Source: Gemmatimonadota bacterium DH-78 (GTDB taxonomy: Bacteria; Gemmatimonadota; Gemmatimonadetes; Longimicrobiales; Gaopeijiaceae). From it: a stretch of 64,000 bases of DNA. Shown here one piece after another: positions 1-64,000 of the stretch. Both the position numbers and the translations under genes were made by a program. The DNA lies in NCBI GenBank assembly GCA_038095605.1, contig CP144380.1, positions 576,815 through 640,814 of the forward strand. Reading direction: 5' to 3'. The notes under the pieces were generated by a model. The model had not been told where the DNA came from, did no database searches, and saw only the letters and a list, made by a program, of their open reading frames with translations. Each line of letters begins with the position of its first letter. Position 1 is the stretch's first letter.

Positions 1-1666
1 CTCCGCGCAGGGCGCGATAGATGCCGGCCGTGCGGGTGGTGCGCAGTTCGAGCGAGCCGTCCACCGGCAGTCGCTCGCCGTCGGGGGTCTCCACCTCGGT
101 CACGGCGCTCGACAGGGGGAGCGCCTCGCCCACCCGCAGCGCGGGGCGTCCGCCGCCGGCCCCCCAGCCGGTGACGATCCACTCCACCAGGGGGATCATG
201 GCCGCATCGACCGGCAGGGTGGAGGCCCGCTCGTCGAGGGGCGAGGCGATCAGCAGCACGGGGGCGCGGCCGTCGTCGAGGGCGATGATCCAGGGCGCGC
301 CGTCGGAGAGACGCACCAGCACCTGGCCGGGGGTGCCGGCCGGCGCGGTGAGCCGGTAGCGCTGCCGCACCCGCACCGACTCGATGTCCACCGGCACCTG
401 GCTCTCGGCGATGCCCGCCTCGCCGCTGCCCTCGTCGGCCTCGAAGCGCCAGTCGATGCCCGCGTCGGCGAGCCGGCGGTTCACGGCGGGGAGCAGGGCG
501 GCGTCGGCCGGAGCGATCACCACGGTGCGCGCCGTGGTGCCGGTCACGAAGCCCGCGCCGCCCGGGGCGATCACCACGTCGGCGGTGCCCGTACCCGAGC
601 GAATGGCTCGCCCTGCGTCGGTGAGCACGTCGAGGGCCGAGCCCACGAAGGGACCACCCTCGCCGCCCAGCGCGACCGTCGGGGGCGGGCGCACCGGCAC
701 CGCGAACCAGCGGCGGTCGTCGTCGCGCAGGGCGTCGGGGTCGGCCTCCACCCAGCCCGACACCCAGCCGGGCGAGAAGGGGCCCACCGGCAGCACGGTC
801 GAGCCGCCCGGGCGCACCTCGGCGGCTCCCCGCACCCGGTCGTCGATGAAGAGCCTCACCGGCACCTCGTCGCCCTCGGGGTCGCCGCCGGCGAGGGTGA
901 CCGCGATCTCGGTGCGGTTGTTGGCGAGGGGCGGGAGCCCGCCGCCGATGGCCGCCTCCTGCAGGTAGCGATTGGGGGCGTCGGGGGCGTCGAGCCCGGC
1001 CCAGACGAGCACGGGAATGTCGGGGTCGTCGGCCGCGTCGGTGGTCTCGCCCGCAGGGTCGGAGGCCGCGTCGAAGGCCGAGGCCTGCAGGTCGGAGACG
1101 ATGTGGATCTCGCCGCCGGCCATGTCGGCGTCGGCCACGAGCTGCCGCGCCCGGCGCAGCGCGGACGACAGATCGCCGCGGCCGGCCGACATCTCGGTCG
1201 TGCGAATGCGCACGCGCGCCTGGTCGGGGGTGCCGGGTACGGCCACATCCCAGGGCTCACCGGCCCGGAGCACCCACACCCGGTCCTCGGAGGTGGCGGC
1301 CGACAGCCCATCGAGTGCGGCCGTCTGGAGGCGGTCGAGCACGCGGTCCTCTCCGAGCACCCGCCCCGAGCTCAGCGAGTTGTCGAGAATCACGACCACC
1401 GCCGTCGGCGGATGCGCGGCACCGCGACCCGACACCACCAGCCGCGCGCCGGCCAGGGCCAGAAGCAGGATGATGGCGCAGCGCACGAGCAGCAGCAGGA
1501 GCTGGCGCAGCCGGATCCGGCGGGCGTGCTCCTTCTCGGTGCGGAGCAGGTAGCGCAGGGCGGGGAACACCACCCGGCGCGTTTCCTGGCGGTGGAAGAG
1601 GTGCAGGGCCAGCGGCACCGCGATCGCCGTCGCGGCCAGCAGGAAGAGCGGGTTGAGAAAGCTCAT
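1..1666 (-). CDS. BatA-like VWA domain membrane protein, 3' end outside window
   Basis: Partial: the reading frame is open to base 1 of the window. The N-terminus (FLNPLFLLAATAIAVPLAL, then a second hydrophobic stretch around residues 58-78) is the two-helix BatA N-terminal domain (PF07584). A von Willebrand A-like domain follows, with a D-N-S-L-S sequence in place of the classic DxSxS metal site. The long C-terminal part is predicted periplasmic. The start ATG (1666-1664) overlaps the stop of the upstream DUF58 gene in an ATGA, so the two are translationally coupled. DUF58, MoxR and BatA proteins usually form one locus involved in envelope or chaperone-like functions; MoxR is not visible here and may lie beyond the window. 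Family call is firm, exact role is not. Confidence 0.85.
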   Translation of the reverse strand, partial: MSFLNPLFLLAATAIAVPLALHLFHRQETRRVVFPALRYLLRTEKEHARRIRLRQLLLLLVRCAIILLLALAGARLVVSGRGAAHPPTAVVVILDNSLSSGRVLGEDRVLDRLQTAALDGLSAATSEDRVWVLRAGEPWDVAVPGTPDQARVRIRTTEMSAGRGDLSSALRRARQLVADADMAGGEIHIVSDLQASAFDAASDPAGETTDAADDPDIPVLVWAGLDAPDAPNRYLQEAAIGGGLPPLANNRTEIAVTLAGGDPEGDEVPVRLFIDDRVRGAAEVRPGGSTVLPVGPFSPGWVSGWVEADPDALRDDDRRWFAVPVRPPPTVALGGEGGPFVGSALDVLTDAGRAIRSGTGTADVVIAPGGAGFVTGTTARTVVIAPADAALLPAVNRRLADAGIDWRFEADEGSGEAGIAESQVPVDIESVRVRQRYRLTAPAGTPGQVLVRLSDGAPWIIALDDGRAPVLLIASPLDERASTLPVDAAMIPLVEWIVTGWGAGGGRPALRVGEALPLSSAVTEVETPDGERLPVDGSLELRTTRTAGIYRALRG

Positions 1667-2574
1667 CCGAGGCGTTCGCGCTTCCGCAGATAGGCGCGCA
1701 GAGCCAGCGAGAGCGGGCGCGAGGTGTCGACCACCTCGTAGTCGATGCCGTGCGGCCGCAGGCTCCGCTCCCACTCCGCGAGCGCGCCGGCCACCGCGTC
1801 GCGGTACTCCGAGCGCACGTCGGCCACCGACACCAGCAGCTCGGCGTCGGTTTCCGGATCCACGAAGCGGGCGTCGGCCGCGGCCGGCAGCTCGCGCTCA
1901 CCCGGGTCGAGCAGGTGGAAGACCAGCACCTCGTGGCCGCGGTGCCGCAGGAAGCGCAGGGCCGTGCGGGTCTCCTCGGGGTCGACCAGCAGATCGGAGA
2001 AGAGAATCACGAGGCCGCGCCGGCGCAGTCGCCCGGCGAGCTCGCGGAGGGCCGTCTGCGCCTGCGTGCCCCCCGACGCCTCGAGCCCGGCGAGTCGGCG
2101 CACCAGCTCGTGCCACTGACGGCGCCCGCCCCTCGGCTCGATGCGGTCGACCACCTGGTCGTCGAAGGCGGCCAGCCCGACCGTGTCGCCCTGGCGAGCG
2201 AGGATCAGCGCCATCGCCGCCGCCAGGTGGCGCGCGTACCAGAGCTTGGTGGGAATCGTGCCCGGCTCCGAGCTCCACCCCATCGAGGCGCTGATGTCGA
2301 CCAGCAGGTAGGCGCGGAGGTTGGTCTCCTCCTCGAACTGCTTCACGTAGAAACGGTCGGAGCGGCCGTACATGCGCCAGTCGATGTAGCGCAGGTCGTC
2401 GCCCGGCCGGTAGCTGCGCAGCTCGGCGAACTCGGCCGAGAAGCCGCGGTGGGGCGAGCGGTGCAACCCCATGAGGAAGCCCTCCACCACCTCGCGCGCG
2501 ACCAGCTCCACCCCGCCGAGCTGGGCGAGGGTGGCCGGGTCCATCAGGTCGGGGCGTCGGGTCGATCGTACCAT
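1663..2574 (-). CDS. DUF58 domain protein (VWA-like)
   Basis: About 303 aa. The conserved DUF58 block is clear (YRPGDDLRYIDWRMYGRSD), followed by the VWA-type metal site DISASMGW. DUF58 proteins are encoded with MoxR AAA+ ATPases and BatA-like proteins, and the BatA-like gene follows here with a 4-base ATGA overlap. Three in-frame ATGs are possible (2613, 2574, 2544). 2574 was chosen because a weak AGGCGA lies upstream of it. 2544 gives the N-terminus most typical of the family (MDPATLAQLGG) and is an equally reasonable alternative. No membrane segment is seen, so it is probably cytoplasmic. Confidence 0.88.
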   Translation of the reverse strand: MVRSTRRPDLMDPATLAQLGGVELVAREVVEGFLMGLHRSPHRGFSAEFAELRSYRPGDDLRYIDWRMYGRSDRFYVKQFEEETNLRAYLLVDISASMGWSSEPGTIPTKLWYARHLAAAMALILARQGDTVGLAAFDDQVVDRIEPRGGRRQWHELVRRLAGLEASGGTQAQTALRELAGRLRRRGLVILFSDLLVDPEETRTALRFLRHRGHEVLVFHLLDPGERELPAAADARFVDPETDAELLVSVADVRSEYRDAVAGALAEWERSLRPHGIDYEVVDTSRPLSLALRAYLRKRERLG

Positions 2575-2693
2575 GAGTCGCCTAGTGTATGCGGGGCGGG
2601 GAGTGGTGTCCACGGGCGGTCTCTTTCGGTGTCCCCGAGGGAGGACGCCCGGTGTGCCCGCGCGACACGGCCCCGCCGGTGTGGGGCGGAAGG

Positions 2694-2703
2694 ATGCGGC
2701 ATT
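2694..2703 (-). repeat. AATGCCGCAT motif copy
   Basis: The 10-mer AATGCCGCAT on the minus strand, in the divergent promoter region between the DUF58 and DUF4384 genes. The same word recurs at 4933-4942, and a one-base variant is at 4783-4792, all in intergenic DNA flanking the DUF4384 gene. It could be a regulator half-site or chance. Confidence 0.3.
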
Positions 2704-2780
2704 GTGGCCCTGCGCCCCGCTGGCACGCCCCCTGCTTCACGGATGTTCGGACGCAGGACATGCTCGGACCGGAGGACTCC

Positions 2781-4697
2781 ATGCAGGCCCCCCCACAGAC
2801 GACCCCCACCCCCCTCGATGCGTTGCCCGGCCCCTCGGAGGGCCCGTCGTCCGGCTCGCCGGAGGGCGCGCACCGTCTTCGGGCGCTGTGGACGGCGCTG
2901 GCGTGGCTGGCCACGGCGCTGCTGACCAGGGCGGCAGCCTTCGTCGTCGGACCGGCCGCGGTTCTGGCGGCGGGAGCGGCGTTCCCGGCCGTCGCGCCGG
3001 TGATCCTCGCCCCCGCCCCCGCGGCGGGGCAGTGGACGGCCGGCGACCGGGGGTACGACGACCGCGGCTACGATCCGGAGTGGGACTCCGGGTACGATTC
3101 TCGGTGGGACGACGGTTGGGACGAGCTGTCGACCCGCGTCTGGCTCGATCGCGGTGACGACCCCGTGCTCGAGCGCGGGGACCGGGTGCGCCTCTATTAC
3201 CGGGCCTCGCACGACGCCTTCATCGCCCTCTTCCACATCGACACCAACGGCACGGTGCAGCTGGTCTACCCCCGGTCGCCCGAGGAGAACCACTACGTGC
3301 GCGGGGGGCGGGACTTCCGACTCGTCTTTCCGGACTCCGAGTACTGGCGAGTGACCGACGATCCGGGCGTGGGCTACTACTTCTCGGTGGCGTCGCCCGA
3401 GCCCTTCGACTTCCGGGACTTCGACTACTCGCCCTGGGCCGGTGGCTGGGACCTCTCGCCGGTGGGCCGACGGGTCTTCGACGACCCGTACGTGGCAATG
3501 GACGAGTTCGTGGCGCGGCTGATCCCCGACTGGGAGTACGTGCCCTACGCGCTCGACTTCGCCTCGTACCACGTGGAGCAGCGCTACGAGTACCCGCGCT
3601 TTCTCTGCTACGACTGCCACGGCTTCCGCCCCTATCAGTCGTGGGACCCCTACCTGGCCAGCTGCAGCAGCTTCCGCGTGGTCGTCTACTCGGATCCGTA
3701 CTACTACCCGGCGACCCGCTACAGCGGCGTGAACGTCGTGTACGTGCGCCCCGAGCGCCCCGGCACGCCCCGCTTCGAGTTCAAGGAGCGGGCCCGCGGC
3801 GAGGCCGCCGCGCCGCTGGTGGTGGAGCGCAGCGCGGTGCCGCGCTCGGCCCCGGCACGGAGTGCGACGCCGTCGGTGCGGGTGGCGCCGTCGAACAGCG
3901 CGCCGTCGAGCAGGGGCCCGGCGACGGTCTCGCCCTCCCGGGTGGCGCCGGCGCCGGGCGGGGTAACCGGTGGGCGGAGCCCGACGGGCAGTGCGGTGCC
4001 CTCGCGCACGCGGCCCTCGTCGGTGCTGCCGCCGAGCAGCGCCGGCCCGGACCCCGCGGCGGGCCCCGACCGCACCGCCCGCCCGACGCTGGAGCGCCGA
4101 CCGAGTGGCTCCGGGGTGGGCACCGGGACGCCGACTCGCAGCGCCCCGCCGCCGGCGACGTCGCGGTCGACGCCGGCCACGTCGCGGTCGGCCCCGCCGC
4201 CGGCGAGTTCGCGGTCGACGCCGGCCTCGTCGCGGTCGACACCGCCACCGGCTTCGCGGTCGGCCCCGCCACCGGCCTCGCGGTCCACCCCGCCGAACAC
4301 GACGCGGTCGGGGGGCGGCGGTGGCGGTGGCGGCCCGGTCTCGCGGAGCGACCCGCCGCAGAGCTCGCCCCCTCCGGCCCGCTCGGCCACACCCACCCGG
4401 CGGGGCGGGGGAGGGGGAGCCGCAGAGCCGACGCGGAGCGCCCCGGCGGCGAGCCGGTCGAGCGGCGGGAGCGGGAACAGCGGCCAGGCGGCGCCCACCC
4501 GGAGCGCGCCGGCGGCGAGTCGGTCGAGCGGCAGCGGCAGCCAGGCGGCGCCGACCCGCGGCGCGCCGGCGCGCGCCACACCGACCCGGAGCACGCCGCC
4601 GTCGTCGGCGCGCCCGACGCGGTCGGGCGGGGGCGGCGGGTCGCCGCCGGCCCGGGCGACACCACCCGCTCGGCGGGGCGGTGGGGGCGGGGGCTGA
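2781..4697 (+). CDS. Secreted DUF4384 protein with long Ser/Pro/Arg low-complexity tail
   Basis: About 638 aa from an ATG preceded by GGAGG at good spacing; earlier in-frame starts lack this. A hydrophobic segment at about residues 33-75 suggests a signal peptide or anchor. A DUF4384 domain follows (RVRLYYRASHDAFIALFHID, then QLVYPRSPEENHYVRGG), a module usually found in extracellular proteins. The central part is rich in Tyr and Asp with a CYDCHGF motif. The last ~230 residues are repetitive: short units such as TRSAPAASRSS, separated by glycine runs. Similar tails occur in secreted or surface proteins, but the function is unknown. It diverges from the DUF58 operon, so both promoters should lie in 2575-2780. 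Confidence 0.75.
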   Translation: MQAPPQTTPTPLDALPGPSEGPSSGSPEGAHRLRALWTALAWLATALLTRAAAFVVGPAAVLAAGAAFPAVAPVILAPAPAAGQWTAGDRGYDDRGYDPEWDSGYDSRWDDGWDELSTRVWLDRGDDPVLERGDRVRLYYRASHDAFIALFHIDTNGTVQLVYPRSPEENHYVRGGRDFRLVFPDSEYWRVTDDPGVGYYFSVASPEPFDFRDFDYSPWAGGWDLSPVGRRVFDDPYVAMDEFVARLIPDWEYVPYALDFASYHVEQRYEYPRFLCYDCHGFRPYQSWDPYLASCSSFRVVVYSDPYYYPATRYSGVNVVYVRPERPGTPRFEFKERARGEAAAPLVVERSAVPRSAPARSATPSVRVAPSNSAPSSRGPATVSPSRVAPAPGGVTGGRSPTGSAVPSRTRPSSVLPPSSAGPDPAAGPDRTARPTLERRPSGSGVGTGTPTRSAPPPATSRSTPATSRSAPPPASSRSTPASSRSTPPPASRSAPPPASRSTPPNTTRSGGGGGGGGPVSRSDPPQSSPPPARSATPTRRGGGGGAAEPTRSAPAASRSSGGSGNSGQAAPTRSAPAASRSSGSGSQAAPTRGAPARATPTRSTPPSSARPTRSGGGGGSPPARATPPARRGGGGGG

Positions 4698-5172
4698 GCA
4701 ACCGCAGGAATCAGGAGGATGGGCGCGAGCGCGCCCACCTTCCTTCCACGAGGGGCGGCGGCGAGGCGTACCGGTGAACAGAATGCTGCATTGGTGCACC
4801 TCGATTCGGCCATTGCAGCGTTCCATGCCGTATACGGGACATATGCTGCAGTCGTGATCTTTCCGCTTCGCGAGTGTGCCGAGCGTCCCGCATACGGCAC
4901 ATTTCGGCGCACCCGCGTTTCAAGCATGCGCGAATGCCGCATTTTCTTCGCCATGGTTCGCGGGGTTGGCCGCCTGCCGCCGCACCCGGCGGGTGGACGG
5001 CGATGTCCGCTCGCTCCCGACCCACCGCGCCCGCCCGCCCGCCCGCCCGCCCCCCGCCCCCAAGACCGACGGAGGCCGGGCCTCGCCCGGCCCCGATCCT
5101 CCCCGCATTGAGCCGAATCCCCCGGTCCGGTTAGCTTGAGGGCTACCCTCCCGCTCCAACTCCGCGACCTCC
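4698..5172. other. Intergenic region before lepA with repeated motifs and hairpins
   Basis: No convincing gene. It holds a 7-bp stem hairpin at 4721-4736 just after the DUF4384 gene (possible terminator, no T-run). It also holds the motif pair AATGCTGCAT (4783-4792) and AATGCCGCAT (4933-4942), and the direct repeat CGTATACGGGACAT (4829-4842) and CGCATACGGCACAT (4889-4902), exactly 60 bases apart. Further on are a CCCG microsatellite around 5029-5052 and a perfect 8-bp stem with 3-base loop at 5074-5092. Bases 4780-4950 are less GC-rich than the flanks, consistent with a regulatory region. The lepA promoter should lie here. Confidence 0.5.
4829..4902 (+). repeat. Direct repeat pair, 60-bp period, upstream of lepA
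   Basis: CGTATACGGGACAT at 4829-4842 and CGCATACGGCACAT at 4889-4902 match at 12 of 14 positions and sit in the same orientation exactly 60 bases apart. They lie 270-340 bases upstream of lepA in noncoding DNA. They may be binding sites for a regulator; no protein can be named. Confidence 0.4.
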
Positions 5173-6975
5173 GTGCGCCTCGATCACATCCGCAACTTCT
5201 GCATCGTCGCCCACATCGACCACGGCAAGTCGACGCTGGCCGATCGGCTGCTGGAGCAGACCGCCACCCTCGACCGCCGTCAGATGCGGGAGCAGGTGCT
5301 CGACTCCAACGAGCTCGAGCGCGAGCGGGGCATCACGATCAAGCTCCACGCGGTGCGCATGGATTACCGCGCGGCCGACGGGCAGGAGTACGAGTTCAAC
5401 CTCATCGACACCCCCGGGCACGTCGACTTCACCTACGAGGTGTCGCGCTCGCTGGCGGCCTGCGAGGGAGCGATCCTGGTGGTCGACGCCACGCAGGGGA
5501 TCCAGGCGCAGACGCTGTCGAATCTGTTCCTGGCGCTCGATGCGGACCTGGAGATCATTCCGGTCCTGAACAAGATTGATCTGCCGGGTGCCGAGCCCGA
5601 GAAGCGCCGCGACGAGGTGTGCGAGCTGCTGGGCGTCGACCCCGACACGGTCATCCTGGCCAGCGCCAAGGAAGGCATCGGGGTGCCCGAGATTCTCGAG
5701 GCCGTGGTGGAGCGGGTGCCGCCCCCCGTGGGCCGGCCCGAGGCGCCTCTCCGCGCGCTGATCTTCGATTCGTACTACGACAAGTACCTGGGCGCCGTGC
5801 CCTCGGTGCGGGTGGTGGACGGCAAGCTGCGCGCGGGCCAGACGATCTCGTTCGGCGCGGTCGATGCCGAGTACGAGGTGACCGAGGTCGGTTACATGCG
5901 CATCAAGCGTGTGCCGCAGAAGGAGCTCGGCCCGGGCGAGGTGGGCTACGTGGTGGCCGCCATCAAGGAGGTCTCGCACACCCGACCCGGCGACACGATC
6001 GTCGACGTCGACCACCGCGCCGAGGAACTCCTGGACGGCTACCAGGAGGTGCGGCCCATGGTGTTCGCGGGACTCTATCCCACGGACTCCGACGATTACG
6101 AGGAACTCCGCGACGCCCTCGAGCGCCTCAAGCTCAACGACGCCTCGCTGCAGTTCGAGCCCGAGACCTCGGCGGCGCTCGGCTTCGGATTCCGCTGCGG
6201 ATTCCTGGGGCTGCTGCACATGGAGATCGTGCAGGAGCGGCTGGATCGCGAATTCGGAGTCGACCTCATCACGACCGTGCCCAACGTGGAGTACAAACTC
6301 GTACTCACCGACGGGACTCCGCTCGAGATCGAGAGCCCCACGGCGATGCCCGAGCGCGGGAAGATCGAGTCGATTGCCGAACCGATGGTTCGCGTTCGCA
6401 TCATGGTCCCGTCGGAGTACATCGGAAACGTGCAGAAGCTCGCGCACGAGCGCCGGGGCATCTTCAACGGCATGCAGTACCTCGACCGCGAGCGGGTGGA
6501 GCTCGACTACGAGCTGCCGCTCGCCGAGATCGTGCTCGACTTCTACGACCGCCTCAAGAGCGGCACGCGCGGTTACGCGGCCATGGACTACGATTTCATG
6601 GAGTACCGCAAGGCCGACCTCGTGAAGCTCGACATTCTGGTCAACGCCGATCCGGTCGACGCCTTCAGCGTGATCATCCACCGCGACAAGGCGTACGAGC
6701 ACGGCCGCAACCTCACCAAGCGCCTCAAGGACCTCATCCCGCGCCAGCAGTTCGAGGTCGCGCTGCAGGCCGCGATCGGGCAGAAGATCATCGCGCGGGA
6801 GTCGGTGAAGGCGCTGCGCAAGAACGTCACGGCCAAGTGCTACGGCGGCGATATCTCGCGGAAGCGCAAGCTTCTCGAGAAGCAGAAGGAAGGAAAGAAG
6901 CGGATGAAGCAGGTGGGATCGGTGGAGATTCCGCAGGAGGCCTTCCTCGCGGTGCTCAGTCTCGGCGACGGCTGA
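5173..6975 (+). CDS. lepA: Elongation factor 4 (LepA), back-translocating GTPase
   Basis: 600 aa, the normal length. GTPase motifs are all present: P-loop AHIDHGKST near residue 13, switch region [20 protein letters not shown], and NKIDLPGA. The LepA-specific C-terminal domain ends with [19 protein letters not shown], which binds the ribosomal A-site region. EF4 acts on stalled or mistranslocated ribosomes at the membrane/cytosol under ionic or cold stress. The start is GTG at 5173, which gives the conserved N-terminus ([17 protein letters not shown]). A glycosyltransferase gene follows after ~70 bases on the same strand. Confidence 0.98.
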
Positions 6976-7047
6976 CCGGCGACGGCTCGTGGTCCGCGTC
7001 CGACGTACCTCGATCGTTTGCGAACCACCGGCGCGCACCGACCCCCG

Positions 7048-8088
7048 ATGAAGCGCGACGGCGGCATCCTCGTCGTGGGCCCGGCCTGGGTCGGCGACAT
7101 GGTCATGTGCCAGAGCCTCTTCGTCACGCTGCGGCGGCGGCACCCCGACGCCCGCATCGACGTGCTCGCGCCCGACTGGACGCGCCCCCTGCTCGAGCGC
7201 ATGCCCGAGGTGACCGAGGCGCTCCCGCTCCAGGTCGAGCACGGCCGGCTTCGGCCCCTCGCCCAGTGGCAGGCCGTGCGCGAGGTGCGTCGCCGCGGCT
7301 ACCGGCAGGCGATCGTCACGCGGCGCTCCCTCAAGTCGGCGCTGGTGCCCTTTCTGGCCGGAATCCCCCAGCGTACCGGCATCCTCGGCGAGAACCGCCA
7401 CTGGCTCATCAACGACGTGCGCGCGGTGAACGGCGAGTCGCACCGGTGGGCGGTGGAGCGGCTGGCGGTGCTGGGCATGGAGCCCGGCGCGGCCCCGGGG
7501 CTCGACGGGGTGCCCTGGCCGAAGCTGGTGGCGAATGCGGAGGCCGGCGCGGAGGCGGAGCGACGGCTCGGGGCCGACGGTACGGGATCGGTAGTCGGTC
7601 TCGCCCCCGGCGCCGCCTACGGACCGGCTAAGCGCTGGCCGCAGGCGCACTGGGAGCAGCTCGCCGCCGCGCTCACCCGCTCGGGCCGGCGCGTCTGGGT
7701 GTTCGGCGCCGCGGGCGAGCGCGACGAGGGCGAGGCGATCGCGGCGGCCGGCGGCGCAGGGGCGACCTCGCTGTGCGGACGCACCTCGCTCGGCGAGGTG
7801 GCCGACCTCATGGCGCGGTGCGAGGCGGTGGTGAGCAACGACTCCGGGCTGATGCACGTGGCGGCCGCGGCCGGTCCCCGGGTGATCGCCCTCTTCGGCT
7901 CCACCTCGCCGGCCAACACGCCCCCCCTCGATCGGCGGGCCCGGGTGATCTATCGGGCGCTCGAGTGTAGTCCCTGCTATGCGCGAACGTGCCCGTTGGG
8001 GCATCTTCGCTGCCTGACCGAGATCACGGTGGACGAGGTGCTCGAGCATCTCGAAGAGGGGGCGCAGGCCTCCGGGGAGCGGCAATGA
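7048..8088 (+). CDS. waaF: LPS heptosyltransferase II (GT9 family)
   Basis: 346 aa. GT9 hallmarks are seen: N-terminal ILVVGPAWVGDMVMCQSL, the donor-binding region GPAKRWPQAHWEQLA, and the C-terminal SNDSGLMHVAAA with LFGSTSP. These match ADP-heptose:LPS heptosyltransferase II, which adds the second heptose to the inner core of lipopolysaccharide at the cytoplasmic face of the inner membrane. A Cys-rich end (CSPCYARTCPLG) is common in this subfamily. An upstream TTG start (7018) exists, but the ATG at 7048 fits the family better. The gene overlaps the following ROK kinase by an ATGA. It implies an LPS-bearing outer membrane. Confidence 0.9.
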   Translation: MKRDGGILVVGPAWVGDMVMCQSLFVTLRRRHPDARIDVLAPDWTRPLLERMPEVTEALPLQVEHGRLRPLAQWQAVREVRRRGYRQAIVTRRSLKSALVPFLAGIPQRTGILGENRHWLINDVRAVNGESHRWAVERLAVLGMEPGAAPGLDGVPWPKLVANAEAGAEAERRLGADGTGSVVGLAPGAAYGPAKRWPQAHWEQLAAALTRSGRRVWVFGAAGERDEGEAIAAAGGAGATSLCGRTSLGEVADLMARCEAVVSNDSGLMHVAAAAGPRVIALFGSTSPANTPPLDRRARVIYRALECSPCYARTCPLGHLRCLTEITVDEVLEHLEEGAQASGERQ

Positions 8089-9077
8089 AGGACTGGATCG
8101 TCGGCATCGACATCGGGGGCACGAACCTGGTGGTGGGCCTGGTGCCCGCCGAGGGGGGGGCGCCCGAAGCGCTGCGGGTGCGCGCCACGGAGCCGGCGCG
8201 CGGCCCCGAGGCGGTGGTCACCGACGTCGTGCGCATGGCGCGCGAGGCGGTGCGCGAGGTGAGCGCCGGAATGGACGACGGCGAGGCGATCTCGGTGATC
8301 GGTGTCGGGGTGGGCTGCCCCGGACCCATCGACCGCGAGGCGGGCCTGGTGATCGAGAGTCCGAATCTGCGCTGGCGCATGTATCCGCTGCGCGAGCGGA
8401 TCGAGGCGCTCGTCGACTGGCCGGTGGCGATCGACAACGACGCCAACTGCGCCACCTACGGCGAGTGGTGGCAGGGCGCGGGCAAAGGCAGCTCGTCGCT
8501 GATCGGCATCACCCTGGGCACCGGGGTGGGGGGCGGCTACATCCTCGACGGACGCGTGGTGCACGGGGCGAGCGGCGGGGCGGGGGAGATCGGCCACACC
8601 ACGGTCAACGTGTCGGGCCGGCGCTGCGCCTGCGGCAACGAGGGGTGCGTGGAGGCCTACGCCTCGGGCCCCGCGATCGCGGCCCGTGCGCGGGAGGGGC
8701 TCGCGAATGGAGTCCAGTCTTCGCTGCTCGAACTCGTGGACGGCGACCCCGAGCGCATCACCGCGGCCACCGTCTACGAGGCGGTAGTCGACGGCGATCC
8801 GTTCGCGACCGAAGTGCTCACCGAAGCCGCGCGCTTCCTGGGAGCGGGAATCGCGAACGTGATCAACATCCTGAACCCCGAGGCCGTGGTGATCATGGGC
8901 GGAGTGACCCGCGCCGGCGACCACCTCTTCAAGCCGCTCAAGGCCGAGGTGCGGCGCCGCGCCTTCAAGTCGCTGGTCGACGCCTGTTCGATCCTGCCCG
9001 CCGAGTTGCCCGAGACGGCGGGCGTGGTGGGGGCGGCCGGGGTGTTTCTGGCGGAGCGCCGCGACGCGGCCCTTTGA
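8085..9077 (+). CDS. ROK family sugar kinase (probable glucokinase)
   Basis: 330 aa. N-terminal phosphate-binding motif GIDIGGTNLVVGLV, a second nucleotide motif GTGVGGGYI, and the ROK zinc site CACGNEGCVEAYASG are all present. The catalytic Asp sits in IDNDANCA. ROK kinases phosphorylate glucose or related hexoses in the cytoplasm; glucokinase is the best guess, though N-acetyl-hexosamine specificity cannot be excluded. The ATG overlaps the heptosyltransferase stop (ATGA), so the two are co-translated, which may link sugar phosphorylation to LPS precursor supply (inference). Confidence 0.9.
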   Translation: MKDWIVGIDIGGTNLVVGLVPAEGGAPEALRVRATEPARGPEAVVTDVVRMAREAVREVSAGMDDGEAISVIGVGVGCPGPIDREAGLVIESPNLRWRMYPLRERIEALVDWPVAIDNDANCATYGEWWQGAGKGSSSLIGITLGTGVGGGYILDGRVVHGASGGAGEIGHTTVNVSGRRCACGNEGCVEAYASGPAIAARAREGLANGVQSSLLELVDGDPERITAATVYEAVVDGDPFATEVLTEAARFLGAGIANVINILNPEAVVIMGGVTRAGDHLFKPLKAEVRRRAFKSLVDACSILPAELPETAGVVGAAGVFLAERRDAAL

Positions 9078-9187
9078 GCCGGCCCCTCCCGCTCTTGCCC
9101 CCCTCCGGGCCACCGCTTCATGGTGAGCGCGCCGCTCGGGCAGACACCTGGGCGGCACGACCCCTCCGACCGACCGGGAGTCCCCCG

Positions 9188-10645
9188 ATGAACACGATCC
9201 TCCGTCGCGCGAGCGCTGTCGCTGCCGCCGCTCTTCTGGTCGTCGCGGGGGACCCCGCGTCCGCCGAGGCCCAGCCCTTCGACGCGCTGTCGCCACAGGT
9301 GCAGTCGTTCGTCGACGTGTCGACGCCGCACGTGCTGATCGAGAACGCGCTTCTGATCGACGGCACCGGCGCACCGGCCCGCGCAGGGATGGACGTGCTC
9401 GTGAGCGAGGGCCGGATCGCCGCGGTCGGGCCCACGGGGTCGATCGCCCCGCCCGCCGGCATCGCCGACGACGACCTCACCCGCGTCGACGCTTCCGGGC
9501 ACACCCTGATCCCCGGGCTCGTGATGCTGCACGAGCACATGTTCTACCCCTCGGGCCAGGCGCGCTACAACACCAACGAGGTGTCGTTTCCGCCACTCTA
9601 CCTGGCCGGCGGCGTGACGACCATGCGCACGGGCGGCTCGCTCGACACCTACTCCGACCTGAGCACGAAGCGGCTCATCGAGGCGGGGTCGGTGGTCGGG
9701 CCGCACATGGATGTGACCGGTCCCTACCTCGAGGGGCGGGGCGGGTTCATCCGCTCCTTTCCGGAGCTCGAGACGCCCGAGGAGGCGCGCGCGCACGTCG
9801 ATTTCTGGGCCGACCGCGGGGTGACCTCGTTCAAGGCCTACAACCTGATCACCCGCGAGGTGCTCGGCGCGGCGATCGAGGCGGCGCATGCGCGCGGGAT
9901 CAAGGTCACGGGGCACCTCTGCTCGATCACCTACCGCGAGGCGGCCGACCTCGGCATCGACAACCTCGAGCACGGCTTCTTCGCCGCCACCGACTGGGTG
10001 GCCGACAAGGGGCCGGACCAGTGCCCGCGCGGGGCCGGCGACACCTACCTGGAGCTCGACCTCGAGGGGCGCGCCTTTCTCGACGTGGTCGATCACCTGA
10101 TCGAGAACGACGTGGCGCTCACCTCCACCCTCAACGTGGTGGAGCGCCAGGCCGAGGGCCGTCCGCTTCCGCCCGACGGGGCTGCGGCCGCCATGCTCCC
10201 CGAACTGCGCGAGGGCGTCATGCGGCGCGCCGCGGGTCGGGGCACGCCGAGGGGCACCGCGCTGATCCGCCGCTACATGGACATGGAGAAGATCTTCTTC
10301 GACCGCGGCGGCATGCTCGTGGTCGGCACCGATCCCACGGGCGCGGGCGACGTGGTGCCCGGCTACGCCAACCAGCGCTCGGTGCAGCTGCTGATCGAGA
10401 TGGGGCTGGGGGTGGAGCAGGCCGTGATGGTGGCCACGCTCAACGGCGCGACCTACCTGGAGCGCGCCGACGAGATCGGCTCGGTGGAGGTCGGCAAGGT
10501 GGCCGACCTGGTGCTCATGCGCGGCGATCTGCTCTCCGACGCCGAGGCGCTGCGCGCCATGACGCTCGTGTTCAAGGACGGCGTGGGGTACTCCTCGCCG
10601 CGGCTGTTCGAAGAGGGCACGACGGGGTGGGTGGGGGTGCGCTGA
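9188..10645 (+). CDS. Secreted metal-dependent amidohydrolase
   Basis: 485 aa. A signal peptide is visible at residues ~1-27 (RRASAVAAAALLVVAG, ending near AEA-QP). The amidohydrolase superfamily fold is supported by the N-terminal β-domain (IENALLIDGTGAPA), the metal motif LHEHMF in place of HxH, FKAYN with the likely carboxylated lysine, GHL, EHGFF, the Asp in GTDPTGAGD, and the C-terminal VGKVADLVLMRGD. These imidazolonepropionase-like or prolidase-like enzymes hydrolyse amide or peptide-like bonds; the substrate is unknown. GGGAG precedes the ATG. The HEH replaces the usual HxH spacing partner, so its activity should not be assumed. Confidence 0.82.
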   Translation: MNTILRRASAVAAAALLVVAGDPASAEAQPFDALSPQVQSFVDVSTPHVLIENALLIDGTGAPARAGMDVLVSEGRIAAVGPTGSIAPPAGIADDDLTRVDASGHTLIPGLVMLHEHMFYPSGQARYNTNEVSFPPLYLAGGVTTMRTGGSLDTYSDLSTKRLIEAGSVVGPHMDVTGPYLEGRGGFIRSFPELETPEEARAHVDFWADRGVTSFKAYNLITREVLGAAIEAAHARGIKVTGHLCSITYREAADLGIDNLEHGFFAATDWVADKGPDQCPRGAGDTYLELDLEGRAFLDVVDHLIENDVALTSTLNVVERQAEGRPLPPDGAAAAMLPELREGVMRRAAGRGTPRGTALIRRYMDMEKIFFDRGGMLVVGTDPTGAGDVVPGYANQRSVQLLIEMGLGVEQAVMVATLNGATYLERADEIGSVEVGKVADLVLMRGDLLSDAEALRAMTLVFKDGVGYSSPRLFEEGTTGWVGVR

Positions 10646-10778
10646 GCCCCGGTCGTCGCCCCCGGCGCGGCGGTCGAGATCGACCATGGCACGTGCGCCA
10701 GTGACGTTGTAGGTTCGGTTTGTGTTCGGGTGTCGGCATTCGGGCCGGTGCCGCAGATGACGTGGACCGGGAGGGGGG

Positions 10779-11447
10779 ATGGGGATGTTCGCCGGATTTC
10801 CGAGAGAGGGACTCGCACTGCTCGCGCGCCTGCCTCGGTTCGACAAGACCGAGTTCGATGCGAGCCGAAACGCCTATCGATCCGCGCTGCAGGACCCCGC
10901 GAAGGCGTTCGTGACGGATCTGGGCGCCGCACTCCGCTCGGAGCTGGGCGCCGAAGTCGAGGCGGTGCCTCGGACCAATGGATCGATCGGGCCGATCAAC
11001 AACGATCTCCGGTTCAACCCGGATGGGGCCCGCTACAAGGACCACCTGCTCTTCCGCTTCTGGGAGGGGCCCGCGAAGAAGACGGCGCCGACCCTCTTCG
11101 TGCGCCTCACATCGGACGAGGTGGGCTTCGCAGCCGGGTGCATGTTCGGCGACGTCGCGGTATGGCGCGCCGCCGTCGACGCGGAGGGCGACGGCCTCGC
11201 AGCGGCACTCGCCGAGGTTCACGACGCGAGGGACGCAACGGTCGTCGGCCAGGAGTTGAAGCGGGTGCCCACCGGGTATCCGGCCGAGCACCCGCATGCC
11301 GACCTCCTGCGCCACAAGTGGCTGCAGGTTCGGTGGTCCACGCCGCTCCCGGGATCAGTAGACGGTCCCGAATTCGTAGACTACTGCGTCGAGGAACTTC
11401 GAGGGGTCCTGCCGGTGCACCGGTGGCTGGTGGAGGCGTTCTCGTGA
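10779..11447 (+). CDS. DUF2461 family protein
   Basis: 222 aa, the usual length for DUF2461 (TIGR02453). Conserved elements: FDKTEFDASRNAY near the N-terminus (family W/F-F-x-x-N/S-R-x-Y region), INNDLRFNPDGARYKDHLLF in the centre, and KRVPTGYPAEHPHADLLRHK. The biochemical role of the family is unknown. A strong GGAGGGGGG tract precedes the ATG. Its stop overlaps the start of the next gene (GTGA). Confidence 0.85.
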   Translation: MGMFAGFPREGLALLARLPRFDKTEFDASRNAYRSALQDPAKAFVTDLGAALRSELGAEVEAVPRTNGSIGPINNDLRFNPDGARYKDHLLFRFWEGPAKKTAPTLFVRLTSDEVGFAAGCMFGDVAVWRAAVDAEGDGLAAALAEVHDARDATVVGQELKRVPTGYPAEHPHADLLRHKWLQVRWSTPLPGSVDGPEFVDYCVEELRGVLPVHRWLVEAFS

Positions 11448-11767
11448 GCGATTCGGACGCTGGCCGCGAGCTGTTCTGGTCCGTCGCCGAGCCGCATCTC
11501 GAGGCGGGCGTCCTCGTTCGGGGCACGATCATGGGGCGCCCGTGTGTTCGGACGGCCGACGGGGAGTTCGTGGCGGTTCCTCACTCCGGCACGGGGCGGC
11601 TGGTGGTGCGGCTCCCGGAAGAACGTGTGGCGGCCCTCTCGGCCGAGGGGGTTGGCGAGCCGTGGGGCCCCGGCGCCCGGGTGTTCAAGGGATGGATGGC
11701 GGTGCACGGGTCCGACCCCGCCGTCTGGAGCAGCGTGATCGCCGAAGCGGTCGCCGCCGCCGAGTAG
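11444..11767 (+). CDS. TfoX/YjbR-like small protein
   Basis: 107 aa from a GTG that overlaps the DUF2461 stop. The pattern (RGTIMGRPCVRTADGEFVAV, GRLVVRLPEERVAALSAEG, FKGWMAVHG) resembles the TfoX N-terminal/MmcQ-YjbR fold, small proteins of unknown function often encoded as stand-alone domains. It has no DNA-binding motif of its own. Coupling with DUF2461 suggests a functional pair, but nothing in the sequence says which function. Confidence 0.7.
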   Translation: MSDSDAGRELFWSVAEPHLEAGVLVRGTIMGRPCVRTADGEFVAVPHSGTGRLVVRLPEERVAALSAEGVGEPWGPGARVFKGWMAVHGSDPAVWSSVIAEAVAAAE

Positions 11768-11862
11768 CCGCCGGGGGGCGGGGTGGGGGCAGCCAGGGCC
11801 GCATCCCGCCGCTTCATGTTCGGACGGCGCTGCAGGTTGTGTTCACCCGAAGGCACGCGTTG

Positions 11863-11896
11863 CAATCGCACGGATACAGGCATTACAATCGCACGG
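11863..11896 (+). repeat. Direct repeat CAATCGCACGG upstream of pfkB-like operon
   Basis: CAATCGCACGG at 11863-11873 and again at 11886-11896, 23 bases centre to centre, roughly two helical turns. The pair lies in the 284-base gap (11768-12051) before the PfkB operon, about 155-190 bases upstream of its start. The arrangement suits two operator sites on one face of the helix. The rest of the gap shows no gene. Confidence 0.45.
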
Positions 11897-12051
11897 TCCA
11901 AGCTCGTGCCCGAGGCGTCTGTAAACTCGAGGCTCACGATGCGCGCTGGCATCTGGAGCGGATCGCCCTCTCGCTCAGTTCCCTCAGTTCACCGCAGCCG
12001 GACGAAATCGCGCTGTCCACGGAACGGAACCGCGCACGGGAGTCCATCTCG

Positions 12052-13089
12052 GTGAACACGGAGAACCCGTCGCCAGCGTTCGCGCGCCAGCCCGAACATC
12101 CGCGCCCCCGCCGCCTCGGCGTGATCGGCACGCTCGTCTGGGACACGATCCACGCGCGCGACGGCCGCGAGGTGCCGGTGCAGGAGTGGGGCGGGATGGC
12201 CTACGCGCTGTCGGCGCTGGCCGCCGCGCTCCCCGACGACTGGGAGGTGGTGCCGATCGTGAAGGTGGGCCGCGACCTCTCCGAGCAGGCGCTGCGCTAC
12301 CTGCGCGAGCTGCCCCGCATCGACGTCGACAGCGGGGTGCGCACCGTGCCCGAGCCCAACAACCGCGTCGACCTGCGCTACGTGGCCCGCGACCGTCGCA
12401 CCGAGCAGCTGAGCGGCGGGGTGCCGCCCTGGCTGTGGACCGAGCTCGCCCCCATCGTGCGCAGCTGCGACGCCCTGTACGTGAACTTCATTTCGGGCTT
12501 CGAGCTCACCCTCGACACGGCGCGCGCGCTGCGCTCGGGGTTCGAGGGTCCGACCTACGCCGACCTGCACTCGCTCTTCATGGGGGTGGGGAGAGAGGGA
12601 CTCCGCGTTCCCCGCGAACTCCCCTCGTGGGGCGGATGGCTCCGCTGTTTCGACGCGGTCCAGATGAACGAGGTGGAGTTCGATCTGCTGGGACGCGCCT
12701 GGGGCGATCCCTGGCATCTGGCGGCCGAGGCCGTCGGCGCCGAACTCAAGCTGATCACCGTCACCCTGGGCGAGCGCGGGGCGGCGTGGGTCGCGGGGCC
12801 CGCCTTCACCCCCGATCCCGGGCGCTGGCCCGCCACCCGTCACGCGGTGGGGGTGGCCGGGGCGAGCCACAGCGGGCGGGCCGAACGCCCCGACGGGCCG
12901 CTCGACGGTGACCCCACCGGTTGCGGTGACGTCTGGGGCGCTACCTTTTTCGCTCGGCTCCTCGCCGGCGACGGGCTCGACGACGCGCTGGCCGGGGCCA
13001 ACCTCTTCGCCGGTCGCAACGTGCTCCACCGGGGCGCGCGCGGGCTGCACCATCACCTTCTCGGCCAACTCTCCCAGAGCGATCGTTGA
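12052..13089 (+). CDS. PfkB family carbohydrate/nucleoside kinase
   Basis: 345 aa. The second PfkB signature is present as GDPTGCGDVWGATFFARL, with the catalytic Asp in GCGD. The N-terminus LGVIGTLVWDTIH and the glycine pair WGGMAYALSALAA fit the ribokinase fold. Substrate not predictable. The start is GTG at 12052 with GGGAG about 9 bases upstream. The stop overlaps a TTG start of the next gene. Heading an operon of STAS-type regulators, it may supply or sense a metabolite for that regulatory pair (inference). Confidence 0.85.
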   Translation: MNTENPSPAFARQPEHPRPRRLGVIGTLVWDTIHARDGREVPVQEWGGMAYALSALAAALPDDWEVVPIVKVGRDLSEQALRYLRELPRIDVDSGVRTVPEPNNRVDLRYVARDRRTEQLSGGVPPWLWTELAPIVRSCDALYVNFISGFELTLDTARALRSGFEGPTYADLHSLFMGVGREGLRVPRELPSWGGWLRCFDAVQMNEVEFDLLGRAWGDPWHLAAEAVGAELKLITVTLGERGAAWVAGPAFTPDPGRWPATRHAVGVAGASHSGRAERPDGPLDGDPTGCGDVWGATFFARLLAGDGLDDALAGANLFAGRNVLHRGARGLHHHLLGQLSQSDR

Positions 13090-13976
13090 ACGTTCTCGCA
13101 CTCCCCTCGAGTCTCGACTACCGCACGGTCGACGACCTTCTCGACGAGGCGCACCGGCTGCCCGAGGGGCGCGCGCTCCTCGATGCGCGCCACCTGCGCT
13201 GGGTGGACCCGGCCGGCATGCTGGGGCTGCTCTCGGCCGGCCGCGTGCTCTTCGACCGCTCGTCGATCAAGCCGCGGCTGCAGCTGCCCGAGCACGCCGA
13301 CGTGCCCGGCTACATGGCGCGCATGGGCTTCTTCCGCGCCGCCGAGGAGATCTTCGAGCTCGACCAGCGGCCGCCCCGGCGCGCGAGCGGCGACACCGAC
13401 GTACTGCTCGAGGTGATGCCGATCACCACCAACCACGACGTGCACGAGGTGGTGGACCGGGTGCAGCGCTCTGCCGGCGCGATCCTTACCAACACGCTCC
13501 ACTACCCGATGACCGCGGTGGTGCAGTTCTCGGTGATTCTCTCCGAGGTGTGCCAGAACATTCTGGAGCACGCCGAGGCGCCCGGCTGGGTGTCGGCGCA
13601 GGCCTACAACTGGCAGAAGCGGCTCGGGCGCCACGTGGTGATCGTGGCCGTCTCCGACCTGGGCCGCGGCTTTCGGGGATCGCTGGCCAACGAGCACTCG
13701 GCGCGCTTCGGCGATCGCTGGGGCGACGCCACCGCCCTCGAAGCCGCCTTCATCCATGGACTCACCCGCTTTCCCGACACGGGGCGAGGGCAGGGAATTC
13801 AGCAGATGCGCAAACAGGTGCGAAAGTGGAACGGCTCGATCGCCATCCGTTCGGGCACGGCGCGGATCGCCGACGTGCCCGAGTGGGACGACGCGCCCCC
13901 GCTCAGCAAGGGCATGCAGCCGGTGCGCGGGTCGCACATCCACATTCTCCTGCCCGGGATGGAATCGAATGCGTAG
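13086..13976 (+). CDS. STAS-HATPase fusion, anti-sigma regulatory kinase-like
   Basis: 296 aa. Residues ~1-100 look like a STAS domain (RALLDARHLRWVDPAGMLGLL). Residues ~150-290 contain a GHKL ATPase of the RsbW/SpoIIAB type: N-box SEVCQNILEHAE, G1 box VSDLGRGF, and G2-like GRGQGIQQMRKQV. Such proteins phosphorylate anti-sigma-antagonists or act as partner-switching modules. The start is TTG overlapping the PfkB stop (TTGA). The gene overlaps the following STAS gene by 8 bases. Having both domains on one chain, next to a separate STAS-like protein, suggests a partner-switch pair. Confidence 0.75.
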   Translation: MNVLALPSSLDYRTVDDLLDEAHRLPEGRALLDARHLRWVDPAGMLGLLSAGRVLFDRSSIKPRLQLPEHADVPGYMARMGFFRAAEEIFELDQRPPRRASGDTDVLLEVMPITTNHDVHEVVDRVQRSAGAILTNTLHYPMTAVVQFSVILSEVCQNILEHAEAPGWVSAQAYNWQKRLGRHVVIVAVSDLGRGFRGSLANEHSARFGDRWGDATALEAAFIHGLTRFPDTGRGQGIQQMRKQVRKWNGSIAIRSGTARIADVPEWDDAPPLSKGMQPVRGSHIHILLPGMESNA

Positions 13977-14550
13977 CTCGCCCGACCCGATCCGGATCGA
14001 CGTCGGCGCGCTGGTCCAGCGCTCGGTGGCCTCGCTCTACGCGCACCTGGTCACGCGTCCCACCGGCCGCGCCGTGCGGCTGGCCATCGAGACGCAGTTG
14101 GCCGAGGCCGGCGAGCCGACGATCTCGCTCATCGACCTCACCGAAGTGACGATTCTCGATTTCTCCTGCGCCGACGAGGTGGTGGCCAAGCTGCTGCAGC
14201 GCTTCCTGGGCGCCGACCGGCCGAGGAACGCCTTCTTCGTCTTCCGCGGAGTGCAGGCGCGTCACAGGGACCCCATGCAGACCGTGCTCGAGCGCCAGTC
14301 GCTGGTGGCGGTGGCGCAGCGCGACGACGGCAGCTTCGAGCTGCTGGGGCAGGCCAGTGCGGCCGAGCGCGAGGCGTGGGCTCGGATCGAGCAGGCCGGG
14401 CGCATCGGCGCCGAGCAGCGGGCCACGCACTTCGCCGGCGGCGATGCGCAGGCCGGCCTCGAGGCGCTGCTCGGACGCCGCCTCGTGTTCGAGACCCCCG
14501 GCACCCGCGACCTCGTCGCCCTCAGCCGCCTCATCCAGGCCACCGCATGA
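13969..14550 (+). CDS. STAS-like anti-sigma-factor antagonist protein
   Basis: 193 aa. The segment TISLIDLTEVTILDFSCADEV resembles the conserved β-strand plus helix of STAS-type (DUF4325/SpoIIAA-like) proteins, where the Ser after the Asp is the usual phosphorylation position. The C-terminal ~90 residues are of unknown fold. It overlaps both neighbours and is probably the partner of the upstream STAS-HATPase protein. The family assignment is by pattern only. Confidence 0.6.
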   Translation: MRSSPDPIRIDVGALVQRSVASLYAHLVTRPTGRAVRLAIETQLAEAGEPTISLIDLTEVTILDFSCADEVVAKLLQRFLGADRPRNAFFVFRGVQARHRDPMQTVLERQSLVAVAQRDDGSFELLGQASAAEREAWARIEQAGRIGAEQRATHFAGGDAQAGLEALLGRRLVFETPGTRDLVALSRLIQATA

Positions 14551-15722
14551 ACACCGACGATTCGACCACGGGCCACGGCTTCTCCACCCTCGGCATCCAC
14601 GGCGGTGCCGTGCGCGGGGCTCCCGGGGACTCCGTGGTGCCGCCCCTCGTCCAGAGCGCGACGTTTCTGGGGGGCGGGCCCGACGACCGACTGATGTACA
14701 GCCGCTACGGCAACAACCCGCTCCAGGAGCTGGTGGGTCGCAAGATCGCCGCGCTGGAGGGGTGCGAGGCCGGCCTGGTGCTCGGCAGCGGCATGGGGGC
14801 GATCTCGTCGGTGCTGCTGGCCTTCGTCGAGCAGGGCGACCACATCGTGGCCTCCCGCCACCTGTACGGCGCCACGCTGGAGCTGCTCGAGGTGGAGCTG
14901 CCGCGGCGCGGGGTGACCACCACCTTCGTCGAGCCGACCGATGTGGCGTCGTGGCGCGAGGCGATCACCGATCGCACCCGGATCCTCTATCTCGAGGCGC
15001 CCACCAACCCCACGCTGCGGATCGTGGACCCGAGGCCGGCGGCGGAGGCCGCCTCATCTGCCGGCGAGGCCCGCGACATCCGGGTGGTGATGGACGCCAC
15101 CTTCGCGACGCCGGTCAACCTGCGCCCCGCATCGCTGGGCGTGGACTTGGTGGTGCACTCGGCCACCAAGTACCTGGGTGGCCACTCCGACATCATCGCG
15201 GGCGCGGTGGCCGGCTCGGAGGCGGACATCGCCGCCGTCACGACGATGATGAAGCGCTACGGGGCCGCCGCCGATCCGCACATGGTGTGGCTGCTCGACC
15301 GGGGGCTGCGGACGCTGGAGGTGCGGATGCGGCGGCACAACGAGAATGCACTGGCACTGGCGCGGTTCCTCGAGAGCCACCCGGCGGTGGAGCAGGTGCT
15401 GCACCCGGGTCTCGAGTCGCACCCCGACCACGCGCTCGCCCAGGAGCTCTTCCCCCACGGCACCGGCGGCATGGTGTCGTTCGTGGTCCGCGGGGGAGGG
15501 GAGGCGGCGGATCGCGTGATGTCGCGGCTGAAGCTGGTGCAGGCGGCGCCCTCGCTGGGCGGGGTGGAGAGCCTGATCAGTCAGCCGCGGTACACCTCGC
15601 ACCGGGCGATGACAGCGGAGGGGCGGGCTGCGCTGGGGATCCCGGACGGGTTTCTTCGGGTGTCGGTAGGGATCGAGGATGTGGGGGATCTGGTTAGTGA
15701 TCTTGAAGGAGCGTTGGGGTAG
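14547..15722 (+). CDS. Cys/Met metabolism PLP enzyme (cystathionine γ-synthase/lyase family)
   Basis: 391 aa. PF01053 features: STLGIHGG near the N-terminus, [21 protein letters not shown], the PLP lysine in [12 protein letters not shown], and the C-terminal [13 protein letters not shown] with LRVSVGIED. Members carry out γ-replacement or β/γ-elimination on homoserine esters, cystathionine or methionine; the exact reaction is not resolvable from motifs. A paralogue lies at 53805-54971. The ATG overlaps the STAS gene stop (ATGA), so it is the last gene of the pfkB operon, an odd companion for the regulators. Confidence 0.88.
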
Positions 15723-15908
15723 TGGGATTCTTTGGAGCTACGGGCCGGTTGCCGCAAGTTCTTGTCACATGTAAGCTGTGCCCCTGTGACCGTTTCATAC
15801 GGCCTGCGGCACCATAGGTTCGGGAAGCAACAGCGAAGTTTGATCGCGTCGTACGGGTAAGGCAGCACCAAGAAGCTCAGGCGGCAACGCCCACTTCAGA
15901 GAGTTGAC
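15723..15908. other. Left boundary of A/T-richer island
   Basis: A 186-base gap in which composition shifts from very GC-rich to mixed. It holds an inverted repeat GTCACA (15764-15769) and TGTGAC (15785-15790). The promoter for the six-gene cassette probably lies here. No integrase, tRNA or clear att repeat is seen. Confidence 0.4.
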
Positions 15909-16730
15909 ATGGACCTTCCACCCGTCCCGCGGCGGGGCGCAAGCTATGCGGTTAGCATCTCATGCGTCTCGTGGATCGACCTACTAGGCTACGGTTCGAT
16001 GCTTCGCAAAGTCGGGTTTGACCCTACCGCAGACCTTGCGAGAGACGCGGTGGAGAGAATTGAAGCGTTCCACGCCATCGTTGCGGACCACTCCAAGCGC
16101 GAGTTCAGGACGGTGGTCATGAACGATGGTGCCGTCGCCCTTCGCGACCTGAGCCCCCGTTCTCACTCCGTTACGTATGATTTTCTTGCACGGAGTATCG
16201 ATCTCTTCAACAGCGTCAACGAGAAGGATAGCGAGATCGGAGCACGGATGGTCATCGCCGCCGGGTTCCGGATGGAGACGACGGCGAGAGATCATATCTT
16301 TAGGACGTCATTGGCCCAGCGGGTCTTGGAGCAGCTCAGAATCGGTAGTCTCGACGCAGAGGAAGCCGTGCATCAGGCTCTCGTGGCGCGCCCGGACTTT
16401 CAGGGCGTTCCCGCGCTTCAAGCGAACTTTGCCTTCACTAAGGCCTACCTGGTCGAGAGCAAGGGCACCGATGGTGGATTCGGCGGCGCGAACTGCTTCA
16501 TCGACCTCGCGTTGTTCGACCAAGATCTCCCGGAGTGGATCAAGTTCTCAGAACTGCAATGCTTCCATTCCGATGGAATCTCAGGGCGATTCGGGAAGCT
16601 CAGGTCGTTTGATCGCGAGTCGGCAGGAAAGGCCCGGTTGTCAGGGGTCTTAGATGCCCTCGGGATTGCAGAGAAGATTGGTGGGGCAGGTGCCGCGCAG
16701 CGGATGCTCGATACGCGAAGACGGGCCTGA
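15909..16730 (+). CDS. Unknown protein with class III nucleotide-cyclase-like pattern
   Basis: 273 aa, first gene of the island. I do not recognise a named family. The N-terminus ISCVSWIDLLGYGSML (Asp24) and VVMNDGAVALRD (Asp73) resemble the two metal-binding Asp positions of the class III adenylate/guanylate/pyrimidine cyclase fold (F-x-D-[IL]-x-G-F, then [SN]-D-[SG]-hydrophobic), and ARMVIAAGFRM resembles the following strand. If so, it could make a cyclic nucleotide for the TIR or membrane protein downstream, as in Pycsar-type defence. The C-terminal half (FIDLALFDQDLPEWIKFSEL) has no recognised motif. The cyclase reading is inference from short motifs; a degenerate non-catalytic fold is possible. 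Confidence 0.45.
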   Translation: MDLPPVPRRGASYAVSISCVSWIDLLGYGSMLRKVGFDPTADLARDAVERIEAFHAIVADHSKREFRTVVMNDGAVALRDLSPRSHSVTYDFLARSIDLFNSVNEKDSEIGARMVIAAGFRMETTARDHIFRTSLAQRVLEQLRIGSLDAEEAVHQALVARPDFQGVPALQANFAFTKAYLVESKGTDGGFGGANCFIDLALFDQDLPEWIKFSELQCFHSDGISGRFGKLRSFDRESAGKARLSGVLDALGIAEKIGGAGAAQRMLDTRRRA

Positions 16731-16888
16731 GCGAAGCGCACGAAGGAATGTCCCGCGGAGGTCTGCCCTGGGCGGCAATGGCAGGGGGCGGGTTGCCCGG
16801 CGGTCTCGAGGGCGTTTGTACCGGGCCGCGGCAGGAGCACCTCATCGGTTATCAGAAGTGTACCTTCACCATTCGTGACCCACTGGTA

Positions 16889-17533
16889 ATGACCGCAACA
16901 GGACTCGACTCCCTTGTGGCCTGGATCCCCGGGCCCCTCACACCGGTGGTGATCGTGGTTCCCGGGTGGGTTGTCGCCGTTGTATCAGCGGGCGCGCTTG
17001 CGATCGCGATCTGGCGATGGCGGTCGCACGATTTCTGGGAGGCGGTCGAGGTTGAAGTCAATTTTGCCGACCTCGGAAAGGTCAAGATCAAGCCCAACCT
17101 GGAGGACATCCAGATCGCCCACCGTGCGTGGGTTGAACTGGCCACACGGAAGGCGGGGGTACCATTTGACCCCGAACACGATGTGATCGTTGACGTGTAC
17201 GACTCGTGGTATGATCTCTTCGGGCAGTTCCGGGAGCTCGCTTCCAGTTGTCCGGCGACAAAGATGCGGTCGCACCAAGGTACGCGGGAACTAGTCTCGA
17301 CCTTGGCAGCCGTTCTCAATCAAGGATTGCGTCCGCACCTGACCCAGTGGCAGGCCGGATTCCGGAGGTGGTATGCGTTCGCCGCTGAGGACGCTTCCCA
17401 CGATGAGAGCCCACAGCAGATCCAACGACAGTATCCGGACTACGAGGATCTGGTGGCTGACCTTCAGAGAGTGCAAGAGGGTCTGCGCCGTTACATGGAG
17501 CTGCTTAGGCAGCTTGCTACAGGAGAGCGGTAG
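16889..17533 (+). CDS. Single-TM helical protein of unknown function in TIR cassette
   Basis: About 214 aa from ATG 16889; an in-frame ATG at 16748 would add 47 unremarkable residues. An N-terminal membrane segment (about residues 16-42, VVIVVPGWVVAVVSAG) is followed by VEVNFADLGKVKIKPN and a helical, charged domain rich in Trp/Tyr (AHRAWVELATRKAG, TQWQAGFRRWYAF, QQIQRQYPDYEDLV). No enzyme motif is seen. The layout (one TM helix plus cytoplasmic helical domain) is what a membrane-disrupting effector or a membrane tether for the adjacent TIR protein would look like. I believe relatives of this protein occur beside TIR genes, but cannot confirm it here. Confidence 0.6.
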   Translation: MTATGLDSLVAWIPGPLTPVVIVVPGWVVAVVSAGALAIAIWRWRSHDFWEAVEVEVNFADLGKVKIKPNLEDIQIAHRAWVELATRKAGVPFDPEHDVIVDVYDSWYDLFGQFRELASSCPATKMRSHQGTRELVSTLAAVLNQGLRPHLTQWQAGFRRWYAFAAEDASHDESPQQIQRQYPDYEDLVADLQRVQEGLRRYMELLRQLATGER

Positions 17534-17560
17534 TCGCTGCGAGCTTTGGGGGCAAGTACG

Positions 17561-18058
17561 ATGGCCAGTGAGAAGAAGCGCCGACACGTTTTCATCAGCC
17601 ACCACCATGCCGACGATGAGCACGTTAGTAGGCTCGCCAAGCTCTTGCGTGGCGCCGGGTATGACATCCGAAACAGCTCGATTCGAGCGAAACCAGCAAA
17701 CCAGAGGCGCCTTGATCGCGGCGAAGTCAGCGACGAGACGATCCGTCGCCTCTTGCGGATGAAAATCTCTTGGGCTGGAAGGATCGTGGTATTGGTCGGA
17801 AAGGACACCCATAAGCGTCCGTGGGTCAACTGGGAGATCGAACAGGCCCACAAGCAGGGGAAGCGCATCGTGGGTGTCTACATACGCGGCGGTACGCACG
17901 CCGATGTTCCTGAGGCCTTCGAGAAATACGGATCTGCCCTTGTCGGTTGGACCTCCGCGAGCGTCATGAAGGCCATCGACGGTGAGACGAACACCTTCGA
18001 GAGGCCGGACGGGACGTCTCGAGATCCTGTCCACGAAGGTGCCTCGCTCAAGTGCTAA
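17561..18058 (+). CDS. ThsB-like TIR domain protein (MTH538 TIR-like, PF08937)
   Basis: 165 aa. The first strand and loop read HVFISHHHADDEHVSRLA (residues 9-26), the typical TIR-like opening. The predicted catalytic Glu is at residue 92 in PWVNWEIEQAHKQGK, followed by RIVGVYIRGG. This is the Thoeris ThsB type, whose members make cyclic-ADP-ribose-like signals from NAD+; others consume NAD+ directly. ATG 17561 is preferred over a TTG at 17546. It lies 28 bases after the membrane protein gene and 1 base before the Nmad2 gene. There is no ThsA-like SIR2 or macro/SLOG effector in the cassette, so it is not a canonical Thoeris locus. Confidence 0.88.
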   Translation: MASEKKRRHVFISHHHADDEHVSRLAKLLRGAGYDIRNSSIRAKPANQRRLDRGEVSDETIRRLLRMKISWAGRIVVLVGKDTHKRPWVNWEIEQAHKQGKRIVGVYIRGGTHADVPEAFEKYGSALVGWTSASVMKAIDGETNTFERPDGTSRDPVHEGASLKC

Positions 18059-18059
18059 G

Positions 18060-18704
18060 ATGGCGCAGTGTTACATCTACACGGTGGCGCGGGACTTCGG
18101 CTTCGCGCCAAACCCCTTCCATGGCACTTGTACGTTGGCGACGTGCAAGCCCGTGATACGCCGGGTTGCCGCCCCTGAAGACTGGGTGATAGGGATGGGG
18201 GGGAAGCGCATCGGTGCGTCAGGGCGAGTTGTGTTTGCAATGCAGATCTCGGAAACGCTCAGCCTTGACCAGTACTGGGCCGACCCCAGGTTCCGCGACA
18301 AGAGACCCGTGCGAAACGGCTCATCGGCTATGCTCCTCGGCGACAACATCTACCACCGCGACTCCTCCGGGAGATGGCACCAAGCTGACTCACACCATAG
18401 TCGATCCGACGGCACACCCGACCTCGACAATCTTCGTCACGATACGCAGACCAACCGCGTCCTGGTCGCATCGGAGTTCGTGTACTTTGGCCGCGCTGCC
18501 CCGATGGTGCCCAGTGACATTCTGGCCACGATGGGGTACGCAAACGGTCGCGGTCACCGCAAGTTCACGATGGAAAAGGCCGGAGCTCTTCTCGATTGGC
18601 TAAGATCGAGTTTTTCCGGGTCCTTTGGTACTGTGGTGGATGACCCATTTGAGTTTGAGCAACCAGGGCAACGCTATTCCCACAGCAGGAACCGCATTCT
18701 ATGA
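18060..18704 (+). CDS. Nucleotide modification associated domain 2 (Nmad2) protein
   Basis: 214 aa. The N-terminus CYIYTVARDFGFAPNPFHG, then TLATCKPVIRR, GDNIYHRD, DSHHSRSDGTP and GRGHRKF, match the Nmad2 family as I know it. The Nmad domains were predicted computationally from gene neighbourhoods with DNA-base hypermodification enzymes. No biochemical activity is established that I can cite. The ATG follows the TIR gene stop after a single base, so the two are one transcript. Its pairing with the next two genes supports a role in sensing or handling modified nucleotides or DNA. Confidence 0.8.
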   Translation: MAQCYIYTVARDFGFAPNPFHGTCTLATCKPVIRRVAAPEDWVIGMGGKRIGASGRVVFAMQISETLSLDQYWADPRFRDKRPVRNGSSAMLLGDNIYHRDSSGRWHQADSHHSRSDGTPDLDNLRHDTQTNRVLVASEFVYFGRAAPMVPSDILATMGYANGRGHRKFTMEKAGALLDWLRSSFSGSFGTVVDDPFEFEQPGQRYSHSRNRIL

Positions 18705-18726
18705 CAATCCATGCGCGGAGGACCGA

Positions 18727-19743
18727 GTGAGCCGTGGGGGAGGGCGACTGGGTGACCTCGCTCCTACGCCGGTGTTCGACAGCTATTGGCGGTTCGCCGC
18801 ACGACGCCAGGAGGTCTACCTCGCCCGACTTCGCGGCACTGCGGCGCCCTGGACCCCAGATCCGATCCTCGGCGCGTATCGGTTTACAAATGCCTATAGG
18901 GCGGCCGATCGAGTGAGTCAATATCTGATCAGAAACGTGATTTATCAGACGGCCGTGCCTCTGTCGGATGAGGACCTCGTCTTTCGGATTCTTCTCTTCA
19001 AGATATTTAACCGTATCGAGACCTGGGAGCTCCTTCGGTCGGCCCTTGGCCCGCTAACGTGGCGGAGCTTTAGCTACGAGCGATACGATACGGCGCTGAC
19101 AGAAGCGATGGCCTCGGGCAGGTCAATCTATTCCGGCGCCTACATCATGCCATCCGTTCGAGCGTTTGGTCACCCACGGAAGCACCGGAATCACCTACTG
19201 CTCATCGAGCGCATGATGCGCGACGGATTGGCGAATACCGTGGCCTCGGCACAGGGGATGCGGGACGTGTATGCTAGCCTCCTTGCCTACCCATCGATCG
19301 GGCCATTTCTCGCCTATCAGTTCGCCGTCGATATCAACTACAGCGAGTTGACTGATTTCTCCGAGAACGACTTCGTAGTGGCAGGTCCCGGTGCAAAAGA
19401 TGGGATCCGAAAGGCCTTCCGAGACGCGGACCGGTATGACGATGCCGACACTATACGCTTCACCACTGACCTCCAGGGCGAAGAGTTCGCTCGACGTGGA
19501 ATCGAATTTCCCAATCTCTTCGGCCGCCCCCTTCAACTCATCGACTGCCAGAATCTCTTCTGCGAGGTCTCAAAGTACGCCAGGGTGAGACACCCGAATG
19601 TGACGGGCGTGTCTGGGCGGACGAGAATCAAACAACGTTTCACCGCCAAAGGGCGCCTTCCATTGCCGTGGTTCCCTCCCAAGTGGGGGATCAACGACAA
19701 GGCCTCAACCTTCCTCAAGCATGAGAGTGGCGGATGGAACTAG
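18727..19743 (+). CDS. 5-hmdU DNA kinase helical domain-like protein
   Basis: 338 aa from GTG 18727, chosen because GGAGGA lies 4 bases upstream; earlier in-frame starts lack it. Conserved blocks: YRFTNAYRAADRVSQYLIR, LFKIFNRIETWELL, YSGAYIMPS, KHRNHLLL, YPSIGPFLAYQFAVDINYS and VVAGPGAKDGI. These match the helical family named for 5-hydroxymethyl-uracil DNA kinase, also called α-glutamyl/putrescinyl thymine pyrophosphorylase-related, found in phages that hypermodify thymine and in bacterial conflict loci. The helix-rich fold resembles DNA glycosylases. It might recognise or act on modified thymine in phage DNA (inference). It overlaps the MazG gene by 10 bases. Confidence 0.8.
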   Translation: MSRGGGRLGDLAPTPVFDSYWRFAARRQEVYLARLRGTAAPWTPDPILGAYRFTNAYRAADRVSQYLIRNVIYQTAVPLSDEDLVFRILLFKIFNRIETWELLRSALGPLTWRSFSYERYDTALTEAMASGRSIYSGAYIMPSVRAFGHPRKHRNHLLLIERMMRDGLANTVASAQGMRDVYASLLAYPSIGPFLAYQFAVDINYSELTDFSENDFVVAGPGAKDGIRKAFRDADRYDDADTIRFTTDLQGEEFARRGIEFPNLFGRPLQLIDCQNLFCEVSKYARVRHPNVTGVSGRTRIKQRFTAKGRLPLPWFPPKWGINDKASTFLKHESGGWN

Positions 19744-20612
19744 ATGAGTACCAAGTACACGCGTTGCGGACAGATCAGACTGCCGCGAACGCCACAGCCA
19801 AGACCATCGTGCCACTTCTCGGATTGGCCGGCGAGGTAGGGGAGCTCCTCAGCGAGTACAAGAAGCACCTTCGCGACGGCGCAGCTCACCGATTGTTCAC
19901 GGCTAAAGTGCGAGAGGAGTTGGGCGACATACTATGGTACGTGGCGACGGTCAGTAGCCGTTTCGGTCTCTCGCTTGAGGACGTCGCCGCGGGCAATCTC
20001 AGCAAGTGTGCGGATACATGGGCCACGGGTGATATACAAGAGTCCGTGGTGGGGCGCTTCGACGAGACCTTCCCTCCGGAGGAGAGGTTTCCAAGGAAGT
20101 TCGTCATCAACTTCGAGGAGGGCCTTGAAGGAGACATCGTGCGGGTACGAGCTTCCTGTGATGGGCGACAGATGGGCCAGACGCTCACGGATAACTCGCA
20201 TGAGGACGATGGCTACCGCTTTCACGATGTCTTCCATCTCGCGTTGGTCGCGGGCCTTGGATGGAGTCCCGTTACCCGTCGCAATCTCGAGCTCAAGCGC
20301 CGAAGTGATCCCGAAACCGACGAGGTGGAGGACGGAGGTAGAGCAATAGTGATCGAGGAGGGCATATCCGCCCTCATATTCAGCTACGCGCTTGAGCACG
20401 ACTGGCTGCGTGGGGTTGCGCGAGTGGACCACGACTTGCTTAAGGTCGTCAGGAAGATGACCGGGCACCTGGAGGTGGCTGAGTGCTCTCTCGCGGAGTG
20501 GGAGGCGACTATTTTGATGGCCTACCCCGTTTGGTGGGAGCTCTATCAGAGTAGGAGCGGGAGCGTTGAAGTTAACCTCGAACAGCGATCGCTACGATTC
20601 TTGGAGACCTGA
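19734..20612 (+). CDS. MazG nucleotide pyrophosphohydrolase with C-terminal extension
   Basis: 292 aa. Residues ~25-75 hold the MazG all-α NTP-PPase site: GEVGE (Glu34, Glu37) and REELGDILWY (Glu62, Asp65), i.e. the ExxE...ExxD Mg2+ motif. Residues ~110-290 form a second domain (FHDVFHLALVAGLGWSPVTR, GISALIFSYALEHDWL, KMTGHLEVAECSLAEWE) of the kind called the MazG C-terminal domain. MazG enzymes hydrolyse NTPs or dNTPs to monophosphate and PPi. Here it could remove non-canonical dNTPs needed for phage DNA modification or deplete nucleotides. Last gene of the island. Confidence 0.82.
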   Translation: MELDEYQVHALRTDQTAANATAKTIVPLLGLAGEVGELLSEYKKHLRDGAAHRLFTAKVREELGDILWYVATVSSRFGLSLEDVAAGNLSKCADTWATGDIQESVVGRFDETFPPEERFPRKFVINFEEGLEGDIVRVRASCDGRQMGQTLTDNSHEDDGYRFHDVFHLALVAGLGWSPVTRRNLELKRRSDPETDEVEDGGRAIVIEEGISALIFSYALEHDWLRGVARVDHDLLKVVRKMTGHLEVAECSLAEWEATILMAYPVWWELYQSRSGSVEVNLEQRSLRFLET

Positions 20613-21059
20613 CGTGGCGTCGTCAGGCACCGTGCGCGAGGGACTGACGGGGCAATCGACAGGGCGTGCCTCATCTGACTCAAAGTCCGCGGCTCGGTGC
20701 CGATGAAGGTGGAACTCTCTCCGAACCGGCCCCACTCGGCAGGTCATAAAGGGTTCCTATAGGCTGTGTCCGGCCTGCCCTGGCCCGCCTGGGGTGGCGA
20801 ACGAGCTTCTGGCTTCGGCGACCGTTCGTGAGCCAGCTATGAGGCACGGGTGAGAGGAGATCAAATGCCTCGTTGCTTCCTGGAGTCTCCGTCGAGTGCA
20901 CCCGGCACTGGGGCCGTGCCCGCTGCTCTCCCTTCGCCCCTCCCGTTCCAGCAAGCGCGTCGGCGGGGGGCTGCAGCTACGTGGTCGTCGTTCCCGGCCC
21001 CGCGGGGATCCCGAAGGTTCGCGTGTTCGAGATCGATCGGGGTCCGCCGGGTGTGGGGC
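20613..21059. other. Right boundary of island; noncoding with long-spaced inverted repeat
   Basis: No supportable gene; the short ORFs here have no family-like features. An inverted repeat CGTGCCTCAT (20665-20674) and ATGAGGCACG (20839-20848) brackets ~165 bases. It could be the end of a mobile unit, a long stem or chance. Composition returns to GC-rich after about 20880. Confidence 0.45.
20665..20848. repeat. Inverted repeat CGTGCCTCAT / ATGAGGCACG
   Basis: Perfect 10-base arms at 20665-20674 and 20839-20848, in the noncoding stretch just downstream of the six-gene island. No transposase lies between them. It may be the ends of a small non-autonomous element (a MITE-like unit of ~184 bp), but no target duplication was established. 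Confidence 0.35.
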
Positions 21060-22310
21060 TCACCCCCCCACCCGAAACTCCCGGAACTCCGACCACCTGA
21101 CCCGCTGCTCCCCGTCCGCCCCCTCGATCACGATCCCGCGGTTCCCGCGTGCCACATCCTGACTGCCCTGTAGCTCGAAGCTCCGGCCGTCGCGCAGCGT
21201 GACCCGCGACCCGGCGTCGGTCTTCTCGATCGACTGCACCTGGCCGAACTCCACGAAGAACTCGGCGTCGTCCAGGTGGCCGTTCAGGATCTCCCAGCCG
21301 AAGGACTCGTCCAGGTCCCAGGTGACGGCACCCTGCCAAGAGTCCCCGCTCGAACCCGTGACCGTACCCTCGATCCGGCCCGTGTGACCGAACGAGGCGC
21401 GGTCGGGCAGGGTCTCGGCCGGGAAGAAGTCGACCGAGGCGACGTCGCTCCACTCCACCAGCACCTGGCCGAGGCCGGGGTCGGAGACCGAGATGCCGCG
21501 GTTGCCGGAGTCCACGTCGTTCGTGCCGCGCACATCGAGGGTTTCGCCGTCGAGCAGCGTGACCTCCGCACCGCGCGACCCCTGCCGCTCGATGCGGGAG
21601 ATCGCACTGAAGGGGATCTCGACGTCCTGTCGGCCGACCTCGCCGTCGAGGATGTCCGAGCCGTGGATCTCGTCGACGTCCCAGGTGACGAAGCCGACGA
21701 ACTCGTGGCCGGCGTTGGTGGTGACCCGCCCGTGCAGGCGCTGCTCCACCGTCTCGGTGCCCTCGGGGGCGGAGCGGAAGCGCACCTCGGCGAGTTCGCT
21801 CCAGTCGAGGTCGTGCGCGGAGCCGTCGAGCGTCTCGACCACCAGCGAGCGCATCTGGCTGCCGAGATCCGTGGACTGCCCGGCGAGGTCGACCACGTCG
21901 CCCGAGATCATCTCGAGCTCGGCCGTGCGGGAGTCGATCACCGTGAGCCGCTCGATCTGGCCGAAGCGCACCCCGGTCTGCGTGGACTGCCCGTCGACCT
22001 TGCGTGCGTCGAGCAGGTCCGCCCAGCTGCCCTCGTTGCGATCCCAGCGCAGGAAGCCCTCGAGCGTGGCACCCGAGCGGGTGGTCACTTCGCCGTAGAG
22101 CCGCTCCGCACCGCTGGTCACGGTCGTCGGCGCCTCGACCACTCGCGTGCGATCGCGCTCGACCCGCACCTCGACGATCTCGTGCACGCGAAACTCGGAG
22201 GAGCTCGAGGGGCCCCCGGTCGCAAACAGGGCGACCGTGGCGCCCGCGGCGACCACCGCCGATCCGGCAATCAGTGCAACGTTCCTCAGGTCTTCTTCCA
22301 GCCGCGGCAT
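21060..22310 (-). CDS. Membrane-anchored protein with three internal β-rich repeats
   Basis: 416 aa from ATG 22310, which has a G-rich tract 3 bases upstream; an ATG at 22328 is the alternative. An N-terminal TM or signal segment (NVALIAGSAVVAAGATVALF) is followed by three repeats of ~100 residues. Each has a unit like GEVTTRSGATLEGFLRWD, GRVTTNAGHEFVGFVTWD and GTVTGSSGDSWQGAVTWD, then a segment ending in I-x-x-x-D/N-G or LDA, and a VTLLDG(E)-type hairpin. Two repeats also share the DVDSGNRGI / DVARGNRGI block. Probably an extracytoplasmic β-structured protein of unknown function. No named domain recognised. Confidence 0.7.
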   Translation of the reverse strand: MPRLEEDLRNVALIAGSAVVAAGATVALFATGGPSSSSEFRVHEIVEVRVERDRTRVVEAPTTVTSGAERLYGEVTTRSGATLEGFLRWDRNEGSWADLLDARKVDGQSTQTGVRFGQIERLTVIDSRTAELEMISGDVVDLAGQSTDLGSQMRSLVVETLDGSAHDLDWSELAEVRFRSAPEGTETVEQRLHGRVTTNAGHEFVGFVTWDVDEIHGSDILDGEVGRQDVEIPFSAISRIERQGSRGAEVTLLDGETLDVRGTNDVDSGNRGISVSDPGLGQVLVEWSDVASVDFFPAETLPDRASFGHTGRIEGTVTGSSGDSWQGAVTWDLDESFGWEILNGHLDDAEFFVEFGQVQSIEKTDAGSRVTLRDGRSFELQGSQDVARGNRGIVIEGADGEQRVRWSEFREFRVGG

Positions 22311-22526
22311 CGTCCCCCCCTCGTCCAAGGTAGTCCCGGTCCTGCTCCCCGCGCGTGCGTGTAGGAACCTCTACGTGAGGAGCGCGCGCGACGTTTCAGG
22401 ATTGGATGGGGGATCCCCGGGGAGCGTTGCGCGACGGGATGACGCGCTTCGGCGGTGGAGAAAAGATCCCGGTCGGTCCGGCGCTTGAGAGGGTGAAGAC
22501 CAATCACTCCGATGAGGAAACGCCCG

Positions 22527-23102
22527 ATGTCCGATACCCGCCGCCCCGCCCGTGTCCTGACCGCCGCCCTGATCGCCCTGACCGCCGGCGCCTGCACCTC
22601 CGTCACCGGTCTGGATCCCGATCCCGAGCCCGAGCCCGAGCCGGAACCGCAACCGCAGATCGTATGGGACGTCGATCTGACCACCCGCTACATCAAGGTG
22701 CTGGGCACCTGCGATGAGACGATCTTCGGCAACTCCGCGAACGGCGAGTTCCAGTACATGTACCGGGTCAGCGGTCCCGGCACGGCTCGCACCCGCTCGA
22801 GTTCGGACTACAACTCGCCGTTCGGCGCGTCGTACAGCCGCGCCCGCGGAGAGCTGATCGACTTCACGAATCGCACCTACACCTGGCGGGGGCTGTCGAG
22901 CGATGCTCGGCTCGAGGTGCGGCTCTGGGGATCGGAGTGGGACGGCCCCACCAAGGACGACGCCATGAAGAACATCGACAAGACGGGGCGGGTGGTGTTC
23001 GAGCCGGGCAAGACCACGCGGAGTGTGCGACTCGGGGCGGGGAGCTGCCGGATCGAGCTGGTCTACGACGTGACCTGGCTCGAGCGCCAGATCTCGGGCT
23101 GA
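22527..23102 (+). CDS. Putative lipoprotein with Asp/Glu-Pro spacer
   Basis: 191 aa. ATG 22527 is chosen over 22512 because GAGGAAA precedes it at good spacing. A signal peptide with lipobox (LTAGAC near residue 22) is followed by a DPDPEPEPEPEPQPQ spacer that would hold the domain off the membrane. The C-terminal domain (DETIFGNSANGEFQYMYRV, LEVRLWGSEWDG) is probably β-rich and of unknown function. No neighbours on the same strand. Confidence 0.75.
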   Translation: MSDTRRPARVLTAALIALTAGACTSVTGLDPDPEPEPEPEPQPQIVWDVDLTTRYIKVLGTCDETIFGNSANGEFQYMYRVSGPGTARTRSSSDYNSPFGASYSRARGELIDFTNRTYTWRGLSSDARLEVRLWGSEWDGPTKDDAMKNIDKTGRVVFEPGKTTRSVRLGAGSCRIELVYDVTWLERQISG

Positions 23103-23122
23103 GGGCGTCGAGCCGGGCGCCG

Positions 23123-23251
23123 CTATCCGAACGGCTCGGCACCCGCGGACTGGGCGGCGGCGGCGAGCCGGGTGTCCAGGGTTGCGATCGGAATGCCCAA
23201 CCGTAGAGCCAACTCGAGGTAGGAGGCGTCGTACGAACTCAGGGCGTGTGT
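23123..23251 (-). pseudogene. C-terminal remnant of a VapC-type PIN toxin
   Basis: The minus-strand frame ending at TAG 23125-23123 reads THALSSYDASYLELALRL, then GIPIATLDTRLAAAAQSAG. This is the conserved end of PIN-domain VapC toxins (YDAxYLELA, LDxxL). Only ~42 residues remain of the ~130 expected; the metal-binding N-terminal part (DxSxxxxxL) is missing. The remnant starts inside the 3' end of the Phd-type antitoxin gene, so a deletion seems to have joined the two. Confidence 0.75.
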
Positions 23252-23487
23252 CGCCCCTCGTCGATCAGGTCACGGACACTGAGGCCCGGCCCGAGCGTCC
23301 GGCCCTTCGCGAAGTCGCGCAGCTCGGCCACGGCCGCGGCAGCGTCGACGGTGCCGACCGCACCGCTGGGTACGAGTTCAGCGATGGGCACGCCGTGTCG
23401 CGTGATCGTGATTCGCTCGCCCTTCTCGACCCGTCGCAGGAGAGCCGAAAGGTGGGTCTTGGCCTCGTATGCTCCTACGGAATGCAT
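23239..23487 (-). CDS. Phd/YefM family antitoxin (orphan)
   Basis: 82 aa. SVGAYEAKTHLSALLRRVEK and GERITITRHGVPIAELVP are the classical Phd/YefM fold signature: DNA-binding N-terminal half, toxin-binding C-terminal part ending RDLIDEGRHTP. The ATG at 23487 has GAGG 6 bases upstream; an ATG two codons earlier is the alternative. Its toxin, presumably VapC, survives only as a C-terminal remnant at 23123-23251, so this antitoxin has no intact local partner. Confidence 0.88.
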   Translation of the reverse strand: MHSVGAYEAKTHLSALLRRVEKGERITITRHGVPIAELVPSGAVGTVDAAAAVAELRDFAKGRTLGPGLSVRDLIDEGRHTP

Positions 23488-23587
23488 GACCATCCTCGCC
23501 CTGGATCGAGACAGCAGCTCGTTCGGACCAGTCTAGCACTGGTCTATTTCGGTGGCCACTGCGAGGGCGGTTCCCGGAAGCAGCGCC

Positions 23588-24766
23588 TCAACCGGCAACG
23601 TCCGACGCGAGCGCCTCGGCGGCTGTGGGGCGCCGGGCATCGAGGTCGAGAGCCAGCCCCACGGTCTCGAGCGCGGAGGGCGGGATGAGGCCGGCGTCCA
23701 CGGAGAGCAGGGCGGCGGCCCGGGAGTCGTCGACCAACGCCATGAGGGTGCCGGCGCGCGTGGTTTCTTCGGCCAGCGCCGCCACCTCGCTCGCTCGCGG
23801 TGTGCCGGGTGAGGCGTCGCGGATGAAGACCGCCCGGATGCGCCCCGGGTAGGCCTCCACCACCGAGCGGTAGATCTCCGGGTCTTCCTGACCCGAGTCG
23901 CCGATCAGCACGAAGGGCAGGTGGGGGTAGAGGTCGAGAATCCGCTCGATCTTCTCGCGCTTGTGGCCGTGACCACTCTTCACCCAGTGGTCTTCCGTGA
24001 GTCCCAGGTCGCGAAGCAGGATCACCCCCTCCGGCAGATCGCGGTGCCGGAAGAAGTCGTCGAGCAGATCGTAGAGATTCCAAGGCGAGCTCGAGACGTA
24101 GAAGAGGGGGTTGCGACGGGCCCCGTCCGACCCCGCCTCGAGGGCGTGGTAGAGCCCGGCCACGCCCTCGAAGGGCAGGCGGGTGCGGGCGTTGTGGAGC
24201 AGGGTGAGCCGGGCCATGGAGCCCAGACTCGTCGCGCCCGTCACGAGCACCGTGTCGTCGATGTCGCTGATGATTCCGAACTCGGCGTCCTCACCCGGAA
24301 CCAGCACGCGCCCGGTGGCCGTGGCGGTGGCGTCGGCATCGTGCGGGTCGCGCAGAGTGAGCGTCACCTCCTGCCACGGCTCCGCGCCCACCTGGTCTTC
24401 CGGCACGCGCCAGTCCAGATCGAAGTAGCCCTCCTCGTCGGTGGTCAGGCTCCGCTCGACGGTGCCGAACTCGGCCCGGATGGCCGCGCGCGGGATCTCG
24501 TCGCTCTCGAAGCGGCGGATGGCCTCGAGCACGTTGGTCCACAGCCCCTGATCCTCGTCGGCCGGTTCGAGCGGCTTGCCGCGCAGTGCGCGGCCCGACA
24601 TCACGAACCGCTCGCGGGTGCCGAAGCCCCGGTAGGACTGGAGGTGCAGGTGGTCGGATTCGACGCCGACGCGGCGAGCGACCTCCGACTTCAGGGCGTC
24701 GAGGCCCTCTTCGACCTGGACTGCACCGTCGCGAGCGAGTTCGGAGAGTGTGCGCAGGAGTGCCAT
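23588..24766 (-). CDS. App1 family phosphatidate phosphatase-like protein (DUF2183)
   Basis: 392 aa. The HAD-like catalytic motif is EFGIISDIDDTVLVT, followed by YVSSSPWNLYDLLDDFF, the conserved Lys/Arg region GHGHKREKIERIL and FVLIGDSGQEDPEIY. These are the App1 (PF09949) blocks; the yeast member is a Mg2+-dependent phosphatidate phosphatase. The N-terminal ~150 residues form a β-rich domain (SYRGFGTRERFVMSGRAL). No signal peptide is seen, so it is likely cytoplasmic, acting on lipid phosphates or a related substrate. The ATG is at 24766; the neighbour upstream is a decayed membrane gene. Confidence 0.9.
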   Translation of the reverse strand: MALLRTLSELARDGAVQVEEGLDALKSEVARRVGVESDHLHLQSYRGFGTRERFVMSGRALRGKPLEPADEDQGLWTNVLEAIRRFESDEIPRAAIRAEFGTVERSLTTDEEGYFDLDWRVPEDQVGAEPWQEVTLTLRDPHDADATATATGRVLVPGEDAEFGIISDIDDTVLVTGATSLGSMARLTLLHNARTRLPFEGVAGLYHALEAGSDGARRNPLFYVSSSPWNLYDLLDDFFRHRDLPEGVILLRDLGLTEDHWVKSGHGHKREKIERILDLYPHLPFVLIGDSGQEDPEIYRSVVEAYPGRIRAVFIRDASPGTPRASEVAALAEETTRAGTLMALVDDSRAAALLSVDAGLIPPSALETVGLALDLDARRPTAAEALASDVAG

Positions 24767-24838
24767 GGAAGACCGTGGTGGCGAGGGAAGGGGAGTGTCT
24801 CCCTCCCGTCACGCAACGGCCGTGCCGGAGGGCGAGGC

Positions 24839-25368
24839 TCAGGCCAGCGCCGTCCGCTCTCCCGACGCCACCGGGCCCCCGCGCACCGCGCCCGGCTTCA
24901 CATTGAAGCGGTATCCGGCCCAGATCAGCAGCAGGCCGATCAGCTCCATCACGTAGAGCACCTCGGTGTGCCCCATGCGGGTGGCCATGCCCCCGATGCC
25001 GGGCAGCAGCGCGCCCACCGCGATCAGAACGTTGCCGACGAATCGGTTGCGCGCCCCCGCCCCCTCGCGGAAGTGCCAGGCCGATCAGGCCGCGCCGCCG
25101 AGCAGAAAGATGAAGGCGTAGCTGTTGATGAAGGGGCTGAAGAGGCGCACCCACTGCCACTCCATCACCGCGCCGGTCAGTCGGTGCGACTCCACCAGCT
25201 CCATCTGGATGGGGGTTAGGAAGACGGTCACTGCCGCCACGGCCACCACCGCCGTCAGCACGCCCGCCAGGATGTTTGCGGTGCGGCGCGAGAGCGGTAC
25301 ACGACCGGGGCGAAGGCGATCGCGACGAAGGTCGTGAGGATCGGGATGTAGTGGACGACGCCCGGCAT
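24839..25368 (-). pseudogene. Decayed multi-pass membrane protein gene
   Basis: The minus strand encodes a hydrophobic protein in three pieces. MPGVVHYIPILTTFVAIAF starts at 25368. A +1 frameshift near 25295 follows YRSR, after which RTANILAGVLTAVVAVAAV continues in another frame. An in-frame TGA at 25085-25087 then interrupts the text, which resumes as AWHFREGAGARNRF and VMELIGLLLIWAGYRFN until TGA at 24839. About five TM segments in all. Two independent lesions point to true decay rather than one sequencing error. Family unknown; such proteins of unknown function are common in related bacteria. Confidence 0.65.
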
Positions 25369-25632
25369 CAGAGCCACCCCGGGGTGGCTGCGGGGGGCGC
25401 GTCGTGCGCGTGGGGGAGGGGGGCGTGCATCGGAAGTGCCTGTCGAGGGATCGGGGGCGGAGGGAGTCCGGGTACAATCCACAACGCTGAGACCGCGCCT
25501 GCGACCGAGCAATTCGGGATACTACCGAGCCCGCAGTGGGTGCTTCTACGGAGGGTCGCTCTCCCTCTGCGCGCGCCCCTGCTGGCGAGCTTTCTCTGGC
25601 TCGATGGCTTCTGGCCGGTGTAAGTTCAGAGC

Positions 25633-25920
25633 ATGGTTATCGTGGTCGAGCATCTTCGGGAGCAGGTCGAGGCCGTGATGCGTCGTCGGGGGGTCACCCG
25701 GGCGAGCGTATTCGGCTCTGTGGCGCGTGGGGAGGCGACTCCGGAGAGCGATGTCGACTTCCTCGTGGAGTTCGAAAAGGGCCGCAGCCTTCTCGACCTC
25801 TCCGGTCTCCGACTCGACCTGCAGGATGTCTTGGGGCTCGATGTCGATGTGGCTACACCGGCTTCGCTTCATCCCGAGATGCGTGATCGAATTCTTGCTG
25901 AGCTCGTCCGGATCCTGTGA
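25633..25920 (+). CDS. mntA: MNT-domain nucleotidyltransferase antitoxin (MntA type)
   Basis: 95 aa. The nucleotidyltransferase motif is [21 protein letters not shown], i.e. GS(x)10-12DxD, with a third Asp in LDVDVATP. In MntA-HepT systems this enzyme transfers AMP units to a tyrosine of the HepT toxin and so inactivates it. It overlaps the downstream HEPN gene by GTGA, the usual arrangement. The 264-base gap upstream (25369-25632) shows no gene and must contain the promoter. Confidence 0.92.
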
Positions 25921-26258
25921 CGCGGTCGGTTCAGATCATCCTCGGTGACATCCTTCGGGCAGCTCGGCTGGCGCAGGAGTACACCAGCGAGGTGAGCTTC
26001 GAGGACTTCACGGTCGACACCGAGAAGCAGGATGCGGTGGCCCGACGGATCGAGATCATCGGAGAGGCCGTCAAGCAGCTTCCTTCCGACGTGCGAGAGA
26101 GGCATCCCGAAGTGCCTTGGCGAGAGATCGCCGGTGCCCGTGATATTCTCATCCATGAGTACTTCCGAATCGACCTCGAACTCGCCTGGGACATGGTTCA
26201 GTCCGATATTCCGGAGTTGATCTCGCAGGTCGAGCGCATTCTGCAGCACTGGCCGTGA
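25917..26258 (+). CDS. hepT: HEPN-domain toxin (HepT type)
   Basis: 113 aa. The HEPN RNase motif RX4HXY is present as [10 protein letters not shown] (Arg and His catalytic, Tyr the expected AMPylation site). The domain is all-helical; family members cleave RNA. GTG start overlapping mntA. Unusually, its own stop overlaps the GTG start of the following lipoprotein gene (GTGA at 26255-26258), so the toxin and an envelope protein may share one transcript. Confidence 0.92.
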
Positions 26259-27442
26259 CGATCCCGCTGCCTTGGCGGGAGATGGCACCCGCGGTGTTGA
26301 TCGCGTGGGTCGCCTCCGGGTGCGCCGAACCGCAGCGGGCCGCCATGGACGTCCAGGAAAGCGTCGTGGGCGACACCACCATCGTTCACACGGTGTCCGG
26401 CCAGAGGTGGAGCGGCGCGGCCGTGCTCCGCGAGGCGTTGACCATCGGCGCGCTCGACGGCCCTCCCGAGGTGACGTTCGGGGAGATCACCCGGATGGCC
26501 GAAGACGGGGCGGGGGGCGTGTACGTGTTCGACGGACAGGCCGTGCAGATTCGGCACTACGACGCCCGGGGGGACCACCTGCGCGACGTGGGCCGCTCCG
26601 GGGAAGGCCCCGGGGAGTATCAGAACCTGACGCTCGGAATGGCGGTCGATCCCGATGGTGTGCTGTACCTGCACGACTGGGGCAACGACCGCATCGCGCG
26701 ATTCGATCGAGAGGGAGTTCCCCTCGATGCGTGGCCCATGGGATCGCGCTATCTGAGCACCGTGCCCGGCCGCTGGGTGTTCGCCGATGGGGTGGGGCGA
26801 CTCCTCGTGGCCGCGCGAGTGGACGATGCGATGGCCCTGGTCGCGACCGCCGATGGCGAGGTGTCGGACACCCTGCTCGTGCCGCGGCTTCCGGGCATGC
26901 CGGCGCAGCGCGGGGGACCCTACCGGATCGACACCTACTGGTCTCGCACGCCCGAGGGCTGCTGGGTGGTCGGCGTGAGCGACACCTACTCGTTCGACGT
27001 GCGGTGCGCCGACGGCGTTCGACGCGTGCGCCGGACGGTCGATGCGCTTCCGGTTCACCCCGAAGAGGCGGCCGAGTATCGGGCTCGCTTCGAGTGGATG
27101 GAGGCGCAGTCCCTATATCAGGCGCCCCAGGGCGAGTGGATCCCCGCCGCGATGCCGCCGTTCTCGGGGATCGAGGTGGGATCGGACGGCCGGATCTGGG
27201 TGAGGCGCAACACGCAGCCCATTCGGGTCGCCGCGCCGGAGCTTCCGGACGGCCAGCCGGTGGTGAGCTGGGCGCAGCCGTTCCTCTACGACGTGTTCGG
27301 GGCGGACGGCGTCTTCCTGGGCGAGGTGCGATTTCCGGACGACGTTCAACCGCACCTGTTCGGGAGCGACTCCGTGTGGGGTGTGCGCACGGGGTCGCTC
27401 GGTGAACAGTACGTGGTGCGCCTCGCGCTGGAAGTGGAGTAG
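26255..27442 (+). CDS. Six-bladed β-propeller lipoprotein
   Basis: 395 aa. Lipobox IAWVASGC near residue 23, then repeated blades such as [48 protein letters not shown] and [26 protein letters not shown]-type motifs are typical of the 6-bladed (NHL/TolB-like) propeller lipoproteins that are abundant in related phyla. Ligand unknown; probably periplasmic or outer-membrane anchored. It starts with GTG overlapping hepT and ends 13 bases from the convergent pgm gene. Confidence 0.8.
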
Positions 27443-27455
27443 CGAGGCGCGGGCC

Positions 27456-29138
27456 TCACGGAGCTTCTCTCAGGGGCCTGCTTCCGGGACTCAGGATCTC
27501 GCCCACGATCCCCTCGACCTCTGCCGCGATCCGGTCCACGTGGTCGGGGCCGAGGAAGCTCTCCACGTAGATCTTGTAGATGTCTTCCGTACCCGAGGGG
27601 CGCAGCGCGCACCATGCGTCGGCCGTGGTGATCTTGAGCCCGCCGATGGGCGCACCGTTGCCGGGAGCGTGGGTGAGCACCGCCTCGATGGGCTGACCTC
27701 CGATCTCGCGCAGCTCGAGGTCGCCCGCGTCGAGCGACTTCAGGCGGCGCTTCTGCTCGGCGGTGGCCGGCGCCGACAAACGCTTGTAGGTGGGCCGGCC
27801 GAAGCGCTCCGCCAGCGAGGTGTAGAGGCGCGCGGGATCATCGCCCGTGCGCGCCAGGATCTCGGCGGCGAGCAGGCAGGCGACGATCCCGTCCTTGTCG
27901 GTGGTCCACGGTGTGCCATCGCGGCGCAGGAAGGTGGCCCCCGCGCTCTCTTCGCCCACGAAGCCCAATGAGCCGTCCACGAGGCCATCCACGAACCACT
28001 TGAAGCCCACCGGAACCTCGTAGCTCCCGCGGCCCAGTGAGCGGGCGACGCGGTCGACCATGCCGCTCGTGACGAGCGTCTTGCCCACCCGGAGTCCCTC
28101 TCCCCAGTCGGGACGGTTCTGGAACAGGTACCAGACGGCCACCGCCAGATAGTCGTTCGAGGGCATCAGGCCGCCCTCCCGGGTCACGATGCCGTGGCGG
28201 TCGTAATCCGTGTCGCAGGCGAAGGCGACGTCGAAGGAGTCCCGCAGACCCAGAAGGCGCTGCATGGCGTCGGGCGACGACGGATCCATCCGGATCACCC
28301 CGTCCTTGTCGAGGCTCATGAAGCGAAAGGTGGGGTCGAGGGTGGTGTCGATCGCCGTCAGATCGAGGCCCCAGCGCTCGGCGATCCGGTGCCAGTAGTG
28401 CACGCCCGCGCCCCCCAGCGGGTCGACGCCCAGCACCACGCCGGCCTCCCGCACGGCGTCGAGATCGACCGCGGCGCCCAGGTCGTCGACGTACGCCGTC
28501 AGGTAGTCGTGGGTGTGGGTGGTGTCGAGGGCGAGGGCCCGCTCCACGGAGATGCGGCGCACCGTCTCCACCCCGGCCTCGAGCAGGGCGTTGGCCTCGG
28601 CTTCGATCCAGCGCGTGGCGTCGGTACCGGCCGGTCCGCCGTGGGGCGGATTGTACTTGATGCCGCCGTCGCGGGGAGGATTGTGCGACGGGGTGACGAT
28701 GATGCCGTCGGCCAGGCCGCTGCGCCGTCCGCGATTGTAGCCGAGGATCGCGTGCGACACCGCCGGGGTGGGCGTGAACCCACCGTCGGGCCCGGTCTCG
28801 GGCGCCACCATGACGTCGACCCCGGCCGCGCCCAGCACCTCCAGCGCCGTGCGCTTCGCCGGCGCCGACAGGGCGTGGGTGTCGATGCCCAGGAAGAGCG
28901 GACCGTCGATGCCCCGGTCCACGCGGTAGCGACGCACGGCTTCGACGACCGCCACGATGTGGTCTTCGTTGAAGGTGGTGTCGAGGGCGCTGCCCCGGTG
29001 GCCTGAGGTGCCGAACGACACCCGCTGCGCGGGCACCGCCGGGTCGGGCGATCGGGCGGTGTAGGCATCGAGCAGATCGTCGACGTCGATAAGCATCGAC
29101 TCGGGCGGGGACTGTCCGGCCAGGGGGTGGCGGGCCAC
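27456..29138 (-). CDS. pgm: Phosphoglucomutase (α-D-glucose phosphate-specific)
   Basis: 560 aa. RVSFGTSGHRGSALDTTFNE, the phosphoserine site GIIVTPSHNPPRDGGIKYNP, the metal loop CDTDYDRHG, the sugar-binding VGEESAGATFLRRDG and the C-terminal ALRPSGTEDIYKIY give the full Pgm set. It interconverts glucose-1-P and glucose-6-P for UDP-glucose and glycogen metabolism in the cytosol. GTG 29138 (ARHPLAGQSPP, the typical Pgm N-terminus, with GGAG 5 bases upstream) is preferred over ATG 29162. Confidence 0.96.
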   Translation of the reverse strand: MARHPLAGQSPPESMLIDVDDLLDAYTARSPDPAVPAQRVSFGTSGHRGSALDTTFNEDHIVAVVEAVRRYRVDRGIDGPLFLGIDTHALSAPAKRTALEVLGAAGVDVMVAPETGPDGGFTPTPAVSHAILGYNRGRRSGLADGIIVTPSHNPPRDGGIKYNPPHGGPAGTDATRWIEAEANALLEAGVETVRRISVERALALDTTHTHDYLTAYVDDLGAAVDLDAVREAGVVLGVDPLGGAGVHYWHRIAERWGLDLTAIDTTLDPTFRFMSLDKDGVIRMDPSSPDAMQRLLGLRDSFDVAFACDTDYDRHGIVTREGGLMPSNDYLAVAVWYLFQNRPDWGEGLRVGKTLVTSGMVDRVARSLGRGSYEVPVGFKWFVDGLVDGSLGFVGEESAGATFLRRDGTPWTTDKDGIVACLLAAEILARTGDDPARLYTSLAERFGRPTYKRLSAPATAEQKRRLKSLDAGDLELREIGGQPIEAVLTHAPGNGAPIGGLKITTADAWCALRPSGTEDIYKIYVESFLGPDHVDRIAAEVEGIVGEILSPGSRPLREAP

Positions 29139-29185
29139 GGGCGCTCCGGTGGTGGGGGGCAAGAGGGGTGGGAAGGGCGAAGACG

Positions 29186-29572
29186 TCAGACTCCGCCCAG
29201 CTCGATCCCCATGGCGGTGGCTGCGTTGGCCATGCGCGCATCGTAGGTGGCCAGGCGCACGGGCTTGCCACGCTCACGAAGGAAGGCGATGGAGGCGAGG
29301 TGCAGCGCGTCGAGGGTTCGCACGGGTACGGGAAAGGGACCCAGGGCACGGTCGAGCACGGGCGGCCGGAGCTCGAGCCAGGCGAGTCGCGCGGTGAGGA
29401 GCCGTGCGAGATCGCCGTGCGAGGCGGCCAGCTGGCGGGCGTGGAGCCGCGTCCACAACTCGTACTCGAGCAGTCTGCTCGACACCAGTTCGGCGCTCCA
29501 CAGCTCGGCGGGAGGCCGGCGGTCTTCGGCGAGCAGATGGGCCAGAGCGACCGAGGTATCGAGGTAGATCAT
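29186..29572 (-). CDS. vapC: VapC family PIN-domain toxin
   Basis: 128 aa. PIN acidic residues: Asp in MIYLDTSVALAHLL, Glu in LEYELWTRL, Asp in TLDALHLAS and in ATYDARMANAA. Predicted Mg2+-dependent RNase, often acting on tRNA or rRNA. It overlaps the upstream vapB by ATGA. The gene lies 47 bases before pgm on the same strand. Confidence 0.92.
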   Translation of the reverse strand: MIYLDTSVALAHLLAEDRRPPAELWSAELVSSRLLEYELWTRLHARQLAASHGDLARLLTARLAWLELRPPVLDRALGPFPVPVRTLDALHLASIAFLRERGKPVRLATYDARMANAATAMGIELGGV

Positions 29573-29853
29573 CGATCGCCGCGGTCGTGGTCGAGTTCCT
29601 CCAGCAGCTCGGCCAGCGGTCCGATCGGTGCGGAGGGCGGCGGAGGTCCGGGTGGAGAGAGCGCCGGGGTGACCAGCTCTTCCGCGACGAGGTCACTCAA
29701 CGCGCCTTCGGCCCGCGGACCACCCAGCTCCACGATGCCCCGGCGGAGCACCTCGGAGCGGGAGACGCCCAGCTCCTTCGCCGCCCGATCGAGCCGAGTA
29801 CGCTCTTCGGCGCTCAGGTACACCTGGATGGGTTCACGCACGGATCCGGACAT
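29569..29853 (-). CDS. vapB: VapB-type ribbon-helix-helix antitoxin
   Basis: 94 aa from ATG 29853. RHH pattern: EPIQVYLSAEERTRLDRAA (β-strand and first helix), LGVSRSEVLRRGIVEL (second helix). The C-terminal, Pro-rich tail (PPGPPPPSAPIGP) would wrap the toxin. A perfect palindrome sits immediately upstream of the start codon, fitting autorepression. An in-frame TTG two codons upstream (29859) lies inside that palindrome and is less likely. Confidence 0.88.
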   Translation of the reverse strand: MSGSVREPIQVYLSAEERTRLDRAAKELGVSRSEVLRRGIVELGGPRAEGALSDLVAEELVTPALSPPGPPPPSAPIGPLAELLEELDHDRGDR

Positions 29854-29876
29854 GAGCAAATTTACCGAATTTGCTC
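29854..29876. promoter_or_regulatory. vapBC operator palindrome
   Basis: Perfect 9-base arms GAGCAAATT (29854-29862) and AATTTGCTC (29868-29876) around a 5-base centre, directly against the vapB start codon. It is the only A/T-rich block in the vicinity. RHH antitoxins bind such palindromes and repress their own operon; binding here would block both transcription start and ribosome access. Confidence 0.75.
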
Positions 29877-29897
29877 GGGCGCGGTCAATTCACCGCT

Positions 29898-32033
29898 CTA
29901 CCGCCCCCGCACCTCGATCCGCTCGATCACATCCCCCGCCCGCACCCGCTGCACCGCGTCGAGACCCTCGACCAGGTAGCCGAACACCGTGTAGTCGTGG
30001 TCGAGCCGGAGGTTGTCGACCAGGTTGATGAACACCTGGCCGTCGGCGGTGTCGCGGCCCCGCGTAGACACGCCCAGGGTGCCGGCGAAGTGCCCGACGA
30101 GACCGATCTCGTCGCGGGTGTAGTCGCCGTGGCCCGCGTACTCGTTCGCGTACGGGCTCCCCCCCTGGACCACGAAGTTGGGGACCACGCGGTGCCAGGT
30201 GAGCCCGTCGAACTCGCCGGCCCGCGCCATCCGCATGAAGCGCACCGCGTTGGTGGGCGCCTCGAAGGGCAGGGTGGCGATCACGAAGCGGTCGCCGCCG
30301 GCCATCGTGACGACCGCGACCGAGTCTTCGAGCGCGGCGAGTTCGGCGAAGGAGGGCAGAGGGAGGGAGGGCAGGCCCGTGGGCTGCGCCGAGGTATCCA
30401 CTCCGCTCCAGTCGCTGACGATCGAGGCCGCGAGCGCCGCGACCGCGGGATCGTCGTCGGAGAGATAGGGTTCGAGTCGAGTATGGGACTCCGGGCTGCC
30501 GACCTCGCCGAGGGTCTCGAGCAGCGCGACGCGGGCGTCGCGCATGGTGGCACGCACCGGAGACGAGGCCCGGTCGAGGGCGTCGAGCAGGGCAGGGGCG
30601 ATCGCGGGTTCGGAGCGGGACTCCAGCAGGGCCGAGGCCGCCTGCAGCAGCTGGGGCTCGGGGCGCTCGAGTTGGGCCAGTACGAGCTCGGTGGGGGCGC
30701 GCTCGCCCCAGGCCCGGAGCGCGGCGTCACGCACGTTCGCATCCGGGTCGGAGGTCAGCCGGCGCAGAAGGTCGTCGTCTTCGAGCCGACCGGCCGCGGT
30801 GGCTGCAGCCGTGCGCGCGAAGGGGTTGTCGTGCTCGACGAAGGCGGGGAGCGCGGCGGAGGCGGCCTCCGGATCGTGGGCCGTGAGGGCGATCAGCGCC
30901 GCTGCGGGGCGGTGCCATGCGGTGGGCGCACCCGGAAGCTCGCTGACGATGGCGCGGAGCGCGTCCGCTGCCTCCCCTGCCTCCGCACACGCCGGCGTGA
31001 GACCGCCGATTGCCGCGAGAGCCACCGCATCGCCCGGGTCGGAGAGCCCCGTCTCGTTCGTGGCGGCGGCGATGAGCGGCTGGCATCCCTCGGTCTCGCG
31101 AGCTCGCCCGATCCACCCCTGCACGGCGGCGATCCGCACTTCGGCGGCCTCGTCGTTCAGGCCCGCGCGGAGCCAGTCTAGCTGCCACGGCTGCGCGGAG
31201 TCCCCCTGACGAGCCCCCGCCCACATCATCGCTTCCCGCCGCACCGTCGGGGCCGGGTCGTCGAGAAGGCGCTGCTCGTCGACGTCGCTCGGAGGCTGGT
31301 TCACGGTGCGTCGCGCGCCCACGGCCACGCCGCGCACGACGGCATCGGCGTCGGTGGCCAGTTCCTCGAGCAGGGGCAGGAGCGGAGCGGCGTCGTATTC
31401 GGGATACGCGCGCTGGGTGATTCGCCGGTGATGGAGGATCGCGCGCGCGAGGCCGAGCCGGCCCGTGACGTCGTGGTCCGCGGCTCCGGCCCAGGACACC
31501 AGGGCACCCGCGACCTCCGTCGCCTGCGCGTCGTCGGCCGGCGGGATCCGGGCCACCGATCGCGCGAGGGCGGCGAACAGCTCCGGGGGGGACTCCGGCG
31601 AGGCCCCCGAGAGGAGGTCCGCGATCGTCTCCCGGCGCGTGTCGGGGTCGGCGGCGCGCACCGACTGGGCCACGGCGTTCGCGGCTTCGGCACGGGTCGA
31701 GGCGTCGGCCGCGGGGTCGCCGAGCACCTCCAGCAGTGGCTCCGCCAGCTCGGGCCGTTCCAGCCGGCCCAGGGCGCGTGCGGCGGCGCGTGCGGTGCCG
31801 TTCGACTCCGACTCGAGGGCGTCGAGCAGCGTGGCCATGTCGGCCCGCGTCGGCGCGCGACGGTCCTCGGCGGCCAACACCGCGAGATAACCGACGGAGT
31901 CGCCCACGAGGTCCGCAGCGGTCAGCGGGGGCGCATCGCCCGGCAGCGGGCTCGCCGCCGGAGGGGCGGCCTCTCCACATCCGGCCAGCAGAACGAGGGG
32001 GGCGCAGAGTACCGGAAGCAGGCGACGGACCAT
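29898..32033 (-). CDS. HEAT-repeat lipoprotein fused to cyclophilin-type peptidyl-prolyl isomerase
   Basis: 711 aa. Start at ATG 32033 with GGAG upstream; the frame is open further upstream but without a reason to use it. Lipobox LVLLAGCG near residue 18. Residues ~60-520 are α-helical HEAT-like repeats (GTARAAARALGRLERPELAE, DPAPTVRREAMMWAG, DPDANVRDAALRAWG). The last ~160 residues are a cyclophilin domain: FDGLTWHRVVPNFVVQGG, then FAGTLGVSTRGRDTADGQVFI and DHDYTVFGYLVEG. Predicted periplasmic PPIase scaffold helping protein folding; the fusion is uncommon outside related phyla. The HRV...FVVQGG catalytic block is intact. Confidence 0.88.
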   Translation of the reverse strand: MVRRLLPVLCAPLVLLAGCGEAAPPAASPLPGDAPPLTAADLVGDSVGYLAVLAAEDRRAPTRADMATLLDALESESNGTARAAARALGRLERPELAEPLLEVLGDPAADASTRAEAANAVAQSVRAADPDTRRETIADLLSGASPESPPELFAALARSVARIPPADDAQATEVAGALVSWAGAADHDVTGRLGLARAILHHRRITQRAYPEYDAAPLLPLLEELATDADAVVRGVAVGARRTVNQPPSDVDEQRLLDDPAPTVRREAMMWAGARQGDSAQPWQLDWLRAGLNDEAAEVRIAAVQGWIGRARETEGCQPLIAAATNETGLSDPGDAVALAAIGGLTPACAEAGEAADALRAIVSELPGAPTAWHRPAAALIALTAHDPEAASAALPAFVEHDNPFARTAAATAAGRLEDDDLLRRLTSDPDANVRDAALRAWGERAPTELVLAQLERPEPQLLQAASALLESRSEPAIAPALLDALDRASSPVRATMRDARVALLETLGEVGSPESHTRLEPYLSDDDPAVAALAASIVSDWSGVDTSAQPTGLPSLPLPSFAELAALEDSVAVVTMAGGDRFVIATLPFEAPTNAVRFMRMARAGEFDGLTWHRVVPNFVVQGGSPYANEYAGHGDYTRDEIGLVGHFAGTLGVSTRGRDTADGQVFINLVDNLRLDHDYTVFGYLVEGLDAVQRVRAGDVIERIEVRGR

Positions 32034-32268
32034 GGAGCACTCCGGAGAGGGAAGGCGGCTGGGCCAAGATCCGCGGGGCGGGGGCGGGGCGCAAACGGGG
32101 TGGCGCGACCGCTGAAACCCTGCCGATTCCGCAGTCCACTCTGCGACTCTCGCATTCCATCCCGGCAAGGGGTGGCGTAACTCGTGGTGGAGCAACGCTT
32201 TGCTTTCCGGCACGGCCGTTGCCTTCGGGAGAGCTGTCCAGTCATGCACTCTCCCACAGGACTTCACC
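32034..32268. other. Divergent promoter region between PPIase and DUF4353 genes
   Basis: 235 noncoding bases between two divergent lipoprotein genes. Promoters for both should be here. No strong palindrome or repeat was seen apart from short GCAACG/CGTTGC arms near 32193-32223. Confidence 0.35.
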
Positions 32269-34047
32269 ATGCCAGTTCTCAACCGCTGGGCGCTTCCCGC
32301 CCTCCTTCTGGGTCTCGCCGCCTGTGACAGTCCCACGACCGTCGATGAGCAGGTCGGCGACGCGACCTTCGCGCTCACGGCACTCTTCTGCGAGGTCGGG
32401 GGCGTCAATGACGATCCCTTCACCGTCGCCGACGCACTCGCCGACAATGCCGCCGACGACGAGGACGCGAGCGCCTACGCGTATGATGCCGCGTCGGCCA
32501 CCACGATCGTCTTCGATGGCGCCGCGGTGTCGGTCACCGGGCCCGGGGCGACCGCCGCGGGAAGTATCGTGACCGTCTCTCAGCCCGGCACCTACCTGTT
32601 CAGCGGCGTGCTCTCCGATGGGCAGGTGATCGTCGATTCGCCCGATGACGGAGCGGTGCAGCTCGTGCTCGCGGGCGCCTCGATCGCGAGTTCCGCCGAT
32701 TCGGGGATTCGCGTCGACGAGGCCGACCTCGCCGTACTGATCCTCGCCGATGGCACGATCAACACCGTCGTGGATGGCGCGACCTACCCGGATGGGGCCG
32801 AGCAGAACGCCGCGGTCTGGAGCGACGACGATCTGTGGATCGGGGGCACCGGCTCGCTCGAGGTGACCGGCAACTTCGAGGACGGGATCGCTGGCAAGGA
32901 CGGCCTGGTCATCCGCGACGCCACGATCGCGGTCACCGCGCCCGACGAGGGCATCCGGGGCAAGGACTACCTGGTCGTGCGGAGCGGTACCTTCGACATC
33001 GCGGCCGGCGGCGACGGCCTCAAGTCCGACGAAGACGAGGACGCCGCGTTGGGCTACGTGCTCATCGCGGGCGGCGACATCACCGTGGACGCGGTGGGGG
33101 ATGCGGTCTCGGCCGAGACCGACCTGCTCGTGTCCGGCGGACTCCTCGTGGTGCGCTCGGGGGGTGGGGCGAGCGTGACACCGGGTGACGACTCCACGAA
33201 GGGACTCAAGGCCGGCGCCCTCATGGTGATCGACGACGGCACCATCACCGTGGATGCGTCGGACGACGGCCTGCACTCCGACGGCACTCTCGTGATCAAC
33301 GGCGGGGTGACCGAGATCGCGACGGCCGACGACGCGGTACACGCCGAGCTCACGCTCACGGTCAACGGCGGCGACCTCACCATCACGGAGAGCTATGAGG
33401 GCCTCGAGGCGGTCACGGGCGACATGGTCTTCAACGGCGGCACGATCGCGGTGACGGCCACAGACGACGGCATCAACCTGGCCGGAGACGGTGATGACCC
33501 GAACGGCGTGCAGAGCGCCGGCGACCCCTGGGACATGATCTTCAACGCGGGTCGCATCACGGTCACGGCGGGCAACGACGGCATCGACTCCAACGGGTCG
33601 ATCGTGATGACCGGCGGCTGCCTCGCCATCGACGGTCCGACGCCGGGCACGGTGCCCGAGCAGGGAGCGATCGACTACAACGGTGACTTCGAGATTCACG
33701 GGGGACTCCTGCTCGCCGCCGGGGCGGCCGGCCGGCATGCCCAGACGCCCGGGGCCGCCTCCACGCAGCCCACGGTAGCGGTGACTTTCTCCTCGGCGCA
33801 GGCGGCGGGAACCCTGATCTCACTTGCGGGCCCGGATGCCGGACTGTCGGTCGCGCCGGGCAAGACCTTCCAGTCGCTCGTGGTGTCGGCGCCCTGGCTT
33901 TCGACCGGCGACGCGCTGTCCCTCTACCGAGGCGGTACCGTATCGGGTGGCGCCGACGCCCGGTTGTTCGATGGTGGCACGCTCACCGGCGGAACGCCGC
34001 TCGCCACGTTCAACCTCTCGTCGATCGTCACCGCCATCACTCCCTGA
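32269..34047 (+). CDS. DUF4353 (Cthe_2159-like) carbohydrate-binding β-helix lipoprotein
   Basis: 592 aa from ATG 32269 with AGGA upstream. Lipobox LLLGLAAC near residue 19. The body is a repeating right-handed β-helix: GKDGLVIRDATIAVTAPDEG, GIRGKDYLVVRSG, GGDGLKSDEDED, DGTLVINGGVTEI, NDGIDSNGSIVMTGG. These Asp/Gly-rich turns match DUF4353, whose Clostridium member binds acidic polysaccharides such as polygalacturonate with Ca2+. Probably a surface polysaccharide-binding protein. Many Asp-rich turns predict Ca2+ ions. Confidence 0.85.
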   Translation: MPVLNRWALPALLLGLAACDSPTTVDEQVGDATFALTALFCEVGGVNDDPFTVADALADNAADDEDASAYAYDAASATTIVFDGAAVSVTGPGATAAGSIVTVSQPGTYLFSGVLSDGQVIVDSPDDGAVQLVLAGASIASSADSGIRVDEADLAVLILADGTINTVVDGATYPDGAEQNAAVWSDDDLWIGGTGSLEVTGNFEDGIAGKDGLVIRDATIAVTAPDEGIRGKDYLVVRSGTFDIAAGGDGLKSDEDEDAALGYVLIAGGDITVDAVGDAVSAETDLLVSGGLLVVRSGGGASVTPGDDSTKGLKAGALMVIDDGTITVDASDDGLHSDGTLVINGGVTEIATADDAVHAELTLTVNGGDLTITESYEGLEAVTGDMVFNGGTIAVTATDDGINLAGDGDDPNGVQSAGDPWDMIFNAGRITVTAGNDGIDSNGSIVMTGGCLAIDGPTPGTVPEQGAIDYNGDFEIHGGLLLAAGAAGRHAQTPGAASTQPTVAVTFSSAQAAGTLISLAGPDAGLSVAPGKTFQSLVVSAPWLSTGDALSLYRGGTVSGGADARLFDGGTLTGGTPLATFNLSSIVTAITP

Positions 34048-34098
34048 CGGATCCTGCGAGGAGGCGCCCCCCGCAAAGGCGTCGGGTCGGACGGTCGG

Positions 34099-34127
34099 AG
34101 TGGCGGTGCCCGAGCGGCACCGTCACT
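34099..34127. terminator. Bidirectional hairpin between convergent genes
   Basis: A 12-base stem (34099-34110 with 34116-34127, one G-U pair on the plus strand) and 5-base loop. It lies between the DUF4353 stop (34047) and the ion-channel stop (34123-34125), whose TGA is inside the stem. There is no T-run, so termination may be Rho-assisted, but the position and stability fit a shared terminator. Confidence 0.55.
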
Positions 34128-34983
34128 CTGCGTCGTTCGGTCCGGATCGCCCGAGTGCCCCGCCGCACCACTTGCAGAACTCGGCGTCGCGGTCGTGGCC
34201 CTCGCGGGAGCAGGCCTCGCACGCCCTGCGCCCGACCGAGGGGCGGCTGGCGAAGGCGATCTCGGCCGTCACGATGCCGGTCGGGACGGCGATGATCCCG
34301 TATCCCATGACCATCACGACCGTGGCGAGCGCCTGCCCCAGCGCGCTCTGCGGCGCGATGTCGCCGTATCCCACCGTGGTGAGGGTCACGACGGCCCAAT
34401 ACACCCCGCGCGGGATGCTCGTGAAGCCCCCCTCCGGACCCTCAACCAGGAACATCAGCGACCCGACCACGGCCACGATCGTCATCACCGCGAAGACGAA
34501 GACGGTGATCTTGTAGCGGCTCGCACGCAGGGCGTTCATGAGAACGCTCGCTTCGCCGGAGTAGTGGGCCAGCCTGAGAATGCGGAAGACCCGCAGCACC
34601 CTGAGGATCCGCACGACGGCCAGCACCTGTCCGCCGGGCAGCAGCACCGACAGGTAGGTGGGCAGGATGGAGACCAGGTCGATGAGCCCCAGACCGCTGC
34701 GGGCGTAGAGGAAAGGGCGCCCGACGGACCACAGGCGCAACACGTACTCGACCGTGAACGCGACGGTGAACACCCATTCCGCGGCCCGGAGAATTCCCCC
34801 GTACTCACTCCGGATCGAGGCGACACTCTCCAGCATCACCACGAGCACACTGGCGAGGATCGCCACGATCAGAACGAGGTCGAAATTCCTGCCGGCCTTC
34901 GTATCGTGGCCGAAAATGACGTCGAAGGTCTCGTGGCGGGCCTTCGAGGCCGTGACCGGGGGGCGGAGTCGATGGAGTTTCAT
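34123..34983 (-). CDS. Voltage-gated K+ channel (Kv type) with C-terminal zinc ribbon
   Basis: 286 aa, six TM segments. S4-like voltage sensor RILRVLRVFRILRLAHY (Arg every third residue), pore helix and selectivity filter VTLTTVGYGDIAP, and an S6 segment GQALATVVMVMGYGIIAVP. This is the KvAP-type bacterial voltage-gated potassium channel fold. After S6 comes CEACSREGHDRDAEFCKWCG, a CxxC...CxxC zinc ribbon not usual in these channels, which may be a cytoplasmic regulatory tail. Convergent with the DUF4353 gene. Confidence 0.9.
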   Translation of the reverse strand: MKLHRLRPPVTASKARHETFDVIFGHDTKAGRNFDLVLIVAILASVLVVMLESVASIRSEYGGILRAAEWVFTVAFTVEYVLRLWSVGRPFLYARSGLGLIDLVSILPTYLSVLLPGGQVLAVVRILRVLRVFRILRLAHYSGEASVLMNALRASRYKITVFVFAVMTIVAVVGSLMFLVEGPEGGFTSIPRGVYWAVVTLTTVGYGDIAPQSALGQALATVVMVMGYGIIAVPTGIVTAEIAFASRPSVGRRACEACSREGHDRDAEFCKWCGGALGRSGPNDAE

Positions 34984-35092
34984 TCCGACCTTAACCCACG
35001 AACGGTCAGAGCGTGCCGCGGAGCGAGGCGGGCGGCGGCCGGGGGGTGGAGATGCCCGCGTTTCGCTCGATGGCCGCTGACTAGGTGGGGTG

Positions 35093-35281
35093 CTACATCC
35101 CCGCCGTGAAGGGCTTCAAGCCGTGATGTGGCTCCGCAGCCAAGCCGCGAGGGCCGCTTCCTCCCAGCGCCGATTCGAGGAGGCCTCGCTCACGGAGTCC
35201 CAACGACCCTCCGTGTGCCTGCACCTGATCTGCGTGGATGGCGAAGAGGTAGGCGGGCCGCAACCAGCGGGGCTCGGTCAC
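35093..35281 (-). pseudogene. Truncated Doc/Fic toxin
   Basis: 62 aa. WLRPAYLFAIHADQVQAHGG and LGLRERGLLESAL match the N-terminal third of Doc toxins (AIHxxxIxxxGGxxGLRxxGLLESAL). The text then breaks into unrelated sequence (GGSGPRGLAAEPHHG) and ends. The catalytic Fic motif HPFxDGNKR is absent in all frames downstream. So the toxin is inactive by truncation. Its GTG overlaps the stop of the putative antitoxin at 35278. Confidence 0.65.
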
Positions 35282-35406
35282 TTTGCGAGTTCTCTCATCG
35301 CGTTTCGATAGGTGCTGGCACCCTCGGCGTAGATCTTCATCGCGTCCTGAACGGTCCGAGGGGATACACCCGCCTCCGCCAGTGTGACCGGACCCTTGAG
35401 CTCCAT
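35278..35406 (-). CDS. Putative antitoxin partner of truncated Doc
   Basis: About 42 aa if started at ATG 35406 (ELKGPVTLAEAGVSPRTVQ, MKIYAEGASTYRNAMRELAK); the frame is open upstream to 35505. No ribosome site decides the start. No family recognised with certainty. The GTGA overlap with the Doc remnant is the only argument for antitoxin function. Confidence 0.4.
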   Translation of the reverse strand: MELKGPVTLAEAGVSPRTVQDAMKIYAEGASTYRNAMRELAK

Positions 35407-35471
35407 CTCCCTACGGTCGTAGTATGCGCGGAAGACGTGGGGTTGATCACGCTCAGCTCGGGACGACGCGA

Positions 35472-36065
35472 ATGACCAAGTGGCTGCAGCGCCTGCGGGG
35501 CGCACTCGGTATGGGGGCGCTCTGGTCGGTCATCTTGACCGTGGTGGGCAGTGTGATCATCGCGTGGCCCGGCGGAGTGACCGGGCACCCGTACATGACC
35601 TTCTTCGTGCGGTTCGTCGCGCAGTTCACCCTTCTCGGGTTCCTCGGCGGGGTGACCTTCTCGACGGTGCTGTCGCTGGTGGAGGGCCGGTCGCGCTTTC
35701 GGGAGATGTCGATCGCACGCTTCGCGGCGTGGGGCGCCTGTGGCGGGTTCATGATGTGGGGACTGAGCGACGCCGTGGGTGTGGCGGTCTCGAAGCTGTT
35801 CTTCGGCCCGACTCCTCCGCCCGTGCTGAACTGGGTCGGCCGCACCCCGGGGATCACCTACGTACTGCTGGGCGCCGTGTCGGCCGCCATGGTGCTCATG
35901 CTGGCCCGCCTCGTGGGTGCAGCGGAGGAGGCCGAGTCGGCAGGACTGGGCGAGGACGAGTTCGACGAAGGCGAAGAGCCCGGGCTCATCGCGGGCGTCG
36001 AAGAGTGGAGAGCCGACGTCGTACGGGCGGGGGTTCGGAGAGGGGCGCAGCCGTTCGGGCGGTGA
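35472..36065 (+). CDS. Hypothetical membrane protein
   Basis: 197 aa. Four hydrophobic segments: ALWSVILTVVGSVIIAWPGG, FVRFVAQFTLLGFLGGVTF, the FAAWGACGGFMMWGLS region and ITYVLLGAVSAAMVLMLARL. An acidic cytoplasmic tail follows (GEDEFDEGEEPG). No family recognised. It may be an envelope stress or transport accessory, but nothing indicates which. It is followed after 34 bases by the CPBP gene. Confidence 0.6.
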   Translation: MTKWLQRLRGALGMGALWSVILTVVGSVIIAWPGGVTGHPYMTFFVRFVAQFTLLGFLGGVTFSTVLSLVEGRSRFREMSIARFAAWGACGGFMMWGLSDAVGVAVSKLFFGPTPPPVLNWVGRTPGITYVLLGAVSAAMVLMLARLVGAAEEAESAGLGEDEFDEGEEPGLIAGVEEWRADVVRAGVRRGAQPFGR

Positions 36066-36099
36066 CGGAATCCAGCTGCCGCTCCGTACCCCCGGTCGA

Positions 36100-36866
36100 A
36101 TGAGGCAGTCTCCTTCGACCCGCTCCCCTCCGAGCGTGATCCTTCTCTTCTGGGCCGGCTACCTCGTCATCACCCTCGCGGTGGGCTTCGTCACCTCGCT
36201 GCTGATCCCCTCGCCAGTATGGCAGCTCACGGCGTGGGGCTTCGCGAGCAGCGTGCTGCTTCTCGCCCTGTCGCGACTTCTGGACCGCGGGTCCGACGAC
36301 CGAGCTGCGCCCGCCGACGCCCCGTCGGGCTTCGGTCTCAATGCGCTGGCCGTGGGACTGCTGATCGGCATGGCCTCGTTCGCGGTCCACCTCGCGGTGG
36401 TGCGCACCTTCGGCGGCCCCATCCGGTTCGAGCGGGTGGCGGGGGTGGGGGCGGTGGCGACCGGCGCCTACTTCCTGCGGTTCCTGGCCACCTCCTGCAT
36501 GGAGGAGATCGGCTTCCGGGGCTACCCGCTGCGGCGCCTCGAGCCCGCGATCGGCTCGTGGCCGGCGGTGATCGTCACGGCGGTCGTGTTCGGTCTGAGC
36601 CATCTGTCCTACGGCTGGGACCTCCAGACGATCGCGCTGGGCGTGATTCCCGGCGGACTGCTCTGGGGCATGAGCGCTCTCGCCACCCGCGGGCTCGCGG
36701 TGCCGATCGGACTCCATGCCGCCTGGAACTTCGCTGGTTGGACCGCGGGCAGCCGGTCGGAGGTCGGGCTCTTCCGCATGATCGTGTCGGACGAGGCGGG
36801 GGGCTGGGGTTCTGGTTGCTCCACCGCCGCAATCGGCGTCGAGACGCGCGCACTCTGCCGCGCTGA
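36100..36866 (+). pseudogene. CPBP intramembrane protease, apparent frameshift near 3' end
   Basis: About 255 aa if one frameshift is allowed. The motif EEIGFRGYPLRRLE (EExxxR) is motif 1 of the CPBP (CAAX protease/bacteriocin processing) family; HLSYG and the final H in GLHAAWN provide the other metal ligands. The frame then runs on as ORF to 37311, antisense to the RES gene. A one-base change in the G-run near 36805 would restore GLGFWLLHRRNRRRD and a stop at 36864-36866, 9 bases before the convergent RES gene. Either a real frameshift or a homopolymer sequencing error. Confidence 0.65.
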
Positions 36867-36875
36867 GCGCAGCCG

Positions 36876-37451
36876 CTACCCGAGCGTGATCCCCAGCGCG
36901 TCGGCGGCCTCTCGCAGGGCGGGCGAGTCGATCGCCAGCGGCTCGGGGTTTCCGAACACGAGGCGCATCGACTCCTCCTCGGCGCGGCGCACGAAGAGAA
37001 CGGTGGTGTGCCAGTCGCCCCAGAACCGCGACCACCAGCGCAGACCCGCCGCTCCGGAGTCCCATACGCGGCGCGCGATGGGCTGGGTGCGTTCGCGCAG
37101 GCGGGAGGCCACCTCGTCGGGGGCCACCTCGAGTCGCTGCAGGGTGGCGGGGTCGCAGAGATCGGCGAGATCGGCGCTCGCCGGTCCCTCCACCACGGGT
37201 ACCACCGCCAGCCGCCGTCCGGCTCGAGTGAGGTGCCGGTCGTCGATCGAGCGGCCGCGCCAGGGGTGGATCATCTCGGCCAGCGCGTGCGCGGGACTCT
37301 CGGCCAGGTAGACCACGCCCGACAGGCGCGCCGGAAGGTCGAAACGGCCGCGGCCCGTGGGCTCCGGCACGAAGCCGGGCGAGAAGGGGGCGCCGGCCCG
37401 CGCCTCGGGATCCCACGGAAACACGCGCCACAGGCGCGCGTCCGGCGTCAT
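36876..37451 (-). CDS. RES domain toxin
   Basis: 191 aa from ATG 37451. RES family pattern: LWRVFPWD near the N-terminus, GRFDLPARLSGVVYLAESPAHALAEMI (Arg, Tyr, Glu of the R-E-S set) and the late Ser region. RES toxins degrade or phosphorolyse NAD+ in the cytoplasm. It overlaps the upstream Xre/ParS antitoxin by an ATGA, the usual order antitoxin-toxin. Confidence 0.88.
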   Translation of the reverse strand: MTPDARLWRVFPWDPEARAGAPFSPGFVPEPTGRGRFDLPARLSGVVYLAESPAHALAEMIHPWRGRSIDDRHLTRAGRRLAVVPVVEGPASADLADLCDPATLQRLEVAPDEVASRLRERTQPIARRVWDSGAAGLRWWSRFWGDWHTTVLFVRRAEEESMRLVFGNPEPLAIDSPALREAADALGITLG

Positions 37452-37807
37452 GCGAAGGCGCCCGCCTTGTCGGCTTCGAGCGCGCCCAGCACGTCGGCCA
37501 CCCGGCCTCGGCGCAGCAGATAGGCGGGGGAGCGGTCGGCGAGGTGCGCGTTGGCCCCCTCGAGCCACCCCGGAATGGTGGCGGGGTCGAGCCAGCGCGC
37601 GAGCATCTCCACCACCAGCGCCAGGGCGCCGAGCCGATCCGCGTTGAACGAATCCGGCATCTGCCCCCGCCGCCAGCGCGACACCTGCGACGGTGACACG
37701 TCGAGGAGCTCCGCGATCGCCCGGTCCGAGCCGAGCACCGCCCGCGCCGTGTTCAGATGCACCCGGGTCAGCGACTCCAGGGGGAGAATGTCGGCGGCGA
37801 GGCTCAT
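37448..37807 (-). CDS. Xre/MbcA/ParS-type antitoxin of RES toxin
   Basis: 119 aa from ATG 37807 (GGAG 7-8 bases upstream); an earlier ATG at 37855 overlaps the operator and is less likely. Helix-turn-helix region LDVSPSQVSRWRRGQMP, then the C-terminal DUF2384-like segment ALALVVEMLARWL, TIPGWLEGANAHLADRSPAYLL. The antitoxin binds RES and its own operator. Upstream CGTTGCGC repeats are the likely operator. Confidence 0.85.
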   Translation of the reverse strand: MSLAADILPLESLTRVHLNTARAVLGSDRAIAELLDVSPSQVSRWRRGQMPDSFNADRLGALALVVEMLARWLDPATIPGWLEGANAHLADRSPAYLLRRGRVADVLGALEADKAGAFA

Positions 37808-37849
37808 CGGTTCATCTCCTGGTGCGGAGGCTCCGGCGCAGGCCGGTGC

Positions 37850-37887
37850 GCGCAACGAAGTACGTTGCGCAATCTACTCCGTTGCGC
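37850..37887. promoter_or_regulatory. Operator of the RES-Xre locus
   Basis: Perfect palindrome GCGCAACG (37850-37857) and CGTTGCGC (37863-37870), 5-base centre, plus a third half-site CGTTGCGC at 37880-37887 in the same orientation as the second. It lies 43 bases upstream of the antitoxin start. This fits a HTH antitoxin that binds several half-sites and represses its own operon. Confidence 0.7.
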
Positions 37888-37896
37888 GCGCCGCCG

Positions 37897-39528
37897 CTAC
37901 TCCGCACCCATGAACGGGTACCGGTAGTCCGTGGGCGGATCGAAGGTCTCCTTGATGCTGCGCGCGCTCACCCACCGCAGCAGGTTCATCGGCGAGCCGG
38001 CCTTGTCGTTGGTGCCCGAGGCCCGTGATCCGCCGAAGGGCTGCTGGCCCACCACGGCACCGGTCGGCTTGTCGTTGATGTAGAAGTTGCCGGCCGCGTG
38101 GCGCAGGGCGTCCATGGCCTGGCGCGCCGCCTCACGATCGTCGGAGAAGACGGCGCCGGTCAGGGCGTAAGGCGAGGTGGAGTCGCAGAGTTCGAGCACC
38201 GCCTCCCACTCGCCGTCTTCGTACACGTGGATCGTGAGCACCGGCCCGAACAGCTCCTCGCACATGGTCTCGTAGCGCGGATCGTCGGCCAGGATCAGGG
38301 TGGGCTCCACGAACCAGCCCTTCGAGTCGTCGCAGCCGCCGCCGGCGAGAATCTCCACCCCCTCGGCCTCCTTCGCGCGCTCGAGGTAGCCGGCGAGCTT
38401 CTTGAACGACTTCTCGTCGATCACCGCGCCCATGAAGTTGCGGAAGTCGGCCGGATCGCCCATGGCGATCGAACGTGTCTGCTCGATCAGGCCGTCCTTC
38501 ATGCGGTCCCACACGCTGCGCGGCACGTACGCCCGCGAGGCGGCCGAGCACTTCTGCCCCTGAAACTCGAAGGCGCCCCGGATCATGGCGGTGCGCAGCG
38601 CGTCGGGATCGGCGCTCGGATGGGCGACGATGAAGTCCTTGCCGCCCGTCTCGCCCACGATGCGCGGGTAGGAGCGGTACTGGGAGATGTTCTTGCCGAT
38701 GCGCTCCCAGAACATCTGGAAGACGTGCGTGGACCCCGTGAAGTGCAGCCCCGCGAAATCCGGGCTCGCGAGCACCACGTCGGTCACCTCGACCGGATCA
38801 CCGGGAATGAAGTTGATGACACCGGCCGGGAGTCCCGCGGCCTCCATCAGGCGCATCACGAAGTAGTTGCTCAGCACCGCCGTGTTCGACGGCTTCCAGA
38901 GCACCGTGTTGCCCATCATGGCCGGGGCGCCCGACAGGTTGCCGCCGATCGAGGTGAAGTTGAAGGGCGACACCGCGTACACGAAGCCCTCGAGCGGGCG
39001 GTACTCCGAGCGATTCCACATGCCCGGCGCCGACAGCGGCTGCTCGGCGTAGATGCCCTCGGCGAAGTGGCAGTTGAAGCGCCAGAAGTCGACGAGCTCG
39101 CAGGCGGCGTCGATCTCGGCCTGGAAGACGGTCTTGCTCTGCAGGAGCATCGTCGAGGCGTTGAGCGTGTCGCGCCACTTCGCCCCGGTGAGCAGGTCGG
39201 CGCCCCGCAGGAAGATCGACGCGCGATCCACCCACGCCATGCGCGACCAGCTCTGCCAGGCGTCGTTGGCCGCCTCGATGGCGCGGCGCACCTCGTCGGG
39301 GCCGGCGGCGTGGTAGTGTCCGAGCACGAGCGAGTGGTCGTGCGGCGAGCGCATCTCGTGCACGTTGCCGGTGAACACCTCCTCGCCGCCGATGATGCAG
39401 GGTACCTCGGTGGGCGACGCGGCCAGTTCCTCGATGCGAGCCTTCAGCGAAGCGCGCTCCTCACTGCCGGGAGCGTACGCGCGGATGGGGTCGTTCTCGG
39501 GGGTGGGGATGCGGATCGCGCCGTTCAT
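37897..39528 (-). CDS. rocA: L-glutamate γ-semialdehyde (1-pyrroline-5-carboxylate) dehydrogenase
   Basis: 543 aa, usual length for the stand-alone P5C dehydrogenase. Motifs: LHFTGSTHVFQMFW (NAD-binding), VGETGGKDFIVAH (catalytic Glu), FQGQKCSAASRAYVP (catalytic Cys in QKCSA), and GQQPFGGSRASGTNDKAG near the C-terminus. It oxidises glutamate semialdehyde from proline or arginine breakdown to glutamate with NAD+. No proline dehydrogenase lies next to it. Confidence 0.95.
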   Translation of the reverse strand: MNGAIRIPTPENDPIRAYAPGSEERASLKARIEELAASPTEVPCIIGGEEVFTGNVHEMRSPHDHSLVLGHYHAAGPDEVRRAIEAANDAWQSWSRMAWVDRASIFLRGADLLTGAKWRDTLNASTMLLQSKTVFQAEIDAACELVDFWRFNCHFAEGIYAEQPLSAPGMWNRSEYRPLEGFVYAVSPFNFTSIGGNLSGAPAMMGNTVLWKPSNTAVLSNYFVMRLMEAAGLPAGVINFIPGDPVEVTDVVLASPDFAGLHFTGSTHVFQMFWERIGKNISQYRSYPRIVGETGGKDFIVAHPSADPDALRTAMIRGAFEFQGQKCSAASRAYVPRSVWDRMKDGLIEQTRSIAMGDPADFRNFMGAVIDEKSFKKLAGYLERAKEAEGVEILAGGGCDDSKGWFVEPTLILADDPRYETMCEELFGPVLTIHVYEDGEWEAVLELCDSTSPYALTGAVFSDDREAARQAMDALRHAAGNFYINDKPTGAVVGQQPFGGSRASGTNDKAGSPMNLLRWVSARSIKETFDPPTDYRYPFMGAE

Positions 39529-39687
39529 GGGTGCCCTCGTTTTCGTGGAATCGGTGCGGGAATCTCACCTCGTTCGGCGGGGGTTCGCAACCGTGCCGGC
39601 GGTACCCTCCGGCGTTGAGGCGGCCCCCGGGCCGGGGTATGTTCCGGGGCTACCAACCTCCCGCCTCACCACCCCTCGGCAGTCGCC

Positions 39688-40782
39688 ATGAGCCACGATC
39701 CCGAAACCCTCCGACGCGCCCTGCTCGCGGCCCTCTCGTCGGCCGGCGGAGACGCCGTCGAAGACCCGGTCGCAAGCGGTCGCGTGCAGGACCTCACCGT
39801 CGACGCCGAGGGTGCCGTGCGCTTCGCGCTTCAGCTGCGCGCCGCCGACCCGGGCGCGCTGGTGAAGCAGCTGCGCGGGGCGGCCGAGGCGGTGGAGGGG
39901 GTGAGCTCGGTGAAGGTCAACGTGCAGCTTCCGCGCACCGCGCAGGCTGCTCCGGCGGGAGGTGGCGGGCTGAAGGCGGGATCGGTGCCCGCCCCCACGC
40001 CGCGGCCCGGGATTCTCGCCGACACCGACCACGTCGTGGCGGTCAGCTCGGGCAAGGGCGGGGTGGGCAAGTCGATGGTCGCCTCGAACCTCGCGGTCGC
40101 GCTCGCGCGTCGGGGACTCCGCGTGGGTCTCATGGACGCCGACATCTACGGCCCCAACATCCCGCTCATGTTCGGCCAGAACGACCGGCCGCAGGTGGTG
40201 GGCGAGAAGGGCTCCGAGATGATCCAGCCCCTCGAGGCGCACGGGGTGAAGCTGATGAGCCTCGGCTTCCTGCTCGAAGAGGATCAGCCGGCGATCATGC
40301 GCGGCCCGCTCGTGACGGGCGTGCTGAAGCAGTTCCTGGAGCAGGTGGCGTGGGGCGCGCTCGACGTGATGGTGGTCGACATGCCTCCGGGCACCGGCGA
40401 CGCGCAGCTCTCGCTCGTGCAGACCATCGACCTCGACGGCGCGGTGATGGTCACCACGCCGCAGAAGGTGGCCACCGGCGACGTGCGCCGGGGGGTGAAG
40501 ATGTTCGAGCGGGTGAATGCGCGCGTGCTCGGCATCGTCGAGAACATGAGCGGCTTCACGGTGCCCTCCACCGGCGAGGTCTTCCACCTCTTCGGGCAGG
40601 GCGGGGGAGAGGCGCTGGCCTCCGAGCTCTCGCTCGAGTTCCTGGGCTCGGTGCCGATCGACCCCGCGGTCGCCGCCGCGGGTGATGCCGGTCAGCCGAC
40701 CGTGGTGTCGGCGCCCGACTCCGATGCGGCCAAGGCGCTCGACGCGATCGCCGCCCGCGTGTGGGAGCAGGTGACGGCCTGA
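39688..40782 (+). CDS. apbC: Mrp/ApbC iron-sulfur carrier ATPase
   Basis: 364 aa. N-terminal DUF59/MIP18-like domain (RRALLAALSSAGGDAV), then deviant Walker A VSSGKGGVGKSMVASNLA, DADIYGPNIP, Asp in VVDMPPGTGDAQL and the SIMIBI switch ENMSGFTVPSTG. The usual CxxC pair of Mrp/NBP35 proteins that bind the Fe-S cluster is absent from ENMSGFTVPSTG, where Cys would be expected. Predicted Fe-S cluster scaffold or carrier in the cytoplasm. It has its own promoter region with the rocA gene on the other side. Confidence 0.9.
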   Translation: MSHDPETLRRALLAALSSAGGDAVEDPVASGRVQDLTVDAEGAVRFALQLRAADPGALVKQLRGAAEAVEGVSSVKVNVQLPRTAQAAPAGGGGLKAGSVPAPTPRPGILADTDHVVAVSSGKGGVGKSMVASNLAVALARRGLRVGLMDADIYGPNIPLMFGQNDRPQVVGEKGSEMIQPLEAHGVKLMSLGFLLEEDQPAIMRGPLVTGVLKQFLEQVAWGALDVMVVDMPPGTGDAQLSLVQTIDLDGAVMVTTPQKVATGDVRRGVKMFERVNARVLGIVENMSGFTVPSTGEVFHLFGQGGGEALASELSLEFLGSVPIDPAVAAAGDAGQPTVVSAPDSDAAKALDAIAARVWEQVTA

Positions 40783-40810
40783 CGCGGCGCCCGGGGCGGG
40801 TGCGCCCCGG

Positions 40811-41047
40811 TTAGACGTCGCCGTCGAGCCAGCGGCGGTCGGCGGCGCTGATGCGGTTGGTGGAGCGGCGATCGAGCAACTTCACGACCACCCAGCCGAC
40901 GAGCATGATGGGCGCCACCTTGAAGAGCAGGAAGGCGGCCAGCGACCCGACCAGGCCGACGACGGCGCCGACGATCGAGAGCACGATCCCCGCCACGATC
41001 AACGTGGTGAGGGCCACGGCGAAGAAGGTGAGCAGTGTACCGAGCAT
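40811..41047 (-). CDS. Small membrane protein
   Basis: 78 aa from ATG 41047 with AGGAGG 4 bases upstream, one of the best ribosome sites in the window. Long hydrophobic stretches (LLTFFAVALTTLIVAGIVLS, VGAVVGLVGSLAAFLLF, IMLVGWVVVKLL) and a basic end (DRRSTNRISAADRRWLDG). No family recognised. Located 3' of the sigma-factor operon, on the same strand, 87 bases after it, perhaps under the same control. Confidence 0.65.
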   Translation of the reverse strand: MLGTLLTFFAVALTTLIVAGIVLSIVGAVVGLVGSLAAFLLFKVAPIMLVGWVVVKLLDRRSTNRISAADRRWLDGDV

Positions 41048-41134
41048 GGTGCCTCCTGACGGGCGCGAGGCCCGGACGGAATCAATCGTTGTGTCGCCTG
41101 TCACTACGCCGAAGGGGGCCCGAAAGATTCCGCG

Positions 41135-41986
41135 TCAGTCGATCCAGTGAATCTCGATCGAGCCGAAGGCGGCCTGCACGTCGACCGTGAGATGGCGCTC
41201 GGCCCGTCTCCAGTCGGCCGAGTACCAGGCGTCGCCCTCCCGCTCGAGCCCGGGGGCGTCGAGATCGGTGAGGAACGACTCCTTCACGAGCTTCACCCCC
41301 ACGCCGCGCGGTACGCGCAGCTCGAGTGCGCCGAGGCCCATGTCCACCTCGATGCCGAGGTCGCCGCGCCACTCGCCCGACAGGTCGAGCAGCACCTCGC
41401 CGACACCCGCATCCACCGAGATGCGGTCGGCGTTCAGGTTGGCGAGGCCCCACGCCTCGAACTGCGCGGCGCCGGCCGCGAACTCGGCGTGCGCCAGGCG
41501 CACCGGATTCGGCCGCGACACGTCGATTCGCGTCTCCGAGGCCCCGGTCCGGATCTCGAGCTCGGTGAGCCGCAACCCGCCCAACTCCACCTCGGCGCGC
41601 CCGGCCCCGAACTCCAACTCCAGCGCCAGCGGAACCCGCGGCGAGAGCGACACCTCCATGTCGGCCGCACCGCGGTCGCCCTTGATGCGGATGTCGCGCC
41701 CGTTGCCCTCCACGCCCAGCTCGAGCGAGCCCGACGCGTAGTCGACGACGGGCTCGAAGACGTCGGCGTCGTAGCGCAGGTCCATGCTGTAGAGCAGGCT
41801 GCCGTCGGCGGGCTCGAGCTTGAGCGTGCCGGCCGCGTGCGTGACGGTGGCCTCGATGCGAGCCTCGTCGGCCACCCGGCGTGACACGGCGAGCGTCTGC
41901 CAGTCCTGCGCCTGCAGGGCCGAAGCCGACACCGCGAGGGCGGCTCCCGCGATCACCGCGAGGCTCACCCGCCGATCAACGGCCAT
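41135..41986 (-). CDS. Secreted toast-rack/LiaF-like domain protein
   Basis: 283 aa from ATG 41986. Signal peptide (VSLAVIAGAALAVSASALQAQ). The rest is a β-rich repeat of the DUF2154/LiaF-like C-terminal (toast-rack) type: DIRIKGDRGAADMEVSLS, GAGRAEVELGGLRLTELEIR, GASETRIDVSRPNP, GVGEVLLDLSGEW. Such domains are often found next to PspC or bactofilin-like envelope stress proteins. It overlaps the 3' end of the preceding gene by 11 bases. Probably part of an extracytoplasmic stress response. Confidence 0.75.
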   Translation of the reverse strand: MAVDRRVSLAVIAGAALAVSASALQAQDWQTLAVSRRVADEARIEATVTHAAGTLKLEPADGSLLYSMDLRYDADVFEPVVDYASGSLELGVEGNGRDIRIKGDRGAADMEVSLSPRVPLALELEFGAGRAEVELGGLRLTELEIRTGASETRIDVSRPNPVRLAHAEFAAGAAQFEAWGLANLNADRISVDAGVGEVLLDLSGEWRGDLGIEVDMGLGALELRVPRGVGVKLVKESFLTDLDAPGLEREGDAWYSADWRRAERHLTVDVQAAFGSIEIHWID

Positions 41987-43880
41987 GCCGATCCTCGTCG
42001 CCCTCGTCGCCGTCCTCGTCGCCCTCGATCTCGAAGTCGACCTCGACCTCGTCGTCGAGCGCCTCGTCCACGGCATCGGCCGCCTCGTCGAGCGCATCGT
42101 CGACCGCCTGCGTGACATCGTCCACGGCTTCGTCGGCGCGGTTCACCGCATCGTCGAGCTCGGTCTTCATGTCGTGCGCCAGCGACTCCAGGTCGTCGGC
42201 CACGCGATCGGCTTCGGCCGACATCGCCTCGGCGGCCGCATCGACGGTGTCGGCCGCGTGGTCCATCGCCTCCGACGCGGTGCGACCCGCAGCGGCCGCG
42301 CTGGCCTCCATCTCGCTCCACAGGCCGTCGTCGTCCGTGCCGGTCGACGCGGTGCGCGGACGGCGCCCGCCCCAGCCTCCGAAGAGGTCGTCGTCGAAGA
42401 ACTCCGGCTTGCGGCCCGCGCGGGTCAGCAGCACCGATCCGAAGCCGAGAAGGCCGACCACCGCCGTGAGCACCACGGCCGAGGTGCGCAGAACCATCTC
42501 CAGCGCCCCGGTCCAGGGGAACACGCTCACCAGTTCGGCGGCGATCGAGGGCGCGGACATCGCCAGCGCACCGCCGGCCACCAGGGTGACCGGGTTCGTC
42601 AGGCGCACCCACCCGAGATAGGGCAGGTCCTGGCGCGACACCCAGATCCCGATGTTGCGGAAGACCGCCAGGAATCCGAGCCCCACCCCGAGTACGACCG
42701 CGACGGGGAAGAGCGGAATCCAGAGGATCAGCGCCGGGATGCCCACGATCGAAATGGCCAGGGCCACGATCCCGAGCACGAAAGCGGGCAGGATCAGGAA
42801 GGCCCCGGCCGTACCCACCATCAGCGACCGGGTGGGCGTGCGGCGGGCCGTCTCGGCGACCGCGTCGAGGTTGGGGCCGGCGAAGTGTACGACCACGGCG
42901 CCGATCAGCCCGACCACGATCACCGAGAAGAAGTGCGACAGGGCGCCGCCGATGCCGCCGAATACCCGGCCGAAGGCCGATTCGTCGCGGCGATCGCGCT
43001 GTCCGTCGCGGGCGGCCGCCCGAATCTCGGACCGGATCTCCGATCGGAGTTCGTCGCGGATGCGCCGCTCCATCTCGACGTCGCTGCTCTCGATCCGGAT
43101 CACCTCGCCCTCGAGGCGACCGCCGCCGTCGACCAGCGCCCCGTCCGCGATGCGCACGTCGCCGTCGATGCGGGCCCCGTCGCGCAGGCGCAGGTCGCCG
43201 TCGACCACCACCACGTCGCCGCGCACGTGGCCGGCCACCTCGAGGTCGCCGTCGAGCACGAGCACGCTGCCCTCGACCGTCTCGTCGCGCCCGATCACCA
43301 GCTCCTCGCCCACGCTCAGGCGCAGGTCGTCGAGATCGACCTCGTCGAGCGCCTCGGCCAGACCGGCCAGCGCGTCCGTGCGGTCGAGCAGCGACACCAG
43401 GGTGCGCAGGGTGACCGAGGCGTCGGCCGGAGCCGAGGCCCGCCTCTCTTCGGAGAGGGCGGCGGCGGTGGTGCCGAAGGCCGCCTCGAGCGCTTCGTCG
43501 ATGCGGAGCGCGACCTCGGCGGCTTCCGACTCCAGCGACTCGGGCGGTGCCCACTCCACGAGCGCCGTGGCGAGCGGCGCCTCGTCGAGCGCGACCGCGA
43601 AGCCCAGCAGGCTCCGCCACGCCTCGTCGAGCGGTCCGTCGCTCTCGAAGGCCCCGACGACCTCGCCGTCGATGGACACGATCCCGTCGTCGAGCTCGAT
43701 GAAGAGTCCCTCGCCGCGATCGAACTCGAGGGTGAGCGACGAGGCGTCGCTCCCGACCGAGACCGACTTCGACACGATCTCGCGAGGGGACTGAGCCGCG
43801 CCGGGAAGGGCGCCGCCCAGGGTCGCGAGTCCCGCGGCAACGAAAGCGAGGCCGCGGAAGGAGTCAGCGAGAGTGTGCAT
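41976..43880 (-). CDS. Polymer-forming (bactofilin-like) envelope protein with TM domain and acidic tail
   Basis: 634 aa. Signal peptide (LAFVAAGLATLGGALPGAAQ). A region with regular V/G/D repeats (EGSVLVLDGDLEVAGHVRGD, VVVVDGDLRLRDGARIDGDV) is a bactofilin/polymer-forming β-helix. A basic linker, then three to four TM segments (SHFFSVIVVGLIGAVVVHF, ILPAFVLGIVALAISIVGIP, LILWIPLFPVAVVLGVGLGF). The tail is acidic and helical (EADRVADDLESLAHDMKTEL, DEAVDDVTQAVDDALDEA). Overlaps the anti-sigma gene by 17 bases. Likely a membrane-linked stress scaffold, target of the ECF regulon. Confidence 0.75.
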   Translation of the reverse strand: MHTLADSFRGLAFVAAGLATLGGALPGAAQSPREIVSKSVSVGSDASSLTLEFDRGEGLFIELDDGIVSIDGEVVGAFESDGPLDEAWRSLLGFAVALDEAPLATALVEWAPPESLESEAAEVALRIDEALEAAFGTTAAALSEERRASAPADASVTLRTLVSLLDRTDALAGLAEALDEVDLDDLRLSVGEELVIGRDETVEGSVLVLDGDLEVAGHVRGDVVVVDGDLRLRDGARIDGDVRIADGALVDGGGRLEGEVIRIESSDVEMERRIRDELRSEIRSEIRAAARDGQRDRRDESAFGRVFGGIGGALSHFFSVIVVGLIGAVVVHFAGPNLDAVAETARRTPTRSLMVGTAGAFLILPAFVLGIVALAISIVGIPALILWIPLFPVAVVLGVGLGFLAVFRNIGIWVSRQDLPYLGWVRLTNPVTLVAGGALAMSAPSIAAELVSVFPWTGALEMVLRTSAVVLTAVVGLLGFGSVLLTRAGRKPEFFDDDLFGGWGGRRPRTASTGTDDDGLWSEMEASAAAAGRTASEAMDHAADTVDAAAEAMSAEADRVADDLESLAHDMKTELDDAVNRADEAVDDVTQAVDDALDEAADAVDEALDDEVEVDFEIEGDEDGDEGDEDRHGR

Positions 43881-44790
43881 AGGGACGATCCGCAGGTTGA
43901 GACGCGATCAGGAAACGGTAGACGACCCACATCGCCGCCAGGATCGATCCCGAGGCGAGGGTGGCGACGCTCGCGGCCACGACCGGCGACGACATCGCCT
44001 CCAGGGCCGAGGCCGCCATCGGTGCGAGACCGGCCGACTGCAGCAATCCATCGGCCCAGCCGCCCACCCCGCTCAACGCGTCGGCCGTCTTGAGCCGCAG
44101 GAAGGCGAGCAGGTTGCCGACGGTCACGAGCGGGCTGGCGAAAACCGCGCGGAACACCAGCATCGTGACGATGGCCGGCACCGTGGAGAGCCCGAAGGCC
44201 ACCGCCCAGCCCTGACGGCTGGAGGGCAGGTGCTCACGGATCCAGGCGGCCACGTGCCCCGACCGGGTGGTCGGCGCCATGGCCACTTTCGTGAGCTGCT
44301 CCACCCGCCAGGTGGCCATCACCTGCTCGGTGAAGTACGGCGTCGGCTCGACGTGGGCGAGGTCGTCCAGCGCGAGCGAGAGGCTGCGGAAGGCGGCAAG
44401 CTCATCCCGGCAGACGGCGCAGCCGTCGAGGTGCGCATCGATCCGGGCCGACACGCGGGCCGCGAGGCGCCCCTCCAGGTGATCCTGCAGCACTCCGGAG
44501 TCCACATGACCCTCGGTGTGCGCGTCGAAGAGGCGGCGTCGCGCCGCGCTCCCCTCCACCGTCGGCGCGGATTCGAGGATCCGGTGCCGGAAGGTGGGGG
44601 AGGGGGTGAGGACGGGCAGCTCCTGCAGGTCGTCGAAGAGGGCCTCCCAGGCCTCCACCTCCGAACGACAGCGGGCACACCCGTCCAGATGAGCACGGGC
44701 GGACACGGCCTCCTCGGCGGGAAGAATCCCGTCGAGAAGCGCCTGCATCCGCTCGGCGCTCAGGTGCTGGTCGGGGGCGAAGGTGCTCAC
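43864..44790 (-). CDS. Anti-sigma factor with two zinc-finger (ZAS) domains
   Basis: 308 aa. Two HxxxCxxC zinc anti-sigma motifs: HLDGCARCRSEV (~residue 35) and HLDGCAVCRDEL (~residue 121), preceded by typical helices. TM segments near residues 196-216 and 272-292 anchor it (AFGLSTVPAIVTMLVFRAVF, ASVATLASGSILAAMWVVYR). Zinc-linked anti-sigma factors bind and hold ECF sigma factors until a signal arrives. The duplicated ZAS is less common than one. Upstream: the sigma gene; downstream: envelope proteins overlapping by 17 bases. Confidence 0.85.
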   Translation of the reverse strand: MSTFAPDQHLSAERMQALLDGILPAEEAVSARAHLDGCARCRSEVEAWEALFDDLQELPVLTPSPTFRHRILESAPTVEGSAARRRLFDAHTEGHVDSGVLQDHLEGRLAARVSARIDAHLDGCAVCRDELAAFRSLSLALDDLAHVEPTPYFTEQVMATWRVEQLTKVAMAPTTRSGHVAAWIREHLPSSRQGWAVAFGLSTVPAIVTMLVFRAVFASPLVTVGNLLAFLRLKTADALSGVGGWADGLLQSAGLAPMAASALEAMSSPVVAASVATLASGSILAAMWVVYRFLIASQPADRPYAHSR

Positions 44791-44878
44791 GAGTGTCCTC
44801 TGAAAAGGGGTCCGGCCACCGCTTCCACTACGGAAATCGGGAGGTCCGAGTTTCGAATCACCGCGTCGCGCCGGGCCG

Positions 44879-45553
44879 TCATGGCGCGAGGTGGGCCAGG
44901 GCGTCCTTCAGCTCGTTCCGGGCGCGGTGGATGTAGGTCTTCACGGTGCCCAGCGGCAGTTCGAGGGTGTCGGCGATCTCGTCGTAGCTGTAGCCCTCGA
45001 CGTGCCGCAGCAGGATCACGGTGCGGTACTCCGGCCGCAGTCCCCCGATGGCCACCTCGATCTCCGCCGCCAGTTCGCGGTTCTCCACGAAGGCGTCGGG
45101 CCGCTCGTCCGGATCCTCGATCACGAGCCGGGTGCGCGACTCCTCCTGGGCGTCGGTCGCATGCGGCGATCCGTGGATCGAGATCGTGTCGAGCTTCCGC
45201 TTGCGCAGGTAATCGATCGCGTGGTTGTTCGCGATCTTGAGGATCCAGTTCGAGAACTTGAACGACGGGTTGTACGACCCGATCGCCTTGAAGGCTCGAA
45301 TGAACGCCTCCTGCGCGAGGTCCTCCGCGAGGGAGCGATCTCTCACCATCCGGAAGACGAGAGAGAAGACCGGTCGCTCGTAACGGACCAGCAGTTCACG
45401 ATACGCACTCTCACGACCCTGACCGGCCAGCGAGGCCAGGTCGCGGTCGTCGAGTGCCGAGAGGTCTGAGGCGGACAGAGTTGCCGCTCCCCGGGCGGTG
45501 GTGGTCGCGTGGGGCAGGGATCCGTCGGCCGTGGTCGCGGATGAGTTTGCCAT
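44879..45553 (-). CDS. ECF sigma factor (RpoE-like)
   Basis: 224 aa. Sigma region 2: YRELLVRYERPVFSLVFRMV, EDLAQEAFIRAFKAI and FSNWILKIANNHAIDYLRKRK; region 4: LRPEYRTVILLRHVEGYSYDEIADTLELPLGTVKTY with helix-turn-helix. Drives a small regulon with the anti-sigma factor encoded immediately after (88 bases). Four downstream genes likely belong to its own operon. Divergent from ubiE. Confidence 0.94.
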   Translation of the reverse strand: MANSSATTADGSLPHATTTARGAATLSASDLSALDDRDLASLAGQGRESAYRELLVRYERPVFSLVFRMVRDRSLAEDLAQEAFIRAFKAIGSYNPSFKFSNWILKIANNHAIDYLRKRKLDTISIHGSPHATDAQEESRTRLVIEDPDERPDAFVENRELAAEIEVAIGGLRPEYRTVILLRHVEGYSYDEIADTLELPLGTVKTYIHRARNELKDALAHLAP

Positions 45554-45676
45554 GGCATCGGACCCTACGGGAGGGACTCGTCGCGGGTTTCGCGGGGTGG
45601 AACCCGGCCCGTGACTCGGGTAGGATTGGTCCCTCCGGAGTACGCCGGAAGGTTATTACCCGCCCCGAGAGCTGCA

Positions 45677-46408
45677 ATGCCCACGACGCCCGAGGCCGTC
45701 CCCTCCCGGGGCGAGGATCGCGAGCGACAGGTCCAGACGATCTTCTCCGAGATCGCCCCGCGCTACGATCTGCTGAACCACGTTCTGTCGATGAACATCG
45801 ACCGCGCCTGGCGTCGCCGCGCGGTCGACACCCTCGGCTGGACCGATCGACCGGCGGGCACCTACCTCGACGCCTGTGCCGGCACCTTCGACCTCGGGCT
45901 CGAACTCGCCCGCCGCGGCGATTTCAAGGGGCGCGTGGTCGCCTCCGACTTCGCCCGGCCGATGCTCGTGGCGGGGCGCTCGAAGCTCGACGGCGCCGCG
46001 GTGGCGCCCGTGTGCGGCGACTCGCTGCGGCTGCCGTTTCCCGACGACACCTTCGACGGGGCCACGGTCGGCTTCGGCGTGCGCAACCTGTCGGACCTCG
46101 ACGCCGGCTTCCGCGAGTTTCACCGAGTGCTCAAGCCCGGCGCGCGGCTGGTGGTGCTGGAGTTCACGGTGCCGCCCAACCCGATCGTGCGCGCGGGCTA
46201 CATGCTCTACTTCACCCGTATTCTGCCCATCATCGGGCGCATCGTGTCGGGGCACCCGTGGGCCTACACCTACCTGCCCGAGTCGGTGAAGGAGTTTCCG
46301 GGCCCGCAGGAGCTCGCCGGCAAACTCGAGGGCGCGGGGTTCGCCGAGGCGGGGTGGTCGCTCGTCACCTTCGGGATCGCGGCGATCCACTGGGCCCGGA
46401 AGGCGTAG
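45677..46408 (+). CDS. ubiE: Demethylmenaquinone/ubiquinone methyltransferase
   Basis: 243 aa. VQTIFSEIAPRYDLLNHVLS and SMNIDRAWRRRAV are the UbiE/MenG opening. SAM-binding motif I DACAGTFDLGLELARRG; motif post-I ASDFARPM; GFGVRNLSDLDAGFREFHRV is the characteristic block; HPWAYTYLPESVKEFPGP at the end. C-methylates demethylmenaquinone (or the ubiquinone precursor); the organism context favours menaquinone. Its 3' end overlaps the convergent M16 gene by 44 bases. Confidence 0.95.
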   Translation: MPTTPEAVPSRGEDRERQVQTIFSEIAPRYDLLNHVLSMNIDRAWRRRAVDTLGWTDRPAGTYLDACAGTFDLGLELARRGDFKGRVVASDFARPMLVAGRSKLDGAAVAPVCGDSLRLPFPDDTFDGATVGFGVRNLSDLDAGFREFHRVLKPGARLVVLEFTVPPNPIVRAGYMLYFTRILPIIGRIVSGHPWAYTYLPESVKEFPGPQELAGKLEGAGFAEAGWSLVTFGIAAIHWARKA

Positions 46409-47888
46409 GTCCGCCAGCCTCGTCCGGGTCGAGCACCGTCACCGCGCCGAGTCCGAGGGACTCCAGCGCGGCATCGAAGCGCTCCGGATCGCCCACCACC
46501 AGCACGGTCATGCGCGCGGGGTCCAGGTGCGCCGCGAAGACGGCGCGGATCGCCTCGGGGGTGACTGCCTGGATCCCCTCCACGTACCGCTCCAGCCAGT
46601 CGGGCGGGTAGTCGGTGGCGCGGTAGGTCATCTGCCGGGCCACCACCGCGGCCGGCGAGTCGAAGGCGAAGACGAAGCCGTTCACGAACTCGGCCACCCG
46701 GTCGTCCACCTCGGACTGCGCCGGCGGGGTGGTACCCATCTCGGCGAAGGTCTCGAGCATGAGCTGGAGCGCGGCCACCGTGGTGCCCGATCCGGTGCGG
46801 GTGGTGGCGCCCACGAGTCCGTCGTACTCCCGCGGGGTCGTCCACAGCGAGGCCGCCGAGTAGGCGTAGCCGCGCTCGGTGCGGAGTCGCGCCATCAGCC
46901 GGCTCGAGAAGCCGCTGGCCCCGAGGATCGAGTTGCCGATGCGCGAGGCGAACCACTCGGGGTCGACCGACTGCCGCAGATCGGAGGCGTGCGCCGCCAC
47001 GACGGTGCTCTGGTCGAGCGGCTTCGCGATCAGAAACACCCCGGGCGCCTGGCGCACCGTGGGATCGGGGGCGTCGGGAACCGACTCCGTGCAGGCCGGC
47101 ACCTGCTCGATCAGCCTCCGCAGCCGCGGCTCGAGGGTGCCCCAGTCCACGTCGCCGGCCGCGCCGAGCACCAGATTGTCGCGGCAGATGATGCGGCGGT
47201 GCAGCGCGTGCAGCCGGGCGTTGGACAGGTCGTCGGGGGCGAGGTCGTCGGCGGTCATCTCCCATCCGATGGGGTGATCGCCGTACATGAGGCGGTTGAA
47301 CTCGCTGAAGGCCAGTCCGGCCGGATCGTCGGTGCGGCGCCGCACCCCCTCGAGCTGCCGCCCGCGCCACACCTCCACCACGGTGGTGTCGAAACGGGGG
47401 CGGGTGAGCATGGCCCACCACAGCTCGAGGGCGGGGTCGAGGGCGTCGGTCACGATGTTGAGGGACGACGAGATCACCCCCCCGGCGCCACCGAAGCTGG
47501 TCTGCATGGCCAGCGACTCGAGGCGCTCCTCGAGTGCCTGCGGCGGCAGTTCGGTAGTGCCGCCGCTTCGGAGCAGACCCGGAAGCGCGGTGGCGGCCGC
47601 ATAGTTCTCGCGGCCGAAGCGGGCGTAGCCGCCCTCCACCCGGATGAAGAGATCGACGAGGGGCAGGGAGGGGTCTTCGAGCAGAAAGACCGGCACCCCC
47701 AGCACCTCGTGCTCGCTCGGTGCGGGTGGGTCGAACCGCAGCGGCTCGAAGCGAAGCGACTCCACCCGGGCCCGCCCGCTCTCGGCGGGCGCATCCTGCG
47801 CGGACGCGGACGCGGGCAGGAGCAGCGCCCCGGCGAGCAGCGTCGCCCACCCGCGCGCGCGTCGGCGCGCAGCGACCGCGCACCTCAT
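46365..47888 (-). CDS. M16 peptidase-family protein, non-catalytic subunit
   Basis: 507 aa. Signal peptide (ATLLAGALLLPASASAQ). Overall M16B fold is recognisable (YARFGRENYAAATALPGLLR, RRIICRDNLVLGAAGDVD, GFSSRLMARLRTERGYAYSA), but the HxxEH zinc site is replaced by RENYA, so it cannot bind zinc in the usual way. The substrate-binding RGYAY motif is kept. It overlaps the upstream M16 gene by ATGA and should form the heterodimer with it, the PqqL/MPP-type arrangement with one catalytic and one helper subunit. Periplasmic. Confidence 0.9.
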   Translation of the reverse strand: MRCAVAARRRARGWATLLAGALLLPASASAQDAPAESGRARVESLRFEPLRFDPPAPSEHEVLGVPVFLLEDPSLPLVDLFIRVEGGYARFGRENYAAATALPGLLRSGGTTELPPQALEERLESLAMQTSFGGAGGVISSSLNIVTDALDPALELWWAMLTRPRFDTTVVEVWRGRQLEGVRRRTDDPAGLAFSEFNRLMYGDHPIGWEMTADDLAPDDLSNARLHALHRRIICRDNLVLGAAGDVDWGTLEPRLRRLIEQVPACTESVPDAPDPTVRQAPGVFLIAKPLDQSTVVAAHASDLRQSVDPEWFASRIGNSILGASGFSSRLMARLRTERGYAYSAASLWTTPREYDGLVGATTRTGSGTTVAALQLMLETFAEMGTTPPAQSEVDDRVAEFVNGFVFAFDSPAAVVARQMTYRATDYPPDWLERYVEGIQAVTPEAIRAVFAAHLDPARMTVLVVGDPERFDAALESLGLGAVTVLDPDEAGGPTPSGPSGSPRSRR

Positions 47889-49648
47889 CGGAGGGCTCCA
47901 CCGGGACGGCGCTCGCCTGCCGCACCCGTTGACGCGGCGGTCTCCGGCTCGGCCTCCGCGTCGACGTCCGGATCGGGATCCCCCCCGGCCTCCGGCCGCA
48001 CCAGGGTGGCCACCGTCAGGTAGCGGTCCTGGAAGTAGCGCTGCACCACCCGCTGCACGTCCGTCGGCCGCACCTCGGTCATCCGCTCGGCCAACTCGAA
48101 GGTGGTGCGCCATTCGCCGAGCGACGACGCCGACGACGCCAGCTGGAAGGCCAGACCGAGGTTCGAGCGGAGGCGGCGCACCCGGCCGGCCTCGATCTGC
48201 ACCCGCACCCGGTCGACCTCGGCTTCGCTCGGGGGCTCGGCGGCCAACGCGGCCAGCTCTTCGACGATCGCGGCCTCGATCTCCTGCGGTGTATGCGGGT
48301 CGCGCGGGGTGGCCTCGACCATGAAGAGGCGCGGGAAGAGGTCGCCGGGCCCGGCGCTCGCCGCCACCCCGGTGGCCAGGCGGTCGCGCTCCACGATCCG
48401 CCGGTACAACCGCGACGCCCGCCCCCCGGTGAGCAGGCTGGCCAGAACGGCGAGCGCCGGCGCGTCGTCGTCGAGCACCGAGGGCACCTTCCACCCGAAG
48501 CGCACCGCCGGGTTCGCATCGAACTCCACCCGCACCTCGCGTCGACCGCGCTGCTCGGGCTCCCGGGTGGTGATCGGCGGCGGGCGCTCGCCCGGCGCGA
48601 TGTCGCCGAAGTACGACTCCGCCCACCCCGCGAGCTGGTCGGGATCGATGTCGCCGACGATGGCGACCGTGGCGTTGCGGGGTCCGTAGTAGCGCCGATA
48701 GTAGCGGGCCACCTCGTCGCGGCTCGCCGCCTCGAGGTCGGCCATGGTGCCCACCACCGGCTGCCCGTACGGGTGGATCGCGAAGGCCGCGGCCAGGTGC
48801 GTCTCGTAGAGCAGGCCGCCGGGGCTGGTGTCGACCCGCATCCGCCGCTCCTCCACCACCACGTCGCGCTCCGTGTGGAACTCGCGAAACACCGGAGACC
48901 GCATGCGGTCGGACTCCAGCGCGAACCACAGCTCCGTGCGGTTGGCCGGCAGCTCCACGAAGTAGGTGGTGGCCTCCGAGCTCGTGGTGGCGTTCAGCCC
49001 CCGGGCGCCGTTGCGCGACAGGATCCGGTCGAACTCGTTCGGGATCACGTGAACCCGCGCGGAGTCCTCGAACTCCGCGATCCGCGTGCGAAGCCGCGCC
49101 AGGCGCACGGAGTCGGGGGCGAGCGCGGCGAGCTCTGCGCGCACCGAATCGTGTGCGGCGTCCATGCGCTCGAACCAGGCGCGCTCCGCCTCGACGTCGG
49201 TGGTGCCGATGGTGGTGCTGCCCTTGAAGAGCATGTGCTCGAGCAGGTGCGCGATGCCCGTGGTGCCCGGCACCTCGTTCACCCCGCCCACCGCGTACTC
49301 GACCACGAAGGCCACCGTGGGCGCGCCGGGGCGGGGGAGCAGGAGGAACCGCATGCCGTTGTCGAGCACCACCTCGCGCACCGGCAGCTCGAGTCCCGAC
49401 AGCGGGGTCGGCTCCTGGGCCTCGACCGTCGGGGGGACGAGCGCGGCGGCCAACAGGAGCGCGACCGCCGCGACCGATCCCGGGACCCCGAAGCCCCATC
49501 GCCCCCATCGTCCCGGTCGCGCCGGGCGTCCCGGGTGTCCCCATCGTCCCGGTCGTCGCGGTCGCGCCGGGTGTCCCCATCGTCCCGGTCGTCCCGGTGG
49601 CGACGGCGGAGCCGAGGGTCGGACGGATCCAGGGCGGGGGTGGCTCAT
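47885..49648 (-). CDS. M16 zinc metallopeptidase, catalytic subunit
   Basis: 587 aa. Inverted zinc motif HLLEHMLFKGS (HxxEH), with the downstream Glu in VVVEERRMRVD. RGLNATTSSEATTYFVELP and GGRASRLYRRIVERDRLA are family blocks. The first ~50 residues are unusual: three copies of a GRPGRWGHP-type unit before the signal segment SVAAVALLLAAALVP. Starts with an ATG overlapping the mutM stop (ATGA). Degrades peptides in the periplasm together with the next protein. Confidence 0.9.
   Translation of the reverse strand: MSHPRPGSVRPSAPPSPPGRPGRWGHPARPRRPGRWGHPGRPARPGRWGRWGFGVPGSVAAVALLLAAALVPPTVEAQEPTPLSGLELPVREVVLDNGMRFLLLPRPGAPTVAFVVEYAVGGVNEVPGTTGIAHLLEHMLFKGSTTIGTTDVEAERAWFERMDAAHDSVRAELAALAPDSVRLARLRTRIAEFEDSARVHVIPNEFDRILSRNGARGLNATTSSEATTYFVELPANRTELWFALESDRMRSPVFREFHTERDVVVEERRMRVDTSPGGLLYETHLAAAFAIHPYGQPVVGTMADLEAASRDEVARYYRRYYGPRNATVAIVGDIDPDQLAGWAESYFGDIAPGERPPPITTREPEQRGRREVRVEFDANPAVRFGWKVPSVLDDDAPALAVLASLLTGGRASRLYRRIVERDRLATGVAASAGPGDLFPRLFMVEATPRDPHTPQEIEAAIVEELAALAAEPPSEAEVDRVRVQIEAGRVRRLRSNLGLAFQLASSASSLGEWRTTFELAERMTEVRPTDVQRVVQRYFQDRYLTVATLVRPEAGGDPDPDVDAEAEPETAASTGAAGERRPGGALR
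49490..49605 (-). repeat. Tandem repeat encoding GRPGRWGHP units in M16 N-terminus
   Basis: About three imperfect copies of a ~36-base unit containing the core CCCATCGTCCCGG. In the M16 frame it encodes Arg/Pro/Gly/Trp units; in another frame of the same strand it reads collagen-like GTP/GAT triplets. The unit is likely to vary in copy number by slippage. Confidence 0.6.
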
Positions 49649-50469
49649 GGCTCGGGCTGGCAGGAGGGGCACCAGAAGGCCGACCGATTGCCGAACACCG
49701 AGCGGATCACCGGGGTGCCGCAGTGCAGGCAGGGGTCGCCTTCGCGTCCGTATACCTCCAGTCGTCGCACGAAAGTGCCCGGCTCGCCCTCGGCGTTGCG
49801 GTAGTCGCGGATCGTCGTGCCCCCGGCCGCGATCGCCTCGGCGAGCACGTCGCGCACCGCGCCGTGCAGCGCCCGGGCCTCGCGCTCGTCGAGCGACCGC
49901 GCCGGTCGGGCCGGGTGCACCCGGGCCCGGAAGCAGGCCTCGCAGGCGTAGATGTTGCCCACCCCCGCCACGCGGCGCTGGTCGAGCAGCCAGCTGCGCA
50001 GCGGACTCCGCGAGCCCTGCAGCGCCCGGTGCAGCCCCTCGGGGGTGAATCCCTCCTCCAGCGGCTCCGGGCCGATCGACGCACTGCGGGCGCGCCACTC
50101 GTCGGCGGTGAGCGCCTCGACGGTGCCGAAGCGACGCACGTCGTCGAACACGAGGCGGCCCTCGTCGAGCCGGAAGGTGATGGCGGGGTGGGTGGGGCGG
50201 GGCGGGGACCGGTCCGGAAAGCCGAGGGGGGCGAGCCAGCCGGTCATGCCGAGATTGACCGCGATCACCCCGTGGTCGAGGCGCAGCACCACATTCTTGG
50301 CGCGCCGCTCGACCCCCTCGATCCGGCGGCCTCGCACGCGGTCGCGAAACTGCCGCGGCGACTGCCGGAGAATGTCGGACTTGTGCACCCGCGCCTGCAC
50401 GAGGGTGCGTCCGGTCAGCACCGGCCGAAGCCCCCGGACCAGGGTCTCGGCCTCGGGGAGCTCGGGCAT
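49645..50469 (-). CDS. mutM: Formamidopyrimidine-DNA glycosylase
   Basis: 274 aa. Catalytic N-terminus PELPEAETLVRGL (Pro2, Glu3), Lys in RAKNVVLRLDHG, helix-two-turns-helix with GVGNIYACEACF, and the C-terminal zinc finger DPCLHCGTPVIRSVFGNRSAF followed by CPSC. Repairs 8-oxoguanine and FaPy lesions. Start is ATG; after it a 6-base gap to ybjQ. It is the upstream partner of the M16 pair. Confidence 0.97.
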   Translation of the reverse strand: MPELPEAETLVRGLRPVLTGRTLVQARVHKSDILRQSPRQFRDRVRGRRIEGVERRAKNVVLRLDHGVIAVNLGMTGWLAPLGFPDRSPPRPTHPAITFRLDEGRLVFDDVRRFGTVEALTADEWRARSASIGPEPLEEGFTPEGLHRALQGSRSPLRSWLLDQRRVAGVGNIYACEACFRARVHPARPARSLDEREARALHGAVRDVLAEAIAAGGTTIRDYRNAEGEPGTFVRRLEVYGREGDPCLHCGTPVIRSVFGNRSAFWCPSCQPEP

Positions 50470-50475
50470 GGCGGA

Positions 50476-50799
50476 TCAGGGCTCGAGCGTGACCGCCGTG
50501 CCCGCGCAGGTGACCATCATCATGCCGTTGCTGGCACCGAGCACCTCGTAGTCGAGGTCCATCGCGAGCACCGCATCGGCTCCGCGCTCGTGCGCGCGCT
50601 CGGCCATCTCGCGGATCGCCTGCTCGCGCGCGTCGTGCAGCGCCTTCTCGTACGCCGCCGAGCGCCCGCCCACGATGTCGCGCACGGTGGCCAGGAAGTC
50701 CTTCATGATGTTGGCGCCGACGATGGTCTCGCCGGTCACGACGCCGAGGTACTCCTTGATGCGGCGGCCCTCCACGGAGGGCGTGGTGCTGATGATCAT
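50476..50799 (-). CDS. ybjQ: YbjQ family protein (DUF74)
   Basis: 107 aa, the usual length. [40 protein letters not shown] and [15 protein letters not shown] are the family blocks. YbjQ proteins form pentamers proposed to bind metal; their role is not known. Between purD and mutM on the same strand, spacing 16 and 6 bases, so likely one operon. Confidence 0.9.
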
Positions 50800-50815
50800 G
50801 GTTCGGGGACTCCGT

Positions 50816-52111
50816 TCAGTCGGAAGAGGGTGCAGTCGAGGATCGAGCCAGTTCGCGCCAGCCGATGTCGGAGCGGTAGGTGGCGCCGTCGAACCGCACG
50901 GCGGCTGCAGCCTCTCGACTCCGCTCGGCCGCCTCCGCGAAGGTGGCGCCGATTCCGGTGCAGGCGAGCACGCGCCCGCCCGACGTGACCAGCCGGTCTC
51001 CCTCCCTACGGGTGCCGGCATGGAAAACCATCACGTCGTCGGACTCCTGCACCGCCGACAGGTCGATCGGGAGTCCCTTCTCCACCGGCCCCGGATACCC
51101 TCCCGACGCCACGACCGTGGTCACGGCCGCCCCCTCGCGGAAGCGCGGACGGATGCGCCCGAGCCCCTCGCCGTCGGCGGCGGCCACGAGCAGGTCGAGC
51201 AGCGAACTCGACAGCAGCGGCAGCACCACCTGCGTTTCGGGGTCGCCGAAGCGGCCGTTGAACTCCACCACCCGCGGACCGCGGTCGGTGAGCATCAGCC
51301 CCGCGTAGAGCAGCCCCTGGAAGGCCGAGTCGCGGCGGGCGAGCCCCTGGAGCACCGGGCGGAAAATGCGCTCCCGGATCTCGGTGAGCAGGGCGGGGGT
51401 GGCCGGCGTGACGGGTGCGTAGGCGCCCATTCCGCCGGTGTTCGGCCCGGTGTCGCCCTCGCCGATGCGCTTGTGGTCCTGCGAGGGCATGAGGAGCACC
51501 ACGTCTTCGCCGTCGGTGACGCCGAACACCGACAGCTCCTCGCCCTCCATGAACTCCTCGATCACCACCTCGCGCCCGGCCTCGCCGAACGAGAAGTCGT
51601 CGAGCATCGCGCGCGCCGTCTCGATCGCCTCCTCGACGGTGGCGCACACCACGGCGCCCTTGCCCGCCGCGAGCCCCGACGCCTTCACCACGATCGGCGC
51701 TCCCCGGTCGCGGATCCACGCCTCGGCGGCCTCCGCGTCGGTGAACACCCGGTAGTCGGCGGTGGGCACGCCCTCTTCGCGCATGAGGTCCTTCGCGAAG
51801 GCCTTGGAGCTCTCGATCCGGGCCGCCGCCTTGGTGGGCCCGAACACCGGCAGTCCCTTGAACCGGAACCGGTCGGCGAGCCCCATCGCGAGCGGCGCCT
51901 CGGGACCCACGATCGTGAGGTCGATCGCCCGCGAAGCCGCGAATCCCGACAGCGCCTCCACATCGGTCGGCGCGATCTCCACCGGCTCGCAGAGGGGGCT
52001 CATGCCGCCGTTCGGGCGGGTGGCGTACACCACCGCTCCGGGAGCGTCGCGACGGATCTTCCAGAGAAGGGCGTGCTCCCGCCCCCCGTTGCCTACGAGA
52101 AGGATGCGCAT
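50816..52111 (-). CDS. purD: Phosphoribosylamine-glycine ligase
   Basis: 431 aa. [22 protein letters not shown]-grasp region [35 protein letters not shown] and the C-terminal [14 protein letters not shown] are all typical of PurD, the second step of purine synthesis (5-phosphoribosylamine + glycine + ATP to GAR). No other pur genes lie nearby. A ~560-base noncoding region is upstream. Confidence 0.97.
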
Positions 52112-52397
52112 GTCGTACCGCTGAAGATTTCCCGGCCGCCCCTGCGACCGCCCCCGAGCCTACCGAGCCCCGCAGGCGATGTCAAAGCCCGGCCTGGGCC
52201 GGTGTGCGGGGGCGGCGGGGCCGGCCGGGCCGGGCCGGGGCGAGGCGAGGCGAGGCCGTGGGCGGATGGCCCGGGTCGGCAGCGCGAGTGGTCCGGGTCG
52301 GTGTCGAAGGACCGCCGGGTCCGCGGGGACGGGGAGAAACCCCCAGGTGAAGCCCACCTGATCGCTCAATCGGCGGTTTCTCCCACATATGACAGGA

Positions 52398-52438
52398 ATC
52401 CTTCTCTCACCTCGAGTGCGTTCCGTCGAGAGAAGGAT
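52398..52438. promoter_or_regulatory. 11-bp stem hairpin between M48 and purD
   Basis: Arms ATCCTTCTCTC (52398-52408) and GAGAGAAGGAT (52428-52438) with a 19-base loop that contains CTCGAG. It could be a terminator of the M48 gene, a leader structure of purD, or a dimeric regulator site. Confidence 0.4.
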
Positions 52439-52447
52439 CCTTCCCAC

Positions 52448-52555
52448 CCCCGGATCGCCCGATCGCCCTCGAACACCGGATCGCCCGAGTCACCCACCCC
52501 CGGATCGCCGGAAAGCACCGGACCGCCGGAATCACCGGACCGCCCGGAAACCGTT
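52448..52555. repeat. Imperfect CCGGATCGCC repeats
   Basis: Roughly five units of about 18-22 bases with core CCGGATCGCC or CCGGACCGCC in the noncoding region upstream of purD. No CRISPR-like spacing; probably slippage-derived. Confidence 0.4.
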
Positions 52556-52672
52556 CGCGCCTTCGGCCGCCAGGCCGAACAGCGATCCTTCCCCCCCCCC
52601 CGCCCGATGAAGGACCGCCGGCCGCGGTCACCGGACGCGCGAAGGGGCCCGTCCGCCCACCCGCAACGGTGA

Positions 52673-53677
52673 CTACTTCCGGAATCCTCCGAAGAAGCTC
52701 TCCCCCATCCGCCGCGCCGCGCCCGCCATCTGGTCGAGCAGGTCCTTCGCGCCCTCGGCGTACGCCTGCGCCGCCTCGCGCAGATCCTCCTGGTAGGCCG
52801 GATCGGGATCGGCCCGGCGCGCGTAGTCGCCCCGCAGCGTGCGGTCGTAGGCGCCGGTCTCGATCCAGGAGCGCACCTCCGACAGCCGCAGCACCCAGAA
52901 GGGGTGGGTGGTGCCCATGAGGTTGAGGATCTTGAACACCTGGTCGGCCACGTCGCCGGTGTCGCGGTACTCCTCGGCCTGACGGATGAACTCGTCGAGG
53001 CTCATCTCGTCCACTTCCTGACCGCCGGCCATCTTCAGCATCGTGCGCATGACGACCTCGGGGTCCTGGACCGTCAGCAGCCCGGCGCGATCACACGACA
53101 ACTCCGCCTTGCGACCCCACTCGAGGAGTCCCACGAGAACCGCGCGCGCCGCGAGCCCGACGATCGGGAAGCCCATGCCCGCGAGCTGCAGCAGGAGCAC
53201 CGTCATCGTGCGATAGAGCACGTGGTCGGAGAGGATGTGGCCGAGTTCGTGGCCGAGAATGAACCGCAGCTCCTCGTCTTCGAGCAGGATCAGCGTGCCC
53301 GAGTTGAGGATGATGAAGGGCTCGTCCATGCCGTAGGCGCCGGCGTTCACGATCGGCGTCTGCGAGATGTAGAGCGGGTACTCCTCCTGTACGTCGAGCG
53401 TCTTCAGCGCTTCCTGATAGATCCGATGGATCCGCGGAAACTGCTTGTCGGACACCCGCACCGCGTTGGCCTGGAAGGCGAGCCGAATCGGCTTCTCTCC
53501 GAAGAATCCGAAGAGTTTGCGAAGGACTTCGTCGAACACCGGCAGCTTGCGCAGCGCAGCCAGGGCCGCCTTGTCCGCGGGGTGCTCCCAGGTGCGCGGC
53601 GCGATATCGGTGAGGACCCGGCGGGCCCGGGCACCGTCGACGCCGTCGACTGGGGTGCGGTCCTGATCGTCCATCAT
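52673..53677 (-). CDS. M48 family zinc metallopeptidase
   Basis: 334 aa. Zinc motif HELGHILSDH (HExxH) at about residue 141, with the third ligand Glu in RKAELSCDRAGLL. Typical of Ste24/HtpX-type M48 peptidases but with only one weak hydrophobic pair (TVLLLQLAGMGFPIVGLAAR), so it may be soluble or a peripheral membrane enzyme. The SCDRAG segment resembles other M48 of the same subfamily (YugP/Oma1-like). Substrate unknown. Followed by a long noncoding region. Confidence 0.88.
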   Translation of the reverse strand: MMDDQDRTPVDGVDGARARRVLTDIAPRTWEHPADKAALAALRKLPVFDEVLRKLFGFFGEKPIRLAFQANAVRVSDKQFPRIHRIYQEALKTLDVQEEYPLYISQTPIVNAGAYGMDEPFIILNSGTLILLEDEELRFILGHELGHILSDHVLYRTMTVLLLQLAGMGFPIVGLAARAVLVGLLEWGRKAELSCDRAGLLTVQDPEVVMRTMLKMAGGQEVDEMSLDEFIRQAEEYRDTGDVADQVFKILNLMGTTHPFWVLRLSEVRSWIETGAYDRTLRGDYARRADPDPAYQEDLREAAQAYAEGAKDLLDQMAGAARRMGESFFGGFRK

Positions 53678-53804
53678 GGCCTCGTGGAGACGGGGTGCTG
53701 ATGCCGCGCGACGCCGGTGCCGACGCGGTCGCTCCCTCTACGGTAGTCATCGCCGGGTGGTTTCAGCCAACGGGCGCCCCGGCGGCGCCCCCGCGTGCTC
53801 GGAG

Positions 53805-54971
53805 TCAGCCGCCGAGCGCGCGGTCGAGATCCGCCACGAGGTCGTCGATCTCCTCGATCCCGACACTCAGGCGAACCAGTCCATCGGTCACACCCATCCG
53901 CTCCCGACGTTCCGCGGGAACCGAGGCGTGGGTCATCAGAGCGGGCACGCTGATCAGGGACTCCACGCCGCCCAAACTCTCGGCCAGAGCGAAGAGTTGC
54001 GTGTGCTCGGCGATGGCCCGGGCCCGGTCGAGGGTGCCGACGTCGAACGACACCATCCCCGTGAAGCCGTCCATCTGCCGGGCGGCGAGCTCGTGCTGCG
54101 GATGCGAGGCCAGCCCGGGGTAGAAGACCCGGTCCACCCGCGGGTGGTCCTCGAGGTACTTCGCCACGGCGAGACCGGCCGCGTTGTGCTGCCGCATGCG
54201 CACGTGGAGCGTCTTCGCGCCGCGCAGGCAGAGCCAGGCGTCCATCGGACCCGGCACGGCCCCGGTCGACTTGCGCACGAAGCGGATCTCCTCGGCCAGG
54301 GCGTCGTCGCGCACCACCAGGGCGCCGCCGATGATGTCGGAGTGCCCGTTCAGGTACTTGGTGGTGGAGTGCACCGTCACGTCGGCGCCCTGCTCCAGCG
54401 GCCGCTGGTTGAAGGGCGAGGCGAAGGTGTTGTCGACCATCAGGATCGCGTCGCCGTCGTGGGCGATGTCGGCGATGGCCGCGATGTCGCAGACCCGCAT
54501 CATCGGGTTGGTGGGCGTCTCCACGTGCACGAGACGGGTGTTCGACTTCATGGCGGCGGCCACCGCCTCCGGGTCGCGCGAGTCGACGAAGGTGAACTCG
54601 ATGCCGAGACGCTCGAACACCCGCGTGAACATGCGGGTGGTGCCCCCGTAGGTGTTCTCCTCCGTCACGATGTGGTCGCCGGCCGAGAGGGTCTTCACCA
54701 CGCTCTCGATCGCCGCGAGGCCGCTCGCGAAGGCGACGCCGTGCTTCCCGGACTCGAGCGCGGCCAGGTTGCGCTCCAGCGCCTCGCGGGTGGGGTTGGC
54801 CACCCGCGCGTAGTCGTACACCCCCCCCAGCGGCTCGGCGATGGCCGGCTGCACGTACGTGGACGTCTGGAAGATCGGGGGCATGATCGCCCCCGTGGTC
54901 GGCTCGGGCGACTGTCCGCCGTGGATGGCGAGGGTGCCGAAGCCGAGGGGTGCGGTGGGGTCGTGGGCCAT
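53805..54971 (-). CDS. Trans-sulfuration PLP enzyme (cystathionine γ-synthase/γ-lyase)
   Basis: 388 aa from ATG 54971. GFGTLAIHGGQSPEPTTGA, YDYARVANPTR, the PLP lysine in HSTTKYLNGHSDIIGG, and the C-terminal ESLISVPALMTHASVP motif match cystathionine γ-lyase/γ-synthase. The T-H-A-S-V-P end is typical of γ-synthase or lyase. Catalyses formation or cleavage of cystathionine. A second paralogue lies at 14547-15722; this one is closer to the classical family. Divergent from glmM. Confidence 0.92.
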   Translation of the reverse strand: MAHDPTAPLGFGTLAIHGGQSPEPTTGAIMPPIFQTSTYVQPAIAEPLGGVYDYARVANPTREALERNLAALESGKHGVAFASGLAAIESVVKTLSAGDHIVTEENTYGGTTRMFTRVFERLGIEFTFVDSRDPEAVAAAMKSNTRLVHVETPTNPMMRVCDIAAIADIAHDGDAILMVDNTFASPFNQRPLEQGADVTVHSTTKYLNGHSDIIGGALVVRDDALAEEIRFVRKSTGAVPGPMDAWLCLRGAKTLHVRMRQHNAAGLAVAKYLEDHPRVDRVFYPGLASHPQHELAARQMDGFTGMVSFDVGTLDRARAIAEHTQLFALAESLGGVESLISVPALMTHASVPAERRERMGVTDGLVRLSVGIEEIDDLVADLDRALGG

Positions 54972-55091
54972 GGCCGTGCCGGTGGGGGTAACGGGTCGGG
55001 AACACGTGAATTTAGTGGGAGTTCCGCGTTGACGCTCCCCCCGGCGGGGGCGACATTCCGCGGACTTCAGCCGCCCCCAACCCCCCGCACA

Positions 55092-56477
55092 ATGCCGCTC
55101 GATCTGCCCCCAGGTCTCATGGTGTCCGTCTCCGGAATCCGGGGACGCGTCGGTGATCCCCTCACCCCGGAACTCGTGTGCGGCGCGGCCGCCGCCTTCG
55201 GGGCCTTCCTCCGCGGGGAGGGCGCTTCGGGCCCCGTGGTGCTCGGGCGCGACTCGCGCACCTCCGGCCCCATGCTGTGCGCGGCCGCCATCGCCGGCCT
55301 GCAGTCGGTGGGCGTGGATGTGATCGACGTCGGCATCGTGCCCACCCCGACCGTGCTGCTGGCGGTGGAGCACCATCACGCCGCCGGAGGCATCGCCATC
55401 ACCGCGAGCCACAACCCGGCCGAGTGGAACGCGCTCAAGCTGGTCACGGGCGAGGGCATGTTTCTCGATGCCGACGCCTCGCTCCGCTACCGCCGGTTCC
55501 TGCGCGAAGACGACCCGCCCCGGGCCGCCTGGAACGCGCTGGGCGGACTGTCGAGCGACGACGAGGCCATCGATCGTCACCTCGAGGCGATTCTCGCACT
55601 CGACATTCTCGACGTAGAGGCCATTCGCGCCGCTGCGCTGCCGGTGGCCCTCGATTGCGTGCGCGGCGCCGGCGGACTCGTGGTGCCGCGGCTGCTCGAG
55701 GCGCTCGGCTGCACCGTCACCGCCATCCACACGGAGGCCGACGGGCACTTCCCGCGCGACCCCGAGCCCACCGCCGAGCACCTCGCCGAGCTGGGCGAGG
55801 TGGTGCGGGCGAGCGGCGCAGTGGTCGGGCTCGCCGTGGACCCCGACGTCGATCGCCTCTCGCTCGTGGACGAGACGGGCGCCGCGGTAGGCGAGGATCT
55901 CACCCTGGCACTCGCCGTCGACACGGTGCTCCGCCGCACGCGGGGCCCGGTGGTGACCAACCTCTCCACCTCGCGCGTGGTGGCCGACGCCGCTGCGGCC
56001 CACGACGTGCCGATGGTGCTGGCGCCGGTCGGCGAGATCAATGTGGCGCGCCGGATGCAGGCCGAGGGCGCGGTGATCGGCGGGGAGGGCAACGGCGGAG
56101 TGATCCTGCCCGCGCTCCACCACACGCGCGACGCACCGGTGGCCGTCGCGCTGATCCTTCAGCATCTGGTCGACACCGGCGAAGCTCTGGCGGGTGCGGT
56201 GGCCCGCTGGCCCACCTACCACATCGAGAAAACGAAGGTGGCGTTCGATCGCTCTGCACTCGACGCGGCCTACGCGGCGCTGTCGGACGATCTCGACGCC
56301 GATGTGGAGGATCGCACCGACGGGTTGCGGCTCGGCTGGAACGAGCGCCGCGCCTGGCTGCACGTGCGGCCCTCGGGCACCGAGCCGATCGTGCGGCTCA
56401 TCGCCGAGGCGCCCGATGAGAAGGCCGCACAGGCGCTGGTCGATCGGGCCGGATCGATCCTCGACGGAGTGGCCTGA
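55092..56477 (+). CDS. glmM: Phosphoglucosamine mutase (GlmM-type phosphohexomutase)
   Basis: 461 aa. VSVSGIRGRVGDPLTPELV, the phosphoserine loop GIAITASHNPAEWNALKL, the metal loop AVDPDVDRLSLVDETG, sugar-binding GGEGNGGVI and the phosphate loop RPSGTEPIVRLI form the complete set. Converts glucosamine-6-P to glucosamine-1-P for UDP-GlcNAc (peptidoglycan, LPS). The neighbour glmS makes its substrate, which supports GlmM over phosphomannomutase. Confidence 0.92.
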   Translation: MPLDLPPGLMVSVSGIRGRVGDPLTPELVCGAAAAFGAFLRGEGASGPVVLGRDSRTSGPMLCAAAIAGLQSVGVDVIDVGIVPTPTVLLAVEHHHAAGGIAITASHNPAEWNALKLVTGEGMFLDADASLRYRRFLREDDPPRAAWNALGGLSSDDEAIDRHLEAILALDILDVEAIRAAALPVALDCVRGAGGLVVPRLLEALGCTVTAIHTEADGHFPRDPEPTAEHLAELGEVVRASGAVVGLAVDPDVDRLSLVDETGAAVGEDLTLALAVDTVLRRTRGPVVTNLSTSRVVADAAAAHDVPMVLAPVGEINVARRMQAEGAVIGGEGNGGVILPALHHTRDAPVAVALILQHLVDTGEALAGAVARWPTYHIEKTKVAFDRSALDAAYAALSDDLDADVEDRTDGLRLGWNERRAWLHVRPSGTEPIVRLIAEAPDEKAAQALVDRAGSILDGVA

Positions 56478-56540
56478 GGGCGGGCGGTCAGGGGCGAGAC
56501 ATTTTCCGGCGCGAAGGCGTCGAATCGAGAGCGAGACGAC

Positions 56541-58379
56541 ATGTGCGGCATCGTAGGCTACCTGGGGCATCGTGAAGCGGCGCCCATCCTCCTCGAGGGG
56601 CTCCGCCGGCTCGAGTACCGCGGGTACGATTCGGCCGGGATCAGCGTCATGGACGACGCCGCGACACTCACCACCGTGCGGCGGGCGGGGAAGCTGGCCG
56701 AGCTCGAGAACGCGATCGCCGATTCGATGCCCTCGGGTCGGGTGGGAATCGCGCACACGCGGTGGGCCACGCACGGCCCGCCCACCGAGGCCAACGCGCA
56801 CCCCCACACGAGTCGCGACGGCGACATCACCCTGATCCACAACGGCATCATCGAGAATGCCGCGGTGATCAAGAAGCGGCTGGTCGAGCTCGGGTACCCC
56901 TTTCGGTCCGACACCGACACCGAGGTGGTGGTGCACCTGATCGACCACCTGTGGCCCGAAGGCGGGGCCCTCGAAGACGCGGTCGCCGCAGCTCTCGCCC
57001 AGGTCGAAGGCGCCTACGGCATCGTCGCGATGTCGTCGCGCGATCCCTTCAAGCTCGTGGCCTCGCGCAACGGCAGCCCGCTGTTGCTGGGCATCGGGGC
57101 CGACGGTGAACTCATGGCGGGGTCCGACGTGGCCGCGGTCGTGGGCGTCACCCGCGACGTGGTCTACCTCGACGACGGCGACGTGGCCGTGCTCGATCGC
57201 ACCGCCTACCGCACCTTCCACCTGGAGCGCGGCTCGGTGCGCCGCAAGGTGCATCAGGTGACCTGGGATCTCGCCGCCATCGAGAAGAGCGGCTACGAGC
57301 ACTTCATGCTCAAGGAGATCCACGAGCAGCCGCAGTCGCTCCGCGACGTCATGCGGGGCCGCCTGCTGCCCGAGGAGGGCATGTCGCGGCTGGGGGGCAT
57401 CACCCTGTCGGATGCCGATCTCGCCAAGGTCGAGCGGATCACCATCACCGCCTGCGGCACCTCCTGGCACGCCGGACTGCTCGGCGAGTACCTGCTCGAG
57501 GAACTGGCCCGGATTCCGGTCGACGTGCAGTACGCCTCGGAGTTCCGCTACAAGAACCCCGTGATCGAAGACAACACCCTGGTGCTGGCCATCAGCCAGT
57601 CGGGGGAGACGGCCGACACCCTCGCCGCACTCCGCGAGGCCAAGCGGCGCGGGGCCCTCACCATGGGCATCGTGAACGTGGTCGGAAGCACCATCGCCCG
57701 AGAGACGGATTTCGGGATGCACCTGCACGCCGGACCCGAGATCGGGGTCGCCTCGACCAAGGCCTTCACCAGCCAGATCGTGGCCCTCGTGCTCTTCAGT
57801 CTGTACATGGGCCGCCGGCGCGACATGTCGGTCCTCGAGGGTCGGGAGATGGTGGAGGCGCTGCAGCGTCTGCCCGACCAGGTGGAGGAGATTCTCCAGC
57901 AGACCGACGATCTGCGCACCCTCGCCCAGGAGTTCGCCGACGCGCGCAACTTCCTCTATCTGGGCCGCGGCTACCAGTTCCCGGTCGCGCTCGAGGGGGC
58001 GCTGAAGCTCAAGGAAGTGAGCTACATCCACGCCGAGGGCTATCCCGCGGCCGAGATGAAGCACGGCCCCATCGCGCTGATCGACGAGGAGATGCCGGTG
58101 GTGTTCCTGGCGCCGCGCGACCCGGTGTACGCGAAGGTGGTGTCGAACATCGAAGAGGTGAAGGCGCGCAGCGGACGGGTGATCGCGGTGGTCAGCGACG
58201 ACGCTCCGGAACTCCAGGGCAAGGTGGACCACCTGATCCGCGTGCCGCAAACCGTGCCTGCGCTGCTGCCCGTGCTCACGACGATCCCCCTGCAGCTGCT
58301 GGCCTATCACGCCGCGATCCTCCGCGGCTGCGACGTGGACCAGCCGCGCAACCTGGCCAAGTCGGTCACGGTCGAGTAG
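56541..58379 (+). CDS. glmS: Glutamine-fructose-6-phosphate aminotransferase
   Basis: 612 aa. Glutaminase domain begins CGIVGYLGHREAA with the catalytic Cys2; SIS-domain motifs ITACGTSWHAGLLGEYLLEE and AISQSGETADTLAALREA; C-terminal end NLAKSVTVE typical of GlmS. First committed step of hexosamine synthesis. 63 bases after glmM, same operon. Some GlmS genes carry a glmS ribozyme upstream, but none was recognised in the 63-base gap. Confidence 0.98.
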   Translation: MCGIVGYLGHREAAPILLEGLRRLEYRGYDSAGISVMDDAATLTTVRRAGKLAELENAIADSMPSGRVGIAHTRWATHGPPTEANAHPHTSRDGDITLIHNGIIENAAVIKKRLVELGYPFRSDTDTEVVVHLIDHLWPEGGALEDAVAAALAQVEGAYGIVAMSSRDPFKLVASRNGSPLLLGIGADGELMAGSDVAAVVGVTRDVVYLDDGDVAVLDRTAYRTFHLERGSVRRKVHQVTWDLAAIEKSGYEHFMLKEIHEQPQSLRDVMRGRLLPEEGMSRLGGITLSDADLAKVERITITACGTSWHAGLLGEYLLEELARIPVDVQYASEFRYKNPVIEDNTLVLAISQSGETADTLAALREAKRRGALTMGIVNVVGSTIARETDFGMHLHAGPEIGVASTKAFTSQIVALVLFSLYMGRRRDMSVLEGREMVEALQRLPDQVEEILQQTDDLRTLAQEFADARNFLYLGRGYQFPVALEGALKLKEVSYIHAEGYPAAEMKHGPIALIDEEMPVVFLAPRDPVYAKVVSNIEEVKARSGRVIAVVSDDAPELQGKVDHLIRVPQTVPALLPVLTTIPLQLLAYHAAILRGCDVDQPRNLAKSVTVE

Positions 58380-58382
58380 GCG

Positions 58383-58823
58383 GTGCGCGTCGTACTGCAA
58401 CGGGTGGCCCGCGCGTCGGTCCGCATCGACGGCCGCGAGGCGGGGGCGGTGGGGAAGGGGCTGCTGCTGCTCGTCGGGTTCGCCCCCGGCGACGATGCGG
58501 CCGCCCTCGAGTGGATGGCCGACAAGGTGATCGGACTCCGCATCTTTCCCGACGCCGAGGGCCGGATGAACCTCGACCTCCGCGAGGTGGAGGGCGGGCT
58601 TCTGGTCGTGAGTCAGTTCACCCTCTACGGCGACACGCGAAAGGGGCGGCGCCCCTCGTTCGTGGGAGCGGCCCACCCCGACGAGGCGATCCCGCTCTAC
58701 GACGCCTTCGTCGAAGCGCTGCGCGAACGGGTGCCGGGGCGGGTGGCCACCGGCGAGTTCGGGGCCGACATGAAGGTGGAGCTGCTCAACGACGGGCCCG
58801 TCACCCTCCTGCTCGAGCGATGA
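58383..58823 (+). CDS. dtd: D-aminoacyl-tRNA deacylase
   Basis: 146 aa. MRVVLQRVARASVRIDGREAG, SQFTLYGDTRKGRRPSF and NDGPVTLLLE are the Dtd signatures. Removes D-amino acids from tRNA. GTG start 3 bases after glmS; its TGA overlaps the ATG of the maf gene (ATGA). Confidence 0.96.
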   Translation: MRVVLQRVARASVRIDGREAGAVGKGLLLLVGFAPGDDAAALEWMADKVIGLRIFPDAEGRMNLDLREVEGGLLVVSQFTLYGDTRKGRRPSFVGAAHPDEAIPLYDAFVEALRERVPGRVATGEFGADMKVELLNDGPVTLLLER

Positions 58824-59446
58824 CCGCGCCCCGGCTCACCCTCGCGTCGGCCTCTCCGCGACGCAGCGACATCCTCACCCGACTCGGTCTCGCGCACGAC
58901 GTGCTCGCGGCCGACATCGACGAAAACCCGTTGCCGGGCGAGCGGCCCGGTCCCCACGTGGAGCGTCTGGCGCGCGAGAAGGCGGCCGCGGTGGCGGCCG
59001 ATCGCCCCGATCGACTGGTGCTCGCGGGCGACACCGTGGTGGTGGCCGACGACCGGATCCTCGGCAAGCCGGCCGACGCCGACGAGGCCGTGGCGATGCT
59101 GATGCGCCTCTCCGGCCGCGCCCACGAGGTGCTGTCGGGGCTCGCCCTCGCCCTTCCGGGCGCCCCGCCGGCCCTCGTCTCCCGCGCCGACCGTACAGTG
59201 GTGCGCTTCCGCGACTTCGACGAGCGGTGGGCGCGCGCCTACGTGGCCACGGGCGAGCCGATGGACAAGGCCGGGGCCTACGGCATCCAGGGGGCCGGCG
59301 GCGCGTTGGTGACCGCGGTGGAGGGCGACTACACTACGGTCGTGGGACTCTCCATCGCGGGGTTGATGGAGCTCCTGCGCGAAGGGGGGTGGGACTACCG
59401 GTTCGGCACGCTCCACCCCCGGGATCGACGCCTCCCGGAGGACTGA
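58820..59446 (+). CDS. maf: Maf-like nucleotide pyrophosphatase
   Basis: 208 aa. LASASPRRSDILTRLGL and LAGDTVVVADDRILGKP are the Maf nucleotide pyrophosphatase motifs; DKAGAYGIQGAGGALV is the C-terminal block. Acts on modified or canonical dTTP/UTP; family linked to septum inhibition. In the glmM-glmS-dtd-maf-glpK transcript. Confidence 0.93.
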   Translation: MTAPRLTLASASPRRSDILTRLGLAHDVLAADIDENPLPGERPGPHVERLAREKAAAVAADRPDRLVLAGDTVVVADDRILGKPADADEAVAMLMRLSGRAHEVLSGLALALPGAPPALVSRADRTVVRFRDFDERWARAYVATGEPMDKAGAYGIQGAGGALVTAVEGDYTTVVGLSIAGLMELLREGGWDYRFGTLHPRDRRLPED

Positions 59447-59447
59447 C

Positions 59448-60950
59448 ATGGCCGTACGCGCCGTCGCGGCGGTGGACCAGGGCACCACGGGGTCCACCGT
59501 GCTCGTCGTGGGCGAGGATGGACGCCTGCTCGCCCGCGCCTACTCGGAGTTCACCCAGCACTTTCCCCGTCCCGGGTGGGTCGAGCACGACGCTTCGGAG
59601 ATCTGGACCGTCACTCGCGACGTGCTCCGCGAGGCGCTCGACGCCGCCTCCGCCGAGGGGGCCCGCGTGGAGTCCATCGGCATCACGAACCAGCGCGAGA
59701 CCGTCGTGCTCTGGGACCGCGCCACGCTGGAGCCCGTGCATCGGGCCATCGTCTGGCAGGATCGCCGCACCACCGACCGGTGCCGGGCCCTGAAGGAGGC
59801 CGGTCACGAGACGGAGGTGCGCCGCCGCACGGGGCTCGTGCTCGACCCGTACTTCAGCGGCACCAAGATCCAGTGGCTGCTCGAGGCGGAGCCGGAGCTG
59901 CGCGCCCGCGCCGAGGCCGGTGAACTGGCCTGCGGCACGATCGACAGCTGGCTGATCGCGCGGATGACGGCGGGTGCCGTGCACGCCACGGACCCCACGA
60001 ACGCGTCGCGCACGCTCCTCTACGATCTGCACGAGCGCGGCTGGGCGGCTCCGCTGCTCGACCTGTTCGGCGTGCCCGAGGCGCTGCTGCCCGAGGTGCG
60101 GCGCAGCGGCGGGTCGTTCGGCACCACCTCGGGCGAGGCGCTGGGGCACGAGCTGCCGATTCTCGGAGTGGCGGGGGATCAGCAGTCGGCGCTGTACGGG
60201 CAGGGCCGGCAGGCGCCCGGCCTCGCGAAGAACACCTACGGCACCGGGGCCTTCCTCCTGCTCCACACCGGCGAGGAGGCGGTGGCCTCGGAGCACGGGC
60301 TGCTCACCACCGCCGCCGTCACCGAAGACGGGGGCCACGGCTACGCCCTCGAGGGGTCGGTGTTCGTGGCGGGGGCCGCGGTGCAGTGGCTGCGCGACGC
60401 CCTCGGGGTGATCGACGACGCGGCGGAGACGGAGGCGCTGGCCGCCTCGCTCGACGGCAACGACGGGGTGTATCTCGTGCCCGCCTTCGTCGGGCTGGGA
60501 GCGCCGCACTGGGACCCGGAGGCGCGCGGCACGATCGTCGGCCTCACGCGGGGCACGGGTCGCGCGCACCTGGCGCGGGCCGCCCTCGAGGCGATGGCGT
60601 ACCGCACCGCCGAGGTCCTCGCCGCGATGGAGGCCGACTCCGGGGTGGAGGCCGAGGAGCTGCGCGTGGACGGAGGCGCGGCCGACAACGACTGGCTCAT
60701 GCGGTTCCAGGCGGGCATCGTCGGGCGGCCGGTGGTGCGCTTTCCCCTGGTCGAGACCACCGCCCTGGGCGCCGCGGCGCTGGCGGGGGTGGGGGCGGGT
60801 GTGTGGACGGATGCGGAGCAGTTCCGGGATTCTCTGGGGACTCCGAGTCGGTTCGAACCGGCACTCGACGAGCAGGAGCGGGTACGTCTCGTGAGCGGGT
60901 GGTCGCGCGCCGTGCGAGCGGCCCGCGCCTGGTCGGCCGATCGGGAGTGA
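59448..60950 (+). CDS. glpK: Glycerol kinase
   Basis: 500 aa. AAVDQGTTGSTVLVV, the substrate site SIGITNQRETVVLWD, IVWQDRRT, GVAGDQQSALYGQG and NTYGTGAFLLLHTGEEAVAS are the GlpK/FGGY motifs. Phosphorylates glycerol to sn-glycerol-3-phosphate. Start 1 base after the maf stop. No glpF or glpD seen nearby; supply of glycerol-3-P for lipid synthesis or catabolism. Confidence 0.97.
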   Translation: MAVRAVAAVDQGTTGSTVLVVGEDGRLLARAYSEFTQHFPRPGWVEHDASEIWTVTRDVLREALDAASAEGARVESIGITNQRETVVLWDRATLEPVHRAIVWQDRRTTDRCRALKEAGHETEVRRRTGLVLDPYFSGTKIQWLLEAEPELRARAEAGELACGTIDSWLIARMTAGAVHATDPTNASRTLLYDLHERGWAAPLLDLFGVPEALLPEVRRSGGSFGTTSGEALGHELPILGVAGDQQSALYGQGRQAPGLAKNTYGTGAFLLLHTGEEAVASEHGLLTTAAVTEDGGHGYALEGSVFVAGAAVQWLRDALGVIDDAAETEALAASLDGNDGVYLVPAFVGLGAPHWDPEARGTIVGLTRGTGRAHLARAALEAMAYRTAEVLAAMEADSGVEAEELRVDGGAADNDWLMRFQAGIVGRPVVRFPLVETTALGAAALAGVGAGVWTDAEQFRDSLGTPSRFEPALDEQERVRLVSGWSRAVRAARAWSADRE

Positions 60951-61068
60951 AGATCGGTCGCGGGCGGGGGCGCCACGTCTTGCGCGGGCACTCGCGAACC
61001 GGGATTTTCCGTAACGGTTCGGGTCCGGAGGACTCGAACGACCTCGCCAACCGCACAGGTGACGACCG

Positions 61069-61503
61069 ATGAAGCAGAACGGCCGTTTCATGGTGGGGCT
61101 CGTGGGTGTCGCGGCGGTCGTGACCTATCTGGTCTGGACCGGCGTCAGCGACACGATGATGTACTACATGACCCCCACGGAGCTCATCGCGAAGATCGAC
61201 CAGGACCCCACCTTCCGAGACGTGGGTGTGAAGGTGAGTGGACGACTCGTGGTGAACAGCCACGAGTCCGAACCGGGGTCGATGGTGCACCGCTTCGTGA
61301 TCCATGACACCGACGACGAGAGCGTCACCTTCCCGGTCGAGTACCGCCAGCCGCTGCCCGACACCTTCACCGACTCGCCCGACATGCTGGTCGACGTGGT
61401 GATGGAGGGTCGCTTCGACGAAGCCGGCGTCTTCCAGGCGAACTCGGTTCTCACCAAGTGCGGAAGCCGCTACGAGGCCTCGCCCGAGGAACTGCGGACG
61501 TGA
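61069..61503 (+). CDS. ccmE: Cytochrome c maturation heme chaperone CcmE, CxxxY type
   Basis: 144 aa. N-terminal TM segment (FMVGLVGVAAVVTYLVWTG), then the OB-fold of CcmE (YYMTPTELIAKI, VGVKVSGRLVVNS, FTDSPDMLVDVVMEGRFDE). The heme site HxxxY of most CcmE proteins is here CGSRY: Cys replaces His. That variant is known from some Desulfovibrio and archaeal CcmE. It carries heme from CcmC to the apocytochrome. The stop overlaps a GTG start for ccmF. Confidence 0.93.
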   Translation: MKQNGRFMVGLVGVAAVVTYLVWTGVSDTMMYYMTPTELIAKIDQDPTFRDVGVKVSGRLVVNSHESEPGSMVHRFVIHDTDDESVTFPVEYRQPLPDTFTDSPDMLVDVVMEGRFDEAGVFQANSVLTKCGSRYEASPEELRT

Positions 61504-63560
61504 ATGTACTGGGCGAACTCGCCCTCTGGATCGCCCTTCCGGTTTCGCTGTTCGGGATGGTGCTCGGGTTCGCCGGAGGACGGGCGCGACGGGGGGATCT
61601 GACCCTCTCCGCCGAGCGGAGTGTCTACGCCGTCTTCTTCCTGTCGGTGATCGCCAGCCTCGGGGTGGTCGACACCTTCCTCAACGACCGCTTCGAGTAC
61701 TGGTACGTCGCCAACTACTCGAGCCGGAACCTCGAGACCTTCTTCAAGGTGTCGGGGCTGTGGGCGGGCCAGCGCGGCTCGCTCCTCTTCTGGCTGCTGC
61801 TGCTGTCGTGTTTCGCCGCCATCGCCGTCTTCTCCAACCGGAAGAAGAACCGCGAGTTCATGCCCTACGTGGCGGGCACGCTGCTCACGATCACCTCGTT
61901 CTTCCTCGTGGTGCTGCTCTTCGCGGACGTGAATCCGTTCGAGAAGCTCACCTTCACGCCGGCCGACGGGTCGGGGCTGAATCCGCAGCTCCAGAACTAC
62001 TGGATGACGATCCACCCGCCCACGCTGTATCTGGGCTTCACCGCCTTCACGGTGCCCTTCGCCTTCGCGGTGGCGGCGCTGCTCAACGGGCGGCTCGATG
62101 CGCGCTGGATCGTCATCACCCGCAAGTGGACGCTGCTCTCGTGGTTCTTCCTGAGCAACGGGATCATCTTCGGCATGCGGTGGGCCTACGAGGAGCTCGG
62201 CTGGGGCGGCTACTGGTTCTGGGATCCGGTGGAGAACGCCTCGCTGCTGCCCTGGCTGACGGCCACGGCGTTCCTGCACAGCATCCAGATTCAGGAAAAC
62301 CGCGGGATGCTGAAGGTGTGGAACATGGGGCTGGTGATCCTCACCTTCCTGCTGACGATCTTCGCCACCTTCCTCACGCGATCGGGGCTGATCGAGTCGG
62401 TCCACACCTTCGCGCAGGAGCTGAAGATCGCCTACATCTTCCTCGGCTTCATGTCGTCGATCCTGATGGTGGGGCTGGTGCTCGTGCTCTACCGTCTGCC
62501 GAGGCTCAAGAGCGACAACCAGATCGAGAGCTTCCTCAGCCGCGAGTCGGCGTTCGTCTTCAACAACCTGATTCTGCTCGGCGCCACCTTCGCCGTGCTG
62601 TGGGGCACCCTCCTTCCGCTCATCAGCGAGGGGCTCACGGGGCAGGAGATCGCGGTGGGCCCGCCCTTCTTCAACCGGGTGAACCTGCCGATCGGTCTCG
62701 CGCTGCTCGCGCTCATGGGCATCGGCCCCGTGATCGCGTGGCGGCGCGCGTCGCGCCGCAACCTGGTGCGCAACTTCCTGCGACCGGTGAGCGTCGGGCT
62801 GGCGACCATGCTCGGGCTCTGGATCGGCGGGGCGCGGCACGCCATGGCGCTCGTCACCTTCGGGCTCGCCGCCTTCGTGATGACGATCATCGTCGTCGAG
62901 TTCTGGAAGGGGACCCGGGCGCGGGCCCGTATCGAGGGGGAGGGCGCCTTCAAGGCCTTCCTGCACCTGATCGCGCGCAACCGGCGGCGCTGGGGCGGCT
63001 ACATCGTGCACGTGGGGGTGGTGGTGATCTTCACCGCCTTCGCGGCCGCGCCCTGGTATCAGGAGTTTCTTCAGACGCTCGAGCCCGGTGAGGTGATGGT
63101 GGCGGAGTCGCCGCTCGGCCACACCTACGAGCTCACCTACGAGGGACTCTCCACCAACATCCGCGATCTCGAGCGCAACCTCGACTGGCAGGTGACCGCT
63201 CTGGTGAGTGTGCAGCGCGACGGCGAGCCGCTCGGCACCTTCACGACCGAGAAGCGGATGCACATGAACGCCGAGCAGATGTCGACCGAGGTCGGCATCC
63301 AGTCGTTCCCGCTCGAGGATCTCTACATCATCCTCGCCGACGCCGACCTCGGTCGGATCCTGCAGGGCGACGCGGCCGCGCAGTCGGTCACCTTCACCGT
63401 CATGGTGAAGCCGCTCGTCGGCTGGATCTGGGCGGGGGGGCTGATCCTCACCCTGGGGAGCCTGATCGCGATGTGGCCGAGTGCGGAACGACTCCGCACC
63501 GCCTCGTCGACGGGTCGCGCGGGCATGTCGGGCGCCGAGGCGCTCCCGACCGGAGACTGA
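61500..63560 (+). CDS. ccmF: Cytochrome c heme lyase CcmF
   Basis: 686 aa, many TM helices. The tryptophan-rich WWD-type motif WGGYWFWDPVENASLLPWL and the family blocks GQRGSLLFWLLLLS, YWMTIHPPTLYLGF, IIFGMRWAYEELGWGG and TFLTRSGLIESVHTF match CcmF. Attaches heme to CxxCH of apocytochromes in the periplasm. GTG start overlapping ccmE. A late periplasmic domain (YELTYEGLSTNIRDLERNL) is present. Confidence 0.95.
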   Translation: MNVLGELALWIALPVSLFGMVLGFAGGRARRGDLTLSAERSVYAVFFLSVIASLGVVDTFLNDRFEYWYVANYSSRNLETFFKVSGLWAGQRGSLLFWLLLLSCFAAIAVFSNRKKNREFMPYVAGTLLTITSFFLVVLLFADVNPFEKLTFTPADGSGLNPQLQNYWMTIHPPTLYLGFTAFTVPFAFAVAALLNGRLDARWIVITRKWTLLSWFFLSNGIIFGMRWAYEELGWGGYWFWDPVENASLLPWLTATAFLHSIQIQENRGMLKVWNMGLVILTFLLTIFATFLTRSGLIESVHTFAQELKIAYIFLGFMSSILMVGLVLVLYRLPRLKSDNQIESFLSRESAFVFNNLILLGATFAVLWGTLLPLISEGLTGQEIAVGPPFFNRVNLPIGLALLALMGIGPVIAWRRASRRNLVRNFLRPVSVGLATMLGLWIGGARHAMALVTFGLAAFVMTIIVVEFWKGTRARARIEGEGAFKAFLHLIARNRRRWGGYIVHVGVVVIFTAFAAAPWYQEFLQTLEPGEVMVAESPLGHTYELTYEGLSTNIRDLERNLDWQVTALVSVQRDGEPLGTFTTEKRMHMNAEQMSTEVGIQSFPLEDLYIILADADLGRILQGDAAAQSVTFTVMVKPLVGWIWAGGLILTLGSLIAMWPSAERLRTASSTGRAGMSGAEALPTGD

Positions 63561-63564
63561 GCCG

Positions 63565-64000
63565 ATGGCGTTGATCGGAGCGGTGCTCCTGGTGGTGGCG
63601 GTGGTGGCGTGGGTCCTGATGCCGGTCACGAAGGGGCAGCACGCCTCGCTCGAGCGCGATCGCGACGAGCTCACCGACGCGGAGGCGCGGCGTCGGGTGG
63701 CGCTGCTCGCCCTGCGCGACGTGGAGTACGACTACCACACCGGCAAGCTCGACGAGAACGACTACAGGGCGCTCCGCAGCGAGCTGTCGGCCGAGGCGCT
63801 GGCCGCCCTTCAGGCCCTCGAAGACGAGTCGACCGGTGCGCGACGGGCGGTGGACGCGGAGCTCGAGGCGGAGATCGCCGCAGTGCGCGCAGGTCTCGAA
63901 GCGGGAACGACTTGTGCCTCCTGCGGTCATGTGAATCCGCAGGGGAGCCGGTTCTGTGCCTCCTGCGGGGGCGCCCTGGCCGCCCGCGAGGTTTCGCCCT
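63565..64000 (+). CDS. CcmI-like protein with zinc ribbon, runs off window
   Basis: Partial, >145 aa. N-terminal TM segment (LIGAVLLVVAVVAWVLMPVT), then ALRDVEYDYHTGKLDENDY and ALRSELSAEALAALQALED, the short CcmI N-terminal (helix) module, then CASCGHVNPQGSRFCASCGG, a zinc ribbon. It follows ccmF after 4 bases. Probably helps heme attachment or holds the apocytochrome. The rest of the cassette (ccmA/B/C/H) is presumably downstream. Confidence 0.75.
   Translation, partial: MALIGAVLLVVAVVAWVLMPVTKGQHASLERDRDELTDAEARRRVALLALRDVEYDYHTGKLDENDYRALRSELSAEALAALQALEDESTGARRAVDAELEAEIAAVRAGLEAGTTCASCGHVNPQGSRFCASCGGALAAREVSP

What the first reader, a model, noticed from the sequence alone, without database searches (positions are those of the whole stretch)
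15909..20612. Six-gene island combining a cyclase-like protein, a TM protein, a ThsB-like TIR, Nmad2, a 5-hmdU-kinase-helical protein and MazG: candidate new defence system
All six genes are co-directional, with 1-base spacing or overlap at several junctions, and stand out as A/T-richer in a very GC-rich chromosome. TIR-like ThsB proteins are established in Thoeris immunity. Nmad2, the HMUDK helical family and MazG are known from gene neighbourhoods of DNA base hypermodification and conflict. I know of no named system with all these parts. It could detect phages with hypermodified thymine, sanitise or deplete modified nucleotides, and trigger a TIR/NAD-dependent abortive response. The combination is seen in sequence; the function is inference.
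Basis: partly seen in the sequence, partly recalled or inferred. Interest (0 to 1): 0.92.

Follow-up and report, generated by a model that had tools for sequence, protein, structure and literature searches.

The report
TIR–base-reader immune gene cassette
A small, mobile group of bacterial genes pairs an immune-signalling protein with a probable reader of unusual DNA letters and with enzymes that handle such letters; it looks like an anti-virus alarm, and the tight, recurring pairing at its core was not found described in the papers searched.

Summary
Four of six domain calls are strong (ThsB-type TIR, Nmad2, HMUDK_hel, MazG+MazG_C); gene 2 has one predicted membrane helix; "cyclase" for gene 1 has no profile support. 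The exact six-gene set did not recur.

Two units do. (i) A TIR gene directly precedes Nmad2 in 36 of 45 Nmad2 loci (19 of the 28 not found through HMUDK), a TIR-like remnant in 2, none in 7. TIR and Nmad2 distances correlate (r=0.77; TIR–HMUDK 0.19). (ii) All 38 paired loci have HMUDK, MazG_C or a uracil-DNA glycosylase nearby, in sets swapped repeatedly on the Nmad2 tree; HMUDK and the glycosylase were never seen together.

All 39 partner proteins carry a cysteine within the last five residues, against 1 of 37 other TIR-like ORFs there (but 3 of 5 in later-fetched loci). Nmad2's predicted fold resembles ASCH/YTH/EVE readers (borderline). Gene 2's domain recurs near TIR genes and on patatin-like proteins; three loci carry ThsA.

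Best reading: a modular defence locus in which Nmad2 gates a Thoeris-like TIR alarm. Defence, sensing and ligand are inferred. Parts were predicted earlier; E. coli systems with 5hmdU-kinase and thymidylate-synthase domains are defensive (PMC13092281).

The parts
15909..16730 (+). g1, 273 aa, unknown family ('cyclase-like' unproven); probably not part of the core
   Evidence: No family over cut-off; relatives on 7 of 72,556 plasmid records at 41-49% identity; four were fetched: two beside ABC-3C genes, one beside AbiEii, one near a reverse-transcriptase gene, none with TIR-Nmad2 hits
16889..17533 (+). g2, 214 aa from ATG 16889 (an upstream start at 16748 is possible): one predicted membrane helix plus a helical domain that recurs near TIR genes; candidate effector
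   Evidence: Hydrophobic segment residues 17-35; related domain membrane-linked (L044, L074, L108), free-standing (L040, L025, L075) and at the N-terminus of long patatin-like proteins (L088 by Pfam, L092 by similarity); a TIR or TIR-like gene adjacent or within ~1.6 kb in the 5 further plasmid loci fetched (Calothrix by eye)
17561..18058 (+). g3, ThsB-type TIR, 165 aa, with a WxxxE motif (recalled as the TIR active site)
   Evidence: PF08937 2.9e-21, PADLOC ThsB 2.2e-55, PDB relatives include ThsB1 9b7d 8.8e-05
18053..18055 (+). Codon of the conserved C-terminal cysteine of g3 (last residue)
   Evidence: Cys within the last 5 residues in 39 of 39 Nmad2 partners, encoded TGC 29 / TGT 10
18060..18704 (+). 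g4, Nmad2, 214 aa; predicted PUA-like (ASCH/YTH/EVE) fold
   Evidence: PF18753 7.6e-71; model mean pLDDT 89.1; Foldseek best hits ASCH 5y6b E 1.3e-3, prob 0.99, then YTH and EVE-type chains
18727..19743 (+). g5, HMUDK_hel ('5-hmdU DNA kinase, helical domain'), 338 aa from GTG 18727; no P-loop kinase domain here
   Evidence: PF18723 2e-107; model pLDDT 92.3; Foldseek: SP10 5-hmdU DNA kinase 3.7e-14, weak HhH DNA-glycosylase hits
19734..20612 (+). g6, MazG nucleotide pyrophosphohydrolase domain + MazG_C
   Evidence: PF18722 2.7e-73, PF03819 5.9e-07

Best explanation
A horizontally moving, modular anti-phage locus with three exchangeable units. (1) Alarm: the TIR protein and Nmad2 form one co-inherited unit. 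Nmad2 is a PUA-like reader of a non-canonical pyrimidine (in phage DNA, or released from it), and binding releases or assembles the TIR, which makes an NAD-derived signal as ThsB does. The conserved C-terminal cysteine tail of the TIR is the likely contact or switch to Nmad2. (2) Substrate arm: HMUDK_hel+MazG_C here, HMUDK+thymidylate synthase or MazG_C+uracil-DNA glycosylase elsewhere. It keeps unusual deoxyuridine/thymidine nucleotides out of the host pool (MazG_C) and acts on such bases in foreign DNA (HMUDK_hel or glycosylase). (3) Effector: here g2, whose TIR-neighbour domain is anchored in the membrane; elsewhere ThsA, SLOG-TIR or a patatin-like protein. Shown: the pairing, the swaps, the tail and the families. 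Inferred: defence, ligand, signal, and g2 as the killer.
For: Profiles. TIR profile hit directly upstream of Nmad2 in 36 of 45 Nmad2 loci, 19 of 28 among those not fetched through HMUDK. The reciprocal plasmid search with the TIR hit 13 records, 11 of them Nmad2 records. Mirror-tree r on 30 of the 38 paired loci: TIR-Nmad2 0.77; on those that have the gene: TIR-HMUDK 0.19 (n=22), TIR-MazG 0.42 (n=11), HMUDK-MazG 0.55 (n=11). A nucleotide gene within 9 kb in 38 of 38 paired loci; in 20 of 20 paired loci not fetched through HMUDK (window left out) against 0 of 7 unpaired ones (Fisher 1.1e-6, counting the two remnant-type loci as paired). HMUDK/UDG: 0 of 20 carry both. At least 4-5 forced changes for each of the three configurations on the Nmad2 tree. 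C-terminal Cys 39 of 39 against 1 of 37. ThsA beside the pair in L035, L041, L098. Nmad2 in 0 of 50,697 phage records; HMUDK-type in 480, at 40.2% identity or less in the 30 rows shown. HMUDK in 1 of 395 and Nmad2 in 6 of 395 genomes of the phylum, the window's included. Precedents: E. coli systems with 5hmdUk and TS domains (PMC13092281); Brig1/Brig3 glycosylases (PMC13160076, passages).
Against: No experiment on a TIR-Nmad2 locus was found. The partner of four UDG-bearing loci (L099, L109, L112, L113) lacks the catalytic Glu (present in 35 of 39), so TIR catalysis is not universal. The Cys tail is not unique: 3 of 5 TIR or TIR-like proteins read later (L148, L155, L151) also have a Cys within the last five residues. 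Nmad2-HMUDK distances correlate too (r=0.45, n=22), so the units are not cleanly separate. The window has no SLOG effector, and STALD was not found in its genome (the same search rang in G398, one of three genomes). g2 hits lie near TIR-Nmad2 in 7 of 38 paired loci at the threshold. The PUA-like match is borderline (E 1.3e-3; TM 0.36 by query). The HhH match is weak (E 0.21) and a profile comparison with the genome's own glycosylases was not significant. 7 of 45 Nmad2 loci have neither TIR nor a nucleotide gene, and they do not form one clade.
Confidence: 0.5

Rival explanations
1. Host self-marking: the HMUDK/TS/MazG enzymes hypermodify the cell's own DNA or nucleotides, and Nmad2-TIR punishes unmarked or wrongly marked DNA, like a restriction-modification pair with an alarm.
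For: The TS-bearing loci hold much of a phage-style route (TS, thymidylate kinase fused to HMUDK in some, DCD in some); HMUDK_hel resembles phage hypermodification enzymes.
Against: The window has no TS hit and no kinase domain; the 12 MazG_C+UDG loci keep TIR-Nmad2 with no HMUDK, TS or DCD hit, one (L088) with a thymidylate-kinase hit.
Confidence: 0.15
2. Poison or bait nucleotide: the module makes or keeps an unusual dNTP that phage polymerases incorporate; MazG_C protects the host and Nmad2-TIR detects the marked phage DNA.
For: TS+kinase+DCD sets could make one; a TS domain occurs in a validated E. coli defence system (PMC13092281).
Against: The window's set has no obvious producer; UDG loci point to removal instead.
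Confidence: 0.15
3. The TIR is mainly a scaffold: Nmad2 with its tail-bearing partner regulates the nucleotide enzymes, and NAD chemistry is secondary.
For: The cysteine tail is kept (39 of 39) where the Glu is not (35 of 39).
Against: Most members, the window's included, keep the Glu; ThsA or SLOG proteins lie nearby in several loci.
Confidence: 0.12
4. A defence island of independent genes with no common function.
For: True of g1 as far as tested; neighbours vary from locus to locus.
Against: TIR-Nmad2 adjacency, matched divergence and the constant presence of a nucleotide gene.
Confidence: 0.08

Closest known systems
Thoeris (ThsB TIR + ThsA)
   Same: TIR of the ThsB family with WxxxE; three relatives of the cassette carry ThsA
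   Different: An extra Nmad2 partner, a C-terminal cysteine tail, a nucleotide module; no STALD-type ThsA found in this genome
DefensePredictor systems with 5hmdUk, TS, dNMPk and NMAD domains, and predicted aGPT-Pplase/MazG/MazG-C/NMAD/UDG systems (PMC13092281)
   Same: Same kinds of nucleotide-module domains; defence validated for systems with the 5hmdUk and TS domains
   Different: The main text does not mention TIR or Thoeris; figures and supplements could not be seen, so which genes are drawn together is unknown to me
Phage thymidine-hypermodification enzymes (5-hmdU DNA kinase of SP10, Pplase1)
   Same: HMUDK_hel fold
   Different: Nmad2 absent from the phage collection; no kinase, TS or transferase hit in the window cassette
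Brig1/Brig3 anti-phage DNA glycosylases (PMC13160076, passages)
   Same: Uracil-DNA-glycosylase superfamily used against modified phage DNA; a UDG stands in place of HMUDK in 13 of 38 paired loci
   Different: The window has no UDG hit; HMUDK_hel is not shown to be a glycosylase
EVE-type (PUA superfamily) sensors in modification-dependent restriction enzymes (VcaM4I, start of abstract of PMC7897488; PMC7641849, passages)
   Same: PUA-like modified-base sensor coupled to an effector; Nmad2's predicted fold is similar
   Different: Here the partner is a TIR, not a nuclease; Nmad2 is a separate Pfam family and its ligand is unknown

Membership tests
Thoeris | ThsB-family TIR protein | tested here: met
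   PF08937 2.9e-21; PADLOC PDLC00418 2.2e-55
Thoeris | ThsA effector (SIR2-STALD) in the locus or genome | tested here: not met
   Not in the cassette; STALD 0 of 1 own genome. Positive control: 1 of 3 genomes searched rang (G398, holding L041); a fourth, of L035, is not held. Macro-type ThsA was not searched for. In relatives: L035 and L098 by PADLOC, L041 by phmmer and STALD
Thoeris | Catalytic glutamate of the TIR (position recalled from TIR literature) | tested here: met
   WVNWE in the window; Glu in 35 of 39 partners
Thoeris | Cyclic ADPR-type signal and NAD depletion on infection | not testable with these tools
   Needs biochemistry
Phage-type thymidine hypermodification pathway | HMUDK helical domain | tested here: met
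   PF18723 2e-107; Foldseek to SP10 kinase 3.7e-14
Phage-type thymidine hypermodification pathway | P-loop nucleotide kinase domain on the HMUDK protein | tested here: not met
   Only HMUDK_hel found in g5; the L009 relative has Thymidylate_kin PF02223 fused
Phage-type thymidine hypermodification pathway | TS-like enzyme making the modified nucleotide | tested here: not met
   No TS hit within 9 kb of Nmad2 in the window; TS in 10 of the 37 other paired loci
DefensePredictor 5hmdUk/TS/dNMPk/NMAD type | 5hmdUk-type protein plus NMAD domain | tested here: inconclusive
   HMUDK_hel and Nmad2 present, but which NMAD family that study means, and whether these domains form one unit, is not in the text read
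DNA glycosylase (HhH-GPD) | HhH-GPD fold or profile match in g5 | tested here: inconclusive
   No Pfam HhH-GPD hit; Foldseek 2h56 E 0.21, prob 0.75; hhalign not significant
PUA-like modified-base readers | PUA-like fold in Nmad2 | tested here: inconclusive
   First 8 hits ASCH, then many YTH and a few EVE-type chains; best E 1.3e-3, prob 0.99, TM 0.36/0.50; none at E 0.001 or less
PUA-like modified-base readers | Binding of a modified base | not testable with these tools
   No ligand data

The most novel reading that the evidence does not exclude
A new class of TIR immunity in which a PUA-like reader (Nmad2) of non-canonical thymine/uracil directly gates its TIR partner through a conserved C-terminal cysteine tail. 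Interchangeable pyrimidine-processing enzymes create or expose that ligand in phage DNA: a nucleic-acid-modification sensor wired to NAD signalling, with exchangeable membrane, SIR2, lipase or TIR effectors.
Probability: 0.3. Interest if true: 0.88.

Novelty: new variant of a known kind. Interest (0 to 1): 0.64.

Why it matters
How bacterial TIR proteins recognise infection is known in few cases (for example capsid sensing by a staphylococcal Thoeris, PMC12578639, and SpbK with phage protein YonE, PMC12847820; starts of abstracts in the listing). Here the probable sensor is encoded as a steady, co-diverging partner, so the question becomes testable with two small proteins and a panel of modified DNAs. 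It would also explain why phage-type thymine-modification enzymes recur on bacterial plasmids and chromosomes beside immune genes. The cysteine tail gives a sharp mutational test.

Tried and rejected
Rejected: the six genes as one fixed operon (g1 in no other Nmad2 locus; the gene content varies). Rejected: phage origin of the whole set (Nmad2 in 0 of 50,697 phage records; 6 viral-contig loci, of which 5 are paired cassettes like those of bacteria). Rejected: the C-terminal Cys as a by-product of overlapping start signals; it is encoded TGC 29 / TGT 10 at offsets 0, 1, 2 and 4 with different downstream letters. Tried without result: PDB sequence relatives for g1, Nmad2 and HMUDK (none convincing); profile comparison of HMUDK_hel with two of the genome's own HhH glycosylases (one search was run with a faulty option, one search repeated it; neither significant; the third locus gave no ORF by my motif); the ASCH family in the own genome (none); an Acinetobacter relative (its HMUDK gene is annotated in two pieces and no TIR is annotated in the fetched stretch).

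Limits: 'paired' means that a TIR or TIR-like remnant lies directly upstream of Nmad2; it is not a clade. 17 of the 38 paired loci were fetched through HMUDK, so their HMUDK content is by construction; tests on swaps use 20 others (window left out). L094/L110 are identical and L100/L101 near-identical in Nmad2; without one of each the HMUDK/UDG exclusion test gives p=7e-4. Fisher tests ignore shared descent. Seven Nmad2 loci without TIR (L102, L103, L114, L129-L132) were left out of the pair and tail counts; two of them (L131, L132) are cut about 0.5-1 kb beyond Nmad2. In L109 and L112 the upstream ORF matches no TIR profile; its kinship rests on place, size and tail. Several cassettes are cut by contig ends. 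The mirror test left out 8 of 38 paired loci (L024, L099, L100, L101, L109, L110, L112, L113). The Nmad2 tree left out L024 (truncated) and has 15 of 40 inner branches well supported.


Full report
What is there. Six + strand ORFs lie at 15909-20612, at 59.3% GC between flanks of 71.2% and 68.7%. Profiles support four of the calls well over Pfam's cut-offs: ThsB_TIR, Nmad2, HMUDK_hel, MazG+MazG_C. PADLOC has models only for the TIR (ThsB, 2.2e-55), none for the others. g2 has one hydrophobic helix and no family over cut-off. g1 has no family; by eye it has cyclase-like patches, but no profile supports that. Two congeners match the window collinearly up to the gene ending at ~15.7 kb and in place again from ~37.9 kb, with other sequence between; pieces of the stretch right of the island match elsewhere in those genomes. 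HMUDK_hel was found in 1 of 395 and Nmad2 in 6 of 395 genomes of the phylum, the window's own included, which fits acquisition by transfer.

Recurrence. A scan of genome contigs with g5 found 142 relatives, of which 80 loci were kept, at 51-60% identity in many phyla. Of the 80, 51 had a match to g6 and 17 had TIR and Nmad2, always both. Nmad2 was then sought on its own: 16 of 72,556 plasmid records, 0 of 50,697 phage records, 6 viral-contig loci and 6 of 395 genomes of the phylum. Together with the 17 this makes 45 loci, 28 of them not fetched through HMUDK (window included). A TIR profile hit lies directly upstream of Nmad2 on the same strand in 36 of the 45 and in 19 of the 28. In 2 (L109, L112) the place is taken by a same-size ORF with the same tail but no profile hit. 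In 7 (L102, L103, L114, L129-L132) there is neither a TIR nor an HMUDK, MazG or UDG hit; on the tree these seven are not one clade. I call the 38 'paired'. Searching plasmids with the TIR instead gave 13 records, 11 of which are Nmad2 plasmids; the other two are the weakest hits, and one of these is a haloarchaeal plasmid whose TIR gene lies about 2 kb from an HMUDK gene. Of 22 plasmid records with HMUDK, 5 are TIR-Nmad2 records, so HMUDK also lives without the pair.

The pair is a unit. Distance matrices of TIR and Nmad2 correlate at 0.77 over 30 of the 38 paired loci (0.72 in the 22 with HMUDK). TIR against HMUDK gives 0.19 (22 loci), Nmad2 against HMUDK 0.45 (22), TIR against MazG 0.42 (11), Nmad2 against MazG 0.28 (11), HMUDK against MazG 0.55 (11). 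So TIR and Nmad2 are tied most closely, and the nucleotide enzymes are partly a unit of their own; the separation is not absolute.

The nucleotide module is constant in theme, variable in content. Within 9 kb of Nmad2 in the 38 loci: HMUDK+thymidylate synthase in 9, that plus MazG in 1, HMUDK+MazG (the window's type) in 11, MazG+UDG in 12, other or cut in 5. Each of the 5 still has at least one of HMUDK, MazG or UDG. TS, DCD and the fused thymidylate kinase were confirmed by Pfam on one example each. In the 20 paired loci that were not fetched through HMUDK and are not the window, 6 have HMUDK, 13 UDG, 1 neither and 0 both (p=1.8e-4; 7e-4 without near-copies). On the Nmad2 tree the labels need 18 changes (least possible 4); well-supported branches force at least 4 for the UDG type, 4 for the TS type and 5 for the HMUDK-MazG type. 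The module has thus been swapped repeatedly beside the same pair. The five-gene content of the window without g1 recurs in 3 of the 37 other paired loci: L025, L040, L074.

A cysteine tail. The ORF directly upstream of Nmad2 was taken by position, not by similarity, in the 38 paired loci. In 39 of 39 pairs (L088 has two; one spurious fragment in L092 dropped) there is a Cys within the last five residues, in 25 as the last one. Of 37 other TIR-like ORFs in the loci held by then, 1 has this. Against a clean contrast: of five TIR or TIR-like proteins read later in other loci, three (L148 archaeal, L155 Streptomyces, L151 Calothrix) also have a Cys within the last five residues. Codons in the 39 are TGC 29 and TGT 10, with offsets 0, 1, 2 and 4 from the end, so the constraint is on the protein. 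The TIR's catalytic Glu is kept in 35 of 39; the exceptions L099, L109, L112 and L113 all carry UDG. The tail is therefore more constant than the active site. Its role is unknown; contact with Nmad2 is my inference.

Folds. The Nmad2 model (pLDDT 89.1) matches ASCH chains first (5y6b, E 1.3e-3, prob 0.99, TM 0.36/0.50), then many YTH chains and a few that are EVE-type (THYN1 by its title; two structural-genomics entries by recall). This is one superfamily of nucleic-acid binders, several of which read modified bases; the match is borderline, with no hit at E 0.001 or less. The HMUDK_hel model (pLDDT 92.3) matches phage 5-hmdU DNA kinases and Pplase1 clearly, amino acid:DNA transferases weakly and, very weakly, HhH DNA glycosylases (2h56 E 0.21). 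A profile test against two of the genome's own glycosylases put the local alignments on the helix-hairpin-helix but was not significant. The exchange with UDG and the weak fold signal point the same way without proving it.

Effectors. ThsA lies directly downstream of Nmad2 in L035, in the run TIR-Nmad2-second TIR-ThsA in L041, and behind MazG-UDG in L098 (L035 and L098 by PADLOC; L041 by phmmer and STALD). Other loci have TIR-SLOG proteins (PF18163), SLOG cluster 3 proteins (PF18180) or patatin-like proteins, each confirmed by Pfam on one example. The domain of g2 recurs membrane-linked (L044, L074, L108), free-standing (L025, L040, L075) and as the N-terminus of long patatin-like proteins (L088, L092). 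In the five further plasmid loci fetched for this domain a TIR gene lies close by: adjacent in Photobacterium and S. cynarae, about 0.3 kb away in Vibrio, about 1.6 kb away with a transposase between in S. longwoodensis, and in Calothrix an adjacent protein whose N-terminus looks TIR-like by eye. So g2 is probably an effector or effector adaptor, by association only. STALD-type ThsA was not found in the own genome; the same family search rang in 1 of 3 other genomes.

Mechanism. I think it most likely that Nmad2 senses a non-canonical pyrimidine and licenses its TIR partner to signal, with g2 acting at the membrane, while HMUDK_hel and MazG_C deal with such bases in DNA and in the pool. Steps shown: genes, families, pairing, swaps, tail. 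Steps inferred: ligand, signal, killing, defence. Support from experiment elsewhere: DefensePredictor validated E. coli systems containing 5hmdUk and TS domains (PMC13092281, sections 5 and 15) and predicted aGPT-Pplase/MazG/MazG-C/NMAD/UDG systems (section 8; legend); Brig1 and Brig3 show that UDG-superfamily enzymes can restrict phages by excising modified bases (PMC13160076, passages).

Novelty. The words TIR and Thoeris do not occur in the main text of PMC13092281. The rows shown by paper searches listed no paper whose title or shown abstract start describes a TIR-Nmad2 pair or its cysteine tail; several lists were cut (one search showed 20 of 457, 20 of 274, 20 of 38, 15 of 21, 15 of 32, 8 of 9). 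I file it as a new variant of a known kind: works like Thoeris, but is not filed as Thoeris in this genome because the ThsA test was not met.

Noticed in passing
L104-L107 (plasmids), match at about 6001-6800: Relatives of g1 lie in rhizobial and sphingomonad plasmid regions, two beside ABC-3C genes, one beside AbiEii, each with a small hypothetical gene just upstream; possibly a separate two-gene system.
   Followed up: partly
L148:4416-4886 (-) and 6965-7981 (+), Natronomonas gomsonensis plasmid: A haloarchaeal TIR gene with a cysteine close to its C-terminus lies about 2 kb from an HMUDK gene; no Nmad2 hit was seen in the plasmid search.
   Followed up: partly
L108:2718-7483, Aureispira plasmid: Four TIR genes in a row end in a g2-type membrane protein, with CRISPR cas genes nearby; the last TIR has a Cys next to its C-terminus.
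   Followed up: no
L001-L080, loci without TIR-Nmad2: 63 of the 80 HMUDK loci lack TIR-Nmad2; in 51 of the 63 a MazG or TS hit lies within 5 kb of HMUDK, so the nucleotide module also stands alone.
   Followed up: partly
L035:7312-7896: In some Bacteroidota loci the MazG_C gene is short (about 195 aa) and appears to lack the MazG domain, so MazG_C rather than MazG may be the constant part; read from the sequence, not profiled.
   Followed up: no
window 18727-19743: PHROG phrog_800, labelled terminase small subunit, matches g5 at 5.8e-08; the label or the family looks mixed.
   Followed up: no
window 23239-23493 (-): A short ORF looks like a Phd/YefM-type antitoxin by eye.
   Followed up: no
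L050 and L080: Two HMUDK genes in one neighbourhood, one scoring much lower than the other (actinobacteria).
   Followed up: no
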